Positions 1 to 64,000 of a stretch of 64,000 bases of DNA are shown piece by piece. Origin of the DNA: Streptomyces antibioticus (GTDB taxonomy: Bacteria; Actinomycetota; Actinomycetes; Streptomycetales; Streptomycetaceae); assembly GCF_001514065.1 (NCBI RefSeq), contig NZ_KQ948431.1:139434-203433 (forward strand), given 5' to 3'. Both the position numbers and the translations under genes were made by a program. Positions within the stretch are counted from its first letter, which is position 1. Each line of letters opens with the position of its first letter. The notes below the pieces were generated by a model. The model did no database searches and was not told the DNA's origin. It worked only from the letters and a program-made list of their open reading frames with translations.

Positions 1-438
1 AAAGTCGCGGGCGGCGAGGAGTTCAAGGAGCGCCAGCGGCGCACACTCGAAGGCGCTCGCATTCTCGCGGAGCGCCTGACCGCTGCGGACGCCCGCGAGG
101 CCGGGGTCAACGTCCTGTCCGGTGGCACTAACGTGCACCTGATCCTGGTGGACCTGCGTGAGTCCGAGCTGGACGGGCAGCAGGCCGAGGACCGTCTCCA
201 CGAGGTCGGTATCACGGTCAACCGAAACGCCGTCCCCAACGACCCGCGCCCGCCCATGGTGACGTCGGGTCTGCGCATCGGCACCCCGGCGCTGGCCACC
301 CGCGGCTTCACGGCCGAGGACTTCGCCGAGGTCGCGGACGTGATCGCGGCGGCCCTGAAGCCGTCGTACGACGCGGAGGCCCTGAAGGCGCGGGTCAAGG
401 CCCTGGCCGACAAGCACCCGCTCTACCCCACCCTGTAA
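1..438 (+). CDS. glyA: Serine hydroxymethyltransferase, C-terminal part (5' end outside window)
   Basis: The reading frame is open from base 1 to a TAA stop and encodes the last 145 residues of a PLP-dependent serine hydroxymethyltransferase, which interconverts serine and glycine with tetrahydrofolate. The fragment has the family motif [15 protein letters not shown], whose Arg binds the substrate carboxylate, and the typical end ([14 protein letters not shown], then KHPLY). The PLP lysine lies upstream of the window. The gene runs directly into sdaA on the same strand, so the pair links glycine/serine interconversion to serine breakdown. In streptomycetes this pair often follows the glycine cleavage genes; that cannot be checked here. 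Confidence 0.95.
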
Positions 439-453
439 CCGTCACCCTCCCTC

Positions 454-486
454 AGGGGCGCGCCGGTGACCCGCCGGCACGCCCCT
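454..486 (+). terminator. Stem-loop between glyA and sdaA
   Basis: Bases 454-460 pair with 480-486 (7 bp) and 462-466 with 474-478 (5 bp), leaving one C/A mismatch and a 7-nt loop. There is no U-tract, as is common in streptomycetes. It lies only 20 bases before the sdaA start, so it could be a partial terminator or attenuator. Confidence 0.45.
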
Positions 487-506
487 CCCGTCCCACGGAG
501 CATGGC

Positions 507-1889
<1,383 letters not shown>

Positions 1890-2008
1890 CGCCGGGGCGC
1901 TACGGCCAGGGCTAGGGCGGACGTGCGGACGGCGGCCCGACGCCGGCGTCAACGCGAGCACCGGCTCCGGTCGGTGTCCAGAGGGCGGCAGAGCCTGTCA
2001 CCGCCCGG

Positions 2009-2551
2009 TCAGCCGACAACGGCCGACCGGGCGGGAGCATGTTCGGCCCTGCGGCCGTCGACGGCGTGCTCGATCTCGGCGAACACCCGCTCGCTCTTCT
2101 CCCCGCCCGCGTGCCGCGACGGCCGCGACGTGCCGGCGCCCACGACGGCGGGCGCGGACAGCGCGAACCAGACGACCTTGCCCTCGTCGCCCTCCGCGCG
2201 CACTCCCCAGCTCTCACTGACGGCGGCCACCATCGCGAGCCCACGTCCACACGTGGCGAGCGAGTCGTCGTCCGTCATGGTGTCCACGGCCGGCAGACGC
2301 GGGTCGTGGTCGTGCACCGAGACCGTGAGCCGGTCGAGCAGCAGCTCGATCTCCACGGTGCACATCTTGTCGGGCTGGGCGTGCCGGTGGACGTTGGTGA
2401 GCAACTCCGTCACACCGAGCGCCGCCCGGTCTATGAGGGGGTCCAGATGCCAGTAGCGCAACTGCGCAGATACGATTCTGCGGACCTGGCCGATCCGCGA
2501 CGGCAGGGCTTGCAGCTCCACCGTGCAGTGCCTGCTTGGGTGACTGATCAC
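2009..2551 (-). CDS. ATP-binding anti-sigma-factor-like serine kinase (HATPase_c_2)
   Basis: This 180-residue protein is a small GHKL-fold ATPase of the RsbW/SpoIIAB type that is very abundant in Streptomyces. The N-box GVTELLTNVHRHA gives the Mg-ATP-binding Glu and Asn, VHDHDP corresponds to the G1 region, and GRGLAMVAAVSESWGV is the G2 region. The last 45 residues are Arg/Ala-rich and probably disordered. The chosen start is GTG 2551 (VISHPSRHC) with GGGGAG eight bases upstream; a TTG at 2611 would add 20 residues without a clear ribosome site. It stands alone, so a partner sigma factor or anti-anti-sigma factor cannot be named. Confidence 0.85.
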   Translation of the reverse strand: MISHPSRHCTVELQALPSRIGQVRRIVSAQLRYWHLDPLIDRAALGVTELLTNVHRHAQPDKMCTVEIELLLDRLTVSVHDHDPRLPAVDTMTDDDSLATCGRGLAMVAAVSESWGVRAEGDEGKVVWFALSAPAVVGAGTSRPSRHAGGEKSERVFAEIEHAVDGRRAEHAPARSAVVG

Positions 2552-2738
2552 GGCTGCGACTCCCCGACTGAAGAGGTCCGGAAGAACACGGAGTTCGGAT
2601 CGATCCAGCAAGGCGCCCGGTGAAACGGCCGCCTGCTGCCATGCCCGGCGGGCTGGTTCGCAGCGTTATCGCCGGTAAACCCAGAGTGACGTGAGAACAG
2701 CGTGGCTCAAGGGGTGAGGTGCCGCAACTCGCGGTGCC

Positions 2739-3062
2739 TCACCTGTTGCGTCCCGCGGCCTTCCGTACGGCCTCTATGAACCGGCGTGCCGCCGGTGGCC
2801 CCGGCTCGCCCGGAGCGGGGTCGTGGTCGCCGAGCGTGAGCAGGTACCGCTTGCCGTTGAGGTCGGCGAGGGCCCGGTCGTCGGCGGCGAACCAGGGCTT
2901 GGAGGCGCGCACCGCCTGCACCGGCGCACTGTCGATCTCGCTGCCGTAGCTGGTGAGCAGTTCCAGTCTGCCGTCGCTGATCCGGACCTGACCGGCCCGG
3001 GTGAGGGAGCGCAGCCGCTTCCCGATCCGCACGCCCGTGGCCTTGAACTCAGGTTCCGCCAT
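2739..3062 (-). CDS. Hypothetical protein, 107 aa
   Basis: I do not recognise a named family. The protein starts MAEPEFKATGVRIGKRLR and is a compact, soluble-looking alpha/beta protein with no signal peptide or membrane segment. The middle has alternating short strands (QVRISDGRLELLTSYG, then KRYLLTLGDHDP) and the tail is basic (RRFIEAVRKAAGRNR). The start is ATG 3062. It is transcribed away from the cysteine synthase-like gene, with a 349-bp intergenic region between them. Confidence 0.75.
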   Translation of the reverse strand: MAEPEFKATGVRIGKRLRSLTRAGQVRISDGRLELLTSYGSEIDSAPVQAVRASKPWFAADDRALADLNGKRYLLTLGDHDPAPGEPGPPAARRFIEAVRKAAGRNR

Positions 3063-3411
3063 GCCTCCCCGCCCCCTAGTGCGCCCTCGTCGGGCCGGTT
3101 CGTGATCCCGCGCGGGTCGAGAACCGGCTGTCTGCATGATCCAGTGTGCGCCCCCGTGGGGACCTGCGTCCCGTCCGGTGAAGTCTGCCCGCACCAGGCG
3201 TCGAGCACCAGTGCGCATGAGGCGCTCGCTCCGGGCGCTCGGAGCACTCGTCCGAATGCGCCCCCAGGGCACTGCGAAGCGCGCCCTACAGGGTGGTCTT
3301 TGGGGTCCTCAAAGGTGTGTTTATGCAGGTGAGAAGCGTGCGGAAGGTGTTTATGATCGGTACGTCGACAGCGCGGTCAGCCGTCGACGCCATCCCCTTA
3401 GGAGCATCGCT
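3063..3411. promoter_or_regulatory. Divergent intergenic region with direct repeats upstream of the cds1-like gene
   Basis: No gene is apparent in this 349-bp stretch. It has two similar direct repeats, AAGGTGTGTTTATG at 3312-3325 and AAGGTGTTTATG at 3344-3355, whose starts are 32 bases (about three helical turns) apart. The second overlaps TATGAT (3352-3357), a good -10 hexamer match. Two GTCGAC palindromes flank 13 bases at 3364-3388. TTAGGAG near 3398-3404 is the ribosome site of the downstream gene. Promoter and operator roles are inferred. Confidence 0.4.
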
Positions 3412-4545
3412 GTGAGCACTCCCCAGCAGTCCCGGACGGGCGAGACCCTCGACACCCTCGACGTCGACCGCAGCGACGCGACCTACCGCGAGTGGCTGAA
3501 AGAGGCCGTCCGCAAGGTCCAGGCCGACGCCAACCGCTCGGCCGACACCCATCTCCTGCGCTTCCCGCTGCCCGAGCGGTGGGGCATCGACCTGTACCTG
3601 AAGGACGAGTCGACGCACCCGACCGGCAGCCTCAAGCACCGACTGGCCCGCTCGCTGTTCCTCTACGCCCTGTGCAATGGCTGGATCCGGCCGGACCGCC
3701 CGGTGATCGAGGCGTCCAGCGGCTCGACGGCGGTCTCCGAGGCCTACTTCGCGGGGCTGATCGGGGTGCCCTTCATCGCCGTCATGCCACGCACGACGAG
3801 CGCCGAGAAGATCCGACTGATCGAGTTCCACGGCGGGCGGTGCCACTTCGTGGACGACTCGCGCAAGATGTACGAGGAGTCCGCCCGTCTCGCGGTCGAC
3901 ACCGGCGGCCACTACATGGACCAGTTCACCTACGCGGAACGGGCCACGGACTGGCGCGGCAACAACAACATCGCCGAATCCGTCTTCCGCCAGCTGGAGT
4001 TGGAGCGGTTCCCGGAGCCCGCGTGGATCGTCGCCACGGCCGGCACCGGCGGCACCTCGGCGACCTTCGCCCGGTACGTCCACTACACGCAGCGGGACAC
4101 CCGCATCTGTGTCGCCGACCCGGAGAACTCCTGTTTCTTCGAGGGCTGGACCACCGGCGATCCGGACGTCACCTGTGACTGCGGCTCCCGTATCGAGGGC
4201 ATCGGCCGGCCGCGCATGGAGCCGAGCTTCGTGCCCGGCGCCGTCGACCGGATGATGAAGGTCCCGGACGCGGCCAGCGTCGCCGCCGTCCGCGCGCTGG
4301 AGAAGGCTATCGGCCGCAAGGCGGGCGGTTCGACCGGGACCGGGCTGTGGAGCGCGCTGAAGATCGTCGCCGAGATGGTGGCCGAGGGACGGCAGGGGAG
4401 CGTGGTGACGCTGCTGTGCGACCCGGGCGACCGCTACCTCGACAAGTACTACTCGGACGCGTGGCTGGCCGAACAGGGCCTGGACATCACGCCGTACACG
4501 GTGGCGATCGACTCCTTCCTGGAGACGGGGGTCTGGCCGAGCTGA
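3412..4545 (+). CDS. PLP-dependent cysteine synthase-family protein, probably L-cysteine desulfhydrase (Cds1-like)
   Basis: The 377-residue protein is a fold-type II PLP enzyme of the cysteine synthase/cystathionine beta-synthase superfamily. [15 protein letters not shown] carries the PLP-binding lysine, [15 protein letters not shown] is the substrate loop, and [15 protein letters not shown] is the phosphate-binding glycine-rich loop. The sequence type ([20 protein letters not shown] region) resembles mycobacterial Rv3684/Cds1, which converts cysteine to H2S, pyruvate and ammonia, more than O-acetylserine sulfhydrylases. The specific activity is inferred from that resemblance. The start is GTG 3412 with an AGGAG site; a longer in-frame reading from 3136 has no such site. 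Direct repeats upstream may mediate regulation. Confidence 0.85.
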
Positions 4546-4636
4546 GCAGGCGGGCGAAACCGAGAGTGGGGGAGCGGCCAGCCACGGTGGCGCCGCACCC
4601 GACCGACGGCCGGGCGCGGAGCATCCGGTGCCCGGG

Positions 4637-5107
4637 TCAGGAGGCCAATCGCCGGTCGAGCGCGCCGGCCGCATCCCTGAACGCCCGCCCCAGCCCCGGA
4701 GCGGCGAGCCTCATGACGGCGCGGTACGCGGCCGTGCCGTCCGTGGCGAACGTCCACCGCACCCGGGTGCTCGCCCCCGAGGGGGTGAGCCGCCACTCCT
4801 CGACAAGGGCCCGGACCCCGGCCACATTGGCCACGTCCACGCGGTAGGCGTACACCTCCGGCTCCTTCGCCGCGATGACCGTCTCCTGGAAGCGCCCACC
4901 GCCCCTGAGGTGTATCTCGCGGGTGGTGCCGTCACCGGTGGACCGGGCCAGGGTCACCGCGGCGAACCACTCCGCCCAGCCCGGCACGTCATCGGCGAGC
5001 GCGTGGAAGACCTTCTCGGGCGGTGCGGACATCTCCCGTGCGAAGACCAGCCGTACGGGTGCGGACTCGGCGAACTCGAGCCCCACCGCGCGCAGTTGGT
5101 GCGCCAT
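4637..5107 (-). CDS. SRPBCC (START/polyketide cyclase-like) family protein
   Basis: The 156-residue protein has the SRPBCC helix-grip pattern: an opening strand and helix (FAREMSAPPEKVFHALAD), DVPGWAEWF, a central sheet with RGGGRFQETVIAA, and a long C-terminal helix. Such proteins bind hydrophobic ligands or act as cyclases or aromatases; no substrate can be read from the sequence. The start is ATG 5107, with GAGGAGGG about 8 bases upstream; the GTG at 5116 sits too close to that site. It is convergent with the Cds1-like gene. Confidence 0.85.
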   Translation of the reverse strand: MAHQLRAVGLEFAESAPVRLVFAREMSAPPEKVFHALADDVPGWAEWFAAVTLARSTGDGTTREIHLRGGGRFQETVIAAKEPEVYAYRVDVANVAGVRALVEEWRLTPSGASTRVRWTFATDGTAAYRAVMRLAAPGLGRAFRDAAGALDRRLAS

Positions 5108-5178
5108 GGCCGACACCCTCCTCGTGACGGACGGAGGGTGTCACCGTAGCTGACGCACCATCAACTGTCTGTACCGGA

Positions 5179-5991
5179 TCAGGCCTCGCCCGCGACCACC
5201 AGCCGCCGCAGATGCTCGGCGACCTCCTCGCGCGCCGCCGTCGGCAGCCCCGCGTCCGTCACCAGCGTGTCGACCTGCTCCAGTGCCGCGAACGAACTCA
5301 GGCCCACCGTGCCCCACTTGGTGTGGTCGGCGACCACCACGACCCGGCGCGCCGACTGCACGAGGCGACGGTTGGTCTCGGCCTCCGCGAGGTTCGGCGT
5401 GGACAGGCCGGCCTCGACCGATATGCCGTGGACCCCGAGGAAGAGCACGTCGAAGTGGAGCGCGGCGATGGCCTGGTCGGCGACCGGGCCCACCAGCGAG
5501 TCGGACGGGGTGCGCACACCGCCGGTCAGCACGACCGTGGCCGCGCCCTGCCGCGGGCCCGAGGTGCGCTGCGCCGCGTGGAACACGTCGGCCACCCGCA
5601 CCGAGTTGGTGACGACCGTCAGATCCGGCACGTCCAGCAGATGGTGGGCGAGCGCGTACGTCGTCGTACCGCCCGACAGGGCGATCGCGCTGCCCGGCGC
5701 GACCAGTTCGGCCGCCGCGCGCGCGATGTCCTCCTTGGCCGTCAGCTCCAGGCCCGACTTGGCCTCGAAGCCCGGCTCATGGGTGCTCGCCTCGACCACC
5801 GGCACCGCGCCGCCGTGCACCTTCTCCAGGACGCCCTGCCGGGCCAGCGCGTCGAGATCGCGGCGCACCGTCATGTCCGACACGCCGAGCTTGCGCGTCA
5901 GCTCGTTGACCCGGACGCCGCCGCGGCGCCGCACCTCGTCCAGGATGAGGGCGCGCCGCTGCTCCGCGAGGAGGTTCTGATTCTCACTCAC
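5179..5991 (-). CDS. DeoR/GlpR-family transcriptional regulator
   Basis: The 270-residue repressor-type protein has an N-terminal DeoR winged helix (residues about 8-60; LILDEVRRRGGVRVNELTRK and SDMTVRRDLDALARQGVLEK). The C-terminal DeoR sensor domain binds phosphorylated sugars (residues about 78-240; ALSGGTTTYALAHHL, TGGVRTPSDSLVGP, DHTKWGTVG). Members usually control sugar-phosphate pathways, but no sugar genes are adjacent, so the targets are unknown. The start is GTG 5991, with GGAG six bases upstream. It is divergent from the large membrane protein at 6263. Confidence 0.92.
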   Translation of the reverse strand: MSENQNLLAEQRRALILDEVRRRGGVRVNELTRKLGVSDMTVRRDLDALARQGVLEKVHGGAVPVVEASTHEPGFEAKSGLELTAKEDIARAAAELVAPGSAIALSGGTTTYALAHHLLDVPDLTVVTNSVRVADVFHAAQRTSGPRQGAATVVLTGGVRTPSDSLVGPVADQAIAALHFDVLFLGVHGISVEAGLSTPNLAEAETNRRLVQSARRVVVVADHTKWGTVGLSSFAALEQVDTLVTDAGLPTAAREEVAEHLRRLVVAGEA

Positions 5992-6262
5992 GTACGCTCC
6001 GGTCCTTTCGCCGCAATCCGTCCGACACGCCCGGCGCACCGGCTCCCACCAGCCCGCGGGCGTCCCATCCTCGCACGGGACGGTACGGGTCGCGGCACCG
6101 ACTGTCACGACGCGCGCATGTCACCTTCACCCCCACGTGCTCCCGCCTGTCACACGGATCGGGGAGATTCCGTGACGAGGGGTGCACGAGCCCGTCCCGG
6201 CCGAGATCCTTGAGCCCGCACCGGCACATGCAGACGGCACGTCACGGGGGAAGAGCGAAACA

Positions 6263-8548
6263 GTGGAACGTGCGCAGGAACGTGCCTCGACGACCGGCTC
6301 CGCCCTGGAGCTGCTGGTCCACGGGGTGGGCGGGACGACGCCCGAGAAGATGCTCGACGATCCGCGGACCGTGCGGATCACCGGCGACGACACGGCGGCC
6401 GTGTTCCGGCGCGCCGAGGACGTCGACGCCGACACCGGGCGACCCGAGGGGCACGGCGATCAGCCGGTGCCCGAGGCGTACGTCTGGTGCAATCTCACCT
6501 CCGGCAACTCCTCCCGCGCGCTGTGGCTCTTGCTGCTGCCGTTCATGGTGGTCAACCTCGCCCACTGGATGCGCCCGAGCGCCCGCGGCCGTACCCGGAC
6601 GGTCCGCCTGTACGGGCTGCTGGTGCGGCTCGCCGCCCTGACCCTGACGGTGCTGCTGGTCGCGGCGGTCTGCGAGGTCGCCCTCGACCTGACCGCCTGG
6701 CAGTGCGCGGGCACGCGCGCGTGCGCCGACCGGCACACCTGGCTGGGCTTCCTGTCCCCGACCGTCTCCGACGGCGGCTGGTGGAGCCGCCCCGGCCGCC
6801 GCCTCGCCCTCGCCGCCCTGCTGCCCGCCGCGCTGACCGGCCTGCTGTGGTACCTGTCCCACCGCACCTGGAACGCGTACGAGTCCCAGCAGCCCCTGAC
6901 CCACCCGGCCGAGCACGACGAGGACACCGCCCGCACCGCCCTCGGCCGCCCCGGCTTCTGGTACGGCCGCCGGCTGGTGGCCCGGCTGCGCGCCGCGCAC
7001 ACCGCCGCGGCCCTGCTCACCGTCGCCGCGGCCGTCGCCTCGGCGGCGGCCGGCTTCGACCGCCGCACGGGCGGACCCGCCCCGCTCGACACGCTCGGCC
7101 GGCTGCTGTTCCTGGCGATCGCCGCCGACGGGGTGGTCGTCGTCTGGGTGGTGTGCCGCCGGGGCCGCAGCGAGCACCGCCTCGACCGGGGGCTCGACGA
7201 GCATCTCGTACGGCGTCTGCCGCTCGCCGCGCTCGTGCTGCTCCTGCTCACCCTCGTGTACGCGGGCTGGGAGCGGCCGGGCTGGGAGTCGCGGGGGCGG
7301 CTGCCGGGGGACGCGACCTTCGGCGGCATCACCCTGGTCCAGGGGCTGATCGTGATCGTCCTGGCCGTCGTCGCCCGCGTCCTGCACCGTACGCACCCCG
7401 ACCCACGCGCCGCGATGCGCGGCCTCGGCGGCCCCGCGGTCGCGATGCTGGCCTGCGCGCTCGGCGGGGTGATGTCCGGCGGGGTCTCCCAGCGGGTCTC
7501 CGACTGGCTGGACGGCACCGGCGCCTCGATCCCCGGCCCGCCGGTCCTGCTGACCTGGCAGGCATCCGTCATCCCGCCGCTCCTCGTCGTCCTGCTGATC
7601 CTGGGCGGCTGGCTGGGCCGACGGGCCTGGCGGCTGCGCCGGGCCGAGCTGACCGCCATCGACACCGACTACCCGGGAGAACCCAAGGACCGGGCCCGCA
7701 CCCGCGGCATCGCCACCGCCCGCGCCCTGGCCACCCTCACCGACCGGGCCCCGCGCATCCTCGGCGTCATCTCCGCCGTCACCCTGCTCCTGGGCGCGGG
7801 CGCGCTGGTCGGCGCGATGACGACGCAGAAGGTGCCCGCCGAGGCGGCGGGAGACTCGTACGCCTTCCTCCAGGGCACCGCCGACACCGCGCAGGCGCTC
7901 GGCTCCTGGCTGATCGGGTTCGGCTTCATACTCTTCGTCACCTGGGGCAGGCGCGCCTACAAGGACCCCTCCGCCCGCCGCACCATCGGCATCCTGTGGG
8001 ACGTCGGCACCTTCTGGCCGCGCGCCGCGCACCCCTTCGCGCCGCCCTGCTACGCCGAGCGCGCGGTACCCGACCTCACCTGGCGGGTGGCCACCTGGAC
8101 CCGCGCCACCGGCGGCCGCCTGGTGATCTCCGGGCACTCCCAGGGCAGCGTCCTCGCCGCCGCAGCAGCCTGGCAACTCACCCCCGCCGACCGCCGCCGG
8201 GTCGCCCTGCTCACCTACGGCTCACCGCTGGAACGCCTCTACGGCCGCTGGTTCCCCGCCCACTTCGGACCGGCCGCACTGAGCGCCCTCCACCACGACG
8301 TCGCCTGCTGGCGCAATCTGTACCGGCCCACCGACCCCATCGGCGGCCCCATGCGCCTGTCCGGCGAATGCGGCCCCGAGGTCGACCACGAACCCCTCAA
8401 GGACCCCCTCGCCTACGGCCGCACCGAGCAGCATCCGCTGCCGGCCCCGATCCTCGGCCACTCCGACTACCAGGCCGACCCGGCGTTCGCGCAGGAGCGG
8501 GCGAGACTGCTGGCGAGGCTGCGCCCGGACGTACCGGCGCAGCGGTAG
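6263..8548 (+). CDS. Polytopic membrane protein with C-terminal serine-hydrolase (GHSQG) motif
   Basis: The 761-residue protein begins with a short soluble segment (LELLVHGVGGTTPEKML), itself resembling the first strand and oxyanion HG of an alpha/beta hydrolase. About eight to ten hydrophobic segments follow (residues about 90-580). The C-terminal soluble part contains VISGHSQGSVLAAAAAW, a textbook nucleophile elbow, plus a likely acid region (YRPTDPIGGP) and a late His (ILGHSDYQ). This looks like a hydrolase fold interrupted by a membrane domain. The substrate is unknown; lipid or ester is a guess. The start GTG 6263 follows GGGGGAAGAG; GTG 6182 would add 27 residues. The stop is 7 bp from the convergent AAA+ gene. 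Confidence 0.85.
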   Translation: MERAQERASTTGSALELLVHGVGGTTPEKMLDDPRTVRITGDDTAAVFRRAEDVDADTGRPEGHGDQPVPEAYVWCNLTSGNSSRALWLLLLPFMVVNLAHWMRPSARGRTRTVRLYGLLVRLAALTLTVLLVAAVCEVALDLTAWQCAGTRACADRHTWLGFLSPTVSDGGWWSRPGRRLALAALLPAALTGLLWYLSHRTWNAYESQQPLTHPAEHDEDTARTALGRPGFWYGRRLVARLRAAHTAAALLTVAAAVASAAAGFDRRTGGPAPLDTLGRLLFLAIAADGVVVVWVVCRRGRSEHRLDRGLDEHLVRRLPLAALVLLLLTLVYAGWERPGWESRGRLPGDATFGGITLVQGLIVIVLAVVARVLHRTHPDPRAAMRGLGGPAVAMLACALGGVMSGGVSQRVSDWLDGTGASIPGPPVLLTWQASVIPPLLVVLLILGGWLGRRAWRLRRAELTAIDTDYPGEPKDRARTRGIATARALATLTDRAPRILGVISAVTLLLGAGALVGAMTTQKVPAEAAGDSYAFLQGTADTAQALGSWLIGFGFILFVTWGRRAYKDPSARRTIGILWDVGTFWPRAAHPFAPPCYAERAVPDLTWRVATWTRATGGRLVISGHSQGSVLAAAAAWQLTPADRRRVALLTYGSPLERLYGRWFPAHFGPAALSALHHDVACWRNLYRPTDPIGGPMRLSGECGPEVDHEPLKDPLAYGRTEQHPLPAPILGHSDYQADPAFAQERARLLARLRPDVPAQR

Positions 8549-8555
8549 CGCCAGG

Positions 8556-10994
8556 TCAGGGGAGTTCCGGCAGGTCCTCCGCGAACAGCAGCGTCAGGTC
8601 GTCCTTGCTCGGCTCCGCGACCTGGGCGACCCGGCTCGCGTGGCGTTCCACCATCGCCTCGAAGGTCTGGCGGGCGGTGCGGCCGTTGCCGAACGCGGGG
8701 CCCTTCGGGATCGCCGTGAAGTACTTCAGCAAGGCCTCCGGCGCGCCCTGCGCCAGCCGGTACTCGTGCTCGTCCGCCTGCTGCTCGACGATCCTCAGCA
8801 GTTCGTCGGGCGCGTAGTCGCCGAAGGTGATGGTCCGCGAGAAGCGGGACGCCACACCGGGGTTGACCGACAGGAAGCGCTCCATCTCGGCCGTGTAGCC
8901 CGCGACGATCACCACGACCGCGTCCCGGTGGTCCTCCATCAGCTTCACGAGCGTGTCGATGGCCTCCTTGCCGAAGTCACGGCCGGAGTCCTCCGGTGAC
9001 AGCGCGTACGCCTCGTCGATGAACAGCACTCCGCCGCGCGCCCTGTCGAAGGCCTCCTGGGTGCGGATGGCCGTCGAGCCGATGTGCTCGCCGACCAGGT
9101 CGACGCGGGACACCTCGACGAGATGGCCCTTCTCCAGCACGCCGAGGGAGGCGAGGATCTCGCCGTAGAGCCGGGCGACGGTGGTCTTGCCGGTGCCGGG
9201 GGAGCCGGTGAAGACCAAGTGCCGTTTGACGGACGCCGCCTTGAGGCCCGCCTCCTGCCGGCGGCGGCCGACCTCGATCATGTCGGTGAGGGCCCGCACC
9301 TCGCGCTTGACGCTGTCCAGGCCCACCAGCGCGTCGAGTTCACCGAGGACGGCCTTCGACGTGCGCGAGGGCTGCTCCGGCTCGGTGGGGGCGACCGGCG
9401 GTTCCTGCTCGGTGGTGCGCTGCCCGGGGATGGTGCCGAGCAGGCCGGGGGACTGGCTCGCCGTCTGCACGGCGGTCTCCGGAGCGGCGGCGGGCCGCAG
9501 GCCCATGCTCTCGTCGCTCGTGCAGTCCTCGACGACCGGACCCGTGCCGGAACCGGTGTCGGGCCCCGCGTCCGCGAACTCGTAGCCGCCGCGCGCGCAC
9601 CGCTCGGTACGGCACTTGCGCAGGGTCGCGCGGCAGCCGTCTATGACGTGGAAGCCGTAGCCGGCGCTGCCCGTCACACGGCAGTTGAGGAAGCTGCCCC
9701 GGCCGCCCGCGGAGACGTAGAAGCCGGCCTCGGCGGGGGAGTCGACCGTGCAGCGCTCGATGGTGGGGTCGGCGCCCTTGGTGACGATCACGCCGGTCTG
9801 GGTGCCGTCCACCGTGCAGTTGTTGAGGGTGCCGCCGCTGCCGTGGTCGCGGAACCAGGCGCCGGTCGCGGCGTCGCGGATACGGCAGTCGTCGAGTTGC
9901 GCGGTGGCGCCGTCGCTCACCGAGACGGCCGTGTTGCGCACCTGGGAGAGGTCGCTGTCGACGACGTCCGCGCGGGAGCCGCGGTCGAGGACGAACAACG
10001 CGTCCGGCACGTCGTGCACCCGGCAGGAGTCCAGCACCGCGGTGGCGCCGTCGCTGACCCACACCGCCGGGTAGTCGCCGGTGCTGTCGAAGATCTCGCA
10101 CTGGTTGGCGTCCACGCGGGTGCCCGGGTCCCACACCGACAGGCCGTTGCGCCCGAACTGACGCACCGTCGTGCGGGTCAGCGTCAGGACCGAGCGGGAG
10201 CGCAGGTCCACCGCGTTCTCGGGGATGTCGTGGATGCGGCAGTCGGCCAGGGTCAGCACGGCGTCCGTGTCGAGGGTGACCCCGTCGGCGGTGGTGCGGT
10301 GGACATCGCAGTCCGTGAGATGCGCGGTGGCCCGGCCCGTGACCTGGACGCCGCTGCCCCGCACCTCGTAGACCTCGCAACCCACCGCTTCCAGCGCGGA
10401 GTTCTCCCCGGTCGCCGAAAGACCCACGCCCGAGGCGTGGTGCACCCGGCAGCGCTCCAGGCGCGGGTGGCCGCCGCCGCGGACCGCGACACCGGCCTGA
10501 CCGGCGGCGACGACCTCGCACTCCTCGAACACCCCGCCCCCGCCGTCGAGTACGGCGATGCCGACCCCGGCCGGGTTGTCGACCGTGCAGCGACGCACCG
10601 TCGGGCGGGCGCCGCCGCGCACCTCGATGCCGGCCGCGGACCGGGTGACGATCCGGATGTCCGTCAGCTCGGGAGTGCCCTCCTCGACGAGCAGCGCCGG
10701 AGCCGCCGCGTCCTGGCCCTCCACATGCAGGTCCTGCACCACGGCCGAGGCCCGCACGGTGAGCGGCACCCCGTCCACCGGCGCGATCCGCACCGAACCG
10801 GGCGAGCCCTCGGGGCCACGCAGGGTCACCGCCCGCTGCACGACGAGGTTCTCCCGGTAGGTGCCGGGGGCGATGGTGAGGACGTCGCCCTCGGCCGCGG
10901 CCTCCAGGGCGGCGGCGAGCGACGCGTACTCACCCGTGCGGCGCCGCCACCGCGATGTGCCGGTGTGCGTCACCTGGACCGTGCCCTGTGCCAT
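8556..10994 (-). CDS. Right-handed beta-helix repeat protein fused to a CbxX/CfqX-type AAA+ ATPase
   Basis: The 812-residue protein has two parts. Residues about 25-480 are right-handed parallel beta-helix repeats, shown by recurring turns such as [16 protein letters not shown] and [16 protein letters not shown], opening with the pectate-lyase-like [17 protein letters not shown]. After a Pro/Gln/Thr linker, residues about 545-812 are an AAA+ domain of the CbxX/CfqX/SpoVK/EccA group, with Walker [12 protein letters not shown], Walker [12 protein letters not shown], sensor [10 protein letters not shown] and an arginine-finger region [12 protein letters not shown]. The beta-helix lacks a signal peptide, so the protein should be cytoplasmic, perhaps coupling ligand or partner binding to remodelling. 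The start is ATG 10994 ([12 protein letters not shown]). Confidence 0.92.
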
Positions 10995-11105
10995 GGCGTT
11001 GCTGTGCCCCCACCTCGTGGTACGCGGGTCTGGATGCCGAATTGCCTCGGCCCGGTCCACCGTAGCGTGCGTGCGGGTGGTGGGTTGACCAGAGTGGGAA
11101 GGCTG

Positions 11106-11720
11106 TCAGCTGCCGGTCCCGGTCCTGCCCCAGTCCGGGCCCGCCTTGGCCCAGGCCTGGTCCCAACGGGCGTACCGGCGACGGACCATGCGCCAGACGA
11201 TCAGCCGCCTGCTGCCCTCGACGAGACCGATGCCGAGCAGGGCCGCGCCGACCCCGGCGAGGACCGCGTGCGTGGTGGCGGTCGCGGAGTCCAGGGGGCG
11301 GGCCACTATGCGGCCGTGGGCGTCCGTCCAGATCGGGAAGTGGTCGCCGCTGTGCGGGTGTTTGAGGTTCGCCATCGCCGGGCCGTGCTGCACGGTGCCG
11401 TCCGGTGCGGTCCAGTCGGCGAGGACCCGGCTGCGCAGATCCCTGCCGGTGGACGTCTCGGGATCGGCGTCCAACGGGGAACGGCCCAGGGCGCGGGTCA
11501 CGGTGGCCGTGACCTCGTGGCGGGATGTCTGCTGCTGCCGGACGGACTTCTGCAGGGCGTCCTGGGCCACGCCGCCGACGACAGCGCCGGCCAGTGGTGT
11601 GACCACCAGGATCAGCAGCAGTGCCGCGAGTGCGACCCAGGCCTCGGCGAGGTCGGTCGCACGGCGCAGCGGATTGTGCCGCCAGCGCCAGAGTCCGTTG
11701 ATCGCTCGCACCGTCCGCAC
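11106..11720 (-). CDS. Rv1733c-family transmembrane protein
   Basis: The 204-residue protein matches the Rv1733c pattern found in many streptomycetes: a basic N-terminus with the WRWRHNPLRRATDLAEAW motif, a first membrane helix (residues about 28-50), a roughly 115-residue extracytoplasmic loop, and a second helix (about 150-170) before a basic tail (RMVRRRYARWDQAW). The function is unknown. The loop includes HSGDHFPIWTDAHGRIV. It lies just upstream of the beta-helix/AAA+ gene on the same strand, 111 bp apart, so cotranscription is possible but unproven. Confidence 0.88.
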   Translation of the reverse strand: MRTVRAINGLWRWRHNPLRRATDLAEAWVALAALLLILVVTPLAGAVVGGVAQDALQKSVRQQQTSRHEVTATVTRALGRSPLDADPETSTGRDLRSRVLADWTAPDGTVQHGPAMANLKHPHSGDHFPIWTDAHGRIVARPLDSATATTHAVLAGVGAALLGIGLVEGSRRLIVWRMVRRRYARWDQAWAKAGPDWGRTGTGS

Positions 11721-11886
11721 CCCCTTCCCGTTCCGTGATAACTCTCGGGACGGCAGATCACCCGCGGAGCCGGGCGAAGAGAGAGGGAAATCACCCGCGC
11801 CGGGCCCTTCTTATGAACTTCTCACACATGCCAACGCCACGCCCCCTGGCGCTAGTTCCCGCGAGCGGTCCTCGAACGGATCTCTT

Positions 11887-12714
11887 CTACTCCAGGACCG
11901 TGACCGGGTCGCCGACGCGGATCACGCCCGGTGTGAGGGGGACGAGGTTCTGCCCGAAGACCAGCTTGCCGCCCAGCCGCCGATGCCGGCCGAGCGTCAG
12001 CAGGGGCTCCTTGCCGCGCTCGGCGCTGTCCTGGTCCGTGGTGGTCACGACGCAGCGGCCGCAGGTCTTGGCGACGCGGAACTCGACCTCGCCGATCGCG
12101 AGGCGGGACCAGTGGTCCTCGGCCCAGGCCTCGGTGCCGGACACGACCGCGTTGGGGCGGAACCGGTTCATCGGCAGCGGTCCCTCGGCCGCGTGATCAC
12201 CCTGCGCGATCAGGGAGTTGAGGGCGTCCAGGGAAGCGGTCGTGGTGACCAGCAGCGGATAGCCGTCGGCGAAGCTGACGGTCTCGCCCTCGCGCGCGTA
12301 CTCGGGGTCGACGGGCCGGCGCGTCGCCGGGTCGTCCATGTGCACAAGACGGACGGCCGCGCCCAGGTAGGCGCTGCACCAGGCGTGCACGGCCGGGTCC
12401 TCGGCGGGTACCGCCTCCACCTTGTCCCCGAAGATCCGCATCGGCACGGTGCCGACCGGGCGCGGCACCGGCACCGTCAGCGGCTCCATCCCGGGTGCGG
12501 ACAGGCGAACGCCGCCGCCGGGCAGAAGCTCGGCGGCGGCGAGCGCGATGCGCGGTTGCTGGCGTTGTGTGACGACCTTTCCCCCGTCGTCGATCAGCGC
12601 CCAGCGCCGGTCTCCGGCCAGCCCCCAGGGCTCCACGACGGCTTCCCGGGGCGCCAGGCCCCGGAACGCCTTGACCGGATGGACATGAACCGACAGCAGC
12701 TGCGCATTCCCCAT
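11887..12714 (-). CDS. MOSC domain-containing protein (mARC-like)
   Basis: The 275-residue protein has an N-terminal MOSC_N beta-barrel (LLSVHVHPVKAFRGL; DRRWALIDDGGKVVTQRQ) and a C-terminal MOSC domain with the conserved cysteine in FRVAKTCGRCVVTTTDQDS. That residue coordinates molybdenum in mARC/YcbX enzymes. Family members bind sulfur-carrying molybdenum cofactor and reduce N-hydroxylated compounds or shuttle sulfur; which applies here cannot be told. The start is ATG 12714. It lies 42 bp downstream of the DUF6643-like gene on the same strand. Confidence 0.9.
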   Translation of the reverse strand: MGNAQLLSVHVHPVKAFRGLAPREAVVEPWGLAGDRRWALIDDGGKVVTQRQQPRIALAAAELLPGGGVRLSAPGMEPLTVPVPRPVGTVPMRIFGDKVEAVPAEDPAVHAWCSAYLGAAVRLVHMDDPATRRPVDPEYAREGETVSFADGYPLLVTTTASLDALNSLIAQGDHAAEGPLPMNRFRPNAVVSGTEAWAEDHWSRLAIGEVEFRVAKTCGRCVVTTTDQDSAERGKEPLLTLGRHRRLGGKLVFGQNLVPLTPGVIRVGDPVTVLE

Positions 12715-12756
12715 GGACCCATCGTGCCAGCAGGCACGGACAGGTCTGGGGTCGGC

Positions 12757-13188
12757 TCAGTAACCGCGGTACTGCTGGTTGTTGTACGGCTCCTGGTACG
12801 GCGCCGGAGCGGGCCGGGGAGCCGCGGGGCGCATCGCCTCGTAGCCCATGCCCTGGTTCATCGGACGCGGCTGCTGCTGCGGCCCGGGGTAACCGCGAGG
12901 CGCGGAGGCCTGCTGCGGGATGTAGGCGGCGGGCGCCTGCTGCAGCGGCGAGGGCTGCTGCGCCTGCGGGTAACCGTAGGAGGGCTGGGACGGTCCCGCC
13001 GGGAGGGCGGGCAGCGCGGACGGCAGCGCGGGCAGATGGCTGCTGCTCGGCATGGCGTACTCGGCCGGGACCCGGATCGGGGCGATCTGCGGGGTGCCCC
13101 GCTCGGCCACGAGCGAGTCGTAGATCGGAGTGTCCGGGAAGGAGGCGGAGTAGTAGCCGCCGCCATAAGTGGAGCGGGGGGAGGTCAT
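12757..13188 (-). CDS. Pro/Gln/Tyr-rich low-complexity protein (DUF6643-like)
   Basis: The 143-residue protein begins MTSPRSTYGGGYYSASFPDT, has a short ordered-looking stretch (PIYDSLVAERGTPQIAPIRV), and then is dominated by Pro, Gln, Ala and Tyr to the C-terminal YNNQQYRGY. This composition matches a small uncharacterised Streptomyces family, and the protein is probably disordered. No enzymatic motif, signal peptide or membrane segment is seen. The start is ATG 13188, with GGGGG/GGAGG purines just upstream on the gene strand. The function is unknown. Confidence 0.8.
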   Translation of the reverse strand: MTSPRSTYGGGYYSASFPDTPIYDSLVAERGTPQIAPIRVPAEYAMPSSSHLPALPSALPALPAGPSQPSYGYPQAQQPSPLQQAPAAYIPQQASAPRGYPGPQQQPRPMNQGMGYEAMRPAAPRPAPAPYQEPYNNQQYRGY

Positions 13189-13478
13189 GGCACATAAGTT
13201 AAGCCCACGATGTGCTGGTTGGGGAGACCGATAAGAGGGTTGTTTTCCGTGTCGGCAGTGACCCGGGATCCCCAATGCGAGCGAACTCGGCAAAAAGGGA
13301 CTGCGACCTGCGTTCGGATCCGGTAAAGGCCGAGTTCCAGGCGGGTTACCGGCGGTTGGAGAACGATCTTTCTGTGCGGGTCATGGGAGTTCGCTGCCGT
13401 GGGGAATAGGTTGACCCTGTAGAGAACCAATGGGCTGCCGGGACATGCCTGGCGCGGTGTCACGTGATGGGGGCGGAC
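13189..13478. other. Divergent intergenic region before the TerD gene, no gene seen
   Basis: This 290-bp interval separates two divergent genes and has locally lower G+C (for example GGTTGTTTTCCG near 13240). I see no open frame with coding character and no convincing hexamer pair. The GGGGG run at 13469-13473 serves as ribosome site for the TerD gene. It should hold both promoters. Confidence 0.4.
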
Positions 13479-14780
13479 ATGTCAATGCCGAAAGGATCCA
13501 ATACTCCGGTGCCGGCCACGGCGCTGCGGGTCGAATTGGGCTGGAGCACCGGGCCGGGGGTGCCCGACGCCGACTCGTCGGCGCTGCTCCTGGTCGGTGG
13601 GAAGGTGCGCTCCGACGGCGACTTCGTCTTCTACAACCAGCCCGCGCACTCCTCCGGCGCGGTCCGGCACGAGGGCAAGCGCAACGCCGGCGGTCAGGTG
13701 ACCGACACACTGCTCGTCGACCTCGCGCGCGTGGAGCCCGCCATCGAGACGATCGTGCTGGCCGCCTCCGCCGACGGCGGCGCCTTCGGACAGGTGCCTG
13801 GCCTCTACATCGAGGTCAAGGACGCCGCCCAGGGGACCTCCGTCGCCCGCTTCGACAGCACCGGCGCGACCGTCGAAACGGCCTTCGTGCTGGGCGAGTT
13901 CTACCGCCGCCAGGGCGCCTGGAAGTTCCGTGCCGTCGGCCAGGGCTACAGCAGCGGACTCGAAGGGCTGGCCACCGACTTCGGCATCACGGTGGACGAA
14001 CCCCAGCAGGCCGCCGCCGCGGCGCCGCCCGCACCCACCGTGGCGCACCCGGTCACCGCACCCCCGCCCATGCCCCCGGTGACCATGCCACCGCCGCCCG
14101 CCGCACCACCGGCGGCCCCTCCGGCAGCCGCGGCCCAGCCGGTCCGTCTGACCAAGGTCACGCTGACCAAGGCGTCCCCCTCGGTCTCGCTGGCCAAGCA
14201 GGGCGGCACCTCCGGCGCGATGCGGGTGAACCTCAACTGGGAGGTGCGCAAGCAGTTCTCGGGGTGGGCCAGCAAGCTCGGCCGCCCGGTCGCCATGCAC
14301 AACGACCTGGACCTCGACCTGTGCGCCCTGTACGAGCTCACCGACGGCAGCAAGGGCGTCGTCCAGGCCCTCGGCAACGCCTTCGGCGCGCTGCACCAGC
14401 CGCCCTTCATCCACCTCGACGGCGACGACCGCACCGGCGCCGTGGCGAGCGGCGAGAACCTCACGATCAACCTCGACCACAAGCAGCTCTTCCGCCGCAT
14501 CCTGGTCTTCGTCACCATCTACGAGGGCGCGCGCTCCTTCGCCGACCTGCACGCCACCGTGACCCTCCAGCCGCAGTACGGCGCCCCGATCGACTTCTCG
14601 CTCGACGAGTGCACCGTGCCCTCGACGGTGTGCGCCCTCGCCCTCATCACCAACACCGGCTCCGACCTGGTCGTCCAGCGCGAGGCCCGCTACCTGGTGC
14701 CCGAGCGCGGTGTGAGCCCGCAGCGGACCGTCGACTACGCCTACGGCTGGGGCATGAACTGGACCCCCGGCCGCAAGTAG
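13479..14780 (+). CDS. TerD-family protein with two TerD-like domains joined by a Pro-rich linker
   Basis: The 433-residue protein starts [20 protein letters not shown] and has a first TerD-like beta-sandwich (residues about 8-180) containing [19 protein letters not shown] and the calcium-site-like [16 protein letters not shown] linker of about 45 Pro/Ala residues follows. A second TerD-like domain (about 215-433) has [17 protein letters not shown] and LDGDDRTG. TerD proteins bind calcium and are linked to tellurite, phage or stress responses; in Streptomyces they affect development. ATG 13479 was chosen because a GGGGG site lies just upstream; GTG 13464 and ATG 13467 are alternatives. There are no other ter genes nearby. 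Confidence 0.88.
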
Positions 14781-14786
14781 CCCCGC

Positions 14787-15962
14787 TCACCCCTCTTCCG
14801 GGACGGTGCCCGGACGGGCGTAGGTGCGGCCCTTCCAGGCCGCACCGCGCCCCCGGTAGTGCTGCACCGCGGAGTCGACCGTCATCAGCAGATAGAGGAA
14901 CGCCGTGAACGGCAGCAGCGGAGCGAGCCACAGCGGCTGCCGGTAGTGGCGGAGCATCGGCACGTACGTCCCCGTCATCACCATCCACGCCGCACCGCCG
15001 AGCACCGCGGCCGTGGCGTCTCCCGCCGCGAGCCCCGCGACCAGGGCCACGGGCGGCACCAGATAGACCAGGGCCAGCCCCGCCACCGTGCCGGTCAGCA
15101 GCAGGAGGCTGTGCCGCAGCTGCGCGTACGCACTGCGCGACACCATGCGCCACAGGTCGTGCAGCCGGGGATACGGCCGGACGCTGTCCACCCGGTCCGC
15201 CAGCCCCAGCCAGATGTGACCGCCCCCGCCCTTGACCGCGCGCGCGAGTGCCACGTCGTCGATGACGGCGTGCCGGATCGCGTCCGGGATCCGCGCCCGC
15301 TCGGCGGCGTCGGCGCGCAGCAGCACACAGCCGCCCGCCGCGGCCGCCGTTCGCGATCCCTTCTTCCCGATCCGGCGGAACGGGTACAGCTGGGCGAAGA
15401 AGTAGACGAAGGCCGGCACGACCAGGCGCTCCCAGGTGCTCTCCACCCGGAGCCGGGCCATCTGGGAGACGACGTCGAACCCGCCGGTGCGCGCCGCCGC
15501 GACCAGACCCCGCAGGCTGTCGGGGGCGTGGGCGATGTCGGCGTCCGTCAGGAGCAGATACTCCGGGTCACGCGCGCGTGCCAGGCCGATGCCGTGCCGT
15601 ACCGCCCACAGCTTGCCGGTCCAGCCCGCGGGCGGTTCGCCCGGCGAGCCGACCGTCAGCGGCAGCCCGCCGTGCCGCCGGGACAGTTCGCGGGCGAGTT
15701 CTCCCGTGCCGTCCGTGCTGCCGTCGTCGACGAGGAAGATCTCGGCCCGCCCCGGATAGTCCTGGGCGAGCAGCGAGGGCAGGCTCGCGGGCAGCACCTC
15801 GGCCTCGTCGCGCGCGGGGACGACGACACCGACCGAGGGCCAGTCGTCAGGCTCCCGCCGTGCGGGGAGCCTGACGTCCGTGCGCCAGAAGAAGCCCTGG
15901 CAGAGCAACAGCCACAGCCAGGCGGCGAGGGATACGGCGGCGGTCCACGCGATGGCGCTCAC
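14787..15962 (-). CDS. hpnB: Membrane glycosyltransferase family 2, HpnB-like
   Basis: The 391-residue protein has an N-terminal membrane helix (WTAAVSLAAWLWLLLCQGFF) and a GT-A domain with VGVVVPARDEAEVLPASL, FLVDDGSTDGTG and LLTDADIAHAP (nucleotide and metal-binding Asp residues). HAVIDDVALARAVK gives the catalytic-base region, and three or four C-terminal membrane helices follow. The layout matches the hopanoid-associated glycosyltransferase HpnB, but no hopanoid genes are nearby, so the substrate is uncertain. The start is GTG 15962 (VSAIAWT). It is convergent with the TerD gene, with a 6-bp gap, and divergent from the racemase-like gene. Confidence 0.85.
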   Translation of the reverse strand: MSAIAWTAAVSLAAWLWLLLCQGFFWRTDVRLPARREPDDWPSVGVVVPARDEAEVLPASLPSLLAQDYPGRAEIFLVDDGSTDGTGELARELSRRHGGLPLTVGSPGEPPAGWTGKLWAVRHGIGLARARDPEYLLLTDADIAHAPDSLRGLVAAARTGGFDVVSQMARLRVESTWERLVVPAFVYFFAQLYPFRRIGKKGSRTAAAAGGCVLLRADAAERARIPDAIRHAVIDDVALARAVKGGGGHIWLGLADRVDSVRPYPRLHDLWRMVSRSAYAQLRHSLLLLTGTVAGLALVYLVPPVALVAGLAAGDATAAVLGGAAWMVMTGTYVPMLRHYRQPLWLAPLLPFTAFLYLLMTVDSAVQHYRGRGAAWKGRTYARPGTVPEEG

Positions 15963-16019
15963 GGGCGCAGTCTGCCCCACGGCGGCGGCCCGGAAGGGCT
16001 CATCGTCTATCGTGGCCGG

Positions 16020-16805
16020 GTGAAGATCGCGCTCATGGACTCCGGACTCGGCCTCCTCCCCGCCGCCGCCGCGGTACGCCGGCTGCGGCCCGACGCGGAT
16101 CTCGTCCTGTCCTGGGACCCCGACGGCATGCCGTGGGGACCGCGCACCCCCGAGGACATCACCGAGCGAGCCCTGGCCGTCGCCTCGGCCGCCGCCGAGC
16201 ACGCGCCCGACGTCCTCATCGTCGCCTGCAACACCGCGTCCGTGCACTCCCTGCCCGCCCTGCGCGCCCGCTTCGAACCGGACCTGCCGATCATCGGCAC
16301 CGTCCCCGCCATCAAGCCGGCCGCGGCCGGCGGCGGCCACGTCGCCATCTGGGCGACCCCCGCCACGACCGGGAGCGCCTACCAGCGCGGCCTGATCGAG
16401 CGGTTCGCCGTCGGCGTGGACGTCACCGAGGTCCCCTGCCCGGGGCTCGCGGACGCCGTGCACCACGCAGACGAGGCGGCCGCCGACGTCGCGGTCGCCG
16501 CTGCGGCCGCGCTCACGCCCGAGGACGTCACGACCGTCGTCCTCGGCTGCACCAACTACGAACTGGTCGCCGAACGCATCCGGGCGGCCGTCCAGCAGCC
16601 GGGCCGCCCGCCGCTGATCCTGCACGGCACGGCCGGAGCCGTGGCGGCCCAGGCCCTGCGCCGCATCGGTGTGGCCCCCGCGCTGGACGCCGCCGCGGAC
16701 GGCACGCTCACGGTCCTGCTCAGCGGACGGCAGGAGGCCCTGCCGGAGACCGCCCTGACGTACGAAGAAGGAAGGTTCCTCCAGGCGGTCACCCCCGCGC
16801 GGTGA
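16020..16805 (+). CDS. Aspartate/glutamate racemase-family protein
   Basis: The 261-residue protein keeps both catalytic cysteines of PLP-independent Asp/Glu racemases, in VACNTASVHSLPAL and VLGCTNYELVAE, and starts with IALMDSGLGLLPAAAAVRRL in place of the glutamate racemase FDSGVGGL. It could racemise glutamate, aspartate or a related acid. The usual murI of a streptomycete would be expected elsewhere, so this is probably a paralogue. The start is GTG 16020, 57 bp from the divergent HpnB-like gene. Confidence 0.82.
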   Translation: MKIALMDSGLGLLPAAAAVRRLRPDADLVLSWDPDGMPWGPRTPEDITERALAVASAAAEHAPDVLIVACNTASVHSLPALRARFEPDLPIIGTVPAIKPAAAGGGHVAIWATPATTGSAYQRGLIERFAVGVDVTEVPCPGLADAVHHADEAAADVAVAAAAALTPEDVTTVVLGCTNYELVAERIRAAVQQPGRPPLILHGTAGAVAAQALRRIGVAPALDAAADGTLTVLLSGRQEALPETALTYEEGRFLQAVTPAR

Positions 16806-16890
16806 CCGAGGGCGGCGAACGGCCCCGCCCGGACCGGTCACTCTGCGCGACGCGCTACCCGCGCGGCGAAACCTGAGTAACCTCATAGGC

Positions 16891-17436
16891 ATGAGGGACC
16901 ACCCCCACGGCGAGAACGTGCCGCATCCCCCTGTCTGGACCGGGCGGGCCACCAACCGGTTCCAGTGGCTGCTGGCGCTCGTCGGCGCCGCATGCCTGGC
17001 GCTCGGCATCGAGCTGGCCGTCGACTCGGCCTGGACCTCCGGCATCGCCCCGCTCGCGATGGCCGTCGTCGGCTGCATCGCGGCCGGGCTGCTGGTCCTG
17101 TTCGGCACGCTCGCGTTCGTGCACGTCGCCCTGAAGGTCGACGAGGAGTCCCTGGAGGTGCGCTGCGGCCACATCGGCCTGCCGCGCCGCCGCATCCCCC
17201 TGTCGTCGGTGGCCGGTGCCGAGGTCGACCCGCATGTCACCCCGCGGCACTGGGGCGGCTGGGGCTACCGCTGGCGGCCCGAGAAGGGCACCGCCGTCGT
17301 CGTCCGCCGCGGTGAGGGCGTCCGGCTCAGCCTGTGGGACGGACACACGTTCACGATCACCGTGGACGACGCCGAGGCCGCCGTACAGATCATCCGGGAC
17401 CGGCTGCGGCCGCGGACGCCCGGTGCGGCGCACTGA
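16891..17436 (+). CDS. Two-helix membrane protein with a PH-like C-terminal domain
   Basis: The 181-residue protein has two hydrophobic segments (residues about 26-45 and 52-78) followed by a soluble beta-rich domain starting VALKVDEESLEVRCGH. That domain has IPLSSVAGAEVDP and a GWGYRWRPEKGTAVVVRRGEG stretch, a pattern typical of bacterial PH-like membrane proteins. The function is unknown. The start is ATG 16891, with no strong ribosome site. It ends 2 bp from the convergent O-antigen-ligase-like gene. Confidence 0.8.
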   Translation: MRDHPHGENVPHPPVWTGRATNRFQWLLALVGAACLALGIELAVDSAWTSGIAPLAMAVVGCIAAGLLVLFGTLAFVHVALKVDEESLEVRCGHIGLPRRRIPLSSVAGAEVDPHVTPRHWGGWGYRWRPEKGTAVVVRRGEGVRLSLWDGHTFTITVDDAEAAVQIIRDRLRPRTPGAAH

Positions 17437-17438
17437 GG

Positions 17439-18509
17439 TCACGGAGCCAGCCGGTCGCCCGCGGGGCGTACCTCCGCCGCCCGCGGCGGTGACTCGTCCG
17501 TGAGCGGACGGGCCGTGGCCAGTCCCGCCAGCAGTCCGGCGCCCACCGACACCGTCGTGAAACTGAGGGCGTTGCCCACCGAGGCGATCGCCGCGAGCGC
17601 CGTCAGCGCCGCCCCGGCCGTGAGCACGACCGGCGTCGGGCGCGCGGAGCGCCACAGCGTGTAGAGCATCCAGCAGAACGCCCCGGCCAGCAGGAGCACG
17701 CCGACGACTCCCTGTTCCGCCGCCTGTTGCAGCGGTGCCGAGTGCGGCTTGCCGTCGGACAGCAGGGTGCGGGTCGCGGTGGTGCTGAGCTCGCCGAAGC
17801 GGCCGGGGCCCACGCCCAGCCCGGCGTCGTGGTGCGCCAGGTGCAGGGCGTCGTGCCACAGGTCGATCCGGTGCCGGGTCAACTGGCCCTCCAGCGACTC
17901 GGTGAGCCCCTCCGGCAGCGTCTTCCCGGCGACCGCCCAGGGCAGCGCCGTGGTGAGGGCCGCCGTCAGCGCCAGCCCGGCGAAGCCCGCACCCCGGTGG
18001 TCGCGCATCCGGCCGGCGGCGAGCGAGGCCAGCAGCACCGCGGCGCTCGCCACACAGCCGCCGACCGAGCCGAGGACCCCGGCTGTCACGACGATCCCCG
18101 CGGCCGCACCGCGCAGGGTGAGCCGCCATGCCGGGGTGCGCGCAGCCCACGCCGCGCAGCAGGCTGCACCCGTGGACAGCGCCAGCACCGCCGAGGTGCC
18201 GCCGGCGTGACCGAGCGGCGCGACGATCTCGGGCCCGGGGGACAGCCGCGGAGTGGCCACCACCAGGCCGACGCCGGTCGCCGCCGCCGCGCACAGCGCC
18301 GCGACCGGCAGGAGCGCGCCGCAGATCCGCCCCGCCGCATACCCGGCGGCCACCGCGAGGACCGCCAGCAGCACGCCCTCGGGACGGCCGTCGTGCACGG
18401 CCGCCGTGATCAGGGCCCACACGGCGCAGGCGCCCAGCACCGCGACACCCGCCGCGTCAGAAACGTTTCGTCTGTCGCCGTCCTCCCCAGGAACGGACGC
18501 AGACGTCAT
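17439..18509 (-). CDS. O-antigen ligase/polymerase-like membrane protein
   Basis: The 356-residue protein has about ten hydrophobic helices rich in Ala, Gly and Val. Near residues 195-245 it has the O-antigen ligase-type loop: ESLEGQLTRHRIDLWHDAL, GLGVGPGRFGEL and KPHSAPLQQAAEQGVVGVLL. The WxxA...G.G.G.F...HN pattern is that of WaaL/Wzy-like enzymes that transfer or polymerise glycans on the outer face of the membrane. It is far from the exopolysaccharide locus, so its glycan is unknown. The start is ATG 18509; an in-frame GTG is slightly upstream. Confidence 0.8.
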   Translation of the reverse strand: MTSASVPGEDGDRRNVSDAAGVAVLGACAVWALITAAVHDGRPEGVLLAVLAVAAGYAAGRICGALLPVAALCAAAATGVGLVVATPRLSPGPEIVAPLGHAGGTSAVLALSTGAACCAAWAARTPAWRLTLRGAAAGIVVTAGVLGSVGGCVASAAVLLASLAAGRMRDHRGAGFAGLALTAALTTALPWAVAGKTLPEGLTESLEGQLTRHRIDLWHDALHLAHHDAGLGVGPGRFGELSTTATRTLLSDGKPHSAPLQQAAEQGVVGVLLLAGAFCWMLYTLWRSARPTPVVLTAGAALTALAAIASVGNALSFTTVSVGAGLLAGLATARPLTDESPPRAAEVRPAGDRLAP

Positions 18510-18576
18510 CGCCGTGGATCCCACCCGACCCCCGTAACCGGTCTCCCCCCGACCTGTGCCGGGCCTCGCTCGTACG

Positions 18577-18626
18577 GCCGCCTGACCGGCCGCACGCCGT
18601 CGCACCGCCGCCTGACCGGCCGCACG
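18577..18626. repeat. Two 20-bp direct repeats, period 30 bp
   Basis: The 20-base sequence GCCGCCTGACCGGCCGCACG occurs at 18577-18596 and exactly again at 18607-18626, in the intergenic region between the O-antigen-ligase-like gene and lnt. This may be a local duplication or a pair of binding sites. Confidence 0.6.
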
Positions 18627-18779
18627 ACAAAGGCTCCGGCACACCGTAACCGCTGATGGACGGTTTGTGGACGAGTTGTGCAGGACGGATGCGGTACAGG
18701 TCGGCGGAGTGGGGCGACGGCGGTGCCGCCCTGTGGACCGCGCTGTCGGTGCCCAGGTCACCCGCCGTACACTCCCGGA

Positions 18780-20390
18780 GTGACCGTCACCGCAACATCC
18801 GTGGACGAGTCGGACCAGGCTCAGCCGCTCGCCGCCGCCCCGCGCGGGGCCCGCCTCGTGCGCTTCGTCCCGGCCCTCGCCGCCGCGCTCTCCGGAGTGC
18901 TCCTCTACGTCAGCTTCCCGCCCCGCACCCTGTGGTGGCTCGCGCTTCCCGCCTTCGCCGTCCTCGGCTGGGTGCTGCGCGGCCGCAGCTGGAAGGCGGG
19001 CCTGGGCCTCGGCTACCTCTTCGGCCTCGGCTTCCTGCTGCCGCTGCTGGTGTGGACCGGCGTGGAGGTCGGCCCCGGGCCGTGGATCGCGCTGGTGGCG
19101 ATCGAGGCGATCTTCGTCGCGCTGGTCGGTGCGGGCATCGCCACGGTGTCGAAACTGCCCGGCGCCCCGCTGTGGTCGGCGGCCCTGTGGATCGCCGGGG
19201 AGGCGGCACGCGCGCGTGTGCCGTTCAACGGCTTCCCCTGGGGCAAGATCGCCTTCGGCCAGGCCGACGGCGTCTTCCTGCCACTGGCCGCGGTGGGCGG
19301 GACCCCGGTGCTCGGCTTCGCGGTCGTCCTGTGCGGTTTCGGGCTCTACGACGTCGTCCGCGTCGCCGTCGCCAAGCGCCGCGGCCAGGACATACGCCGG
19401 CCGGCCGCCGCGGTCGCCCTGCTCAGCCTCGTCGTCCCCGTCCTCGGGGCGCTGGCCGCCCGCCCGCTGGTCAGCGACAAGGCCGAGAACGGCACCGTGA
19501 CCGTCGCCCTCATCCAGGGCAACGTGCCCCGCGCGGGCCTCGAGTTCAGCGCCCAGCGGCGCGCCGTCCTCGACTACCACGCGCGGGAGACCTTGCGACT
19601 GGCCGCGAAGGTGAAGGCCGGCAAGGTGCCCAAGCCCGACTTCGTGCTGTGGCCGGAGAACTCCGACGACGTCGACCCGTTCGCCAACTCCGACGCGTAC
19701 GCCGTCATCGAGGGTGCCGCCAAGGCGATGGGCGTGCCGATCTCGGTCGGCGGCGTCGTCGAGCGGGACGGCAAGCTCTACAACGAGCAGATCCTGTGGG
19801 ACCCGGTGAAGGGCCCGACCGACACCTACGACAAGCGGCAGATCCAACCCTTCGGCGAGTATCTCCCGCTGCGCTCGCTCGTCGGCGCGATCAACAGCGA
19901 CTGGACCTCGATGGTCCGCCAGGACTTCAGCCGCGGCACCAAGCCGGGCGTGTTCACCATGGCGGGCGCCAAGGTCGGACTGGTCACCTGCTACGAGGCG
20001 GCCTTCGACTGGACCGTGCGCTCCGAGGTCACCGACGGCGCCCAGCTGATCTCCGTGCCCAGCAACAACGCCACCTTCGACCGCAGCGAGATGACCTACC
20101 AGCAGCTCGCCATGTCCCGCGTCCGCGCCGTCGAGCACAGCCGGACCGTGACGGTGCCGGTCACCAGCGGGGTCAGCGCGATCATCATGCCGGACGGGCG
20201 GATCACCCAGAAGACCGGCATGTTCGTCGCCGACTCCCTCGTGCAGAAGGTGCCGCTGCGGTCCTCCGAGACCCCGGCCACCAAGCTCGGCACCCTGCCC
20301 GAGCTGCTGCTGGTCCTGGTGGCCGCGGGCGGACTGGGCTGGGCGATCACGACGCGCGTGCGCAACAGGCGGGTAGGGGCCGCCGGTTAG
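18780..20390 (+). CDS. lnt: Apolipoprotein N-acyltransferase
   Basis: The 536-residue membrane enzyme should add the third acyl chain to diacylated lipoproteins using phospholipid as donor. An N-terminal bundle of about six membrane helices (residues about 25-230) is followed by a nitrilase-fold domain with the catalytic triad visible: Glu in VLWPENSDDVDPF, Lys in TYDKRQIQPFGEY and Cys in GLVTCYEAAFDW. A last helix (LLLVLVAAGGLGWAI) ends the protein. GTG 18780 is preceded by CGGAG with almost no spacing, so the exact start is uncertain. The Nudix gene follows after 9 bp. Confidence 0.93.
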   Translation: MTVTATSVDESDQAQPLAAAPRGARLVRFVPALAAALSGVLLYVSFPPRTLWWLALPAFAVLGWVLRGRSWKAGLGLGYLFGLGFLLPLLVWTGVEVGPGPWIALVAIEAIFVALVGAGIATVSKLPGAPLWSAALWIAGEAARARVPFNGFPWGKIAFGQADGVFLPLAAVGGTPVLGFAVVLCGFGLYDVVRVAVAKRRGQDIRRPAAAVALLSLVVPVLGALAARPLVSDKAENGTVTVALIQGNVPRAGLEFSAQRRAVLDYHARETLRLAAKVKAGKVPKPDFVLWPENSDDVDPFANSDAYAVIEGAAKAMGVPISVGGVVERDGKLYNEQILWDPVKGPTDTYDKRQIQPFGEYLPLRSLVGAINSDWTSMVRQDFSRGTKPGVFTMAGAKVGLVTCYEAAFDWTVRSEVTDGAQLISVPSNNATFDRSEMTYQQLAMSRVRAVEHSRTVTVPVTSGVSAIIMPDGRITQKTGMFVADSLVQKVPLRSSETPATKLGTLPELLLVLVAAGGLGWAITTRVRNRRVGAAG

Positions 20391-20399
20391 GGTCGGGGC

Positions 20400-20879
20400 A
20401 TGGCTACTCCCGACTTCATCCGTGATCTCCGTGCCTCCGTCGGTCATCAGCTGCTCTGGCTTCCCGGAGTCGCCGCCGTCGTCTTCGACGACGAGGGCAG
20501 AGTGCTGCTGAACCGTCGCACCGACACCCGTCGGTGGTCGCTGATCGGCGGTATCCCGGAGCCGGGAGAGCAGCCCGCCGCCTGCGCCGTGCGGGAGGTG
20601 TTCGAGGAGACGGCGGTGCGCTGCGTCGCCGAGCGGGTCGTCCTCGTCCAGGCGCTGGAGCCGATCACCTACCCCAACGGTGACGTCTGCCAGTACATGG
20701 ACATCACCGTGCGCTGCCGGGCCGTCGACGGCGAGGCCCGGGTCAACGACGACGAGTCGCTGGAGGTGGGCTGGTTCGACGTGGACACCTTGCCGGAGCT
20801 GAACGAGTTCGGGAAGTTCCGCATCAAGCAGGCACTGACGGACGCACCCACATGGTTCGACCCCACTGGATCCAGCTGA
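20400..20879 (+). CDS. Nudix hydrolase
   Basis: The 159-residue protein has a Nudix box in GGIPEPGEQPAACAVREVFE followed by ETAV, which gives all the metal-binding Glu residues. The usual Gly just before the final hydrophobic position is Ala. It should hydrolyse a nucleoside diphosphate linked to another moiety; the substrate is not evident. VFDDEGRVLLNRRTDTRRWS precedes the box and EVGWFDVDTLPEL follows it, as in MutT/ADP-ribose-type members. The start is ATG 20400, with GGGTCGGGG as a purine-rich site. It is probably cotranscribed with lnt. Confidence 0.92.
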   Translation: MATPDFIRDLRASVGHQLLWLPGVAAVVFDDEGRVLLNRRTDTRRWSLIGGIPEPGEQPAACAVREVFEETAVRCVAERVVLVQALEPITYPNGDVCQYMDITVRCRAVDGEARVNDDESLEVGWFDVDTLPELNEFGKFRIKQALTDAPTWFDPTGSS

Positions 20880-20933
20880 AGTATGGGCTGCGGCCACATG
20901 GGGTGAGGTGCGGCGGCTGCCTAGGGTCGTGCC

Positions 20934-21734
20934 ATGACAGCTGCTCACGCGCTCCCGGCCCCCCACGCCCCCACGCTCGACCTCGGCGGCCGCACCGCCC
21001 TCGTCACCGGCGCCGCCGGCGGCATCGGGCGCGCCTGCGTGCTGCGGCTCGCCGCGGCCGGCGCGAAGGTGAGAGCGGTGGACCGGGACGCCGCGGGGCT
21101 GGAGGAGCTCGTCGACGCGGCCCGCGGCCTCGCGGGCGCCGTCGAACCGCACGTCCTCGACCTCACCGACCTGGACGCCGCCGAACTCGCCGCGGCCGGG
21201 ACCGACGTCCTGGTCAACAACGCCGGGCTGCAACTGGTGCGCCCCATCGAGGAGTTCCCGCCCGACGTCTTCCACACGGTGCTCACCGTGATGCTGGAGG
21301 CCCCGTTCCGGCTCGTGCGGGGCGCCCTGCCGCACATGTACGGGCAGGGCTGGGGCCGCATCGTCAACATCTCCTCGGTGCACGGGCTGCGCGCGTCCGC
21401 CTTCAAGTCGGCGTACGTGGCCGCCAAGCACGGCCTGGAGGGCCTGTCCAAGACGGCCGCCCTGGAGGGCGCCCCGCACGGGGTCACCTCCAACTGCGTG
21501 AACCCCGCCTATGTGCGCACCCCCCTGGTCGAGAATCAGCTCGTCGACCAGGCGCGGGCGCACGGCATCCCCGAGGAGCGCGTCCTGACCGAGGTGCTCC
21601 TTCAGGACAGCGCGGTCAAGCGGCTGATCGAACCGGCGGAGGTCGCCGACGCCGTCGCGTATCTGTGCGGCCCGCACGCCTCGTTCGTGACCGGCACGTC
21701 CCTGGTGCTGGACGGGGGCTGGACGGCGCACTGA
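20934..21734 (+). CDS. 3-hydroxybutyrate dehydrogenase (SDR family)
   Basis: The 266-residue classical SDR has the NAD-binding TGAAGGIG motif, VNNAGLQLVRPIEEFP, the catalytic Ser in NISSVHGLRAS and the YVAAKHGLEGLSKT active site Tyr/Lys pair. LVENQLVDQARAHGIPEE and SFVTGTSLVLDGGWTAH are typical of D-3-hydroxybutyrate dehydrogenase, which oxidises 3-hydroxybutyrate to acetoacetate. Its neighbours are a GAF/PucR regulator on the same strand and a convergent MHS-type carboxylate transporter, consistent with a small ketone-body or short-acid utilisation group. The start is ATG 20934. Confidence 0.9.
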   Translation: MTAAHALPAPHAPTLDLGGRTALVTGAAGGIGRACVLRLAAAGAKVRAVDRDAAGLEELVDAARGLAGAVEPHVLDLTDLDAAELAAAGTDVLVNNAGLQLVRPIEEFPPDVFHTVLTVMLEAPFRLVRGALPHMYGQGWGRIVNISSVHGLRASAFKSAYVAAKHGLEGLSKTAALEGAPHGVTSNCVNPAYVRTPLVENQLVDQARAHGIPEERVLTEVLLQDSAVKRLIEPAEVADAVAYLCGPHASFVTGTSLVLDGGWTAH

Positions 21735-21784
21735 GCGGTGCGGCCCTCCGGGGTTTTCCACAGGGCTGACGAGGTGAGCGTGCG

Positions 21785-23728
21785 ATGAGGAATCCTGTGA
21801 GCATGTCCCGCGATCACGTGCAGTCCGCCGAACGCCCGACCGGCAGCGCCGAGGCCCCGTTCCTCGCACTGCTGGCCCGGGGCGCGTCCGCCGACGCCTA
21901 CGAACAGCCGGTGCTGCTCGCCCGCGCCGAGGGACACCCCGCCGAGCGGATCGCCGAGCTGGAGGCGGCCAAGCTGGTCGCGCTGCGCGTGCGCTCGGAG
22001 CTGGAGGGCAGGCGCCGCCGCGAGGCCGAGCTGTCCGCGCTCTTCGAGACCGCGCACGACCTGGCGGGACTGCGCGACCTGGACGCCGTCCTGCGGGCGA
22101 TCGTCCAGCGCGCCCGGTCGCTGCTCAACACGGACGTCGCCTACCTCAGCCTCCACGACCCCGCCCGGGGCGACACCTACATGCGGGTCACCGAGGGCTC
22201 CGTCGCCGCCCGTTTCCAGCAGCTGCGGCTCGGCATGGGAGAGGGGCTCGGCGGCCTCGTCGCGCAGACGGCGCGCCCCTATGTCACCGACGACTACTTC
22301 AAGGACGACCGCTTCCAGCACACCCGCGCCATCGACGCCGGGGTGCGGGACGAAGGCCTGGTGGCCATCCTCGGCGTGCCCCTGACGCTGGGGCACCACG
22401 TCATCGGGGTGCTGTTCGCCGCCGACCGGCGGGCCCGGGTCTTCGAGCGGGAGCAGATCGCGCTGCTCGGCTCCTTCGCCGCGCTGGCCGCGGCCGCCAT
22501 CGACACCGCCAACCTCCTCACCGAGACCCGCTCGGCCCTCGCCGACCTGGAGCGGGCCAACGAGATCATCCGCGACCGCAGCGGCGTCATCGAGCGCGCC
22601 TCCGACGTCCACGACCGGCTCGCCGAACTCGTGCTGCGCGGCGGCGGGGTGCACGACGTGGCGGCGGCCGTCGCCGAGGTCCTGCACGGCACGGTCGAGT
22701 TCCTGGACACCGGCGCCGCACCGGCCGACGCCCTGGAGACGTCCCGCGCCGAAGGACACGCGGTACGGCACGGCGACGACTGGATCGCCGCAGTCGCCGC
22801 AGGCGGTGAACTCCTCGGCGCGCTCGTCCTGCACGGCCACCCCGGGCTCGACCCCGTCGACCAGCTCACCCTGGAGCGCGCGGCGATGGTCACCTCGCTG
22901 CTCCTGCTCGCCAGACGCTCCGCCGCCGAGGCCGAACAACGCGTCCGCGGCGAGCTCCTCGACGACCTCCTCGACGCCCGCGACCGCGACCCCCGTCTCC
23001 TGCGCGAGCGCGCCTCCCGCCTGCACGCCGACCTCGACGCCACCCACGTGGTCCTCGCCGCCCGCCTCGACGGCACCACCGCCGACGCCGAGCAGGAGGC
23101 CGACGCCCGCAGGCGCCTGTGGTCCGCCGCCTCCCACCTCGCCGCCACCCGGCACGGCCTGGCCGCCGCCCGCGACGGCGGCACCGTCCTGCTGCTCCCC
23201 CTGAAACCCGGCGACACCGCGACCGCCCTGGCCCGCCGCACCGCCCACCACCTCGGCACGGCCGTCCACGAGGCCGTCACCGTGGGAGCCTCCGCCCCCG
23301 TCGAGGACCTGGTCACCCGCCCGGACACCGTGACCGCCGCCTACGAGGAAGGCCGCCGCTGCCTCGACGCGCTGCGGCTCCTCGGCCGCACCGGGGACGG
23401 GGCGGCCGCCGAGGACTTCGGGTTCCTGGGCCTGCTGCTGGCCGGCGACCGCGACATCACCGGCTTCGTCGACCGCACCATCGGCCAGGTCGTCTCGTAC
23501 GACGAACGACGCGGCACGGATCTGCTGCGCACCCTCGACGCCTACTTCGCCTGCGGCATGAGCCCGGCCCGCACCAAGGACGAACTGCACGTCCATGTGA
23601 ACACCGTCGCCCAGCGCCTGGAGCGCATCGGCCGTCTCCTCGGCGACGACTGGCAGAGTCCCGCCCGCGCGCTGGAGATCCAGCTCGCGCTGCGGCTGCA
23701 CGTGCTCTCCGCATCCGCACCGCACTGA
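21785..23728 (+). CDS. GAF-domain transcriptional regulator with PucR-type C-terminal HTH
   Basis: The 647-residue protein has a short coiled N-terminal part, a GAF sensor domain at residues about 95-250 (LRDLDAVLRAIVQRARSLLN; GMGEGLGGLVAQTARPYVTD; ILGVPLTLGHHVIGVLFAAD) and a central region with a PucR-like GGDEF-related fold. The C-terminal PucR helix-turn-helix is LLRTLDAYFACGMSPARTKD and NTVAQRLERIGRLLG. Such regulators sense small ligands and activate catabolic genes. It lies 50 bp after the 3-hydroxybutyrate dehydrogenase gene, so it may control that gene and the convergent transporter. ATG 21785 has a GAGG site; ATG 21803 is an alternative. Confidence 0.9.
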   Translation: MRNPVSMSRDHVQSAERPTGSAEAPFLALLARGASADAYEQPVLLARAEGHPAERIAELEAAKLVALRVRSELEGRRRREAELSALFETAHDLAGLRDLDAVLRAIVQRARSLLNTDVAYLSLHDPARGDTYMRVTEGSVAARFQQLRLGMGEGLGGLVAQTARPYVTDDYFKDDRFQHTRAIDAGVRDEGLVAILGVPLTLGHHVIGVLFAADRRARVFEREQIALLGSFAALAAAAIDTANLLTETRSALADLERANEIIRDRSGVIERASDVHDRLAELVLRGGGVHDVAAAVAEVLHGTVEFLDTGAAPADALETSRAEGHAVRHGDDWIAAVAAGGELLGALVLHGHPGLDPVDQLTLERAAMVTSLLLLARRSAAEAEQRVRGELLDDLLDARDRDPRLLRERASRLHADLDATHVVLAARLDGTTADAEQEADARRRLWSAASHLAATRHGLAAARDGGTVLLLPLKPGDTATALARRTAHHLGTAVHEAVTVGASAPVEDLVTRPDTVTAAYEEGRRCLDALRLLGRTGDGAAAEDFGFLGLLLAGDRDITGFVDRTIGQVVSYDERRGTDLLRTLDAYFACGMSPARTKDELHVHVNTVAQRLERIGRLLGDDWQSPARALEIQLALRLHVLSASAPH

Positions 23729-23755
23729 CCCCCGTACGCGAGGCGCGTACGGGGG
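23729..23755. terminator. Perfect 12-bp hairpin between convergent genes
   Basis: Bases 23729-23740 (CCCCCGTACGCG) pair perfectly with 23744-23755 around a 3-nt loop, directly after the PucR-type gene stop and before the convergent transporter stop. It is well placed as a bidirectional terminator. Confidence 0.8.
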
Positions 23756-23770
23756 CCGGTTCCTCAAAGG

Positions 23771-25156
23771 TCAGACGGTGCGGGCGTCCGCCGGTGCCGT
23801 CGGCACGGACTCCGCGTCGGCCGTGGACTCCACGTCGGCCAGGTCCCGGTTGCGGGTCTCCTTGGCCACGCCCACCGCGATCAGCGTGAGCACCGCCGCG
23901 GCGATGACGTACAGGGCGATCGGCGTGGAGCTGCCGTAGTCGTCCAGCAGCGCGGTGGCGATGAGCGGTGCCGGGGCGCCCGCCGCGACCGAGGCGAACT
24001 GGGCGCCGATCGAGGCACCCGAGTAGCGCATCCGGGTCGCGAACATCTCGGCGAAGAACGCGGCCTGGGGCGCGTACATCGCACCGTGCAGCACCAGACC
24101 CACGGTGATGGCGAGGATCAGGTTGCCGAAGTCACCGGTGTCGATGAGGGAGAAGAACGGGAACATCCACAGGCCGATGCCGGCCGCGCCGAGCAGATAC
24201 ACCGGACGCCGTCCGATCCGGTCGGACAGCGCGCCCCACAGCGGGATCACCGCGAAGTGCACCGCCGAGGCGATCAGGACCGCGTTGAGGGCGGTCTGCT
24301 TGGAGACGTCCGCCGCGGTGGTGGCGTAGACGAGGATGAACGCGGTGATGACGTAATAGCTGATGTTCTCGGCCATGCGCGCGCCCATCGCGACCAGGAC
24401 GTCACGCCAGTGGTGGCGCAGCACGGAGACCAGCGGCAGCTTCTCCGCGCCGGTGTCCTGTTCGGCCTTGCGGGCCTCGGCCTGCGCCAACGCCTGTTTG
24501 AAGACGGGCGATTCATCGACAGAGAGACGAATCCACAGGCCGACCATCACCAGGACGCCGGAGAGCAGGAACGGTATCCGCCAGCCCCAGCTGGTGAAGG
24601 CGCTGTCCGAGAGGACCGCGGTGAGCAGGGACAGCACGCCGGTGGCCAGGAGCTGCCCCGCGGGCGCGCCGGTCTGCGGCCAGGAGGCCCAGAATCCGCG
24701 CCGCCTGGCGTCCCCGTGCTCGGACACCAGCAGAACGGCCCCGCCCCATTCACCTCCGAGCGCGAAGCCCTGGACCAGACGCAGCGCGGTCAGCAGTACG
24801 GGGGCCGCCGAGCCGACCGTCGCGTGCGTGGGCAGCAGACCGATCGCGAACGTCGCCCCGCCCATCAGCAACAGGCTCAGCACCAGCAGCTTCTTGCGGC
24901 CGAGGCGGTCGCCGTAGTGCCCGAAGACGAGGGCACCGAGTGGCCGGGCGGCGAAACCGACGGCGTACGTGAGGAACGACAGCAGCGTGCCGACCAGGGG
25001 GTCGGAGTCCGGGAAGAACAGCTTGTTGAAGACGAGGGCGGCGGCGGAGCCGTAGAGGAAGAAGTCGTACCACTCGATGGTCGTGCCGATGAGGCTGGCG
25101 GCGACGATGCGACGCAGGTTCGTGGGTGGTGGGGGAGCGGTGGTTCCGGAGGCCAT
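23771..25156 (-). CDS. MFS transporter of the metabolite:H+ symporter (MHS) family
   Basis: The 461-residue protein has 12 predicted membrane segments and the MHS signature region (RRIVAASLIGTTIEWYDFFL; LFFPDSDPLVGTLLSF; FGHYGDRLGRKKLLVLSLL). ALRLVQGFALGGEWGGAVLL and a repeated GALSDRIGRRPVYL loop in the C-terminal half also fit. Relatives take up carboxylates such as shikimate, ketoglutarate, proline/betaine or citrate. Next to a 3-hydroxybutyrate dehydrogenase and a ligand-sensing regulator, a short organic acid is a reasonable guess. The start is ATG 25156. Confidence 0.92.
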   Translation of the reverse strand: MASGTTAPPPPTNLRRIVAASLIGTTIEWYDFFLYGSAAALVFNKLFFPDSDPLVGTLLSFLTYAVGFAARPLGALVFGHYGDRLGRKKLLVLSLLLMGGATFAIGLLPTHATVGSAAPVLLTALRLVQGFALGGEWGGAVLLVSEHGDARRRGFWASWPQTGAPAGQLLATGVLSLLTAVLSDSAFTSWGWRIPFLLSGVLVMVGLWIRLSVDESPVFKQALAQAEARKAEQDTGAEKLPLVSVLRHHWRDVLVAMGARMAENISYYVITAFILVYATTAADVSKQTALNAVLIASAVHFAVIPLWGALSDRIGRRPVYLLGAAGIGLWMFPFFSLIDTGDFGNLILAITVGLVLHGAMYAPQAAFFAEMFATRMRYSGASIGAQFASVAAGAPAPLIATALLDDYGSSTPIALYVIAAAVLTLIAVGVAKETRNRDLADVESTADAESVPTAPADARTV

Positions 25157-25377
25157 GAGCGCCACTTCCTCGTGTGCGGTGGGGACGGGTAGGTGCTGTG
25201 CGTGCTGGCACACCGTAGGAAGGCGCAGATCAGGCTGATATGTGGTGGGACACCATAGTTCAGCGGTGGAGTGTGAGCGTGTCACCCGACGGTGACCGCG
25301 CCCCCGTACAACTCCTGTCACTGCGGACGCGTCTCTGAAAGCAGGGACACAACAGGCACTGTCAGGGGGACCCTGCC
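25157..25377. promoter_or_regulatory. Divergent intergenic region between MHS transporter and DUF5937 regulator
   Basis: This 221-bp region should contain promoters for both divergent genes. It has TGGTG-GGA-CACCA (25243-25255) and, just before the TTG start, CAGGG-GGA-CCCTG (25363-25375). The second inverted repeat overlaps the ribosome-site purines of the regulator, so it could occlude translation or act as an operator. No experimentally known box is recognised. Confidence 0.35.
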
Positions 25378-26403
25378 TTGTTACGAGTTCACTTCACCGC
25401 CGAGGACCTGGCGCACGTCACGGTCGCCACGGCGCTGGACCCGCTGTGGGAGACGATGCTCGGCGTCCAGCAACTGAGTCAGGGAGCGCGGGGGACGCCC
25501 GCTCTGAAGGGCTGGCGGCGGCAGGCACGCGGCGTCATCGGGCACGGCGAACGGGCCGGCGCGGTGAGAATGCTGAGCACCCTGCTGCCTGCCCACGGCT
25601 ACTTCCCGGACTTCCTCACACCGGCCGCGGCGGAGGCAGGGCTGAGCGCCGGCCTCGACGCGGTCCGCGCCACCCCGCGGCACCGGCTGCGCGGCGAACT
25701 GGAACAGCTCGTCGGCGCCGCGCGGCCGCAGCGCCGGCCGGTGTCGGCCTGGATGCAGGACCTGGCCCGCGCGGACCGCGGGCGGATGGCCGACCTGGCC
25801 GAGGCCATCCGGACCGTGCACGACAGCGTGATCGCCCCGGACTGGTCGGAGGCCGAGGCCCAGGTCGAAGGGGACCGCGCGCGACAGGCACGGATCCTGC
25901 GGGACTCCGGGACGGACGGTCTGCTCGGCTCGCTGAGCCCGCTCGTGCGCTGGGAACCGCCGGTGCTGCATGTCGCCTACCCGGTCGACCGTGACCTGCT
26001 GCTGGCCGGACGGGGGCTGAGGCTGATTCCGTCGTACTTCTGCCGCCGTTCGCCGATCGCGCTGGCCGACGCGGGACTGCGCCCGGTGCTGGTCTATCCC
26101 GTCGACCACAGCGTGCACCGCGCCGTTCCGGCCTCGTGCGAGACCTCTCCGCAGGCGCTGGGCCAGCTGCTGGGCCGTACCCGGGCGCGTACGCTGACGG
26201 CGCTGCACGAAGCGGCCACCACCGGCGAACTCGCGCGCCGACTGCGGATCTCGCCGGCCTCGGCCAGCCAGCACGTGCACGCGTTGGCCGCCGCCAATCT
26301 CGTACGCAGCCACCGCACCGGCAACCATGTGCTGCACACCCTGACCCCGCTCGGCGCGGCCGTGCTGACCGGGCGTCTTCCGGGCAACAGGGCCGTGACC
26401 TGA
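25378..26403 (+). CDS. DUF5937/ArsR-type winged-helix regulator with a TTA second codon
   Basis: The 341-residue protein begins with the family-typical LRVHFTAEDLAHVTVATALD, then a long helical N-terminal domain (residues about 1-230). It ends with an ArsR-like winged helix (about 255-335: TTGELARRLRISPASASQHV and HTLTPLGAAVLTGRL). An in-frame TGA 42 bp upstream leaves TTG 25378 as the only usable early start, with AGGGGGA about 10 bases before it; the next Met is residue 27, inside the conserved region. Codon 2 is TTA, the rare leucine codon read by bldA tRNA in Streptomyces, so translation is probably development-dependent. It is the first gene of the peptide island. Confidence 0.85.
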   Translation: MLRVHFTAEDLAHVTVATALDPLWETMLGVQQLSQGARGTPALKGWRRQARGVIGHGERAGAVRMLSTLLPAHGYFPDFLTPAAAEAGLSAGLDAVRATPRHRLRGELEQLVGAARPQRRPVSAWMQDLARADRGRMADLAEAIRTVHDSVIAPDWSEAEAQVEGDRARQARILRDSGTDGLLGSLSPLVRWEPPVLHVAYPVDRDLLLAGRGLRLIPSYFCRRSPIALADAGLRPVLVYPVDHSVHRAVPASCETSPQALGQLLGRTRARTLTALHEAATTGELARRLRISPASASQHVHALAAANLVRSHRTGNHVLHTLTPLGAAVLTGRLPGNRAVT

Positions 26404-26915
26404 GGTTTTCGGCGCCTGCTGAAACGGTTGGCCGGTCAGGTGCCGCACCCCGCAGGCTGGGGGGAACCATCCGGGGGGTTTGACCGGCCCCGACCGGAAG
26501 ACCAGGGGGATCTGGCATGACATCTCGCGCGCCCTGCCCGGCTGTGCCGACCGAACCGCTCGCCGACGCCGAGACGCCGGGAAGACCCGCGCGCGTCTAG
26601 GACGAGTCGCCTTCGGGCGACGGGACTTCAGGGCGACCGACCGCAGGGCCGAACCCGCATCCACCGCCGTGGCCGATGCAGGGGCGTCGTGCCGCGTCGG
26701 CCTGGACAGGCGGCGCGTGCGGTTTCCGGGCGGGTGCGTTGCGGCCTGCTCGCGTCTCGCGCCTCCGTGGCGCTGCGGCCGATCCGCCGCGCCGACATGA
26801 GGTCGGCGGCCTTGCCTGTCGCGCCGCGGGCGCCCCGGACGGCTGCGCCTTGCGGTGCCCTTCGTCCTTGTCCTGGACACCGGCCTGCTTCCCCATCACC
26901 GATCAAGGAGTACGA
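26404..26915. other. 512-bp gap between the two regulators of the peptide island
   Basis: There is no long gene in this stretch. It contains one short candidate frame with a good ribosome site (26517-26600, listed separately) and related GGCCGGTC and GACCGGCC motifs near 26430-26490. The right end carries AAGGAG, the ribosome site of the AraC gene. Longer open frames here lack ribosome sites and family similarity, and I treat them as GC-driven. Confidence 0.4.
26517..26600 (+). CDS. Possible 27-residue small protein
   Basis: ATG 26517 is preceded by AGGGGGATCT at suitable spacing and opens a 27-codon frame starting MTSRAPCPAVPTEP and ending RPARV before TAG. It has one cysteine and is rich in Pro and Ala. 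It could be a leader peptide or a chance frame. It is listed because the ribosome site is good and it lies in a long gap between two regulators. Confidence 0.25.
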   Translation: MTSRAPCPAVPTEPLADAETPGRPARV

Positions 26916-27926
26916 GTGGAGAACGTCTCGGAGTCTGTCCTGTACGAGGGACACGACCTGGCGCGCATGCACGACGTGGTGGCCGCCCAGTTCGCCCCGC
27001 ACCGGCTGAGACTCCTCGGAAAGCCGGCCGCGCCGGCCCGTCTGCTCAGGAGCGGCACGCAAGGCGACATCGCCCTCTACCGCTTGGGCCACGGAGCCGA
27101 GGTCGAGATACGCCCCGTCCCCCAGCACGGCTCGTATCTGATCCACCTGCCGCTGGCCGGCCGCAGCAGTCTGGTGGTCGACGGAGAACCCGTGGCCACC
27201 ACGCACGATGTCGTCAGCCCGGGACAACGGCTGGAGATCCGCCGTTCCCACGACAACGACATGATGATCGTGCGTATCCCGCGACCGGTGCTCGACCGGG
27301 CGGTCGAGTCGCACGGCATCACCGCCGACCGGGGTGCTCCGGTCCGTTTCGCGCCCGCCGTCGACAGCCGATGTCCCGGCTCACGCGCCTGGCTGCGCAC
27401 GCTGCACGCCTATGCCGAGGCGATGCAGAGCGGACTGCTGGCCCGCTCGCCGCTCGGGGCCCGGCACTTCGAACAGCTGCTGGTGCACGGGCTGCTGGAC
27501 AGCCAGCCCAGCGGCCTCAGCGAGTCCCTGCGGCGCTCCGCCCGGCATGCCGCGCTGCCGAGCGCACTGCGCCGGGCGATCACGTACTGCGAGGAGCACG
27601 CCGCCGAACCGGTGTCCACCGCCGACATCGCGCTCGCCTCGCGGCTGAGTGTCCCGGCCCTGCGGGCCGCCTTCCGCGCCCACCTCGACCTCACGCCGCT
27701 CATGTACCTGCGCAGGGTCAGGCTCGACGCCGCACACCGGGACCTGGTCGCGATCGCCGAGGGCCGGGACGACGGCACGGTCACCGACGTGGCACTGCGC
27801 TGGGGCTTCGTCCACCTGGGACGCTTCGCCGCGTTCTACAAGGCCACCTACGGCATGCCGCCGTCGAGCACGGCCGGTCTGCGCGACTATCCGGAAACCG
27901 CTCGTATCCGGTCCGCCTGCGGATAG
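26916..27926 (+). CDS. AraC-family transcriptional regulator
   Basis: The 336-residue protein has an N-terminal AraC-binding-like cupin region (residues about 30-190; HGSYLIHLPLAGRSSLVVDG and VSPGQRLEIRRSHDNDMMIV). The C-terminal AraC double helix-turn-helix covers about 215-325 (STADIALASRLSVPALRAAF, LDLTPLMYLRRVRLDAAHRD, DVALRWGFVHLGRFAAFYKA). The start is GTG 26916, with AAGGAG seven bases upstream; longer in-frame readings lack a ribosome site. It sits 107 bp before the cysteine-rich peptide gene in the same direction and is the obvious local activator candidate for it. Confidence 0.9.
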   Translation: MENVSESVLYEGHDLARMHDVVAAQFAPHRLRLLGKPAAPARLLRSGTQGDIALYRLGHGAEVEIRPVPQHGSYLIHLPLAGRSSLVVDGEPVATTHDVVSPGQRLEIRRSHDNDMMIVRIPRPVLDRAVESHGITADRGAPVRFAPAVDSRCPGSRAWLRTLHAYAEAMQSGLLARSPLGARHFEQLLVHGLLDSQPSGLSESLRRSARHAALPSALRRAITYCEEHAAEPVSTADIALASRLSVPALRAAFRAHLDLTPLMYLRRVRLDAAHRDLVAIAEGRDDGTVTDVALRWGFVHLGRFAAFYKATYGMPPSSTAGLRDYPETARIRSACG

Positions 27927-27986
27927 TTCGTCAACTGCCTCTTCCCTAGCGTTGGTTGCACGAAAGCGGGTCCACCAGGACTCGAC

Positions 27987-28006
27987 CGGCCGGGGATTCC
28001 CGGCCG
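27987..28006 (+). promoter_or_regulatory. 8-bp hairpin in the leader of the peptide gene
   Basis: CGGCCGGG (27987-27994) pairs with CCCGGCCG (27999-28006) around loop GATT, 15 bases before the GGGAGGAG ribosome site of the peptide gene. It could terminate AraC-gene transcripts or stabilise the peptide mRNA 5' end. Confidence 0.4.
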
Positions 28007-28033
28007 ACGCACACCCACACGGGAGGAGACACC

Positions 28034-28255
28034 ATGAGCACGCTGAGCGCCCTCGCCGACAAGCTGCTGAGCCACATCGTGCCGAGTCAGGCCGCGCATG
28101 CCGCGTCGACCGGTGCCAACGGCTGCTGGATCGAGCAGCGGGTCTGCAACCCGCACTGCCCCTTCTGGTACTACAAGGAGGACCTCTACTGGAAGTGCAG
28201 CGACGGCACCTCCTTCTGGTCGCAGACGGGCTGCACGGAGTCGGACAACTGCTGA
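28034..28255 (+). CDS. Precursor of a disulfide-rich secreted peptide (73 aa, six Cys)
   Basis: I do not recognise a named family. The N-terminal part (residues 1-24, MSTLSALADKLLSHIV then PSQAAHAA) is amphipathic rather than strongly hydrophobic and ends in AHA/HAA, a plausible signal-peptidase-type cleavage site. The rest (about 49 residues) has six cysteines at 31, 38, 42, 55, 67 and 73, enough for three disulfides. It also has four tryptophans (32, 45, 53, 62) within aromatic clusters, and is net acidic. ATG 28034 has an excellent GGGAGGAG site. It is followed by MauE, MauD-like, ABC exporter and signal peptidase genes, which fits oxidative folding, export and leader cleavage of this product. 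Function (bacteriocin, signal or other) is inferred only. Confidence 0.8.
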   Translation: MSTLSALADKLLSHIVPSQAAHAASTGANGCWIEQRVCNPHCPFWYYKEDLYWKCSDGTSFWSQTGCTESDNC

Positions 28256-28296
28256 CCCGTGCCCCCGAGTCGGCACAGTGACGTGACCTGAACGAA

Positions 28297-28329
28297 GCGT
28301 CGCGCCCCGGTGATAGCGGGGCGCGACGC
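28297..28329 (+). terminator. Perfect 13-bp hairpin between peptide gene and mauE
   Basis: GCGTCGCGCCCCG (28297-28309) pairs without mismatch with 28317-28329 around a 7-nt loop. It lies 41 bp after the peptide stop and 22 bp before the next start. A partial terminator or RNA-stabilising element here would give much more peptide mRNA than machinery mRNA, an arrangement common in bacteriocin operons. Confidence 0.75.
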
Positions 28330-28351
28330 GTCATCCAGAGGTGAACCCTCC

Positions 28352-28885
28352 ATGGCCCATGTTCTCATCTCCTGCCGTGCCTTCATCGCTCTCGTGTTCG
28401 TCCTGTCCGTGGCGGGCAAGCTCAGGGGCCGGCACGCCTTCCTCGAATTCACCGACTCCGTAAAGGCGTTGGCCCCCCGTCTGCCCGTCCGTTCCACCGC
28501 GGTGGCGGTGGTCGCCACGGAAGCGGTGATCGTCGTCCTGCTCGCACTGCCGGTGACGCCCCTCGTCGGATTCGTTCTCGCCACCGGGTTGCTGGGCGCC
28601 TTCACCGTGGCGATCGGGGCGAGTGTCCGGCAGGGCCGGCAGGTCGCCTGCCGCTGCTTCGGCACGGCCTCCTCGGCCCCCGTGGGCCTCGCGCACCTGG
28701 TCAGAAACGCGTTCCTGCTGGCCGGTTCGCTGACCGGCATGCTCGTGGCCCCGGCGGCGGGCGCGGACGCGGGCGGCGCCCCCGGCGTGACCACCTCGCT
28801 CGTGTTCGGCGCCGCGGCCGCCGGCGTGACCCTGCTCACCGACGACATCTCCCGCCTGTTCCGGCCGCTGAGCCAAGAAGGGTAA
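28352..28885 (+). CDS. MauE/DoxX-family redox-associated membrane protein
   Basis: The 177-residue protein has four hydrophobic segments and the MauE-type cysteine pair in ACRCFGTASSAPVG (Cys100 and Cys102), after a first segment FIALVFVLSVAGKLRG. In methylamine utilisation operons MauE works with MauD to form the disulfides of the methylamine dehydrogenase small subunit. Here the only Cys-rich partner is the 73-residue peptide just upstream. The start is ATG 28352 with an AGAGGTG site. The next gene begins 5 bp after its stop. Confidence 0.88.
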   Translation: MAHVLISCRAFIALVFVLSVAGKLRGRHAFLEFTDSVKALAPRLPVRSTAVAVVATEAVIVVLLALPVTPLVGFVLATGLLGAFTVAIGASVRQGRQVACRCFGTASSAPVGLAHLVRNAFLLAGSLTGMLVAPAAGADAGGAPGVTTSLVFGAAAAGVTLLTDDISRLFRPLSQEG

Positions 28886-28890
28886 GAACC

Positions 28891-29445
28891 ATGCCGTACG
28901 TCATCGCACTGACCGTTCTGTTCGGAGCCCTGTGCGCGTTGAACATCGTGCTGACCGTGGGGGTCCTGCGGCGGCTGCGCGAGATCGAGGAGCGGACCGC
29001 GTACAGCGGACTGGATCTGACCCCCGGTGGCCCCGAGGTGATGCTCGCGGTGGGTGAGCAGGTGGGGCACTTCACCACCGTCACCACCGAGGGCGCCCAC
29101 CTGTCCGACGACTTCCTGACGGACGGGCACACCGTCGTCGGCGTCTTCGCGCACGGCTGCGGCAAATGCGACGAGCGGCTGCCGGAGTTTGTCGACTTCG
29201 TGCGGTCGCGCGGAACCTCCCGCGAGCGGGCGCTCGCCCTGCTGGTGGGGACGCCCGAACAGGTCGCGGCGAAGCGTGCCCTTGCCGAGCCCGTGGCCAC
29301 CGTGGTGATCGAGGAACTGGACGGCCCGGTGTCCGTGGCCCTGGCCGCCCGGGTGTACCCGGCGCTCGCGGTGATCGGCCCGGACAAGATCGTCCGGGCG
29401 GAGGGTTCCCTCATCAGGAACGTGTCGTCCCTGGTGGACGCGTGA
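28891..29445 (+). CDS. Membrane-anchored thioredoxin-like protein (MauD/TlpA type)
   Basis: The 184-residue protein has one N-terminal membrane anchor (IALTVLFGALCALNIVLTVG) and an extracytoplasmic thioredoxin-like domain. VVGVFAHGCGKCDERLPEF contains the redox CGKC motif (Cys90, Cys93) at the end of the first strand, and ARVYPALAVIGPD provides the cis-Pro. This matches MauD or TlpA thiol-disulfide oxidoreductases. With the adjacent MauE-like protein as electron partner it should form or isomerise disulfides outside the membrane. It starts 5 bp after mauE and overlaps the ABC gene by 4 bp (GTGA), so they are translationally coupled. Confidence 0.88.
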   Translation: MPYVIALTVLFGALCALNIVLTVGVLRRLREIEERTAYSGLDLTPGGPEVMLAVGEQVGHFTTVTTEGAHLSDDFLTDGHTVVGVFAHGCGKCDERLPEFVDFVRSRGTSRERALALLVGTPEQVAAKRALAEPVATVVIEELDGPVSVALAARVYPALAVIGPDKIVRAEGSLIRNVSSLVDA

Positions 29446-31283
29446 CGACGACGCGGGGCATCCTCAAGGCCCTGCGGCTGACCTGGCGTGCCACCCGCGG
29501 GGGCACCTGCGTCCTGGTGCTGCTCACCCTCGCCGGTGCCGTGACACCGGTGGCCGCCGCATGGCTGACCAAGTCGCTCCTCGACCACCTCACCCAGGGA
29601 GCCGACGCGCCCCGCGGACAGGTCGTCCTCCTGGCGGTGGGCCTGGCCGTCGCGGGACTGCTCACGGGCTGTCTGCCCCAGGTGCTCATGTACGCCAACA
29701 AGGAGTTCGAGCGCGCCGTGGGCCTGCTCGCGCAGCAGCAGCTCTACGAGGCGACCGGCCGGCTCGTCGGCCTGGCCCGCTTCGAGGACCCGGCGTTCGT
29801 GGACCGCCTCCGGCTGGCACAGCAGCACGGAGGCGCGACGCCCGGAGTCCTGGTGGCGACGCTGCTGTCCGTGGTGCGCGCGGTGGCCGTCGCCGGAGGA
29901 TTCCTGGGCTCGCTGCTGCTGCTCGCCTGGTGGCTGCCCGCGGTCGTCGTGGTCTCGGTCGTGCCGGTGCTGGCGGCGGAGATGTGGCTCGCCAAGCGCA
30001 GGGTGAACGCCTACTGGCAGATCGGCCCGACGGAACGACGCGAGATCTTCTACCGAGAACTGCTGACGAACCTTCAGGCGGTCAAGGAGATACGGCTGTT
30101 CGACCTGGGCGGGCACCTTGCCGCGCGCATGACCCGCGAGCGGATCAAGGCCAACTCGGTCCGGGCGCGGCTCGACCGTCAGGAGCTGGCGGCGCAGACA
30201 CTGACGGGTCTCGTCACCGCGAGCAGCGCGGGCGCGGCCGTGGTGTGGGCGGTGCTCGCGGCACTCGGCGGCCGCATCACCCTGGGGGACGTGTCGCTGA
30301 TGATCGCGTCCGTGGCGGGGGTCCAGTCCGCCGGGGCCGGTCTCATGCGGGACATCGCCAAGTCCCATCAGCAACTCCTCATGTTCCGGCACTACTTGTC
30401 CGTGGTCGACGGTGAACAGGACCTTCCGGTGCCGGAGAAGCCGTCCCCGGTTCCCGCGCTGACCTCGGGGGTCGAGTTCCGGGACGTGTGGTTCCGTTAC
30501 TCGCCCGATCATCCGTGGGCGCTGCGCGGCGTCAGTTTCCGTGTCCCGCACGGCCGTTCCCTCGGTCTGGTCGGACGCAACGGCGCGGGCAAGAGCACGA
30601 TCGTGAAACTGCTCTGCCGCATGTACGACCCCGACCGGGGAGCGGTCCTGTGGGACGGCGTGGACCTGCGCGACATGGACCCGGCCGAACTGCGGCGCCG
30701 GATCGGCGCGGTGTTCCAGGACTACATGACGTACGACCTGAGCGCCCACGAGAACATCGCGCTGGGCGACCTGCCGAAGGCCTCGCGCGAGCGGGTCACG
30801 GAGGCGGCGCGCCGGTCGGGCGCGGACGGCTTCGTCCGTGAACTGCCGCGCGGGTACGACACCTTGTTGTCCCGGCTCTTCTTCCAGGGCGACGACGAGG
30901 ACGGCGACGCCGACCGGGGCGTGACCCTGTCGGGCGGCCAGTGGCAGCGGCTGGCCATCGCGCGGGCGTATCTGCGCGGACGCCAGGATCTGCTGATCCT
31001 CGACGAACCCAGTTCCGGACTGGACGCCGAGACCGAGGCTCGGATTCACGGGCAGCTGCGTGAGTACCGCGGCAGTCGTACGAGTGTGCTGATCTCGCAC
31101 CGGCTGGGATCGGTGCGCGAGGCGGACGACCTGCTGGTCGTCGACGCCGGCGAGGTGGCCGAGCAGGGGACGCACGACGAGCTGATCGCACGGGGCGGGC
31201 TGTACGCCGGGATGTTCGCGGCGCAGGCGGAGGGGTACCGGTCCGAGCCCGCGGGGCCGGTGACGACAGGGGCGGCGCGGTGA
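29442..31283 (+). CDS. ABC exporter (fused membrane and ATPase domains)
   Basis: The 613-residue half-transporter has a six-helix ABC membrane domain (residues about 1-320) and a nucleotide-binding domain (about 345-600). Visible motifs are Walker A LVGRNGAGKSTIVKLL, signature LSGGQWQRLAIARA, Walker B LLILDEPSSGLD and the switch His in LISHRLGSVREAD. It has no N-terminal C39 peptidase domain, unlike classical bacteriocin exporters, so leader removal would need another protease; an S26 peptidase follows. GTG 29442 overlaps the upstream stop by 4 bp, and its own stop overlaps the next start by 4 bp. It probably exports the cysteine-rich peptide as a homodimer. Confidence 0.93.
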   Translation: MTTTRGILKALRLTWRATRGGTCVLVLLTLAGAVTPVAAAWLTKSLLDHLTQGADAPRGQVVLLAVGLAVAGLLTGCLPQVLMYANKEFERAVGLLAQQQLYEATGRLVGLARFEDPAFVDRLRLAQQHGGATPGVLVATLLSVVRAVAVAGGFLGSLLLLAWWLPAVVVVSVVPVLAAEMWLAKRRVNAYWQIGPTERREIFYRELLTNLQAVKEIRLFDLGGHLAARMTRERIKANSVRARLDRQELAAQTLTGLVTASSAGAAVVWAVLAALGGRITLGDVSLMIASVAGVQSAGAGLMRDIAKSHQQLLMFRHYLSVVDGEQDLPVPEKPSPVPALTSGVEFRDVWFRYSPDHPWALRGVSFRVPHGRSLGLVGRNGAGKSTIVKLLCRMYDPDRGAVLWDGVDLRDMDPAELRRRIGAVFQDYMTYDLSAHENIALGDLPKASRERVTEAARRSGADGFVRELPRGYDTLLSRLFFQGDDEDGDADRGVTLSGGQWQRLAIARAYLRGRQDLLILDEPSSGLDAETEARIHGQLREYRGSRTSVLISHRLGSVREADDLLVVDAGEVAEQGTHDELIARGGLYAGMFAAQAEGYRSEPAGPVTTGAAR

Positions 31284-31810
31284 GCTGGCTCCTCATCATG
31301 GTGGCGGCGACCGCCGGGTTCCTCGCCGTCGCCCGGGCGACGCTGGCCTGGGTCCGACGCGCTGTCGTCCTGGTGCTGGTGCACGGCCGGAGCATGAGTC
31401 CGGCGTATCTGCCGGGCGACTGGGTGGTGGGCCGGCGGGTGGCGACGAGGCGACTGCGCCGGGGCGATGTGGTGATCGTGGACATGCCGCCGACCGGTCA
31501 GGCACCCGAGGGCCGCACGATGCTGGGCAGGCTGACGATCAAACGGGTGGCCGCCCTGCCGGGCGAGGCGCTTCCCCCGGACGTGCCGGGCAGCGAGCCG
31601 GGCGCGTCGGTGCCCGCCGGTCATCTGTTCCTTCTGGGCGACAACCGTGCCGTGAGCAGCGACTCCCGGCACCACGGCCCGGTGCCCACGGCCTGGGTCG
31701 TCGGCCGGGCGGTGCGCAAGGCGAGCCTGCCCGGCATGAGGAGCGACCGCCCTCGGTCCGCCCCACTCGGCCGGGGTCCTCAGAGCGAACCTGCCACGCC
31801 ACCGGACTGA
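31280..31810 (+). CDS. S26-family signal peptidase
   Basis: The 176-residue type I signal peptidase has one N-terminal membrane segment. Its catalytic Ser38 lies in VHGRSMSPAYLPGDWV, Lys88 in LTIKRVAALPGE, and the conserved box E is LLGDNRAVSSDSRHHGPV. All key residues are present. The length is short compared with LepB and closer to mitochondrial Imp-type enzymes. Translational coupling to the ABC exporter (GTGA overlap) indicates a dedicated role, most simply cleaving the leader of the nearby peptide at the AHA/HAA site. The C-terminal 35 residues are Pro/Ser/Arg-rich. It is convergent with the beta-propeller gene, 11 bp apart. Confidence 0.9.
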   Translation: MSWLLIMVAATAGFLAVARATLAWVRRAVVLVLVHGRSMSPAYLPGDWVVGRRVATRRLRRGDVVIVDMPPTGQAPEGRTMLGRLTIKRVAALPGEALPPDVPGSEPGASVPAGHLFLLGDNRAVSSDSRHHGPVPTAWVVGRAVRKASLPGMRSDRPRSAPLGRGPQSEPATPPD

Positions 31811-31821
31811 CCGCGCACGCC

Positions 31822-32844
31822 CTACAGCGGAGCCGGGGACGAGGCCCCCGGGATCAGCAGCCGCGGCGTTCCCTTGCCGTCGGCGGGCACGCTCCACAGG
31901 TCGGTGCTGCCGACCTTGCCCTCGGTGGGCAGGGCGTAGGCGACGGTGTCGTCGTCGAGCCAGGTGGCCTGATCGTCGACGCTGTGGCGTTCGGCGAGCG
32001 GAGTCGCGTGCAGGGTGCGCAGATCGAGGACGTATTCGCGCCAAAGGTCGGTGCGGGAGAGCACCCGCTTCTTGAAGGCGACGCGGGTTCCGTCGGGGGA
32101 GAGGGAGGGGCACTCCACGTTCTCGACGAGCGTGGTCACCGACTTCCCCGAGATCGAACCCCGCACCAGATACGTCTTGTCGGCGGTGTTCAGGGTGGCA
32201 TAGAAGGTGTCGTCGTCGGAGGCGAAGGTGACGCCCCAGAAGTTGACGTCCGCCGCCTTGTACGGCTTGCCGTCCAGGGTGATCGAGAAGGTCTCCAGGC
32301 TGGGGACCAGCTTCATCGTGCGGGTGTCGAGGAGCGAGGTGCGGGTGGAGAAGAAGGCGGACGCGTACGACTCGCCGGAGACGAACACCGTCCAGGCGAC
32401 GAAGCGGCCGCTGGGTGAGACCCGGGCCCGGCTCGGGATGCCCGCGAGCGGGAAGGTCCGTACGGTGCGCAGCTCGGCGTCCAGGAGCAGGGCCCGGTTG
32501 CTCTGCTTGAGGACGCCGGTGTCGGACTGGAGGCAGATGCCCGTGCCCGCCGCCGCGTAGAAGCGGGCGCACTTCAGGTCGGACGCGGTCCGGCCGGCAC
32601 CGGGGTCGGCGGACGGCACCGCGGCGACGGCCGTGCGGTGCGGGCCGGCGGCCGCGTTGACGAAGGTCAGGAGGTTCTTGCGATCGAGCGTCAGTTTCCC
32701 CGAGCTGACCGCGGGTCCGCCGGCCTGCGGCCGGTTGGCCTCGTCGGCGCGGTCGTCGGCGTGCAGGACCAGGCCGGTCGCCAGACCCGCGAGCAGGACG
32801 ACCGCCGCGACGAGGACGAGCAGGCGGCGGCGGAGCGAAGTCAT
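31822..32844 (-). CDS. Membrane-anchored TolB/PD40-type beta-propeller protein
   Basis: The 340-residue protein has an N-terminal signal anchor (RRRLLVLVAAVVLLAGLATG). An extracytoplasmic domain with WD40/PD40-like repeats follows, for example RVSPSGRFVAWTVF, SLSPDGTRVAFKK and ATWLDDDTVAYALP. It probably binds a protein or glycan; no catalytic motif is seen. The preferred start is ATG 32844, with GAGGA and good spacing. The in-frame ATG 32904 (20 residues longer) overlaps the preceding micro-frame as ATGA, so coupled initiation there is also possible. It lies downstream of the MFS and GT2 genes on the same strand. Confidence 0.82.
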   Translation of the reverse strand: MTSLRRRLLVLVAAVVLLAGLATGLVLHADDRADEANRPQAGGPAVSSGKLTLDRKNLLTFVNAAAGPHRTAVAAVPSADPGAGRTASDLKCARFYAAAGTGICLQSDTGVLKQSNRALLLDAELRTVRTFPLAGIPSRARVSPSGRFVAWTVFVSGESYASAFFSTRTSLLDTRTMKLVPSLETFSITLDGKPYKAADVNFWGVTFASDDDTFYATLNTADKTYLVRGSISGKSVTTLVENVECPSLSPDGTRVAFKKRVLSRTDLWREYVLDLRTLHATPLAERHSVDDQATWLDDDTVAYALPTEGKVGSTDLWSVPADGKGTPRLLIPGASSPAPL

Positions 32845-32900
32845 GGGGTTCCTCGGGGCGGTTGTCGGTTCCGTGGTGATGTCGGAGGGTGGTACGCCGG

Positions 32901-32948
32901 TCATCGCGGCCCGCCGGACGCTCGGTCGGAGGGCGGTGTGCCGGTCAT
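32901..32948 (-). CDS. Possible 15-residue micro-ORF in repeat (copy 2)
   Basis: This frame reads MTGTPPSDRASGGPR then TGA. Its ATG overlaps the stop of the preceding micro-ORF, and its stop overlaps the ATG at 32904 of the beta-propeller frame (ATGA both times). It has no ribosome site of its own, and any translation would be by coupling. Confidence 0.25.
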   Translation of the reverse strand: MTGTPPSDRASGGPR

Positions 32949-32992
32949 CGCGGCCCGCCGGACGCTCGGTCGGAGGGCGGTGTGCCGGTCAT
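32945..32992 (-). CDS. Possible 15-residue micro-ORF in repeat (copy 1)
   Basis: This frame has the same sequence as the next micro-ORF (MTGTPPSDRASGGPR). Its ATG overlaps the TGA of the MFS transporter gene at 32989-32991. It is probably a duplication by-product, but it could pass ribosomes along the chain. Confidence 0.25.
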   Translation of the reverse strand: MTGTPPSDRASGGPR

Positions 32993-34254
32993 CGCGGCCC
33001 GCCGGACGGCCGTAGCACCACGCCCGCGACCGCCGCGCAGCACAGCAGGCCGATCGCCGAGCCGGCGAGTGCCGTGCCGTCGCCCCACATCGTCCAGGCG
33101 GCGCCGAAGGCGAGCGAGCAGCAGAACCGGGCCAGCGCCTGGCTGGTGCCGACGATGGCGAGGCCGCTGGCGCGCAGATGCTCGGGCACGACCCCGGCCA
33201 GCGCGGCCGGCAGGACGCCGTCGGTGGCCGCGTAGAACGAGCCGTGCAGGGCGAGCACGGCTGGCACCAGCAGCGGGGTGTCCGGCGCCCACAGCAGCAG
33301 GGCGTACGCGGTGAGCAGGCCGACGTGTCCGGCGAGGAACACCGTGCGCCGCCCGATCCGGTCGGCCAGCGCGCCGAGCGGCACGGCCAGCAGCAGGAAC
33401 ACCACCGCGGTGCCCAGCGGCAGCAGCGTGAACCACTCCTCGCCGACCCCCGCCCGGCGCTGGAGCAGGAGGTAGACGAACGCGTCGCTGACGGTGGTCA
33501 GCCCGAGCAGCGCGGCACAGCCCGCGAGTGCCCGCAGCCGGGGCAGCCGCAGCAGGGCGAGGGCCTCCCCGACCCGGACGGGCGGCCTCGGCTCGGCCCC
33601 GGCACCGTCCTGCGCGTCGCGCCGTTTGCCGGGCACGAACAGCAGGAGTACGACCACGCCGAGCACCGCGACGCACGCGCTCACGCCGAACACGGCGTCG
33701 TAGCCGTCGGCCGCGGCGCGCAGGATGAAGAAGGCGGCCAGCGGTCCGAGCATCGCGCCGGTGGTGTCCATCGCCCGGTGCACACCGAAGGCCCGGCCCT
33801 GCCGCTCGACCGGTGTGGACAGGGAGATCATCGCGTCGCGCGGGGCGGTGCGCAGCCCCTTGCCGGTGCGGTCCAGGGCCAGGACGGTGCCGAGGGCGCC
33901 GATGCTGCCGGCGAGCAGGAGCAGCGGCTTGCACAGCGCGGACAGGCCGTAGCCGAGGCCGGCGAGCAGCTTGTGGTTGCGGATCCGGTCGGCGAGGTGG
34001 CCGCCCGTGAGCTGGACCAGGGCGCTGACGCCGTTGTAGACGCCGTCGAGGGCACCGAAGCCCAGCGGGCTGAAACCGAGCGTGGTGACGAGGTACAGCG
34101 GGAGGACCGCGGTGACCATCTCCGAGGAGACGTCGGTGATCAGACTGACCGTGCCCAGCACGAGCACGACCGGGGCGACCTTGGGCCCCGGGCCGCGTCT
34201 TCGTCCCGGGGAGGTGTCCGCCTCCGGCGTGGCGGAGCGGTCGGTGAGGTACAT
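32989..34254 (-). CDS. MFS transporter (12 TM)
   Basis: The 421-residue protein has 12 hydrophobic segments. The MFS A-like motif GGHLADRIRNHKLLAG follows helix 2, a matching GALADRIGRRTVFLAG lies in the C-terminal half, and LDRTGKGLRTAPRDA sits in helix 4/loop. It resembles drug- or metabolite-efflux MFS proteins; the substrate is unknown. The start is ATG 34254 (MYLTDRSA), with CAGGAG about 9 bases upstream. The C-terminal PSGGPR lies inside the 44-bp tandem repeat, so the last residues were shaped by the duplication. The GT2 gene lies 25 bp upstream on the same strand. Confidence 0.9.
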   Translation of the reverse strand: MYLTDRSATPEADTSPGRRRGPGPKVAPVVLVLGTVSLITDVSSEMVTAVLPLYLVTTLGFSPLGFGALDGVYNGVSALVQLTGGHLADRIRNHKLLAGLGYGLSALCKPLLLLAGSIGALGTVLALDRTGKGLRTAPRDAMISLSTPVERQGRAFGVHRAMDTTGAMLGPLAAFFILRAAADGYDAVFGVSACVAVLGVVVLLLFVPGKRRDAQDGAGAEPRPPVRVGEALALLRLPRLRALAGCAALLGLTTVSDAFVYLLLQRRAGVGEEWFTLLPLGTAVVFLLLAVPLGALADRIGRRTVFLAGHVGLLTAYALLLWAPDTPLLVPAVLALHGSFYAATDGVLPAALAGVVPEHLRASGLAIVGTSQALARFCCSLAFGAAWTMWGDGTALAGSAIGLLCCAAVAGVVLRPSGGPR

Positions 34255-34279
34255 GATCAGGACTCCTGGTGCGCTGCGT

Positions 34280-35128
34280 TCAGTTCTGCCGGCTGCTGTC
34301 GTCCCGCAGCCAGGTGTCGAAGTCCCTTGCCCGGATGGCCTTTTGGGCCCGTCGCCGGGAGACGACCGCCGCCGCGGCGAAGACGACGACACTCATGATC
34401 AGCTTGGGCTCGCTGCGGAGCATGGCCTTGAGGTCCGCCGTGCTGGTGCGGGCCGAGGCCTCTTCCGGCCTGCGATGTTCCTCGACCTGTGCCGTGGAGA
34501 CCATGGCCCGGATCCGGCGTTTGATCAAGTCCCGCCACGTGCGTGGCGGATGGACCACCACCCGCGCCCCGGCGACCACGCGCCGCTCCTCGGCGGTGAA
34601 CGCGAGCGACGCGGCCAGGTCGTCCGCCATCAACGGAGGCAGCGCGGCGATCCGGGCGTGCCCCTCCTTGGAGACCGCGATGACACCCCGGCCGAACAGG
34701 CCCTCGCGCACCGCCGGGAGGCGTTGCCACACCCGGTAGTAGGCGCGCACCCGCCAGGCGCAGCCGGCCAGCGGGAGGTGACGTTCGGGGGCGGTGGCGA
34801 GAATGCCCGAGGTGCCGTCGGCCAGCGGCTCGGCGAGGGCTCGTACGTCCGTGCTCGTGAGGACGACGTCGGCGTCCACGTAGATCCGGGGGAAGCCGAG
34901 CGCGTGCTCGTCGCCCGCGCGCAGCGCCGCGTGCTTGGAGGGGACCGGGATCTCCACCACCGTTACGCGCGGGCCGCGTTCGGATGCGATCCGGGCCGTG
35001 TCGTCGGTGCAGCCGTTGCACACGACGACGATGTCCGCCCGGTCGTCCGCAGGGTCGTCCAGCAGCGAATCGAGGAGCCGGCCGATGACGCGCTCCTCGT
35101 TGTGCGCCGGTATCACAATGCTCGTCAC
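34280..35128 (-). CDS. Glycosyltransferase family 2
   Basis: The 282-residue protein has a GT-A fold: TSIVIPAHNEERVIGRLLDS, VVCNGCTDDTARIA, and the metal-binding region PRIYVDADVVLTSTDVRAL. It carries one C-terminal hydrophobic segment (SVVVFAAAAVV), so it should be membrane-associated with a cytosolic catalytic domain. The acceptor is unknown. It heads the minus-strand group GT2-MFS-beta-propeller, divergent from the exopolysaccharide operon, and may contribute to that polymer. The start is GTG 35128. Confidence 0.88.
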   Translation of the reverse strand: MTSIVIPAHNEERVIGRLLDSLLDDPADDRADIVVVCNGCTDDTARIASERGPRVTVVEIPVPSKHAALRAGDEHALGFPRIYVDADVVLTSTDVRALAEPLADGTSGILATAPERHLPLAGCAWRVRAYYRVWQRLPAVREGLFGRGVIAVSKEGHARIAALPPLMADDLAASLAFTAEERRVVAGARVVVHPPRTWRDLIKRRIRAMVSTAQVEEHRRPEEASARTSTADLKAMLRSEPKLIMSVVVFAAAAVVSRRRAQKAIRARDFDTWLRDDSSRQN

Positions 35129-35492
35129 CTGGGCAGTATGGCCTCAGTGTCGCGAATGCGATGTGTGTTTCGTCCAACTGTTCCCGTGGCTGTGGTCAAT
35201 GCTCTAGATTGAGAGCCGCCAGGCTGGTGAGGGAGGGATTTGCCTCTGAAGGCGTGCCAAGGCGCGGCCTTGGTAACCGGATGGGAAACTCTCATTGACC
35301 AACTTGCAAAGGGCATGAGGCGGTTGGGGAACCGTCGCAGGCCTTCTTGATTGCTTTCTGGCTCTGCTTTCTTGATTCCGGTGCCGCTGTGTGGAGGAGA
35401 CACGACGGTACTGATCCAGCCCTGCCGCGGACGTGCGACGGTATGTCCTGACCTCTTGCGGCCAGGGGTAGCTGCGCCTGTGGTGGGGGGCC
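35129..35492. promoter_or_regulatory. 364-bp divergent region upstream of the exopolysaccharide operon
   Basis: No gene is seen here. The G+C is lower than in the flanks. Structures are the inverted repeat CCAAGGC-GCG-GCCTTGG (35257-35273), a 5-bp hairpin CGGTT-GGGG-AACCG (35321-35334) and a 9-base direct repeat TTCTTGATT (35344-35352 and 35369-35377). These are candidate operators for the large plus-strand operon. No sigma-factor hexamer pair is convincing. Confidence 0.4.
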
Positions 35493-36932
35493 ATGACCAT
35501 TGAGGTCACGCATGAGCAATTGGATGCGGAACTTAGGCGTCCGGTAGCTCGACGAAGACCCTGGGACCGTAAGTACCGGACCGTTCTGCTGGTCGCGGAC
35601 GGCCTCGCGGCCGTCGTCGCGGCGTTGATGATCCACGGAGCCTACGGCCGCTGGGCGGTGGCCCTCGTGCTGCCTCCGACATGGATCCTGGCGATGCTCG
35701 CGCATCGCACGTACGACCGAGGAGCCCTGGGGCAGGGCACCGAGGAGTACCGCAGGGTGCTGCGCGGCGCCATCGCACTGCCGGCGCTGGCCGCGGCCGC
35801 GTACTGGCTGTTCACGCACGATTCGGCCCTTCTCCATGACATGACCATGGCTGCGGTACCCGCTGTCCTGATCGCCCTGCCGGTCCGGCATCTGCTGCGC
35901 CGCAGACTGCTCAGGCGCTGGTCCCGCGGCCGGGACCGCAGCTCGACCCTGCTGGTCGGGCCCTCGCGCGGCATCCTGGAGCTGGTCGGCGTGCTGCGCC
36001 GCGGCGGCGCACAGGAGCTGCAACTGGCCGGAGTGTGCCTGACCGATCCCGAGAATGCCACGGACATCCGCAAGTTGGGGATTCCCGTCCTCGGCGGCAT
36101 CGACGACATGAACGACGTCGTACGGGCCATGGGCGTCAACGCCATGGTGGTGCTCCCGGCGCCCGAACTCGACGCCTTCGCCCTGCGCCGGATGTCCTGG
36201 ACCGCGGCCGCGCAGGGCGTCGACTTCCTGCTGGCCCCGACGCTGGCCGACGTGTCCGCCGCCCGGCTCGCCGTCCGGCCCACCAACGGCGTGCCGCTGG
36301 TGCGGATCCAGGCGCCGAACCTCTCCCGGTTCTCCCGGCTGCCCAAGGAACTGCTGGATCGTTCCCTCGCCGCGGTCCTGCTGCTTCTCCTGGCGCTGCC
36401 CATGCTGGTCGTCGCGCTGGTCGTACGGCTGGACAGCTCCGGTCCCGCGTTCTTCCGCCAGCAGCGGGTGGGCCGGTACGGCGACCACTTCACCATGCTC
36501 AAGTTCCGTACGATGCGGGCCGATTCGGAGGCCCTCAAGGCGGAGCTGGAGCACCTCAACGAGAACAGCGACGGGCTCCTGTTCAAGGTGAAGGAGGACC
36601 CGCGCGTCACCCGCGTCGGCTCGTTCCTGCGCCGCAGCTCGCTCGACGAACTGCCCCAACTGCTCAACGTGGTGCGGGGCCACATGTCGCTCGTAGGCCC
36701 CCGGCCCCCGCTGCCGGCGGAGGTCGAGGAGTACACCGCGGACATCAAACGGCGCCTGCTCGTCAAGCCGGGACTCACCGGACTGTGGCAGGTCAGCGGC
36801 CGCTCCGACCTGCCCTGGGACGAGGCCGTACGGCTCGATCTCGGATACGTGGACAACTGGTCGATGGGCCTCGACCTCACCATCCTCCTGCGCACCGGGT
36901 CCGCGGTGGTGCGCGGAACGGGGGCCTACTGA
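35493..36932 (+). CDS. Exopolysaccharide polyprenyl glycosylphosphotransferase (WcaJ/CpsE type)
   Basis: The 479-residue initiating transferase moves a sugar-1-phosphate to undecaprenyl phosphate at the inner face of the membrane. It has four or five N-terminal helices, a central nucleotide-binding-like region (RDRSSTLLVGPSRGILELVG) and a C-terminal phosphoglycosyltransferase domain from about residue 290. That domain shows LDSSGPAFFRQQRVGRYG, MLKFRTMRADSE, DELPQLLNVVRGHMSLVGPR and KPGLTGLWQVSGRSDLPW. It is the first gene of the plus-strand exopolysaccharide operon. The start is ATG 35493 with a G-rich site; its stop overlaps a potential downstream ATG (TGATG). Confidence 0.95.
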   Translation: MTIEVTHEQLDAELRRPVARRRPWDRKYRTVLLVADGLAAVVAALMIHGAYGRWAVALVLPPTWILAMLAHRTYDRGALGQGTEEYRRVLRGAIALPALAAAAYWLFTHDSALLHDMTMAAVPAVLIALPVRHLLRRRLLRRWSRGRDRSSTLLVGPSRGILELVGVLRRGGAQELQLAGVCLTDPENATDIRKLGIPVLGGIDDMNDVVRAMGVNAMVVLPAPELDAFALRRMSWTAAAQGVDFLLAPTLADVSAARLAVRPTNGVPLVRIQAPNLSRFSRLPKELLDRSLAAVLLLLLALPMLVVALVVRLDSSGPAFFRQQRVGRYGDHFTMLKFRTMRADSEALKAELEHLNENSDGLLFKVKEDPRVTRVGSFLRRSSLDELPQLLNVVRGHMSLVGPRPPLPAEVEEYTADIKRRLLVKPGLTGLWQVSGRSDLPWDEAVRLDLGYVDNWSMGLDLTILLRTGSAVVRGTGAY

Positions 36933-36991
36933 TGAGCCGGGACCTACCGGAGAACCGCGACCTACCGAAGAACCGAGGAAAGAGGAGCGCT

Positions 36992-38041
36992 GTGACGCAG
37001 GAGCCGATGGGGGTCGCGGTCGTCGGGGCCGGCTACTGGGGTCCCAACCTCGTACGCAACTTCCAGGCCAGCGAGCGGTTCCGGCTGCGCTGGCTGTGCG
37101 ACCTCGACGTGGACCGCGCCCAGCGGGTCCTCGGCGGCTACTCCACCGTCCAGGCCACCGCCGACTACGCGGCCGTCCTCGCCGACCCCGACGTGGCCGC
37201 CGTCGCCGTGGCCACGCCCGCCGGCACCCACCTCGACATCGCCCTGGCCGCCCTGCGCGCCGGAAAGCACGTCCTCGTCGAGAAGCCGCTCGCGGCGACC
37301 TACGCCGACGGGATGCGCCTGGTCGAGGAGGCGGAGGAGCGCGGGCTCACCCTGATGTGCGACCACACCTACTGCTACACACCCGCCGTCGGCCGGATCA
37401 GGGACATGGTCCACTCCGGGGAGCTCGGCGAGATCCACTTCGTCGACTCCGTGCGCATCAACCTCGGGCTGGTCCAGAAGGACATCGACGTCATGTGGGA
37501 CCTGGCCCCGCACGACCTGTCGATCCTGGACTTCATCCTCCCCGCGGGCGTCGAACCGGTCGCCGTCGCCGCCCACGGGGCCGACCCGATCGGCGCCGGA
37601 CAGGCCTGCGTCGCCTATCTGACGCTCACGCTCAACACCGGCGCGATCGCCCACGTGCACGTCAACTGGCTCTCCCCGACCAAGGTGCGCACCACCATGG
37701 TCGGCGGCGCCAAGCGCACCCTCGTCTGGGACGACCTCAATCCCCTTCAGCGGGTGGCCGTCTACGACCGGGGCGTGGACCTGGCCTCGCCGCAGGAGAT
37801 CGGCGCGGACGAACGCCGGGACATGCTCGTCTCCTACCGCTCCGGCGACATGGTCGCGCCCGCCCTCGGTGAGAAGGAGGCGCTGCGCAGCATGGTCGAC
37901 GAGTTCGGCGACGCCATCCGCGAGCGCCGGGCGCCGTTGACCGACGGCCGCGCGGGCCTGCGCGTACTGGACATCCTCGAAGCCGCCTCCCGCAGCCTCG
38001 AGTTCAAGGGCGCGGTCGTCGGCCTGCGCGCCGGGCGTTGA
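36992..38041 (+). CDS. Gfo/Idh/MocA oxidoreductase, WbpB/WlbA-like
   Basis: The 349-residue protein has an N-terminal Rossmann domain (GVAVVGAGYWGPNLVRNFQA) with the family EKPLA motif (HVLVEKPLAATYADG) and a C-terminal substrate domain (LAPHDLSILDFIL). In the WbpB/WlbA pathway this enzyme oxidises UDP-N-acetylglucosaminuronate at C3 before transamination. Assignment rests on the presence of the other pathway enzymes in this window. GTG 36992 has a strong AGAGGAG site; ATG 36932 would add 20 residues and overlap the previous stop. Confidence 0.88.
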   Translation: MTQEPMGVAVVGAGYWGPNLVRNFQASERFRLRWLCDLDVDRAQRVLGGYSTVQATADYAAVLADPDVAAVAVATPAGTHLDIALAALRAGKHVLVEKPLAATYADGMRLVEEAEERGLTLMCDHTYCYTPAVGRIRDMVHSGELGEIHFVDSVRINLGLVQKDIDVMWDLAPHDLSILDFILPAGVEPVAVAAHGADPIGAGQACVAYLTLTLNTGAIAHVHVNWLSPTKVRTTMVGGAKRTLVWDDLNPLQRVAVYDRGVDLASPQEIGADERRDMLVSYRSGDMVAPALGEKEALRSMVDEFGDAIRERRAPLTDGRAGLRVLDILEAASRSLEFKGAVVGLRAGR

Positions 38042-38073
38042 AGCAAGTCACCACACGTGAGAGGGCACAGCAG

Positions 38074-39048
38074 TTGAGCAGTGTTCGTGGCAAGAAGATC
38101 CTGGTCACCGGGGGAGCCGGCACCATCGGCTCCAACCTCGTCGACCTCCTCGCCGAAGGCGGCGCCCGCGAGATCGTCGTCCTCGACAACTTCGTGCGCG
38201 GGCGGCGCGCCAACCTCGCGCAGGCCCTGCCGAGCGGGGTGGTGGAGGTCGTCGAGGGCGACATCCGCGACATCGACACCGTGAAGAAGGTGACCGAGGG
38301 CGCCGACCTGGTGTTCCACCTCGCCGCGATCCGTATCACCCAGTGCGCGGAGGAGCCGCGGCTCGCCAACGAGGTGCTGGTCGACGGGACGTTCAACGTC
38401 CTGGAGGCGGCGGCCGCGGCGGGCGTGTCCAAGGTGATCGCCTCGTCCTCGGCGTCCGTCTACGGCATGGCCGAGGACTTCCCGACGACCGAGCGGCACC
38501 ACCCGTACAACAACGACACCTTCTACGGCGCCGCGAAGGCCTTCAACGAGGGCATGCTGCGCAGTTTTCACGCCATGTACGACCTGGACTACGTGGCGCT
38601 GCGCTACTTCAACGTCTACGGCCCCCGCATGGACATCCACGGCCTCTACACCGAGGTCCTCATCCGCTGGATGGAGCGCATCGAGGCGGGCGAACCGCCG
38701 CTGATCCTCGGCGACGGCACGCAGACCATGGACTTCGTCGACGTCCGTGACATCGCCAGGGCCAATGTGCTGGCCGCCGAGTCGGAGATCACCGACGAGG
38801 TGTTCAACGTGGCGAGCGGCACGGAGACTTCGCTGAAGGAGCTCGCCGAGGGCCTGCTGGAGGCCATGGGGGCGACGGGACTTGAGCCGGTGCACGGTCC
38901 CGCCCGTGCGGTGAACGGCGTGAGCCGCCGCCTCGCGGACACCTCGCAGGCGGCCGAACGGCTCGGGTTCACGGCACAGATCGATCTGCGCACGGGCCTC
39001 AAGGACCTGGTCGAGTGGTGGCGCGCGGAGCGGGAGGCCGCCAAGTGA
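38074..39048 (+). CDS. NAD-dependent epimerase/dehydratase (extended SDR)
   Basis: The 324-residue extended SDR has KKILVTGGAGTIGSNLVDLL for NAD binding, SSSASVYGMAEDFPTTE with the catalytic Ser/Thr region, and FYGAAKAFNEGML with the Tyr/Lys pair. RYFNVYGPRMDIHG and DGTQTMDFVDVRDIA are typical of UDP-hexose 4-epimerases and related enzymes. The exact reaction (4-epimerisation or dehydration) cannot be fixed by eye. It sits between the Gfo/Idh and aminotransferase genes. TTG 38074 follows GAGAGGG; TTG 38038, overlapping the previous stop, would add 12 residues. Confidence 0.85.
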   Translation: MSSVRGKKILVTGGAGTIGSNLVDLLAEGGAREIVVLDNFVRGRRANLAQALPSGVVEVVEGDIRDIDTVKKVTEGADLVFHLAAIRITQCAEEPRLANEVLVDGTFNVLEAAAAAGVSKVIASSSASVYGMAEDFPTTERHHPYNNDTFYGAAKAFNEGMLRSFHAMYDLDYVALRYFNVYGPRMDIHGLYTEVLIRWMERIEAGEPPLILGDGTQTMDFVDVRDIARANVLAAESEITDEVFNVASGTETSLKELAEGLLEAMGATGLEPVHGPARAVNGVSRRLADTSQAAERLGFTAQIDLRTGLKDLVEWWRAEREAAK

Positions 39049-40184
39049 GCACCGACCGCATCCCGGTGATGATCCCCTGGCTCGGCGAGGAGGAGGCCCG
39101 CGCCGCCTCCGACGCCGTGCTGTCGGGATGGGTCGCCCAGGGCCCGCGCGTCGCCGCCTTCGAGAAGGCCTTCGCCGAGCGGGTCGGCGCCGAGCACGGC
39201 ATCGCCGTCAGCTCCTGCACCACCGCCCTGCACCTGTCCCTCGTCGCCCTGGATCTCGGCCCCGGTGACGAGGTCGTGGTGCCCTCGCTGTCGTTCATCG
39301 CCACCGCGAACGCCGTACGGTACGTCGGCGCCGAGCCGGTGTTCGCCGACGTCGACCTCGCCACCGGCAACCTGACCCCGGCCACCGTGGACGCGGTCCG
39401 GACGTCGAGGACCAAGGCGGTGCTGGCCGTTCACCAGGGCGGCGTCCCCGCCGACGTGGCCGCCCTGCGGGCCGCCTGCGCCGACTGGGACCTGCCCCTG
39501 GTCGAGGACGCGGCCTGCGCGATCGGCTCCACGGTCGGCGGCAAGCCGGTCGGGCACGGGGCGCTGCTCGCCGCCTGGTCCTTCCACCCCCGCAAGCTCG
39601 TCACCACCGGCGAGGGCGGCATGCTCACCACCGACGACGCCGAGTGGGCCGCCCGGCTGCGTCGGCTGCGCGAGCACGGCATGAACGCCTCGGCGGCCGA
39701 ACGCCACGCCAGCAACAAGCCGGTCCTGGAGAACTACTTGGAGGTCGGCTTCAACTACCGGATGACCGACGTCCAGGCCGCGATCGGCATGGTCCAGCTC
39801 GGCAAGCTCGACGCGATGATCGCCCGCCGCCGTGAACTGGCGGCCCGCTACGCCGCGTTGCTGCGTGACGTCCCCGGCCTCACCGTCGTACGCGATCCCG
39901 CGCACGGCCAGTCCAACTTCCAGTCGTACTGGGTGCTGCTGGAGGAGGGCTTCCCGGTCGGGCGGGACGAGCTGCTCGGCGCGCTCGCCGACGCCGGGGT
40001 CTCCGCCCGGCGCGGGATCATGGCCGCGCACCTCGAACCGGCCTACGCCGACCATCCGCGCGCCCCGCTGCCCGTCACCGAGCGGATCACCCGCGACTCG
40101 CTGATCCTGCCGCTGTTCCACACGATGACCGAGGCCCAGCAGGACCGGGTGGTCACCGCTCTGCGCGAACAGGCGGGTGGATGA
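39045..40184 (+). CDS. DegT/DnrJ/EryC1/StrS-family sugar aminotransferase
   Basis: The 379-residue PLP enzyme should transaminate a keto-sugar nucleotide using glutamate. It shows VSSCTTALHLSLVAL for PLP phosphate binding, VVPSLSFIATANAVRYVG, the cofactor Asp in PLVEDAACAIGS and the Schiff-base Lys in WSFHPRKLVTTGEGGML. With the adjacent PglD-like acetyltransferase it could make an N-acetylated 4-amino-sugar. GTG 39045 overlaps the upstream stop by 4 bp (GTGA), and its own stop overlaps the next ATG, so the genes are translationally coupled. Confidence 0.93.
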   Translation: MSTDRIPVMIPWLGEEEARAASDAVLSGWVAQGPRVAAFEKAFAERVGAEHGIAVSSCTTALHLSLVALDLGPGDEVVVPSLSFIATANAVRYVGAEPVFADVDLATGNLTPATVDAVRTSRTKAVLAVHQGGVPADVAALRAACADWDLPLVEDAACAIGSTVGGKPVGHGALLAAWSFHPRKLVTTGEGGMLTTDDAEWAARLRRLREHGMNASAAERHASNKPVLENYLEVGFNYRMTDVQAAIGMVQLGKLDAMIARRRELAARYAALLRDVPGLTVVRDPAHGQSNFQSYWVLLEEGFPVGRDELLGALADAGVSARRGIMAAHLEPAYADHPRAPLPVTERITRDSLILPLFHTMTEAQQDRVVTALREQAGG

Positions 40185-40870
40185 CCGGACTTGTGATCGT
40201 CGGCGCCGGCGGCTTCGCCCGGGAGACCGCACAGGCCGTGCGGGACGCGGGCGGGTTCGAGCTGCTCGGACACCTCGACGACAACCCCGCCCTGCACGGC
40301 ACCGAGGTCGACGGTGTGCCCGTGCTGGGCGGCAGCGACCTGGTGCACGACCTGACCGAGGCCCGGATCGTGGTGTGCATCGGCAACCCGCGGGACTACG
40401 CGGCCCGGGCCCGACTGGTCCGCCGGTTCGACCTGCCCGAGGAAAGGTACGCCACCGTCGTCCACCCGACGGCCGTGGTCTCCGGCACCTCGGTGATCGG
40501 CCCCGGTTCGGTGCTGCTCGCGCACTGCGTGCTGACCGCCGCGGTGCGCGTCGGCGCGCATGTCTCGGTGATGCCGCACGTCGTCCTCACCCACGACGAC
40601 GTGATCGAGGACTTCGCGACCCTCACCGCGGGCGTCCGGCTGGGTGGGGGAGTACGGCTGGAGCGGGGCGCCTACGTCGGCTCCGGCGCCCTGGTCAGGG
40701 AAGGCACCACGATCGGCGCCTGGTCGCAGATCGGCATGGGCAGCAGCGTGCTCGGCGACGTACCGCCGGGCGAGGTCTGGGTGGGGAGCCCGGCCCGGCG
40801 GCTGCGCGAGGCGGGCGCTCCTGCGCTGGCAGAACTTGTGACGCGAACTATGGGGGGACCGGCCACGTGA
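40181..40870 (+). CDS. PglD-type sugar O/N-acyltransferase
   Basis: The 229-residue protein has the PglD architecture. An N-terminal Rossmann-like UDP-sugar-binding domain (LVIVGAGGFARETAQAVRDA) is followed by a left-handed beta-helix of hexapeptide repeats (TGVRLGG-like turns: TLTAGVRLGGGVRLERGAYV, then GTTIGAWSQIGMGS). The likely catalytic His is in VVLTHDDVIEDFA. Relatives N-acetylate 4-amino-sugars on UDP. It is coupled to both flanking aminotransferase genes by 4-bp overlaps. Confidence 0.9.
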   Translation: MTGLVIVGAGGFARETAQAVRDAGGFELLGHLDDNPALHGTEVDGVPVLGGSDLVHDLTEARIVVCIGNPRDYAARARLVRRFDLPEERYATVVHPTAVVSGTSVIGPGSVLLAHCVLTAAVRVGAHVSVMPHVVLTHDDVIEDFATLTAGVRLGGGVRLERGAYVGSGALVREGTTIGAWSQIGMGSSVLGDVPPGEVWVGSPARRLREAGAPALAELVTRTMGGPAT

Positions 40871-41988
40871 ACAACCACATTCCGCTCGTCGACCTGAAGG
40901 CGGCCCATGAAGAGGTCGCCGAGGAGGTGCGGGCCGGTTTCGACCGGGTCCTCGCCCGCACCGCGTTCATCGGCGGCGACGAAGTACGCGAGTTCGAGCG
41001 GGAGTACGCCGACTTCGGCCGGGTCGGGCACGTCGTGGGCGTCGCCAACGGCACCGACGCCGTCGAACTCGCCTTGCGCGCAAGCGGAGTACGGCCCGGC
41101 GACGAGGTCGTCGTGCCCGCCAACACCTTCATCGCCACCGCCGGTGCCGTCGCCAGGATCGGTGCCCGTCCCGTCCTCGCGGACTGCCTGCCCGACAGCC
41201 ATCTGCTCGACCCGCAGGCCGCGGCGGCCGCCGTCGGTCCGGCGACCCGGGCGGTCGTGCCGGTGCACCTGTACGGCCAGATGGCCGAGGTGGACGCCCT
41301 CAGAACGCAGCTGCCCGACCACGTGAAGGTCGTGGAGGACGCCGCCCAGTGCCAGGGCGCCACCCGCGACGGCCGTACCCCCGGCAGCGGCGGCATCGCG
41401 GCCACCAGCTTCTACCCCGGCAAGAACCTGGGCGCCTACGGCGACGCGGGCGCCGTCCTCACCGACGACGAAACGGCCGCCGACCTGGTGCGGGCCATCG
41501 CCAACCACGGCGGCGTCGCCAAGTACCGCCACGACGTACCCGGGTTCAACAGCCGCCTCGACGGACTCCAGGCCGTCGTCCTGCGGGCCAAGCTCAAACG
41601 GCTGGCCGACGGCAACGCGGCCCGCCGGGCGGCAGCCGCCCGCTACGACGACCTGCTCGCCGAACTCGCCGACGCCGGCCGGATCACCCTGCCGGTGACG
41701 GCGCCCGGCAACGTCCACGTCTGGCACCTGTACGTCGTCCAGGTCGCCGACGCCGACCGCGACGCCCTCGTCGGCAAGCTCAACGCCGAGGGCATCGGGG
41801 CCGGGGTGCACTATCCCGCCCCCGTCCACCTCACTCCGGCGTACGCCCACCTCGGTCACGAGCGCGGCGACTTCCCCAACGCCGAGAAGGCAGCGGACCG
41901 CATCCTGTCGCTGCCGCTGTATCCGCAGATCACCCCCGACCAGCAGCAGCGCGTCGTCGAGACGCTCACCGACGCGCTCGTCGGCTGA
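40867..41988 (+). CDS. DegT-family aminotransferase, WbpE/WlbC-like
   Basis: The 373-residue PLP enzyme shows VGVANGTDAVELALRASGV, VVPANTFIATAGAVARIGA, the cofactor Asp in VKVVEDAAQCQGA and the Schiff-base Lys in TSFYPGKNLGAYGDAGAV. The last motif matches WbpE-type enzymes that aminate the 3-keto intermediate in UDP-2,3-diacetamido-2,3-dideoxyuronate synthesis. It is the second aminotransferase in the operon, and I assign it (rather than the first) to that pathway on motif similarity. The start GTG 40867 overlaps the previous stop (GTGA). Confidence 0.9.
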   Translation: MNNHIPLVDLKAAHEEVAEEVRAGFDRVLARTAFIGGDEVREFEREYADFGRVGHVVGVANGTDAVELALRASGVRPGDEVVVPANTFIATAGAVARIGARPVLADCLPDSHLLDPQAAAAAVGPATRAVVPVHLYGQMAEVDALRTQLPDHVKVVEDAAQCQGATRDGRTPGSGGIAATSFYPGKNLGAYGDAGAVLTDDETAADLVRAIANHGGVAKYRHDVPGFNSRLDGLQAVVLRAKLKRLADGNAARRAAAARYDDLLAELADAGRITLPVTAPGNVHVWHLYVVQVADADRDALVGKLNAEGIGAGVHYPAPVHLTPAYAHLGHERGDFPNAEKAADRILSLPLYPQITPDQQQRVVETLTDALVG

Positions 41989-42005
41989 CTGGTCCCCGCT
42001 CCGCC

Positions 42006-42022
42006 CCGACCGCACGGGTCGG
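42006..42022 (+). terminator. 6-bp hairpin after the aminotransferase gene
   Basis: CCGACC (42006-42011) pairs with GGTCGG (42017-42022) around a 5-nt loop, 17 bases after the stop codon. It is too weak to be a certain terminator but may mark the end of the sugar-nucleotide operon. Confidence 0.35.
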
Positions 42023-42050
42023 CCTTGCACAGCACCGCTGAGAGGTACAC

Positions 42051-45000
42051 ATGAACAGATGGAGCAGACGGATCCGGGGCGTGCGCCTCGCCGTCGCAGC
42101 AGCAGTGATATGGGCGGTGCTCCCACAGGCCGGGACCGCCCAGGCCGCGGCCGATCCGTGCGGATCGGGCTCGAATCCTGTCGTCTGCGAGAACTCCAAG
42201 CCGGGCAGCCCGTCGACCGACTGGTACTCGCCCAACTCCTACGGTGACATCAAGGGGTTCACCACCAAGGAGAGCGTCCAGGCCGGGGACACCGTCCAGT
42301 TCAAGATCCAGTCGAAGACCTCGTACCGCATCGAGATCTACCGCCTCGGCTGGTACGGCGGTGACGGCGCCCGCCTGATGTCCACGGCGGCCCAGGCGGC
42401 GACGACCTATCCCGCCAACTACACGTCCAATCCCGCGAGTTGCACCAAGAAGGCCAGCACCGGCCTGGTGGACTGCGGGAACTGGCCCGTGACCGCGAGC
42501 TGGACCGTGCCCAGCGACGCCGTGTCCGGCCTGTACATCGCGAACCTGACGCAGACCGACGGCGACGGTCTGATGCCCTACCCGTTCGTCGTCCGCAAGG
42601 ACTCCAGCACCTCCGACATCGTCGTGCAGACCAGCGACCAGACCTGGCAGGCCTACAACGACTACGGCGGCCAGGACCTCTACGGCGGTGCCGGGCCCGC
42701 GCCCGACGGCCGCGCCTACGAGGTCAGTTACAACCGGCCGCTCGACATCGGCGGCGACAACGGCATCTACGGCTCCGAGTACATGATGCTGGCCTGGCTG
42801 GAGCGCAACGGCTACGACGTCAGCTATCTGTCCGGCGTGGACGTGTCGACCCGCGGCGAGACCCTGCTGAAGAACCACAAGGTGTACCTGTCCTCCGGAC
42901 ATGACGAGTACTGGACGCAGGACCAGTACTCCAAGGTCCTCGCCGCCCGCAAGGCCGGTGTGCAGCAGGCCTACTTCAGCGGCAACGAGGTCTTCTGGAA
43001 GACCCGCCTCACCCCGAGCATCGACGGCGCGAACACCGCCAACCGCACCCTGGTCTGCTACAAGATGACCAAGATGGCGCAGAACAACGGCGTCGCCGAC
43101 CCCAGCGGCCAGTGGACCGGCACCTGGATGGACCCGACCAGCACCCAGTACGGGCAGTCCTACCAGCCGCCGAACATCCTCACCGGCTCCATGTTCACGG
43201 TGAACGGCTACCGCGCCGACGCGATCACCGTCCCCGGCTCGTACGGCAAGAACCGGCTGTGGCGCAACACCTCCATCGCCAACCTGACCTCCAGCCAGAC
43301 GGCGACCTTCCCGGAGGGCACCCTCGGCTACGAGTGGGACAGCGACATCGACAACGCCACCCGACCCGCAGGCGCCATCGACCTGTCGTCCACGACCGTG
43401 GACATCAACGACGGCAAGCTGCGCATGGACTGGGGCAACACCTACGGCAACGGCACCGCGAAGCACAGCCTCGTCGCCTTCCGTGACCAGGACTCCGGCG
43501 CCCTGGTCTTCGGGGCGGGGACCGTGCAGTGGTCCTGGGGCCTGACGAACCTGCCGACGTACGACCCGGCGGACCAGGTCGTCACCGAGGACGTCCGCAT
43601 GCAGCAGGCGACGGTGAACCTCTTCGCCGACATGGGTGTCCAGCCGCTGACGCGGCAGAGCAATCTCGTCGCCGCCACCAAGTCCACCGACACCACCGGC
43701 CCGGCCATCACCGTCACGAGCCCCGCCTCCGGGGTCACGGTGCCCGCGCTGAAGCCGGTCACCATCAAGGGCACCGCCACCGACTCCGGTGGTGTGGTCG
43801 CCCGCGTGGAGGTGTCCACGGACGGCGGTACGACCTGGCAGGCCGCGACCGGGCTCGGCTCCTGGACCTACAGCTGGACCCCGTCGACCCCGGGCTCGGC
43901 CTCCATCAAGGTCCGCGCGGTCGACGACAGCGTCAACATCGGCGCCGTCACCACGATCCCGATCACGGTCGGCCCGCAGGCCTGCCCGTGCACCGTCTGG
44001 CCGGCCACGGCCGTGCCCGGCACCGTCAACGCGGGCGACGGCGGCTCCGTCGAGCTCGGCGTCAAGTTCCGCACCACGGTGGCCGGTTCCATCACCGGCG
44101 TCCGCTTCTACAAGTCGCCGTACAACACCGGCACCCACAAGGGCAACCTGTGGACCAAGGACGGCAAGCTGCTCGCCACGGGCACCTTCACGGGCGAGTC
44201 GGCCTCCGGCTGGCAGCAGCTGAACTTCGCCACCCCGGTCACCGTGAAGGCCAACACCACCTATGTCGCCTCGTACTTCGCGCCCAACGGCGGCTACTCC
44301 TTCGACACGACCTTCGCCAACAGTGACGCCGGTCTCGCGCCGCTGACGGCCCTGAAGTCCGGCACCGACGGCGGCAACGGCCTCTATCGCTACACCTCGA
44401 CGAGCGCCTTCCCGACCTCGGCGTCCTCCGGCAGCAACTACTGGGTGGACGTGGTCCTGGACACCTCCACGGCCAGTACCACCCCGCCCACCGTCACCTC
44501 CACCTCCCCGACCTCCGGGGCGACCGACGCCGCGATCACCGCGTCGGTGTCGGCCGTGTTCAGCGCGTCCGTCGACTCCGACAACCTGACGTTCACGCTG
44601 AAGGACCCGGACGGCAACACCGTGCCGGGAGCGGTGACGCTGCCCGCGGCCAACAAGGCGACGTTCACCCCGTCGACCGAACTGTCGCTGCACACCAAGT
44701 ACACGGCGACCGTCCAGGCCTCCGACGTGTGGGGCAACGCCATGACGGACCCGGTGACCTGGTCCTTCACCACCAGCGCCACCCCGCCCGCGGTCACCTG
44801 CCCCTGCACGCTGTGGAGTTCCTCCACGGTGCCGTCCACGACCGACATGACCTCCGACACCAACTCCCTGGAGCTGGGCACCCGGTTCACGTCCTCCACG
44901 GCCGGCTGGATCACCGGCGTCACCTTCTACAAGGGCACCGGCAACACGGGCACCCACACCGGCAGCCTGTGGACCGACTCCGGGACCCTGCTGGCCAGCG

Positions 45001-45644
45001 GCACCTTCACCAACGAGACGGCGACCGGCTGGCAGACGCTGACCTTCGCCACCCCGGTGGCGGTCACCGCGGACACGGCGTACGTCGTCTCCTACCACGC
45101 ACCCAACGGCCACTACGCGGTCGACGGCGGCTACTTCGCCTCGGCCCACCAGTCCTATCCGCTGACCGGCACCGCCGACACCACGGCCCACCACAACGGG
45201 CTCTACCGGTACGGCGCCGACTCGGCCTTCCCGACCGGCTCCTACGGTTCGGCGAACTACTGGGTCGGCCCGGTCTTCACCGCCACCAACCCCAGCGGGT
45301 CGCTGGCGGCGGAGACGGCCTCCGAGGACGGCGCGGCCACGGTCACCTACACCGCCGACGCGAAGCACCCGCTCGTCATGTCCGTCTCGGACCAGCTCAA
45401 GGTGGCGGACGTCGACGCGGGCCTGACCATCCTGAAGGGCACCAAGGCCGCCAAGAAGCTGCATGTCACGGCGGTCGTCTCGTACAACCGTGCCACGCAC
45501 AAGGTGTCCGTCCATCTGAACCGTCCGCTGCCGGACGGCACGAGGTTCAAGGTCACGGTCACGGCCCAGGACAAGCACCACGCGAAGGTGAAGTCCCACA
45601 GCTGGACCCTGACCAGCAAGACCGTCCGCACGAAGAAGAACTGA
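42051..45644 (+). CDS. Secreted multidomain protein: dimethylformamidase-beta-like domain, Ig-like domains, two DUF4082
   Basis: The 1197-residue protein has a clear signal peptide (residues 1-33, RRIRGVRLAVAAAVIWAVL then TAQAAAD). Residues about 50-540 resemble the N,N-dimethylformamidase beta-subunit fold (YRIEIYRLGWYGGDGARLM; LSSGHDEYWTQDQY; YFSGNEVFWKTRL). An Ig-like domain follows (about 550-640), then a DUF4082 domain starting CPCTVWPATAVP, a bacterial Ig-like domain (about 815-910), a second DUF4082 starting CPCTLWSSSTVP, and a C-terminal Ig-like segment. It is probably an extracellular hydrolase or carbohydrate-binding protein acting on or anchoring the polymer; the activity is not established. 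The start is ATG 42051, with GAGAGG upstream. Confidence 0.9.
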   Translation: MNRWSRRIRGVRLAVAAAVIWAVLPQAGTAQAAADPCGSGSNPVVCENSKPGSPSTDWYSPNSYGDIKGFTTKESVQAGDTVQFKIQSKTSYRIEIYRLGWYGGDGARLMSTAAQAATTYPANYTSNPASCTKKASTGLVDCGNWPVTASWTVPSDAVSGLYIANLTQTDGDGLMPYPFVVRKDSSTSDIVVQTSDQTWQAYNDYGGQDLYGGAGPAPDGRAYEVSYNRPLDIGGDNGIYGSEYMMLAWLERNGYDVSYLSGVDVSTRGETLLKNHKVYLSSGHDEYWTQDQYSKVLAARKAGVQQAYFSGNEVFWKTRLTPSIDGANTANRTLVCYKMTKMAQNNGVADPSGQWTGTWMDPTSTQYGQSYQPPNILTGSMFTVNGYRADAITVPGSYGKNRLWRNTSIANLTSSQTATFPEGTLGYEWDSDIDNATRPAGAIDLSSTTVDINDGKLRMDWGNTYGNGTAKHSLVAFRDQDSGALVFGAGTVQWSWGLTNLPTYDPADQVVTEDVRMQQATVNLFADMGVQPLTRQSNLVAATKSTDTTGPAITVTSPASGVTVPALKPVTIKGTATDSGGVVARVEVSTDGGTTWQAATGLGSWTYSWTPSTPGSASIKVRAVDDSVNIGAVTTIPITVGPQACPCTVWPATAVPGTVNAGDGGSVELGVKFRTTVAGSITGVRFYKSPYNTGTHKGNLWTKDGKLLATGTFTGESASGWQQLNFATPVTVKANTTYVASYFAPNGGYSFDTTFANSDAGLAPLTALKSGTDGGNGLYRYTSTSAFPTSASSGSNYWVDVVLDTSTASTTPPTVTSTSPTSGATDAAITASVSAVFSASVDSDNLTFTLKDPDGNTVPGAVTLPAANKATFTPSTELSLHTKYTATVQASDVWGNAMTDPVTWSFTTSATPPAVTCPCTLWSSSTVPSTTDMTSDTNSLELGTRFTSSTAGWITGVTFYKGTGNTGTHTGSLWTDSGTLLASGTFTNETATGWQTLTFATPVAVTADTAYVVSYHAPNGHYAVDGGYFASAHQSYPLTGTADTTAHHNGLYRYGADSAFPTGSYGSANYWVGPVFTATNPSGSLAAETASEDGAATVTYTADAKHPLVMSVSDQLKVADVDAGLTILKGTKAAKKLHVTAVVSYNRATHKVSVHLNRPLPDGTRFKVTVTAQDKHHAKVKSHSWTLTSKTVRTKKN

Positions 45645-45658
45645 CCGACGAGAACCCA

Positions 45659-45700
45659 CCGGTGGTGGTCTCCCGCGCCCGACGGGGAGACCACCACCGG
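45659..45700 (+). terminator. Strong 16-bp hairpin after the DUF4082 protein gene
   Basis: CCGGTGGTGGTCTCCC (45659-45674) pairs perfectly with 45685-45700 around a 10-nt loop, starting 14 bases after the stop. It is a clear terminator-like structure. The next gene starts only 19 bp later with no obvious promoter space, so partial readthrough is likely. Confidence 0.85.
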
Positions 45701-45719
45701 GGATTGGCTACCCCCACCG

Positions 45720-46766
45720 ATGAGCAGCGTCAGTGTTGTCATCCCGTGCTTCAAGTACGGCCATTTCCTCGCCGACTGTGTGAGCAGCGTCCTGGACGAG
45801 AACCCCGGCGTCGACCTCAGGGTGCTCATCATCGACGACGCCTCGCCCGACGACTCGGCGGACGTCGCCCGCAAACTGGCCGCCTCCGATCCGCGGATCG
45901 AGGTGCACGTCCACCAGACCAACAAGGGCCACATCGCCACGTACAACGAGGGCCTGCTGGAGTGGGCCGACAGCGACTACGTGGCCCTGCTCTCCGCCGA
46001 CGACCGGCTCGTCCCGGGCGCCCTGGCCCGGGCCGCCGCGCTCCTGGACGCCCACCCCGAGGCGGGCTTCGCCTACGGACGCCCCCTGCGCTTCCAGCAC
46101 GGCGGCCCGCTGCCCGCGGCCCGCACCCGGAGCACCGGTTCGGTCGTCTACCCCGGCCAGTGGTGGCTGGAGCGGCGCTTCCGGGAGGGCACCGGCTGCA
46201 TCACCTCGCCCGAGGTCGTCGTCCGCACCGACCTCCAGCGCAAGGTCGGCGGCTACGACCCGGCCCTGCCGCACGCCGGCGACATCGAGATGTGGATGCG
46301 GCTCGCCGCGCACGCCGACGTCGGCTACATCCGCGGCGCCGACCAGGCCTTCTACCGCGTCCACGGGAACAACATGTCGACGACCGACTTCGGCGGCCAG
46401 CTCGACGACCTGCGCCAGCGCCTGATCGCCTACGACTCGGTGCTCGCCAAGTGCGGCGACCGGCTCCCGCACGCCGACCGGCTCGCCGACCAGGTCCACA
46501 CCCGCCTCGCCCGCTACGCGCTGCGCCGCGCCTACCGCGCCTACGACCGGGGCCGCACCGGTGTCGTACCGGTCGAGGAGTGCGTGGCGTTCGCCGAGGA
46601 GTGCCTGCCGGGCTACCGGGCGCTGCCCGAGTACCGCGCCCTGCGGCTGCGCAGAAGGATCGGGCCGAAGGCGATGCCGTACCTCCAGCCGCTGGTGTGG
46701 TCGGCCGTGGCCGAGCGCGGGCGGGAGTGGCTGTGGTGGGAGTCCTGGAAGCGCCGCGGAATCTGA
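45720..46766 (+). CDS. Glycosyltransferase family 2
   Basis: The 348-residue protein has an N-terminal GT-A domain: VSVVIPCFKYGHFLADCV, LIIDDASPDDSADVARKL, and the DXD-like metal site in LLSADDRLVPGAL. PALPHAGDIEMWMRLAAHAD lies in the acceptor region, and the C-terminal part is helical. There is no membrane segment, so it is a cytosolic enzyme building the repeat unit on the lipid carrier. ATG 45720 has no good ribosome site and lies just after a strong hairpin, which suggests low expression or an unseen initiation mode. Confidence 0.9.
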   Translation: MSSVSVVIPCFKYGHFLADCVSSVLDENPGVDLRVLIIDDASPDDSADVARKLAASDPRIEVHVHQTNKGHIATYNEGLLEWADSDYVALLSADDRLVPGALARAAALLDAHPEAGFAYGRPLRFQHGGPLPAARTRSTGSVVYPGQWWLERRFREGTGCITSPEVVVRTDLQRKVGGYDPALPHAGDIEMWMRLAAHADVGYIRGADQAFYRVHGNNMSTTDFGGQLDDLRQRLIAYDSVLAKCGDRLPHADRLADQVHTRLARYALRRAYRAYDRGRTGVVPVEECVAFAEECLPGYRALPEYRALRLRRRIGPKAMPYLQPLVWSAVAERGREWLWWESWKRRGI

Positions 46767-46780
46767 TGCCTGTGAACCAC

Positions 46781-47452
46781 TCAGCCCGCCGCCGCGAGCT
46801 CCTCGACCGGACGCCGCGGCTGCGGGGAACCGTCCTTCCGGCTCCTGCGGCGCAGCGCGACACGGTCGAACCACAGCGTGGCCAGCATGCCGCCGATACC
46901 GCCGAGCAGCGCCGTCCCCGCCAGGGCACGCGTCTTCGTGCCCTGCACCGGGGCCGCGCTGGGCGCCACCAGGACGGACGCGTTGATCCGCGACCCGGCG
47001 GCGATCCCCTCGGCTTCCTGGAGCTCGGTCACATGCCGGGTGTAGACGTCGATGACCCGGCCGACCGCCGTGTCCGCCTCCTCCGCGCTCGTCCCCTTCG
47101 CCTGCACCTGGAGCGAGGGGATGAGATAGCGGGGCGTGGCGCTGGTGCCGCTGTTGCGCGGGATCAGCTGGTACGACCCGGGGACACCGGCGGCCGCCAG
47201 CTCCCTGCGCCCGGCGGACGACTCCAGCTGCTGGACGACGCCGTACGACAGGGTGGCGAGCGGCGGTTGCAGGTTCGTCAGCTGGTTCGGCTGGTTCCCC
47301 GTGACCGGAGGCTTGAGGACGACCACCGCCGAACTGAGGAACCGCGGAGCGGGATGCAGCACTTGGTACGCTCCGGCGGCCGTCAGCACGAGCGCGAACA
47401 CCAGCACGTACCAGCGGCGCAACAGCGCTTCGGCGACCTCACGAGGCGACAC
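46781..47452 (-). CDS. Wzz/Lsr2-independent chain-length determinant-like protein (Wzz family)
   Basis: The 223-residue polysaccharide co-polymerase-like protein has an N-terminal membrane helix after LLRRWYVLVFALVLTAAG, a roughly 130-residue extracytoplasmic helical part and a C-terminal helix (TKTRALAGTALLGGIGGMLA) ending in a basic tail. The proposed start GTG 47452 has AAGGAA eight bases upstream. It gives exactly 15 residues up to the RRWY motif, the same as the paralogues at 47542 and 56551. ATG 47488 and TTG 47500 are weaker. It probably helps control chain length of the exopolysaccharide. There is no tyrosine kinase domain. Confidence 0.82.
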   Translation of the reverse strand: MSPREVAEALLRRWYVLVFALVLTAAGAYQVLHPAPRFLSSAVVVLKPPVTGNQPNQLTNLQPPLATLSYGVVQQLESSAGRRELAAAGVPGSYQLIPRNSGTSATPRYLIPSLQVQAKGTSAEEADTAVGRVIDVYTRHVTELQEAEGIAAGSRINASVLVAPSAAPVQGTKTRALAGTALLGGIGGMLATLWFDRVALRRRSRKDGSPQPRRPVEELAAAG

Positions 47453-47541
47453 AGCGGGGATTCCTTCCGTCGCCAGCGATACTCGCATCAACCGGGGCAA
47501 GTCGCCAGCGGATCACACCGGTTGCGAGGAAGGGAGGGCTC

Positions 47542-49569
47542 ATGAGCCTCGGTGACATCCTGGCGATCATGCGCAGGCGCTGGTACTGCATGGTGCCGCT
47601 CACCCTGCTCAGCATCCTCGCCGGCGGCTATCTCTTCCGTACCGTCCCGGTGTCCTACGAGTCGCAGAGCTCCGTCACCCTGCTCGACTCCACGGCGATC
47701 GCCGAACTGGCGCCGACCTTCGGCAACCCCCTGTCGAACGCCGGAGGATCGCTGGTCGTCACCGCCGACGTGCTGATCAGGACGTTGCAGTCGAGCGACT
47801 CGGCCAAGGAGCTGCACTCCCGCGGCGTCACGGACCGCTACACCGTCGGCTTCGCCCCCAACGCCGACAGCCCGCTGCTCACCCTGAGCGTCACCGGCAC
47901 CGACCGGGCGAAGGTGCTGCGCGAGACCACCACCCTCACCAAGTTCACCGGCGAGCAGCTGAAGGCCCTGCAGGCCGCCTCCAAGGTGCCGTCGGTGTAC
48001 GCGGTGCAGGCCGCGCCGGTCGTCCTGCCCCAGACCCCGGTCTCGCAGCCCAAGAGCCGTTACCAGAACATCGCGGCGGTCGTCATCGTCGGCATGGTCG
48101 GCGCGTTCCTGCTGTCCATCCTGGCCGAGGGCGTCGCGGTGGTACGCCGCAGAGGCCGCGCCCAGCCCGGATACGTCCCCCGGCGCCACCGGGCCAGTCC
48201 CCCCGAGCGCCCCAAGGGCCTGCTGTCGCGGCGCCTGGACGCCACGACGATCCTCACCGGCTATCTGGCCCTGGCCTTCTTCGTCCCCTCGAACCTCACG
48301 CTGCCCGCGCTGGGCGGCGTCGGTACGCCGGCCAACGTCTTCGCCCTCCTCGGCCTCCTCTGGTACCTCGCGACCTGGCTCGGCGGCCGCATCCTGCCGG
48401 CCCGGGGCACGAGGCTGGTGCGTGTGGTGATGTGCCTGCTCGCCGCGGCCGTCCTCCTCTCCTATCTCGCGGACGCGACCCGGGAGAGCACCCACGAGGA
48501 GGTCCTCGGCGCCGACCGGGGACTCATCGGGCTCGGGGTGTGGGTGGCGCTGGTGGTGCTGGCCTCGGCCGGCATCCAGGAGCGCAGCCGCCTGGAGACC
48601 CTGATGCGCCGCCTCGTCGTCATGGGCACCGTCGTCGCGCTGATCGGCTACTACGACTTCTTCGCCGCCACCAACATCGCCGACTCCATCCACATCCCCG
48701 GCCTCCAGTCCAGCACGGCCGGGATCAGCGCGATGGACCGCGGCTCCTTCACCCGGCCCCGCTCCACCACGGCCCACCCGCTGGAGTTCGGCGGCATGCT
48801 GGCCATCCTGGTCCCCTTCGCCGTCCACCAGGCCTTCGATCCGGTACGACGACACGTGAGCGCGTGGCGTCGCTGGGCGCCGGTGGCGATCATGGCGGGT
48901 GCGCTGCCGCTGACGGTGTCGCGGACGTCCATCATCGGTGCCTTCATCGTGATCCTGGTGATGGTGCCCCGCTGGAAGCCGCAGCGCCGCTGGGCCGCGA
49001 TCGGCCTGATCGTGGGCTCGGTGGCCGGCTTCAAGGTGATCATCCCGGGCCTGATCGGAACGATCACCAACCTGTTCGCCAGCTTCCTGTCCAACTCCGA
49101 CAGCAGTACGCAGGCGCGCACGGTGAAGTACAGCGCGATCGTGCCGTACTTCAATGAACACCCCTGGTTCGGGCGGGGCTTCGGCACCTTCACCCCGGAC
49201 CTGTACTTCTTCACGGACAACCAGTACATGCTGACCCTGGCCGAGATGGGCATCCTCGGCCTGATCGCCCTGTTCGCCCTCTTCATCACCGGAATGCACA
49301 CCGGCGGCGCCATCCGCCGCCTCGCCCGCACCGAGTCCGACCGCGAACTCGGCCAGGCGTTCCTCGCCTCGGCCCTGGTCGCCCTCGTCATCAGCGCCAC
49401 CTTCGACGCACTCAGCTTCCCCATGTACGCGGGGATGTTCTTCCTCGTCCTGGGAGCGGGCGGCAGCTATCTGGGCTTCGTGCGCCGCGAGGCGAACACG
49501 GTCGCCGAGCTGCCCGTCCCGCGTACGCCGACCGAGACCAAGGTCCCCCAACTCGTGGAGTCCCGATGA
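47542..49569 (+). CDS. Wzz-Wzy fusion: chain-length determinant joined to O-antigen ligase/polymerase-like domain
   Basis: The 675-residue protein starts like its Wzz paralogues (MSLGDILAIMRRRWYCMVPL). Residues 1-200 form a complete Wzz-like module with membrane helices near 17-36 and 172-192. After a basic linker (about 200-230), residues about 235-640 form an O-antigen ligase/polymerase module of about ten helices. A large external loop there contains RPRSTTAHPLEFGGMLAILV and HPWFGRGFGTFTPDLYFFTDN, typical of Wzy/WaaL enzymes. One chain would therefore both polymerise the repeat unit and set its length. It is divergent from the neighbouring Wzz gene, with GAGGAAGGGAGGG before ATG 47542, and overlaps the next gene by 4 bp. 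Confidence 0.92.
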   Translation: MSLGDILAIMRRRWYCMVPLTLLSILAGGYLFRTVPVSYESQSSVTLLDSTAIAELAPTFGNPLSNAGGSLVVTADVLIRTLQSSDSAKELHSRGVTDRYTVGFAPNADSPLLTLSVTGTDRAKVLRETTTLTKFTGEQLKALQAASKVPSVYAVQAAPVVLPQTPVSQPKSRYQNIAAVVIVGMVGAFLLSILAEGVAVVRRRGRAQPGYVPRRHRASPPERPKGLLSRRLDATTILTGYLALAFFVPSNLTLPALGGVGTPANVFALLGLLWYLATWLGGRILPARGTRLVRVVMCLLAAAVLLSYLADATRESTHEEVLGADRGLIGLGVWVALVVLASAGIQERSRLETLMRRLVVMGTVVALIGYYDFFAATNIADSIHIPGLQSSTAGISAMDRGSFTRPRSTTAHPLEFGGMLAILVPFAVHQAFDPVRRHVSAWRRWAPVAIMAGALPLTVSRTSIIGAFIVILVMVPRWKPQRRWAAIGLIVGSVAGFKVIIPGLIGTITNLFASFLSNSDSSTQARTVKYSAIVPYFNEHPWFGRGFGTFTPDLYFFTDNQYMLTLAEMGILGLIALFALFITGMHTGGAIRRLARTESDRELGQAFLASALVALVISATFDALSFPMYAGMFFLVLGAGGSYLGFVRREANTVAELPVPRTPTETKVPQLVESR

Positions 49570-50465
49570 GCACCGTCGCCGTCATCGTCGTCACCTGGAA
49601 CAGCGCCGCGGTGCTCCCCGGGTTCCTCGCCGCTCTGCCCGACGGCATGGCCGGGCTCGACTGGCGGCTGGTGGTCGCCGACAACGACTCGGCCGACGAC
49701 ACGGTGGAGGTGCTCCGCACCCTCGCCCCCGAGACCACGGTCGTCCAGACGGGCCGCAACGCCGGGTACGCGGCCGGGATCAACGCGGCGCTGGACGCGG
49801 CGGGGGACTACGGGGTCGCCCTCATCTGCAACCCGGACGTCCGGATGCGGCAGGGCTGCGCCAAACGCCTGGTGGACAGTCTCGGGGGCGGTGTCGGGAT
49901 CGCCGTACCCCTGCTGTACGAGGAGGGGAGCGACACACCTCATCGCTCCCTGCGCCGGGAGTCGACCGTACTGCGGGCCCTCGGCGAGGCGGTCATCGGC
50001 AACACCAGGGCCGGTCGGTTCCCGGCCCTGAGCGAGCTGGTGACCGACCCGGCCGCCTACGAGCGCCCGACGCGCGCCGACTGGGCGACGGGCGCGCTGA
50101 TGGCCATCTCCGGGGAGTGCATGGCGGCCTGCGGCAAGTGGGACGAGTCCTTCTTCCTCTACTCGGAGGAGACGGAATTCTGCCTGCGGGCACGGGACTT
50201 GGGGTACGCGACCCAACTGGAGCCGAGCGCCGAGGCGGTACACCTGGGGGGCGACTCCCAGGTGTCCCCTCGCCTGTGGACATTGCTCACCCTCAACAGG
50301 ATCCGCCTGTACGCCCGCAGACACGGTCGTCTGGCGACGGCAGCCTTCCGCACGGCGGTCCTCCTCAGGGAGACCTCACGAGCGGCGCTGGGCAGACCGG
50401 CGAGCAGGGCGGCAGCAGCGGCGTTGGTGCAACCGGGAGTACTGCACAAGACACCGGGACCGTGA
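49566..50465 (+). CDS. Glycosyltransferase family 2, rhamnosyltransferase-like
   Basis: The 299-residue protein has VAVIVVTWNSAAVLPGFLAA, VVADNDSADDTVEVLR, the NAGYAAGINAAL motif and ALICNPDVRMRQGCAKRL. TRADWATGALMAISGECMAA and FFLYSEETEFCLRARDLGY, with the catalytic-base-type Glu residues, complete the pattern of rhamnosyltransferase-like GT2 enzymes. No membrane segment is seen. ATG 49566 overlaps the stop of the Wzz-Wzy gene (ATGA), so polymerase and transferase are cotranslated. Confidence 0.92.
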   Translation: MSTVAVIVVTWNSAAVLPGFLAALPDGMAGLDWRLVVADNDSADDTVEVLRTLAPETTVVQTGRNAGYAAGINAALDAAGDYGVALICNPDVRMRQGCAKRLVDSLGGGVGIAVPLLYEEGSDTPHRSLRRESTVLRALGEAVIGNTRAGRFPALSELVTDPAAYERPTRADWATGALMAISGECMAACGKWDESFFLYSEETEFCLRARDLGYATQLEPSAEAVHLGGDSQVSPRLWTLLTLNRIRLYARRHGRLATAAFRTAVLLRETSRAALGRPASRAAAAALVQPGVLHKTPGP

Positions 50466-50521
50466 CGCCCCTCAGGGGCGCGGGGAACTGCGCGACCAGC
50501 CCCCACCCACCCGCAGACAAC
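50466..50521. repeat. Streptomyces-type intergenic repeat with GC hairpin
   Basis: The convergent gap contains GCCCC-TCA-GGGGC followed by GCGGGGAACTGCGCGACCAG. I recall this as a widely dispersed Streptomyces intergenic motif, often found after genes. It may act as a bidirectional terminator between the GT2 gene and the convergent methyltransferase gene. Confidence 0.6.
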
Positions 50522-51499
50522 CTAGGCCCGACGCCGACACACCATCGCGACGAAGTCATGCCCCACATCCGCCAGAACAGCATCCTCCGCGGCAAAACAC
50601 TGCTCCAGCAACTCCAACGTCTCCGGCGACTGATCCCGGAAGTTGTGGGCGATCCCCGAGAACGCGATGTGCAACACCGTGCCCCCGTACGGCCGTTCCT
50701 CCACCACCTCGAACTCCCGCCGCAACCCCGGCAGCAACGCCCCCGCATCCACCGCCTCCGAGGGATCGTCCAGCACCATCGACATCCGGCTGGGCCGCAC
50801 GACCCGCCGCTTGATCCGTCCGTCGGCCAGGCGCCGCCGCTCCTCGGGAAGACGCGCGAGAAGCGCGTTCGCCGCGTCCAGTTGCGCGTCGGTCCACTGG
50901 AAGCGCGTCGGCCCCACGAACTCGTCGATCACGAACAACCCGTCCGGCTCGATGAGTTGCGCCAACCGCGGCAACGTCTCGTCCAGGTGGTCGAAGTGGT
51001 GCAGTGACTGCAACCCGAGCAGCACGTCGAAGCGCTCACCGTCCGCCGTCATCCGGTTGACGTCCGTGACCCGGAAGCGCAGGACGTCGGCGAGTCCCTC
51101 GTCCGCGGCGGCCCGGGTCGCGAAATCGATCCGCTCCGGCGCCACATCCACCCCCTCCAGCAGGGAGAACGCGCGGGTCTTCGCCCACAGCAGCTCGTTG
51201 CCGCCGGTCCCGCAGCCCAGCGACAGCCCCCGCAGATCGGTGCGCGGCGCGAAGTGCTTGGCGGCCACGTACTGCGGGAAGGACACCTCCGCGTCCCCGG
51301 TCATCAGCAGATTCCACCGCTTGATGACCGACGGGATCGCCCACCACTCGGTCAGCGACGGGTCGACCTGCGACCAGTGCTGGACGACCCGCGCCCCGCC
51401 CCGCACCCGCAACTTGGCCAGCACGGGGTCGAGTTCGAGCTTGCGCACCTTGCGCAGGAGCCGGTCCGCGTCATGTCTGTTGACCAAGTTGTTCAGCAT
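50522..51499 (-). CDS. Class I SAM-dependent methyltransferase
   Basis: The 325-residue protein has a Rossmann methyltransferase core with motif I LRGLSLGCGTGGNELLWA, VDVAPERIDFAT for the ribose acid, and FDVLLGLQSLHHFDHLDETL followed by EPDGLFVIDEFVG. It probably methylates a sugar or lipid-linked glycan, given its place in the exopolysaccharide locus; the acceptor is unknown. The start is ATG 51499, with GGAG seven bases upstream. It overlaps the end of the upstream methyltransferase gene by 29 bp. Confidence 0.9.
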   Translation of the reverse strand: MLNNLVNRHDADRLLRKVRKLELDPVLAKLRVRGGARVVQHWSQVDPSLTEWWAIPSVIKRWNLLMTGDAEVSFPQYVAAKHFAPRTDLRGLSLGCGTGGNELLWAKTRAFSLLEGVDVAPERIDFATRAAADEGLADVLRFRVTDVNRMTADGERFDVLLGLQSLHHFDHLDETLPRLAQLIEPDGLFVIDEFVGPTRFQWTDAQLDAANALLARLPEERRRLADGRIKRRVVRPSRMSMVLDDPSEAVDAGALLPGLRREFEVVEERPYGGTVLHIAFSGIAHNFRDQSPETLELLEQCFAAEDAVLADVGHDFVAMVCRRRA

Positions 51500-52172
51500 G
51501 TGCGGTCTCCGTTCTCACGGCGATGAGTGACTTGGGAGCACCGAGCACCCGCTCGCTGAGGAGCACCGACCGGGGGAACAGGTAACGCATCTCGGTGCGG
51601 GTCAGCAGCTCGATGTTGATCACGGCGTTCATGGCCGACTCGGGGCTGTCGGGACGGCTGTGGACCAGCGGCCAGCGCCGGACGAGGCGGGCCCGGGCGG
51701 CCAGCGGCAGGAACTGGAAGCCGGGTGCCACGAAGTGCGGCTCGACGGGGAAGTAGCGGTACGGCGTCTGGATCCAGTGCAGCGGGGCGAGCTGCTCGAC
51801 CGCGGCGACGAACTTCTGCCGCTGGCTGTGGCCGCCGACGTGCTCGATGGTCGAGTTGGAGAACACCAGGTCGTAGCCGCCCTGGGCGCTCAGCTCGGCG
51901 GCCACCTCCGGGTCGGTGACGTCGGCGTTCTCCGCGGTGATCCAGTCGGGCAGGTCGGCGGGGTGCGCCTCCAGGTTGATCAGGTGGACGTGCTTGGCCC
52001 GCACCGGCGCCCGCAGCCACATCTCGGCCGTGCCCCCCAGATCCACGACCCGCATGCCCTCGATGCCGGGGAAGCAGCGCCGGAACCGCTCCCAGCGGGC
52101 GACACGCATCCGTTCGCCCAGCGAGCCGGGGGCGTCGACGAACTTGTTTCTGAGGGCGCGGGATCGGGGCAT
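51471..52172 (-). CDS. Class I SAM-dependent methyltransferase
   Basis: The 233-residue protein has motif I in MRVVDLGGTAEMWLRAP, a second strand HLINLEAHPADLPDW, and the FSNSTIEHVGGHSQRQKFVA segment common in small methyltransferases that act on sugars or glycolipids. The C-terminal LVHSRPDSPESAMNAVINIE region carries the variable acceptor part. The start is ATG 52172; 20 upstream codons are open but Pro-rich and unlikely. It is the fourth gene of a minus-strand group of sugar and secretion genes. Confidence 0.87.
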   Translation of the reverse strand: MPRSRALRNKFVDAPGSLGERMRVARWERFRRCFPGIEGMRVVDLGGTAEMWLRAPVRAKHVHLINLEAHPADLPDWITAENADVTDPEVAAELSAQGGYDLVFSNSTIEHVGGHSQRQKFVAAVEQLAPLHWIQTPYRYFPVEPHFVAPGFQFLPLAARARLVRRWPLVHSRPDSPESAMNAVINIELLTRTEMRYLFPRSVLLSERVLGAPKSLIAVRTETAHAEQLGQQT

Positions 52173-52238
52173 CGGGGCAACCACCTGAGGTCGGAGCGGA
52201 ACAGTAGGAGGAACGGAGGGGTGGGAGGGCACGGGCTG

Positions 52239-53024
52239 TCACCAGTCCGTGTAGAAGCTGGCGGGGTTCACCAGGTACCGCACGGTCGGGTGCGGCACAT
52301 GGCGCACCCGGTGCCGTCGGGCGTAGCGGTGGATGAGCTCCCAGTCCTCCCGGGGCAGCACTTCCGGGGTGCGGCGCAGGCGGCTGAAATGCAGGGAGCG
52401 GGTGCGGCGGGCGACGAAGGCGTTGGTGTCCAGGAAGGACTCGCGGGCGGCGCGGCGCCGGTCGTACGGGACCGACAGGATGTCCTTCTCGCTGCCGTCC
52501 GGCAGGACGCGCCGCAGTGCCGTGTAGACGCCGGCGGGCGCGTCGGCGGACTCCAGGGCGACCAAGGCGCGTTCCAGATGGTCGGGTTCCCACAGGTTGT
52601 CGTCGTCGAGGAAGGCGACGTACCGCGAACGCGTGAGCCGGATGCCGACGTTGCGCACGACGCCCGCCACACCGGTGTTGCGGGCCAGGGAGACGGCGAA
52701 CAGCCTTGGGTCTTGGGGGAGTTCGGGCAGACCGGCGCCGTCGTCGACCACGATGACGACATGGTCGCGCACCGTCTGGTCCAGGGCCGAGCGGACGGCG
52801 GCGCGCAGGGCGTCGGGGCGGCGGTGGGTGGCGATCACGGTGGCGACCAGGGCCGAGGGCGGTGACGGCCAAGCGGCCGACAGCCGCCGGACCTCGGCGT
52901 CCTCGATCCGGCGCAGCCGCACCGCGGACGGCGCCAGCAGGACCTTGTTCCTGGCCTCGAAGAGCACCAGCCAGCCGAACACCGCCTTGAGCAGTGTCCA
53001 CGGCATCCGCACGACGCGGCTCAC
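52239..53024 (-). CDS. Glycosyltransferase family 2
   Basis: The 261-residue protein has an N-terminal hydrophobic or amphipathic segment (MPWTLLKAVFGWLVLFEA) that may attach it to the membrane, then a GT-A core. TVIATHRRPDALRAAVRSAL, VVIVVDDGAGLPEL, VAFLDDDNLWEPDHLERALV (metal site) and LPREDWELIHRYARRH (base region) are visible. It probably adds one sugar of the repeat unit. GTG 53024 overlaps the stop of the upstream beta-helix gene (GTGA); ATG 53006 is an alternative. Confidence 0.9.
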   Translation of the reverse strand: MSRVVRMPWTLLKAVFGWLVLFEARNKVLLAPSAVRLRRIEDAEVRRLSAAWPSPPSALVATVIATHRRPDALRAAVRSALDQTVRDHVVIVVDDGAGLPELPQDPRLFAVSLARNTGVAGVVRNVGIRLTRSRYVAFLDDDNLWEPDHLERALVALESADAPAGVYTALRRVLPDGSEKDILSVPYDRRRAARESFLDTNAFVARRTRSLHFSRLRRTPEVLPREDWELIHRYARRHRVRHVPHPTVRYLVNPASFYTDW

Positions 53025-54145
53025 GAGGCGGGCTCCGGGGTGACGAGACGGCCGTCGGACAGCCGGTTGTTGCGCCACACGTTCCCCGCGCCCTTGTCGT
53101 TCCAGTGCGCGACGACGCCGTAGCCGCCGGAGGAGGGGTGGAACTCCGTCGAGAAGATGTTGTCGGTGACCTTGATCCCGGTGGCGCCCGTGGAACCGCC
53201 GTAGAGGGCGTACGCGCCGCCGGCGATCCAGTTGTCGTCGACGGTGACGTTGCGGACCACGCCGACGTCCGCGAACAGGCCGATGCTGCCCGAGGCCCCC
53301 TGCTTGAGGCTGGTCTCGTTGAGCAGGGTGTTGTGGCGGATGGTCAGGTGCCCGGTGTTGCCGCCGCCGCTGATCACCGCGTTGGTGTGCTGCCACTCGC
53401 CGCCGAGGTTCACGAACGGTTCGATGTCGTGGACGTAGTTGTCGTGGATGTCGCCCTGTCCCATCGACAGGGCGTCCCCGAACACCGAGATGTCGCACCA
53501 GCCGACCTCGATGGAGCTGCCGCCCATGTTCGACACCGCGTAGTCCACACCGCCGTTGTCGGGGCCCGTGCCGGGGACGGCGGTGATGGTGGAGTGCAGG
53601 ACCCGCAGTCCGCTGAAGCCGGGGCGCAGGTTGATGCCCCACCAGCTGTCCGAGGTGATCTTGGTGTCGATGATGGTGACGTTGTCGGCGTAGATGTCGA
53701 GGGAACCGGTGATGTCCTGGCCCCGGATGACTGTGCCGTCGGTGCGGATGGTCTTGTAGCCGGTCTTCTTGGGGGTCAGACGGGTGCGGGGGCCGGTGGT
53801 GCGGGCGTCGGGGAAGCCGCAGGCACCGGGGGAGGCACAGCCGGTCCGGGCGGCGGGCGTGCCGCTGGGAGCGGGAGCCTTCGCCGACGCGGACGGGCGG
53901 GCCGACGGTGACGACGAAGGAGACGGCGAGGCGGCCGGGGTCTTCGTCGCCTCGCCGATCTCGGCCGACGGTGTGGCGCTCGACGCCTTCGGGGAGGCGC
54001 TCGTACGGCAGGACGGCTGGTCCTTCGGGCAGGCCGCCGAGGCGGACTCGTCCGATCCCGATCCCGAGCAGGCCGCGCTCGCGACCGTCAGTAAGGCCGC
54101 GAGCAGCAGCCCCTGGAGTGAGTGTCGGCGGGTGGGCCGTGACAT
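53021..54145 (-). CDS. Secreted right-handed beta-helix protein, probable lipoprotein
   Basis: The 374-residue protein has a signal peptide ending ALLTVASAACSGSGSD, a lipobox-like site with Cys in a non-ideal context (SAAC). A roughly 70-residue Ser/Pro/Ala-rich linker follows. A parallel beta-helix domain covers about residues 130-374, with coils such as ADNVTIIDTKITSDSWWGIN, GDIHDNYVHDIEPFVNLGGE and IRHNTLLNETSL. Such folds act as polysaccharide lyases, hydrolases or epimerases. Inside an exopolysaccharide locus it may trim or modify the polymer, but no catalytic set was identified by eye. The start is ATG 54145. Confidence 0.88.
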   Translation of the reverse strand: MSRPTRRHSLQGLLLAALLTVASAACSGSGSDESASAACPKDQPSCRTSASPKASSATPSAEIGEATKTPAASPSPSSSPSARPSASAKAPAPSGTPAARTGCASPGACGFPDARTTGPRTRLTPKKTGYKTIRTDGTVIRGQDITGSLDIYADNVTIIDTKITSDSWWGINLRPGFSGLRVLHSTITAVPGTGPDNGGVDYAVSNMGGSSIEVGWCDISVFGDALSMGQGDIHDNYVHDIEPFVNLGGEWQHTNAVISGGGNTGHLTIRHNTLLNETSLKQGASGSIGLFADVGVVRNVTVDDNWIAGGAYALYGGSTGATGIKVTDNIFSTEFHPSSGGYGVVAHWNDKGAGNVWRNNRLSDGRLVTPEPAS

Positions 54146-54150
54146 CCGGG

Positions 54151-55725
54151 TCACCTCAAGTCCTGTTGGGGAGACCGGACCGGTGCGGTCGCCCGGTGCC
54201 GGCCGCGGTGGGGCCTGTCGCCGGGGTCGACGCCGCGCAGGAAGTCGCGGCTGGGCAGGACGCACACCGAGTAACCGGCCAGGGCGATCGTGCCGATGGT
54301 GAGCAGGGCGAGCGGGCCGTCGCCGAGCAGGGGCTCCAGGCCGAGGACGACCGCGGCCATCACAGCCCCGCCGAGGAAGGGCCACGCGCAGGCCCGGGCG
54401 ATCAGGGCGACGCCGATGCCGCCCCGGCCGAGGGCGATCAGGAACACGGGCACCACCAGGCCGCCGGCGACCAGGACATGGCCCTGGGCGACTCCGGCGG
54501 TGCCGTTCGTGCGGGCGGCGACGAGCAGCACCGGGATCAGGGCGACCAGCCACAGGCCCTGCACCAGGAAGAGCGAGCGGCGCTGGCCGACCGCCACGAG
54601 ACAGTCGTAGGCGAGTTCGCTGCCGATGCGGATCAGACCGAGGGCCATCAGCCACGGCAGTGCTGCCGCGGCGGGTGCCCACTGGTCGCCGTAGATCAGG
54701 CGGATGACGGGTTCCGCGAGGCCGGCGAGCAGGACGCACAGCGGGACGGTGCCGGTCATCAGGACGCCCAGGGCGCGGCTGAAGCCCTGGGCGAGGGCCT
54801 GTGGTGAGTCGGCGAGGCGGGAGAAGCCGGCGAAGGAGACCCGGCGGGCGGCCTCGGAGATGATCCGCACGGGCCAGCCGGAGATGTTGAAGGCGAGCAC
54901 GTAGAAACCGAGCGCGATGTTGCCCAGTGTCGCGCCGACCACCATGGTGTCGACGTTGACGACCGCGAGCGCCAGCATGCTCGCCCCCGCCAGCGGGAGC
55001 CCGAACCGCAGCAGGGCGCGGGCCTGTTCGGGGTTCCAGCCGTACTTGAGGGTGCCCGGCGCGGCCAGCGCGCAGCCGATCAGCGTCACCACGTTCCCGG
55101 CGACGGCCCCCACGGCGAAGCTCATCGCGCCCCAGCCCGCGAAGGCGAGGACCAGGGTCACGCCGGTGCCGACGACGAAGTTGAGCCCGTCGATGACCAT
55201 CCGCTTGCCCTGGGCGAACTCACGGGTGAGGAAGCCGCCCGGCACCTGGGCCACGCCGTCGATGAGCACGCACAGGCACATCACCCGCAGCACGCCCGCG
55301 GCGTCCGGCGAGTCGAGCAGACCGGCCACCGTCGGTGCCGACGCGAACAGTGCCACGTACAGCAGCCCGCTGGAGAGGGTGCTGAGGGTCAGCACGGTCG
55401 GCGCGAACCGCCGCGCGTCCCCCTCCCAGCGCACGATGGCCAGGCCCACGCCCAGTTCGTTCGCGGACAGCAGCACCAGGAGCACGGTCTGGGCGATGCC
55501 GTACACGCCCCATTCGGCGGGACCGAGGGCGAAGCGGGCCAGGACGATGCCGGTCGCGAAGTTGCCCAGCCGCAGGACGACGGTGTTGATCAGACTCCAG
55601 CGGGCCGCCGAACGGACCTTCCGGCCGAGAGAGGGAGCGGCGGGTTCTGCGGCTGCCACGGGTTCTACGGCTGGGGGAGGAGCCGTCTCACCGGTCGCGC
55701 TGTCCGGTGCGCGGGCGATGTCCAT
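54151..55725 (-). CDS. Polysaccharide flippase (Wzx, MOP superfamily)
   Basis: The 524-residue protein has about 12-14 membrane helices beginning after RSAARWSLINTVVLRLGNFA, with LARFALGPAEWGVYGIAQTV and the internal pseudo-repeat typical of MOP-superfamily flippases (LKYGWNPEQARALLRFGLPL). It should move undecaprenyl-linked repeat units across the membrane for the Wzy-type polymerase. The N-terminal 35 residues are Ala/Pro-rich and the C-terminus is basic. The gene overlaps the end of the upstream Wzz gene by 38 bp and is followed after 5 bp by the secreted beta-helix gene. Confidence 0.93.
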   Translation of the reverse strand: MDIARAPDSATGETAPPPAVEPVAAAEPAAPSLGRKVRSAARWSLINTVVLRLGNFATGIVLARFALGPAEWGVYGIAQTVLLVLLSANELGVGLAIVRWEGDARRFAPTVLTLSTLSSGLLYVALFASAPTVAGLLDSPDAAGVLRVMCLCVLIDGVAQVPGGFLTREFAQGKRMVIDGLNFVVGTGVTLVLAFAGWGAMSFAVGAVAGNVVTLIGCALAAPGTLKYGWNPEQARALLRFGLPLAGASMLALAVVNVDTMVVGATLGNIALGFYVLAFNISGWPVRIISEAARRVSFAGFSRLADSPQALAQGFSRALGVLMTGTVPLCVLLAGLAEPVIRLIYGDQWAPAAAALPWLMALGLIRIGSELAYDCLVAVGQRRSLFLVQGLWLVALIPVLLVAARTNGTAGVAQGHVLVAGGLVVPVFLIALGRGGIGVALIARACAWPFLGGAVMAAVVLGLEPLLGDGPLALLTIGTIALAGYSVCVLPSRDFLRGVDPGDRPHRGRHRATAPVRSPQQDLR

Positions 55726-56551
55726 GGGTCGACTCCTCGTCGCGCGGCTCTGCGGCGGATGCTCCGGCCATGACGGGCCGTGGTTCTTGGGGCTGGGCGG
55801 CGGTCCGCTCGTTCCCGGTGGACTGCGACCAGCTCGGCGGCCTGCGGATGGCGAGCGTCTCCTCCACGACCGGCACGTCGGTCGCCTCGTCCTGGTTCGT
55901 GGTCTCCGCGTCCTCGTCGGTGGCCTCCGCCTCCTCGGGTGCGTCGGGTCGCCGCTGTCGCCTGCGCGCCTCCACGTAGAAGACGGCGACCAGGCTGAGC
56001 ACCAGCCCCGCGCCGCCCGCCATGATCATGTACTCGAGCCGGGTCTTGGTCTGTGCCACCGGGGTCTGCGGGGCCACGATCGTCGTCATGCGGATCATGG
56101 CCTTGGAGTCGACCGACTGGTCCTGCTGGAACTGGTCCAGCCGCTCCTTGGCATAGGCGGTCAGGATCTTGTCCGAGGACAGGACGGACGCCTGGTCGGT
56201 GCCGGTGACGGTCAGCCAGAGCAGTGGCCCCTGGGCGTTGTCGGCGAGCTTTGCCTCGAACGTCCCCTTCGCGCCGCGGGACTTGAGCTCCCGGAGCGAG
56301 TCGTCGGAGTTGAGGTTGCGCGCCAGGTTGTCGGCCATGCCGGTGAGCGAGGTCTGGCTGCTGAGGAAGGGGTTGCCGTCATAAGCGCGGGTCGCCTTCT
56401 GGGAGTTCAGCAGCACCACCGTGCTCTGCGACTGGTAGGTCACGTGGACCACCTGAGTCACGCCGAAGACCAGGCCCGCGGTCAGCAGCAGCCCCGGCAG
56501 CAGGACGTACCAGCGCCTGCGCATGACTCGGAAGATCTCAGCGAGATCCAT
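55688..56551 (-). CDS. Wzz-family chain-length determinant
   Basis: The 287-residue protein has an N-terminal helix after MDLAEIFRVMRRRWYVLLPG, an extracytoplasmic region (about 35-175), a proline-containing segment IVAPQTPVAQTKTRLEY and a second helix (MIMAGGAGLVLSLVAVFYV). A long acidic, disordered C-terminal tail follows. There is no kinase domain. It is the third Wzz-type protein of the locus. The start is ATG 56551, with AGGGGGGA upstream. Confidence 0.9.
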   Translation of the reverse strand: MDLAEIFRVMRRRWYVLLPGLLLTAGLVFGVTQVVHVTYQSQSTVVLLNSQKATRAYDGNPFLSSQTSLTGMADNLARNLNSDDSLRELKSRGAKGTFEAKLADNAQGPLLWLTVTGTDQASVLSSDKILTAYAKERLDQFQQDQSVDSKAMIRMTTIVAPQTPVAQTKTRLEYMIMAGGAGLVLSLVAVFYVEARRRQRRPDAPEEAEATDEDAETTNQDEATDVPVVEETLAIRRPPSWSQSTGNERTAAQPQEPRPVMAGASAAEPRDEESTHGHRPRTGQRDR

Positions 56552-56599
56552 GGTCCCCCCTACTGACCGGATGTTCGACGAACGTATGTTGCAAGCGGA

Positions 56600-57733
56600 T
56601 CATATGGGGAGCGTTCGGTCCGTGGGTCTCGGTTGATCAGTGGGTCTCGGCCGGGTGTCCGAAGTGCCTCCCTTCACCAGCACCTCGGCGATGCGTTCGC
56701 TGGCCCTGCCGTCCCAGAGTTCGGGCCGGCGCGGTGCGGGCGGGGCGTCCAGAACCCGGTTCACCGTGGCGACGATCCGGGCGGGATCGCGTCCGGCCAG
56801 CACATTGGTGCCCTGCTCGACGGTGATGGGCCGCTCGGTGTTGTCCCGCAGGGTCACACACGGCACCCCGAGCGCGGTCGTCTCCTCCTGGACACCGCCC
56901 GAGTCGGTCAGTACGACACGGGCGGCGTCCTGCAACGCGATGAAGTCCAAGTAGCCTGCGGGCGGCACGAGTTGGATGTCCCCGGGCACGCCGAGCTCGG
57001 CCAGCTTGCCGGCCGCGCGGGGATGCACGGGCAGCACCAGCGGGCAGCGGCCGGCGATCTCGCCCAGAGCCTTGAGGAGCCCCGCGAGCACCTCGGGGTC
57101 GTCCACGTTGGCCGGGCGGTGCAGGGTGACCAGGCCGAACTCGCCCCGGGCCAGGCCGAATCGGTCCAGGACGTCGGAGGCGCGGGCCCGTTCCAGGTTG
57201 GCCAGCAGCGTGTCGATCATGACGTTGCCGACGAGGTGGATCTGGTCTTCGCGATACCCCTCCGCGCGCAGGTTGTCGACGGCGTCGGGGGAGGGGGCCA
57301 GCAGATAGTCGCTGACCCGGTCGGTGGCGACCCGGTTGACCTCCTCCGGCATGCTCCAGTCACGGCTGCGCAGCCCGGACTCGACATGCGCGAGCAGCGG
57401 CCCCGCCTTGGCGGTGACCAGGGCGCAGGCGAGCGTGGAGTTGATGTCGCCGACCACGACGACGATGTCCGGCGCGACCTCCTCCAGCAGCGGCTCGAAG
57501 GCGGTCATCACCCGCCCGGTCTGCTCGGCGTGGCTGCCGGAGCCGACGCCGAGGAAGCGGTCGGGCGGCCGGATGCCGAGGTCGGCGAAGAACACGTCGT
57601 TCATGGCCGGGTCGTAGTGCTGGCCGGTGTGGACGAGGAGGACTTCGGCGCCGCGGCGCTCCAGGGCGTCCATCACCGGTTTGATCTTCATGTAGTTGGG
57701 GCGGGCCCCGGCGACGCAGACGATCCGCGGCAT
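56600..57733 (-). CDS. wecB: UDP-N-acetylglucosamine 2-epimerase family (WecB/WbpI type)
   Basis: The 377-residue non-hydrolysing 2-epimerase has IVCVAGARPNYMKIKPVMDA, HTGQHYDPAMNDVFF, VVVGDINSTLACALVTAK, HVESGLRSRDWSMPEEVNR (catalytic acids) and LTDSGGVQEETTALGVP. It could make UDP-ManNAc. In the company of WbpA, B, D and E homologues it is equally likely to be the WbpI-type epimerase that makes UDP-2,3-diacetamido-mannuronate. It follows the nucleotide-sugar dehydrogenase gene on the same strand, with a 3-bp gap. Confidence 0.92.
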   Translation of the reverse strand: MPRIVCVAGARPNYMKIKPVMDALERRGAEVLLVHTGQHYDPAMNDVFFADLGIRPPDRFLGVGSGSHAEQTGRVMTAFEPLLEEVAPDIVVVVGDINSTLACALVTAKAGPLLAHVESGLRSRDWSMPEEVNRVATDRVSDYLLAPSPDAVDNLRAEGYREDQIHLVGNVMIDTLLANLERARASDVLDRFGLARGEFGLVTLHRPANVDDPEVLAGLLKALGEIAGRCPLVLPVHPRAAGKLAELGVPGDIQLVPPAGYLDFIALQDAARVVLTDSGGVQEETTALGVPCVTLRDNTERPITVEQGTNVLAGRDPARIVATVNRVLDAPPAPRRPELWDGRASERIAEVLVKGGTSDTRPRPTDQPRPTDRTLPI

Positions 57734-57736
57734 GGT

Positions 57737-58996
57737 TCAGAGCACCTCGATCGTGGGGCCGGGGGTCAGGCGGCGACGGCAGTCGAGGACGAACGGGGCC
57801 TGTTCGGCGATGAGTTCGTAGTCGAAGCCGTCGTGGTCGGTGAGCAGGACCACCACGTCGGCGGCGGTCAGCTCCTCCGCGTCCGGCTCGACCCGGACCA
57901 GCCGGGCGTCCACCGGGAGGCTCTCGACGACATGCGGGTCGGCGGCTCTGACCTGCGCCCCCATGTCGAGGAGCAGTTGGGAGATGCGCAGGGCCGGCGA
58001 CTCGCGGGCGTCACCGGTGTTCTTCTTGTACGCCAGACCGAGCAGCAGGATGCGCGAGCCGTTGACGGATCTTCGTCTCTTGTTGAAGAGGTCGGTGATG
58101 CGCCGGGTCACGTACTCCGGCATGTGGTTGTTGATGTCGTTGGCCAGCTCCACGAACCGGAAGCTCTGGCCGAGTTCGCGCTGCACCCGCCAGGACAGAT
58201 AGGACGGGTCGATGGGCAGGCAGTGCCCGCCGACTCCCGGGCCCGGCGTGAACTTCATGAAGCCGAACGGTTTGCTGGACGCGGCCTCGATGGCCTGCCA
58301 CACATCGATGTCCAGATGGTGGGCGAACATCGCGATCTCGTTGACCAGCGCGATGTTCACATGCCGGAAGGTGTTCTCGAGGAGCTTGGCGAGTTCGGCT
58401 TCCTTGGGTGAGCTCACCGGCACGGTGGTGTCGACGAGTTGGGCGTAGAAGCCCTCGACCGCCTTCAGGGAGGCCTCGTTCACACCGGAGACGACCTTCG
58501 GTGTCTCCTTGAAGCCCCACACCGTGTTGCCGGGGTCGATCCGCTCCGGGCTGTACCCGAGATGGAAGTCGGTGCCCGCGGTGAGCCCCGAGCCCTCCTC
58601 CAGGAGCGGCGCGAACAGCTCCTGGGTGGTGCCGGGGTAGGTGGTCGACTCCAGGATCACCGTGGCCCCGGGGCGCAGATAGCGGCCGAGGGTGACCGCC
58701 GACTCCTTGATGTACCGCAGGTCGGGGGTGCCCTCGTGCAACGGGGTCGGAACCGTCACGACGGCGACGTCGAAACCGCCGCAGTCGCGAGCCGACTCGC
58801 TCGCACGGTAGGTGCCGTTGTCCAGCGCCGCGCGGATGCGCTCCGAGGAGACGTCCTCCACGAAGGACTCACCCGCGGCGAGGGTCTTGATCCGGCGCGA
58901 GTCGACGTCGTACCCGATCACTTCATGTCCGACCTCCGCGGCCCGGATGGCCAGCGGCAGTCCGACGTATCCCTGTCCCACCACGACGACACGCAT
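57737..58996 (-). CDS. wbpA: UDP-N-acetyl-D-glucosamine 6-dehydrogenase (WbpA type)
   Basis: The 419-residue nucleotide-sugar dehydrogenase has RVVVVGQGYVGLPLAIRAAE for NAD, the ESTTYPGTTQEL motif, central-domain Lys in AELAKLLENTFRHVNIALVN and the catalytic Cys in PGPGVGGHCLPIDPSYLSW. The C-terminal UDP-binding domain has LLGLAYKKNTGDARESPALR. The GGHCLPIDP form is that of WbpA/WecC-type enzymes rather than UDP-glucose dehydrogenases. It should supply UDP-GlcNAcA, the first step toward a diacetamido-uronic acid. ATG 58996 overlaps the upstream stop by one base (TGATG). Confidence 0.92.
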   Translation of the reverse strand: MRVVVVGQGYVGLPLAIRAAEVGHEVIGYDVDSRRIKTLAAGESFVEDVSSERIRAALDNGTYRASESARDCGGFDVAVVTVPTPLHEGTPDLRYIKESAVTLGRYLRPGATVILESTTYPGTTQELFAPLLEEGSGLTAGTDFHLGYSPERIDPGNTVWGFKETPKVVSGVNEASLKAVEGFYAQLVDTTVPVSSPKEAELAKLLENTFRHVNIALVNEIAMFAHHLDIDVWQAIEAASSKPFGFMKFTPGPGVGGHCLPIDPSYLSWRVQRELGQSFRFVELANDINNHMPEYVTRRITDLFNKRRRSVNGSRILLLGLAYKKNTGDARESPALRISQLLLDMGAQVRAADPHVVESLPVDARLVRVEPDAEELTAADVVVLLTDHDGFDYELIAEQAPFVLDCRRRLTPGPTIEVL

Positions 58997-59766
58997 CAGT
59001 GACTCCTGTTCGCGGGAGCGGTCGACGGGGTGAGCCGGAAACGCTCGCGCGCCGTCATGAGGAGGAAGGCAGCATTGGTGGTGAGGTAGCGCCGGCCCAG
59101 CCGGCGCGGCTCCTGGAGCACGCGGTAGAGCCACTCCAGACCCAAGCGCTGCCAGGCCTCGGGGGCCCGCCTGGTGATGCCGGCGAGGATGTCGAAGGAG
59201 CCGCCGACGCCGTGCACCACACGGGCCCCGGTGCGTTCCCCGTAGGCGGCCGTGAAGATCTCCTTCTTCGGCGAGGTCATGCCAAGGAAGAGCATCTGGG
59301 CGCCGCTGTCGGCGATCGCGTCGGCGATCGCCGCCTGCTCGGAGTCGTCGAAGTAGCCGTTGCGGTGACCGGCCACCTTCAGGCCGGGGAAGCGCGCGGC
59401 CACCCGCAGCACCATCTCCTCCAGCACCTCCTCCTTGGCGCCGAGGAAGTACACCGACACCCCCGCCGTCTCCGCCTCGGCCAGCAGCCGCAGGAACAGG
59501 TCGATGCCCGCCACCCGCTCCGGCAGCGGGGCCTTCAGCACCCGGCCGGCCCACACCACGGCCTGTCCGTCGGCGAGGACCAGATCGCAGCCGGACACCG
59601 CCTTGGCGAGCCGCTCGTCGCGTCGCATGTTGACCAGCTTCGCGGCGTTGACCACGCCGATCTCCAACTGACGGCCGTCCCGCACCGCTTCGAGGCAGCG
59701 CTCGACGGTCTGGTCCATGGTCAACGGGTCCAGCTCGACACCGAACAGGGTCTGACGCGCCCTCAT
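58996..59766 (-). CDS. WecG/TagA/CpsF-family glycosyltransferase (GT26)
   Basis: The 256-residue protein shows the GT26 pattern: TLFGVELDPLTMDQTVERCL, VNAAKLVNMRRDERLAKAV, LADGQAVVWAGRVL, VYFLGAKEEVLEEMVLRVA, LGMTSPKKEIFTA and VGGSFDILAGITRRAPEAWQ. Family members transfer ManNAc or ManNAcA to undecaprenyl-PP-GlcNAc, which fits the epimerase and dehydrogenase beside it and suggests that it adds the second, mannosaminuronic-type sugar. ATG 59766 overlaps the previous stop (ATGA). Confidence 0.93.
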   Translation of the reverse strand: MRARQTLFGVELDPLTMDQTVERCLEAVRDGRQLEIGVVNAAKLVNMRRDERLAKAVSGCDLVLADGQAVVWAGRVLKAPLPERVAGIDLFLRLLAEAETAGVSVYFLGAKEEVLEEMVLRVAARFPGLKVAGHRNGYFDDSEQAAIADAIADSGAQMLFLGMTSPKKEIFTAAYGERTGARVVHGVGGSFDILAGITRRAPEAWQRLGLEWLYRVLQEPRRLGRRYLTTNAAFLLMTARERFRLTPSTAPANRSH

Positions 59767-60929
59767 ATCCGGCCCCCCTGCCAGGCGTGCAGCATCCAGC
59801 CGAACTCGTACGGCCGGCACTCGCGGTCCACGGAGAGCGGGCGGTACACCCGGTCCAGGGACTTGAGCCGAAGGCCCGGAACGGCCCGGGTGGCCAGCCC
59901 CCGTACGGCCCGTACGGCCTTCTTCGGATCGCCCCGGTGGACCTTGCGCCAGGTCACACCGAGCTCGTCGAGGACCAACGGCTCGCGGACGTCCGGGTGT
60001 TCGGAGAACTCGGACACCTCCGTCATCCAGCGCAGACCCTTGCGGATCGCCGCGCCGAAGTCACTGCCGCCCGCGTCGGTGAGATCGAACAGGGCGGTCG
60101 GCGCCATCGCGTGCTGGTGGACGCTGTAGACCGGGTAGCCCTCGATGACTGCGCCGGTGCGCGCGTCGTAGTGCCACCACCACTGCCCGCCGTCACCCTG
60201 CAGTTCGCAGATCCGCTTCGCGCAGGCCTCGGACGCGGCGAGTGCCTCGGCGTCCCCGTCGCCGCTCGCGTGGGCGAGGGCCAGGGCCTGGAGCGGGTAC
60301 GTCTGGTCGGCGAAGCAGCTGACATGCGCCCGGTACCAGGGCAGCAGGCCGGGCGCGGTCGCGTGCGGGAACAGCGGACTCGTGCCGATACGGGCCTTGA
60401 GCAGCCGGTCACGCGCGGAGGGGAAACGTCTCTCCACATCGACCGTGTCACGGGCCGCCGCGTAGGCGGAGAGCACCCAGGCCGCCTCGACCGTGTACTG
60501 CGGCCTGTCGTACGCGTCCAGCGCCTCGACCCGCGCGACGGCGTCGGACAGCTTCGGGTGCCCGGTCTCGGCGGCGGCCCAGGCGATGAGCGCCGCGTCC
60601 CCGAGGTTGGTCACTCCGGGCAGCGACTCCACCAGCAGGCCCGTGAACTCCTGGGCGGTGCGCCCACCCAGTGCCGCCCGCTGCCGGTCCTCGGGCAGGA
60701 AGCGCACACCGAGCGCGGTGATGGCCGCGTACCGGGTGCTGGTCCCGCGCCGGTCCAGGGCCCAGGAGCCGTCCGGTGCCCGGCGTCCGGCCATGGTGAA
60801 GGCGAAGGCCTCCTTGCCGGGCAGCAGCATCGCCGGCAGACCCGATTCCGCCACCGTGAGCAGACGTTGGGCGAGGGTGAGCAGCGACGGATCCTCATGA
60901 CCGAGCGCGGCCAGACGTGACATGGTCAT
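59763..60929 (-). CDS. Uncharacterised helical, alpha-toroid-like protein in exopolysaccharide locus
   Basis: The 388-residue protein has no signal peptide or membrane helix and is built of helix pairs rich in Ala, Leu and aromatic residues. Examples are TRYAAITALGVRFLPE, DAALIAWAAAETGHPKLSDA, TVEAAWVLSAYAAAR and GDGGQWWWHYDARTG. This pattern resembles alpha/alpha-toroid proteins (glycoside hydrolase or terpenoid-cyclase-like), but no catalytic motif of either is clear. It is first in the minus-strand sugar operon and coupled to the WecG-type gene by an ATGA overlap, so it probably acts in synthesis of the same polymer. Confidence 0.8.
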   Translation of the reverse strand: MTMSRLAALGHEDPSLLTLAQRLLTVAESGLPAMLLPGKEAFAFTMAGRRAPDGSWALDRRGTSTRYAAITALGVRFLPEDRQRAALGGRTAQEFTGLLVESLPGVTNLGDAALIAWAAAETGHPKLSDAVARVEALDAYDRPQYTVEAAWVLSAYAAARDTVDVERRFPSARDRLLKARIGTSPLFPHATAPGLLPWYRAHVSCFADQTYPLQALALAHASGDGDAEALAASEACAKRICELQGDGGQWWWHYDARTGAVIEGYPVYSVHQHAMAPTALFDLTDAGGSDFGAAIRKGLRWMTEVSEFSEHPDVREPLVLDELGVTWRKVHRGDPKKAVRAVRGLATRAVPGLRLKSLDRVYRPLSVDRECRPYEFGWMLHAWQGGRI

Positions 60930-61210
60930 CTTTGGGACACACCAACCCCCCTGTGGGCCGTGTTTTGGACAGACTGATGAAACGTCGGGCCAAAATCGGC
61001 CTACGACGGACGGCGGACGTCAGGCGTCCGAGCGGCTCTCACTCCTGGACGCGGGCACAGGTGTCCCCACCACCCCGTAACCCCCCCTGGGCACTACTGG
61101 CTTGTGCGGTCATTGTGCATGGACTGCACACTTCGCACACATGTTATGCCTGTAGATGTTCGAGGATTTGGCCTTTGAGGGAAACAATTGGGAACGGCTG
61201 GAAACAGGAG
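60930..61210. promoter_or_regulatory. Intergenic region upstream of the minus-strand sugar operon, with an inverted repeat
   Basis: This 281-bp gap separates the alpha-toroid-like gene from the WbpD-like gene (same strand). It has a locally AT-richer part (61130-61200) and the inverted repeat TGTGCA-TGGAC-TGCACA (61114-61130). It could carry the operon promoter with an operator. No gene is seen in it. Confidence 0.35.
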
Positions 61211-61804
61211 TCATGCGCGCTCGACGAGTTCGCCGTCCTTCTCGTCGTACAGCCCGCCCGTCTCCGGGCACTCCCACGTGCCCGGATCGCGTTCCACGAG
61301 CCGTACGCCGGCCCGTCCGACCCAGCCGATCCGGCGCGCCGGCACACCCGCCACGAGTGCGAAGTCCGGGACATCCTTGGTCACCACGGCCCCCGCCGCG
61401 ACCAGCGCCCAACGACCGATGCTGACCGGTGCCACACAGACCGAACGCGCCCCGATCGACGCCCCCTCGGCCACGACGACGGCCACGGCCTCCCAGTCGC
61501 CGCCGCGCTTCAGCTTCCCCTCGGTGTCCACGGAGCGGGGGAAGTGGTCGTTGGTGAACACGGCCGCCGGGCCGACGAACACCCCGTCCCCGAGCACGGC
61601 CGGTTCGTACACCAGCGCGTAGTTCTGGAGCTTGACGTTGTCGCCGATCCGTACGCCCGGGCCGACGTAGGCGCCCCGGCCCACGATGCAGCCGCCGCCC
61701 AGCCGGGCGTCCTCCCGGATCTGGGCCAGATCCCAGACCGTCGTCCCCTCGCCGATCGTGGCCGTCTCGTCGACCTGGGCGGTGGGCTGGATTCTGACGT
61801 TCAT
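61211..61804 (-). CDS. Hexapeptide-repeat N-acetyltransferase, WbpD/WlbB-like
   Basis: The 197-residue left-handed beta-helix acetyltransferase has repeats such as VDETATIGEGTTVWDLAQI, GRGAYVGPGVRIGDNVKLQN and FVGPAAVFTNDHFPRS. VVAEGASIGARSVCVAPVSI and GVPARRIGWVGRAGVRL are the WbpD-like end. WbpD acetylates the 3-amino group of UDP-2-acetamido-3-amino-uronate, completing UDP-2,3-diacetamido-glucuronate. The C-terminal 20 residues carry a WECPETGG segment not typical of WbpD. ATG 61804 was chosen from homologue-like length; ATG 61852 is possible. Confidence 0.9.
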   Translation of the reverse strand: MNVRIQPTAQVDETATIGEGTTVWDLAQIREDARLGGGCIVGRGAYVGPGVRIGDNVKLQNYALVYEPAVLGDGVFVGPAAVFTNDHFPRSVDTEGKLKRGGDWEAVAVVVAEGASIGARSVCVAPVSIGRWALVAAGAVVTKDVPDFALVAGVPARRIGWVGRAGVRLVERDPGTWECPETGGLYDEKDGELVERA

Positions 61805-61946
61805 CGGGCGAAACCCTTCTTCAAGTCGCACGGAGCGCTCATCATCGATCACCGATGGCGCTCTGGCTACGGTTTGAAGGGTCCCGTCCCGTCAGGACGA
61901 CTGATCCAGCCACGTCCCACCAGCCACCTTCCAGCAGCGGCGGAAC

Positions 61947-62804
61947 TCAGCCCTCCGCCGACCGGACGACGTCCGCGAGGGCCGTGGCGGGCCGGCCGGT
62001 GAGGCGGGGCACGGCATCGCTGACACCGTCGAGCTCACCGGCCGCGATCGCCGTGTACGTCGACACCCACGCGTCGAGCTGCCAGGGTGGGGCGCCGTAG
62101 GAGGCGCGGGAGGCGTAGGCCTCCTCGACCGTCTCGGGGTGATAGGTGACCGTGCGTCCCCGGACCTCGGTGAGGATCTTCGCCGCCTCCGCCAGCGACA
62201 CGGCCTCCGGGCCGGTGAGGTCGTACACGGCACCGGCGTGGTCGTCCGGCCGGGCCAGGACCGCCGCGGCGGCCTCCGCGATGTCGTCCTGGGCGACGAA
62301 CGCCGCCCGCCCCTGACCGGCCGGGCCCCGGATGACCCCGTCCTCGCCCGCCAGATGCGGGACGAAGTCGGCGTAGATGTTGTCCCGCAGGAAGGTGTAC
62401 GCCAGCCCGGTCGTGCGGATGTGCTCCTCGGTGTGGAAGTGGTCGCGGGCCAGGGTGAACGTGGCGTCGGGGGCCGCGCCGAAGAAGGAGACGTAGACCA
62501 GGTGCCGTACCCCGGCCTCGGCGGCGGCGTCCACGAACGTCTTGTGCTCGGCGAGCCGGTCCGCGCTCTCGGACGCCGAGACCATGAACACGGTGGCGAC
62601 GCCGTCGAGAGCGCGCACGACCGCCTCGTGATCGCCGTACTCGGCCCGGACCGCGACGGCACCGGGAAGGGCGGGCGCCCGGTCCGGGCTGCGCACCAGG
62701 AGCCGCTGGGCCGTACCCCGCTCGGCCAGGAGGCGGGCGAGACGCCCACCGAGGCGACCGGTGGCGCCGGTGACGACGACTGGCTGGTCCGGCGTGGGGG
62801 TCAT
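61947..62804 (-). CDS. NmrA-like NAD(P)H-binding reductase (atypical SDR)
   Basis: The 285-residue protein has PVVVTGATGRLGGRLARLLA for NADP binding, VATVFMVSASESADRLAEH, and VRHLVYVSFFGAAPDATFTL. FLRDNIYADFVPHLAGEDGV and AVYDLTGPEAVSLAEAAKIL match NmrA/QOR2-type proteins, which are quinone reductases or redox sensors. It lacks the YxxxK pair of classical SDRs. It has no evident link to the polysaccharide locus. ATG 62804 (MTPTPDQP) is used; an in-frame start lies 4 codons upstream. Confidence 0.87.
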   Translation of the reverse strand: MTPTPDQPVVVTGATGRLGGRLARLLAERGTAQRLLVRSPDRAPALPGAVAVRAEYGDHEAVVRALDGVATVFMVSASESADRLAEHKTFVDAAAEAGVRHLVYVSFFGAAPDATFTLARDHFHTEEHIRTTGLAYTFLRDNIYADFVPHLAGEDGVIRGPAGQGRAAFVAQDDIAEAAAAVLARPDDHAGAVYDLTGPEAVSLAEAAKILTEVRGRTVTYHPETVEEAYASRASYGAPPWQLDAWVSTYTAIAAGELDGVSDAVPRLTGRPATALADVVRSAEG

Positions 62805-62893
62805 GGGTGACATCACGTCCCTCGGTGAGCGCTTTCAGGGGTTCGCCCGCAACTTACTCCCTGGAACACATCAAGGCCGGGATTGGGTGGTCA

Positions 62894-64000
62894 TCAGGGC
62901 AGGGGGTTGAAGCTGGCTGTCGGTGCCAGGAGCGCGTGGACCTCGTCCCTCCGGTCCGTTGCCATGAACACCGAGACGAGGGCCTTTTTGGTGCTGACCG
63001 TGCTGGGGTGATCGGCGCCCAGCGCACGTTCACAGCGTGCCAGCGTTTGCTTGAGCAACACCTCGGCGTCCTCATGGAGTTGGAGGCGATACAGCGTGAC
63101 GCCCAGATGGTGGGCGGAGGCGATCGTCGCGGGATGATCCTCCCCCAGCGCTCGCCGGCGCAGGCCGAGGACCTCCTCGTGCAGGCGGCGCGCCTCGTCG
63201 AGGTCACCGAGGCCTCGAAGGGAGTTGGCCAGGCTGCCGGCGGTGGTGAGGGTGTCGAGGTGATGCACGCCGAGCACGCGGCGGCGGCGTTCCAGAGTGT
63301 CCTCCAGGAGCCGACGCGCCTCGGGCTGCTTTCCGAGGCCCCGTAGCGCGTTGGCGAGACTGTTGGCGGAGGTGAGGGTGTCCGGGTGCTCCTCGCCCAG
63401 CACGCGTCGGCGGCGACGGAGCGTGTCGTTGAGGAGTCGCCGTGCCTTGGCGTACTGCCCCAGTGCGATCAGGGTGTTGGCCAGGTCGTGGGTGGAGGTG
63501 AGGGTGTCGGGGTGGTCCTCGCCCAGGATGCGGACGCGCTCTTGGCGGACCCGCTCATGGAGCTGCCGTCCCTCCTCGCAGGCGCCGGACATCGTCGTCG
63601 CCCGGGCCAGATACGCGGCCCACGTGAGGGCAATGGGGTGATCCGCTTCGAGGGACTCCACACAGCGGGCGTGGAATGCGGCGCACACATCAACGGCCTC
63701 CTGCGCCTGGCCGGAGCGCAACAGGTAGCGGACGGAGTTGATGAGTGGCTCGGGCCGGGCAAGGAACTCGGCCACGTCCGCCGCCGGACTTGCTGTCAGA
63801 TGGGGTTGGCACACCGCCCACCCGGCCCAGGATGCCGGGTCGTCAGGGTCTCCTGGGCCTCCCGGGTCGACCCCCGCCAGGACGGCGGCGACGCGGGAGC
63901 GCAGCATCGTGGCCTCCGTCTTGGTCGTACGGTGGCGGAGGAACCGCCTGGTCAGTTCGTGGATCCGGATGAGTTCACCGTCGACGCGGGCCAGACCCCG
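62894..64000 (-). CDS. TPR-repeat protein, C-terminal part of a STAND-type regulator (5' end outside window)
   Basis: The frame is open to the window edge, giving 368 residues. The edge segment LARVDGELIRIHELTRRFLR resembles the winged-helix region that follows an NB-ARC ATPase. It is followed by at least four 42-residue kinesin-light-chain-like TPR units with the recurring LGEDHPDTLTS...LANTL...LG signature (for example RRRRVLGEEHPDTLTSANSL). STAND-TPR proteins in streptomycetes act as signal-dependent switches, some in defence or differentiation. The effector and ATPase domains lie outside the window and cannot be named. Confidence 0.87.
   Translation of the reverse strand, partial: RGLARVDGELIRIHELTRRFLRHRTTKTEATMLRSRVAAVLAGVDPGGPGDPDDPASWAGWAVCQPHLTASPAADVAEFLARPEPLINSVRYLLRSGQAQEAVDVCAAFHARCVESLEADHPIALTWAAYLARATTMSGACEEGRQLHERVRQERVRILGEDHPDTLTSTHDLANTLIALGQYAKARRLLNDTLRRRRRVLGEEHPDTLTSANSLANALRGLGKQPEARRLLEDTLERRRRVLGVHHLDTLTTAGSLANSLRGLGDLDEARRLHEEVLGLRRRALGEDHPATIASAHHLGVTLYRLQLHEDAEVLLKQTLARCERALGADHPSTVSTKKALVSVFMATDRRDEVHALLAPTASFNPLP

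What the first reader, a model, noticed from the sequence alone, without database searches (positions are those of the whole stretch)
28034..31810. Candidate new peptide system: Cys/Trp-rich 73-aa precursor with its own MauE, MauD-like thioredoxin, ABC exporter and signal peptidase
Seen: a small precursor with six Cys and four Trp, a membrane protein with a CRC motif, an anchored CGKC thioredoxin, an ABC exporter without C39 domain and an S26 peptidase, all on one strand, the last four within 5 bp or overlapping. Known: MauE and MauD form disulfides in the methylamine dehydrogenase small subunit. Inferred: an oxidative folding, export and cleavage line for one secreted peptide. I do not recall this set being described for a peptide product.
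Basis: partly seen in the sequence, partly recalled or inferred. Interest (0 to 1): 0.88.

Follow-up and report, generated by a model that had tools for sequence, protein, structure and literature searches.

The report
Leader-guided disulfide peptide production cassette
A five-gene cassette in Streptomyces and related soil bacteria appears to make, fold with disulfide bonds, export and trim small cysteine-rich peptides whose leader is conserved while the active part differs widely from strain to strain, which points to a large and almost undescribed group of natural peptides.

Summary
A 73-aa precursor (6 Cys, 4 Trp) precedes MauE, an anchored CxxC thioredoxin, an ABC exporter without C39 and an S26 peptidase. 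Of 127 non-redundant actinobacterial loci read, 101 hold all four genes, in varying order; 97 of these also encode a small precursor. Precursors share a non-hydrophobic ~23-residue leader, then diverge: 116 unique cores, 49 clusters, 75 Cys spacings. Cys number is even in 115 of 116 cores; other residues about half the time. Searched alone in 150 genomes, the leader gave 31 hits at E<=1e-3, all beside cassette genes or remnants. A GC-rich hairpin often follows the precursor. Best reading: leader-guided production of secreted, fully disulfide-paired peptides, probably antimicrobial. Charge patterns put both redox motifs on the cytoplasmic face, so folding may precede export. Prior art: decRiPPter (2020) listed three mauE-containing candidate RiPP families. 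Nothing here is proven biochemically.

The parts
28034..28255 (+). precursor peptide gene, 73 aa (23-aa leader + 50-aa Cys/Trp-rich core)
   Evidence: leader profile in the 10.1-Mb genome: this place at E 8e-7, next best E 0.66 (the 150 best of 417 first-look candidates were scored)
28034..28102 (+). leader, ends in the AxA-type site AHA with Pro at -7
   Evidence: -1 Ala 49/49, -3 Ala 47/49, -7 Pro 47/49 cluster representatives
28103..28252 (+). predicted mature core, 50 aa, six Cys; calculated monoisotopic mass 5766.32 with three disulfides
   Evidence: cleavage position inferred
28297..28329 (+). GC-rich hairpin (13-bp stem, 7-nt loop, no T tract) between precursor and mauE; possible attenuator or 3' end protector
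   Evidence: window z -3.9; 48 of 94 precursor-to-next-gene spacers z < -2 against 5 of 94 random stretches; one search finds no terminator-like site
28352..28885 (+). MauE-like membrane protein, five long helices plus one shorter, CRC motif in the loop between the third and fourth long helix
28891..29445 (+). membrane-anchored thioredoxin-fold protein, CGKC
29442..31283 (+). ABC exporter, fused membrane and ATPase parts, no C39 peptidase
   Evidence: relatives above 400 bits mostly occur with the cassette, the 51 relatives of 174-260 bits without it
31280..31810 (+). S26 (signal peptidase I type) peptidase with Ser/Lys motifs, candidate leader peptidase
26676..27926 (+). AraC-family regulator upstream (true start not determined), possible regulator of the cassette
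   Evidence: AraC_binding_2, HTH_18; link inferred from position only

Best explanation
The locus makes a secreted peptide with three disulfides. The ribosome makes a precursor whose ~23-residue, non-hydrophobic leader (consensus L..L.DRLL..VP....A.A) is the shared recognition tag. The MauE-thioredoxin pair oxidises or shuffles the Cys residues of the core; charge patterns suggest this happens at the cytoplasmic face of the membrane. The dedicated ABC exporter moves the peptide out and the S26 peptidase cuts after the AxA site. A hairpin after the precursor gene would favour more precursor than machinery. The same machinery serves many unrelated Cys-rich cores in different strains, as expected for weapons or signals under diversifying selection; an antimicrobial role is the likeliest. 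Shown by sequence: gene set, leader, core diversity, even Cys numbers, linkage, hairpin. Inferred: disulfide formation, order of steps, membrane face of each step, cleavage, export, activity.
For: Linkage: 97 of 101 non-redundant loci with all four genes have a precursor; many gene orders, the commonest, precursor-MauE-Trx-ABC-S26, in 42. Control: 0 of 51 loci with more distant ABC exporters have a Cys-rich precursor (one, L263, has a weak leader-like hit without Cys-rich core), and these hold 0 S26, 0 Trx, 2 MauE-like. Leader alone: 31 of 31 hits at E<=1e-3 in 150 genomes, window included, lie beside cassette genes or remnants. Even Cys: 115 of 116 unique cores, 48 of 49 clusters; eight other residues 21-27 of 49; five precursors found later have 6, 6, 6, 10 and 10 Cys. 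Leader identity 0.37 against core 0.26 (shuffled 0.24) among representatives. MauE C-x-C-F-G invariant in 23 and Trx CxxC in 21 aligned members. MauE and Trx are one continuous ORF in four loci. K/R exceeds on the C side of the Trx anchor in 100 of 106; MauE loops carry K+R 3.9 and 2.65 (CxC loop) against 0.17 and 0.22 (23 sequences).
Against: No biochemistry: neither disulfides nor secretion nor activity is shown. No recurrent immunity gene was recognised among the commonest neighbour families. The S26 topology is ambiguous (K/R after the segment exceeds in 65, before it in 14, of 98; starts uncertain), so where the leader is cut is open. MauE-thioredoxin could be reducing or isomerising rather than oxidising. 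Four of 101 full cassettes have no detected precursor (L052 at a contig end, L072, L089, L166). L184-L188 have MauE-, Trx- and ABC-type matches but no detected S26 or leader-type precursor. Of the 107 precursor loci found by profile, 6 lack a detected MauE, 5 S26, 4 a full-length ABC and 1 Trx, some at contig ends. One core has seven Cys.
Confidence: 0.72

Rival explanations
1. Same peptide line, but MauE and thioredoxin keep Cys reduced or isomerise disulfides, and oxidation is spontaneous outside the cell.
For: Both redox motifs are predicted on the cytoplasmic, reducing side.
Against: Even Cys numbers suggest a fully paired end product; a dedicated pair only for reduction seems less needed in the cytosol. 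Neither point excludes it.
Confidence: 0.2
2. The core binds metal (a metallothionein-like or metallophore peptide) and the even Cys count reflects paired thiolate ligands.
For: 4-10 Cys in cores of 28-51 residues (cluster representatives).
Against: 75 different Cys spacings, export, thioredoxin and MauE partners; the four commonest neighbour families that I read are regulators and an ABC ATPase, not metal genes (the rest were not annotated).
Confidence: 0.05
3. MauE acts as in methylamine dehydrogenase maturation and the Trp/Cys core is turned into a tryptophylquinone-like cofactor or cross-link.
For: MauE homology and Cys plus Trp in the window core.
Against: 27 of 116 unique cores have no Trp; the thioredoxin fails the MauD model by far (15.8 of 188.6 bits); no MADH-type gene among the ten window proteins scanned.
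Confidence: 0.03
4. The peptide is a developmental or signalling peptide (morphogen, pheromone) rather than an antimicrobial.
For: No recognised immunity gene; regulators beside many loci.
Against: Core hypervariability between strains and patchy presence (59 of 392 same-genus genomes have a MauE match) fit competition better.
Confidence: 0.25

Closest known systems
mauE-containing candidate RiPP families of decRiPPter (Kloosterman et al. 2020, PMC7794033; section 7 and found passages read)
   Same: Streptomyces clusters with mauE (one also mauD), a transporter, peptidase and regulator by filter, and a Cys-rich precursor; proposed role in RiPP modification
   Different: Those precursors have at least 8 Cys, the window's has 6. 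The main text does not contain the terms S26, signal peptidase or thioredoxin, and in what I read there is no shared leader, even-Cys rule, spread beyond Streptomyces or experiment on these families. Its supplement could not be read here, so identity of the families is not tested
Class I lasso peptides such as humidimycin (PMC7168211, passages read)
   Same: A DoxX-family membrane protein (HumE) and a thioredoxin-domain protein (HumF) are proposed to make the disulfides of an exported peptide
   Different: Lasso B/C enzymes and isopeptide ring; no such enzyme among the ten window proteins scanned
Actifensin and laterosporulin defensin-like bacteriocins (actifensin paper PMC6989792, passages read; laterosporulin only as PDB hits and search listing)
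   Same: Small disulfide-stabilised peptides; laterosporulin3 and laterosporulin are the first and third Foldseek hits of the window model
   Different: Foldseek E 0.32 and 0.60 are not significant; no sequence match; the actifensin locus as described has other genes (subtilisin-like protease, LuxR, several ABC genes), and the paper has no occurrence of thioredoxin, signal peptidase or MauE
Bacterial cis-defensin classes (PMC11561630, passages read)
   Same: Small secreted Cys-rich bacterial peptides
   Different: That survey kept only sequences with a predicted signal peptide and one Cys pattern; the precursors here have a leader without a hydrophobic stretch and 75 Cys spacings
MauE/MauD of methylamine dehydrogenase maturation
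   Same: MauE Pfam family and an anchored CxxC thioredoxin
   Different: Substrate is a hypervariable small peptide; no MauD-model match; Trp not conserved
Double-glycine bacteriocins with C39 ABC exporters (recalled)
   Same: Leader-bearing Cys peptide and dedicated ABC exporter
   Different: No C39 domain, AxA instead of GG, separate S26 peptidase

Membership tests
RiPP in the broad sense | short ribosomal precursor with conserved leader and variable core | tested here: met
   116 unique cores behind one leader type
RiPP in the broad sense | post-translational modification of the core (here disulfides) | not testable with these tools
   even Cys number in 115 of 116 cores is indirect support
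RiPP in the broad sense | leader removal by a dedicated protease | not testable with these tools
   AxA site and co-encoded S26 peptidase are indirect support
decRiPPter mauE candidate families | precursor sequence similarity to the published candidates | not testable with these tools
decRiPPter mauE candidate families | mauE beside a predicted precursor of at least 8 Cys | tested here: inconclusive
   mauE met; the window precursor has 6 Cys, relatives have 4 to 10
Methylamine dehydrogenase maturation system | MauD equivalog | tested here: not met
   TIGR02661 15.8 bits, cut-off 188.6
Methylamine dehydrogenase maturation system | Trp of the cofactor conserved in the substrate | tested here: not met
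   27 of 116 unique cores have no Trp
Class I lasso peptides | lasso cyclase and B protease in the cluster | tested here: not met
   Pfam scan of ten window proteins between 25378 and 35128
Defensin-like bacteriocins | defensin-like fold | tested here: inconclusive
Defensin-like bacteriocins | sequence similarity to solved members | tested here: not met
   no hit with the single sequence at E<=10; only one unrelated hit at E 1.5 with the profile of 11 cores
C39 double-glycine bacteriocin systems | C39 peptidase domain on the exporter | tested here: not met
   no C39 match in Pfam

The most novel reading that the evidence does not exclude
A conotoxin-like bacterial system: one conserved leader and one dedicated cassette build very many unrelated disulfide scaffolds, and the disulfides are laid at the cytoplasmic face by a MauE-thioredoxin relay before the folded peptide is exported, the reverse of the usual extracytoplasmic order.
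Probability: 0.3. Interest if true: 0.88.

Novelty: new variant of a known kind. Interest (0 to 1): 0.72.

Why it matters
If right, a large, nearly unmined class of disulfide-rich peptides is widespread in actinobacteria (precursors read in Streptomyces, Microbispora, Nonomuraea, Actinomadura, Micromonospora, Nocardiopsis, Kribbella and others). A single short leader would direct export and folding of very different cores, which is directly testable and would be useful for making disulfide peptides. It would also give MauE-type proteins, whose biochemistry is poorly known (recalled), a simple peptide substrate.

Tried and rejected
Pfam, NCBIfam and PDB searches with the precursor gave nothing. 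Plasmid tblastn gave one chance-level hit, E 0.7. A profile of 11 related cores (A6) gave no defensin or laterosporulin match. The MauE model had no significant PDB match (best E 0.74). Tryptophylquinone idea rejected (27 of 116 cores lack Trp). No strong cassette-type MauE was seen outside the class: 68 of 396 genomes of the phylum matched at E<=1e-10, but apart from the window and one same-genus genome none scored above 84 bits; their neighbourhoods were not read. S26 topology was judged inconclusive. The first papers search matched surnames and was useless.

Loci without a precursor by the profile: L046, L052, L072, L076, L080, L081, L089, L160, L166, L175, L178, L180, L182, L184-L188, L201, L206, L210. 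L080 and L081 do have one, found by eye. L052 begins 38 bp before MauE at a contig end. L201 and L210 are contig-edge pieces. L046, L076, L160 and L182 are lone MauE genes in the stretch fetched. A by-eye list of other Cys-rich frames gave one doubtful candidate in L186 (9515-9817, minus strand), not followed.

Limits of the counts. The leader profile was started from 18 leaders of the window and the genus loci and then retrained on all loci, so 53/60, 27/38 and 26/29 are partly circular; with the starting profile alone 27 of 38 class loci and 24 of 29 named loci had a Cys-rich precursor. The line between the 29 named loci (L189-L217) and the 51 controls (L218-L268) was drawn by me after seeing the exporter scores; one search kept the best 80 of 537. 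The controls are mostly not actinobacteria, so the genome-wide leader searches are the better control; these score only part of the first-look candidates (150 of 417; 58 per genome), as do the MauE searches (8 to 12 per genome), so counts per genome are lower bounds. I fetched 60 of the 70 foreign MauE places and 38 of the 40 places not already held. Seven weaker leader hits (E 0.0018-0.0099) were not counted; I fetched two (L326, L327): no cassette gene beside either. Some of the 41 gene orders may be mis-sorted where longest ORFs overlap. The BTAD family of 48 loci comes from single linkage; one of six sampled members had no BTAD domain. The hairpin test used 94 of 123 precursors, those with a same-strand cassette gene 30-400 bp downstream; the downstream start was estimated from the profile match.
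Full report
What is there. The window lies in a 10.1-Mb genome. At 28034-31810 on the + strand are a 73-codon precursor, a MauE-like membrane protein, an anchored thioredoxin-fold protein with CGKC, an ABC exporter and an S26 peptidase. Pfam finds MauE, ABC_tran and Peptidase_S26 above their cut-offs, and NCBIfam finds signal peptidase I above its cut-off; the exporter's membrane part and the thioredoxin score below the Pfam cut-offs, and the thioredoxin is not a MauD by the curated model. The exporter has no C39 match. The precursor matches no family and no solved structure.

Is the small frame real? In Streptomyces sp. LUP30 (L189) it keeps its length with 12 synonymous and 12 non-synonymous codon changes of 73 (dN 0.086, dS 0.356); in genome G226 (L033) it keeps the six Cys at 30 non-synonymous changes (dN 0.40, dS 0.95). 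These are estimates on a short gene, but both ratios are below one half.

The cassette is widespread. MauE of the window matches 59 of 392 same-genus genomes at E<=1e-8; a MauE profile matches 23 of 296 genomes of the class at E<=1e-18, with up to six places in one genome. I read 60 loci of the genus, 38 of the class and 29 named loci found through the exporter, plus the window: 128 loci, 127 after removing one duplicate. Of these 101 hold all four genes within the stretch fetched. By profile 95 of the 101 hold a precursor; L080 and L081, read by eye, make it 97. In all, 108 of 127 have a precursor. The four full cassettes without one are L052 (cut at a contig end), L072, L089 and L166. Conversely, of 107 precursor loci found by profile, 6 lack a detected MauE, 5 an S26, 4 a full-length ABC and 1 a thioredoxin, some at contig ends. 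Gene order is not fixed: the window's order is the commonest (42), but I counted 41 arrangements, a few of which may be sorting artefacts. Linkage that survives shuffling argues for a joint function.

The leader. The precursors share about 23 residues with no hydrophobic stretch of signal-peptide type: L..L.(G/A)DRLL..(L/V)VP....A.A. In 49 cluster representatives Ala is at -1 in 49, at -3 in 47, and Pro at -7 in 47. AxA is the classic signal peptidase I site (recalled), which fits the S26 gene. As an independent test I searched whole genomes with the leader alone. In the window's own genome the precursor is the only good hit (E 8e-7; next E 0.66). In 150 same-genus genomes there were 31 hits at E<=1e-3, the window's included; 27 lie at MauE places, and the other four, fetched afterwards, lie beside an S26 gene at a contig end (L322), a partial ABC with S26 (L323), a full cassette (L324) and a Trx-ABC-S26 set (L325). 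Seven weaker hits (E 0.0018-0.0099) were not counted; two were fetched and had no cassette gene beside them (L326, L327).

The core. Behind the leader the peptides hardly resemble each other: 123 precursors, 116 unique cores, 49 clusters at 50% identity, 75 different Cys spacings; mean identity between cluster representatives is 0.37 for leaders and 0.26 for cores, against 0.24 for shuffled cores. Fourteen loci have two or three precursors. The number of Cys is even in 115 of 116 unique cores and in 48 of 49 representatives, while W, Y, G, S, T, N, A and D are even in 21-27 of 49 (the binomial p of 9e-14 treats clusters as independent). The exception, in L042, has seven. Five precursors found after this count (L080, L081, L322, L324, L325) have 6, 6, 6, 10 and 10 (L081 counted by eye on its printed sequence). 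This is what complete disulfide pairing predicts. Trp is absent from 27 of 116 cores, so it cannot be the common substrate. The window core belongs to a subgroup with an invariant DG shortly after the fourth Cys (11 cores aligned).

Controls. Fifty-one loci around more distant ABC exporters, taken from the same search, contained no Cys-rich leader-type precursor (one weak leader-like hit without Cys-rich core), no S26 or thioredoxin of this type and two MauE-like genes. Most of them are not actinobacteria, so this control is weaker than the genome-wide leader search.

Redox pair. C-x-C-F-G of MauE is invariant in 23 aligned members and CxxC of the thioredoxin in 21; across 61 loci the MauE motif is missing in two. 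In four class loci (L184, L185, L187, L188) MauE and thioredoxin are one ORF, so they act together there. The MauE model (pLDDT 90.6) has five long helices and a shorter one. Over 23 sequences its K+R counts are 3.9 and 2.65 in the loop before the second transmembrane helix and in the CxC loop, and 0.17 and 0.22 in the two loops on the other side. The thioredoxin anchor has more K/R on its C-terminal side in 100 of 106 and fewer in 3. By the positive-inside rule both redox sites face the cytoplasm. A cytoplasmic disulfide relay has precedents in thermophilic archaea (recalled, not looked up). It would mean that the peptide is folded first and exported afterwards. This is a prediction; the control was only one AhpC-TSA protein and one canonical signal peptidase of the same genome, whose basic residues precede the segment as expected, and S26 itself gave no clear answer. 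The topology of true MauE and MauD was not examined.

Expression. Between the precursor and mauE the window has a 13-bp GC stem with a 7-nt loop (28297-28329). In 94 precursor-to-next-gene spacers (of 123 precursors) the mean folding z-score is -2.37 with 48 below -2, against -0.14 and 5 of 94 for random stretches of the same loci. There is no T tract, so an attenuator or transcript protector is likelier than a terminator. A BTAD/SARP-type regulator, typical of natural-product clusters (recalled), recurs near 48 of the 107 profile-found precursor loci (single linkage, five of six sampled members with BTAD); the window has an AraC-family gene instead.

What is known. In the papers library 'MauE' with 'RiPP' as whole words occurs in one paper, decRiPPter, PMC7794033 (section 7 and found passages read). 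It lists three candidate families with mauE, one with mauD, each with a precursor of at least eight Cys, and suggests a role in RiPP modification; no experiments on them are reported in what I read, and 'S26', 'signal peptidase' and 'thioredoxin' do not occur in its main text. A 2023 review of RiPP leader proteases, PMC10885120, has no occurrence of 'S26' or 'signal peptidase' in its main text (term search only). For actifensin (PMC6989792), bacterial cis-defensins (PMC11561630) and humidimycin (PMC7168211) I saw passages. Other searches of the library listed no paper that, by its listing, describes this set; some lists were capped, I read only listings for nearly all of those papers, and most subscription journals are not held. 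So the idea is anticipated in outline; the shared leader, the S26 gene, the even-Cys rule, the core hypervariability, the spread over many genera, the hairpin and the predicted membrane face are added here, as far as these searches show.

Verdict. Most likely function: a leader-guided line for exported, fully disulfide-paired peptides, probably antimicrobial. The mechanism steps remain to be shown at the bench.

Noticed in passing
L184, L185, L187, L188 (about 6524-7864 in each): MauE and thioredoxin fused in one ORF, next to an ABC of related type, but no leader-type precursor and no S26 found; a cassette variant with an unknown substrate.
   Followed up: partly
G000:C4:840426-841168 (L002, L280): A second MauE-like frame (28.7 bits) lies beside an AhpC-TSA thioredoxin (103 bits) elsewhere in the window's genome; the leader profile has no good hit outside the window.
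   Followed up: no
G137:C1:4347797-4359923: Two MauE places with equal scores in opposite orientation about 12 kb apart, each with a leader hit; the copy in L075 has a split ABC match.
   Followed up: no
L323 (G096:C6:7964756-7980821): Precursor-like frame with partial ABC and S26 only: apparently a decaying copy of the cassette.
   Followed up: partly
48 of 107 precursor loci: Large BTAD/NB-ARC (SARP-type) or related regulators recur beside the cassette; the window has an AraC-type regulator instead.
   Followed up: partly
L057, L158, L038, L039, L205 and nine other loci: Two or three precursors per locus with similar leaders and different cores.
   Followed up: partly
L081:2192-2404 +: Precursor missed by the leader profile; its core shares a C-x-P-x-C-x-F-W stretch and a DG after the fourth Cys with the window core.
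   Followed up: partly
L046, L076, L160, L182: Lone MauE genes of the same family with no other cassette gene in the fetched stretch.
   Followed up: no
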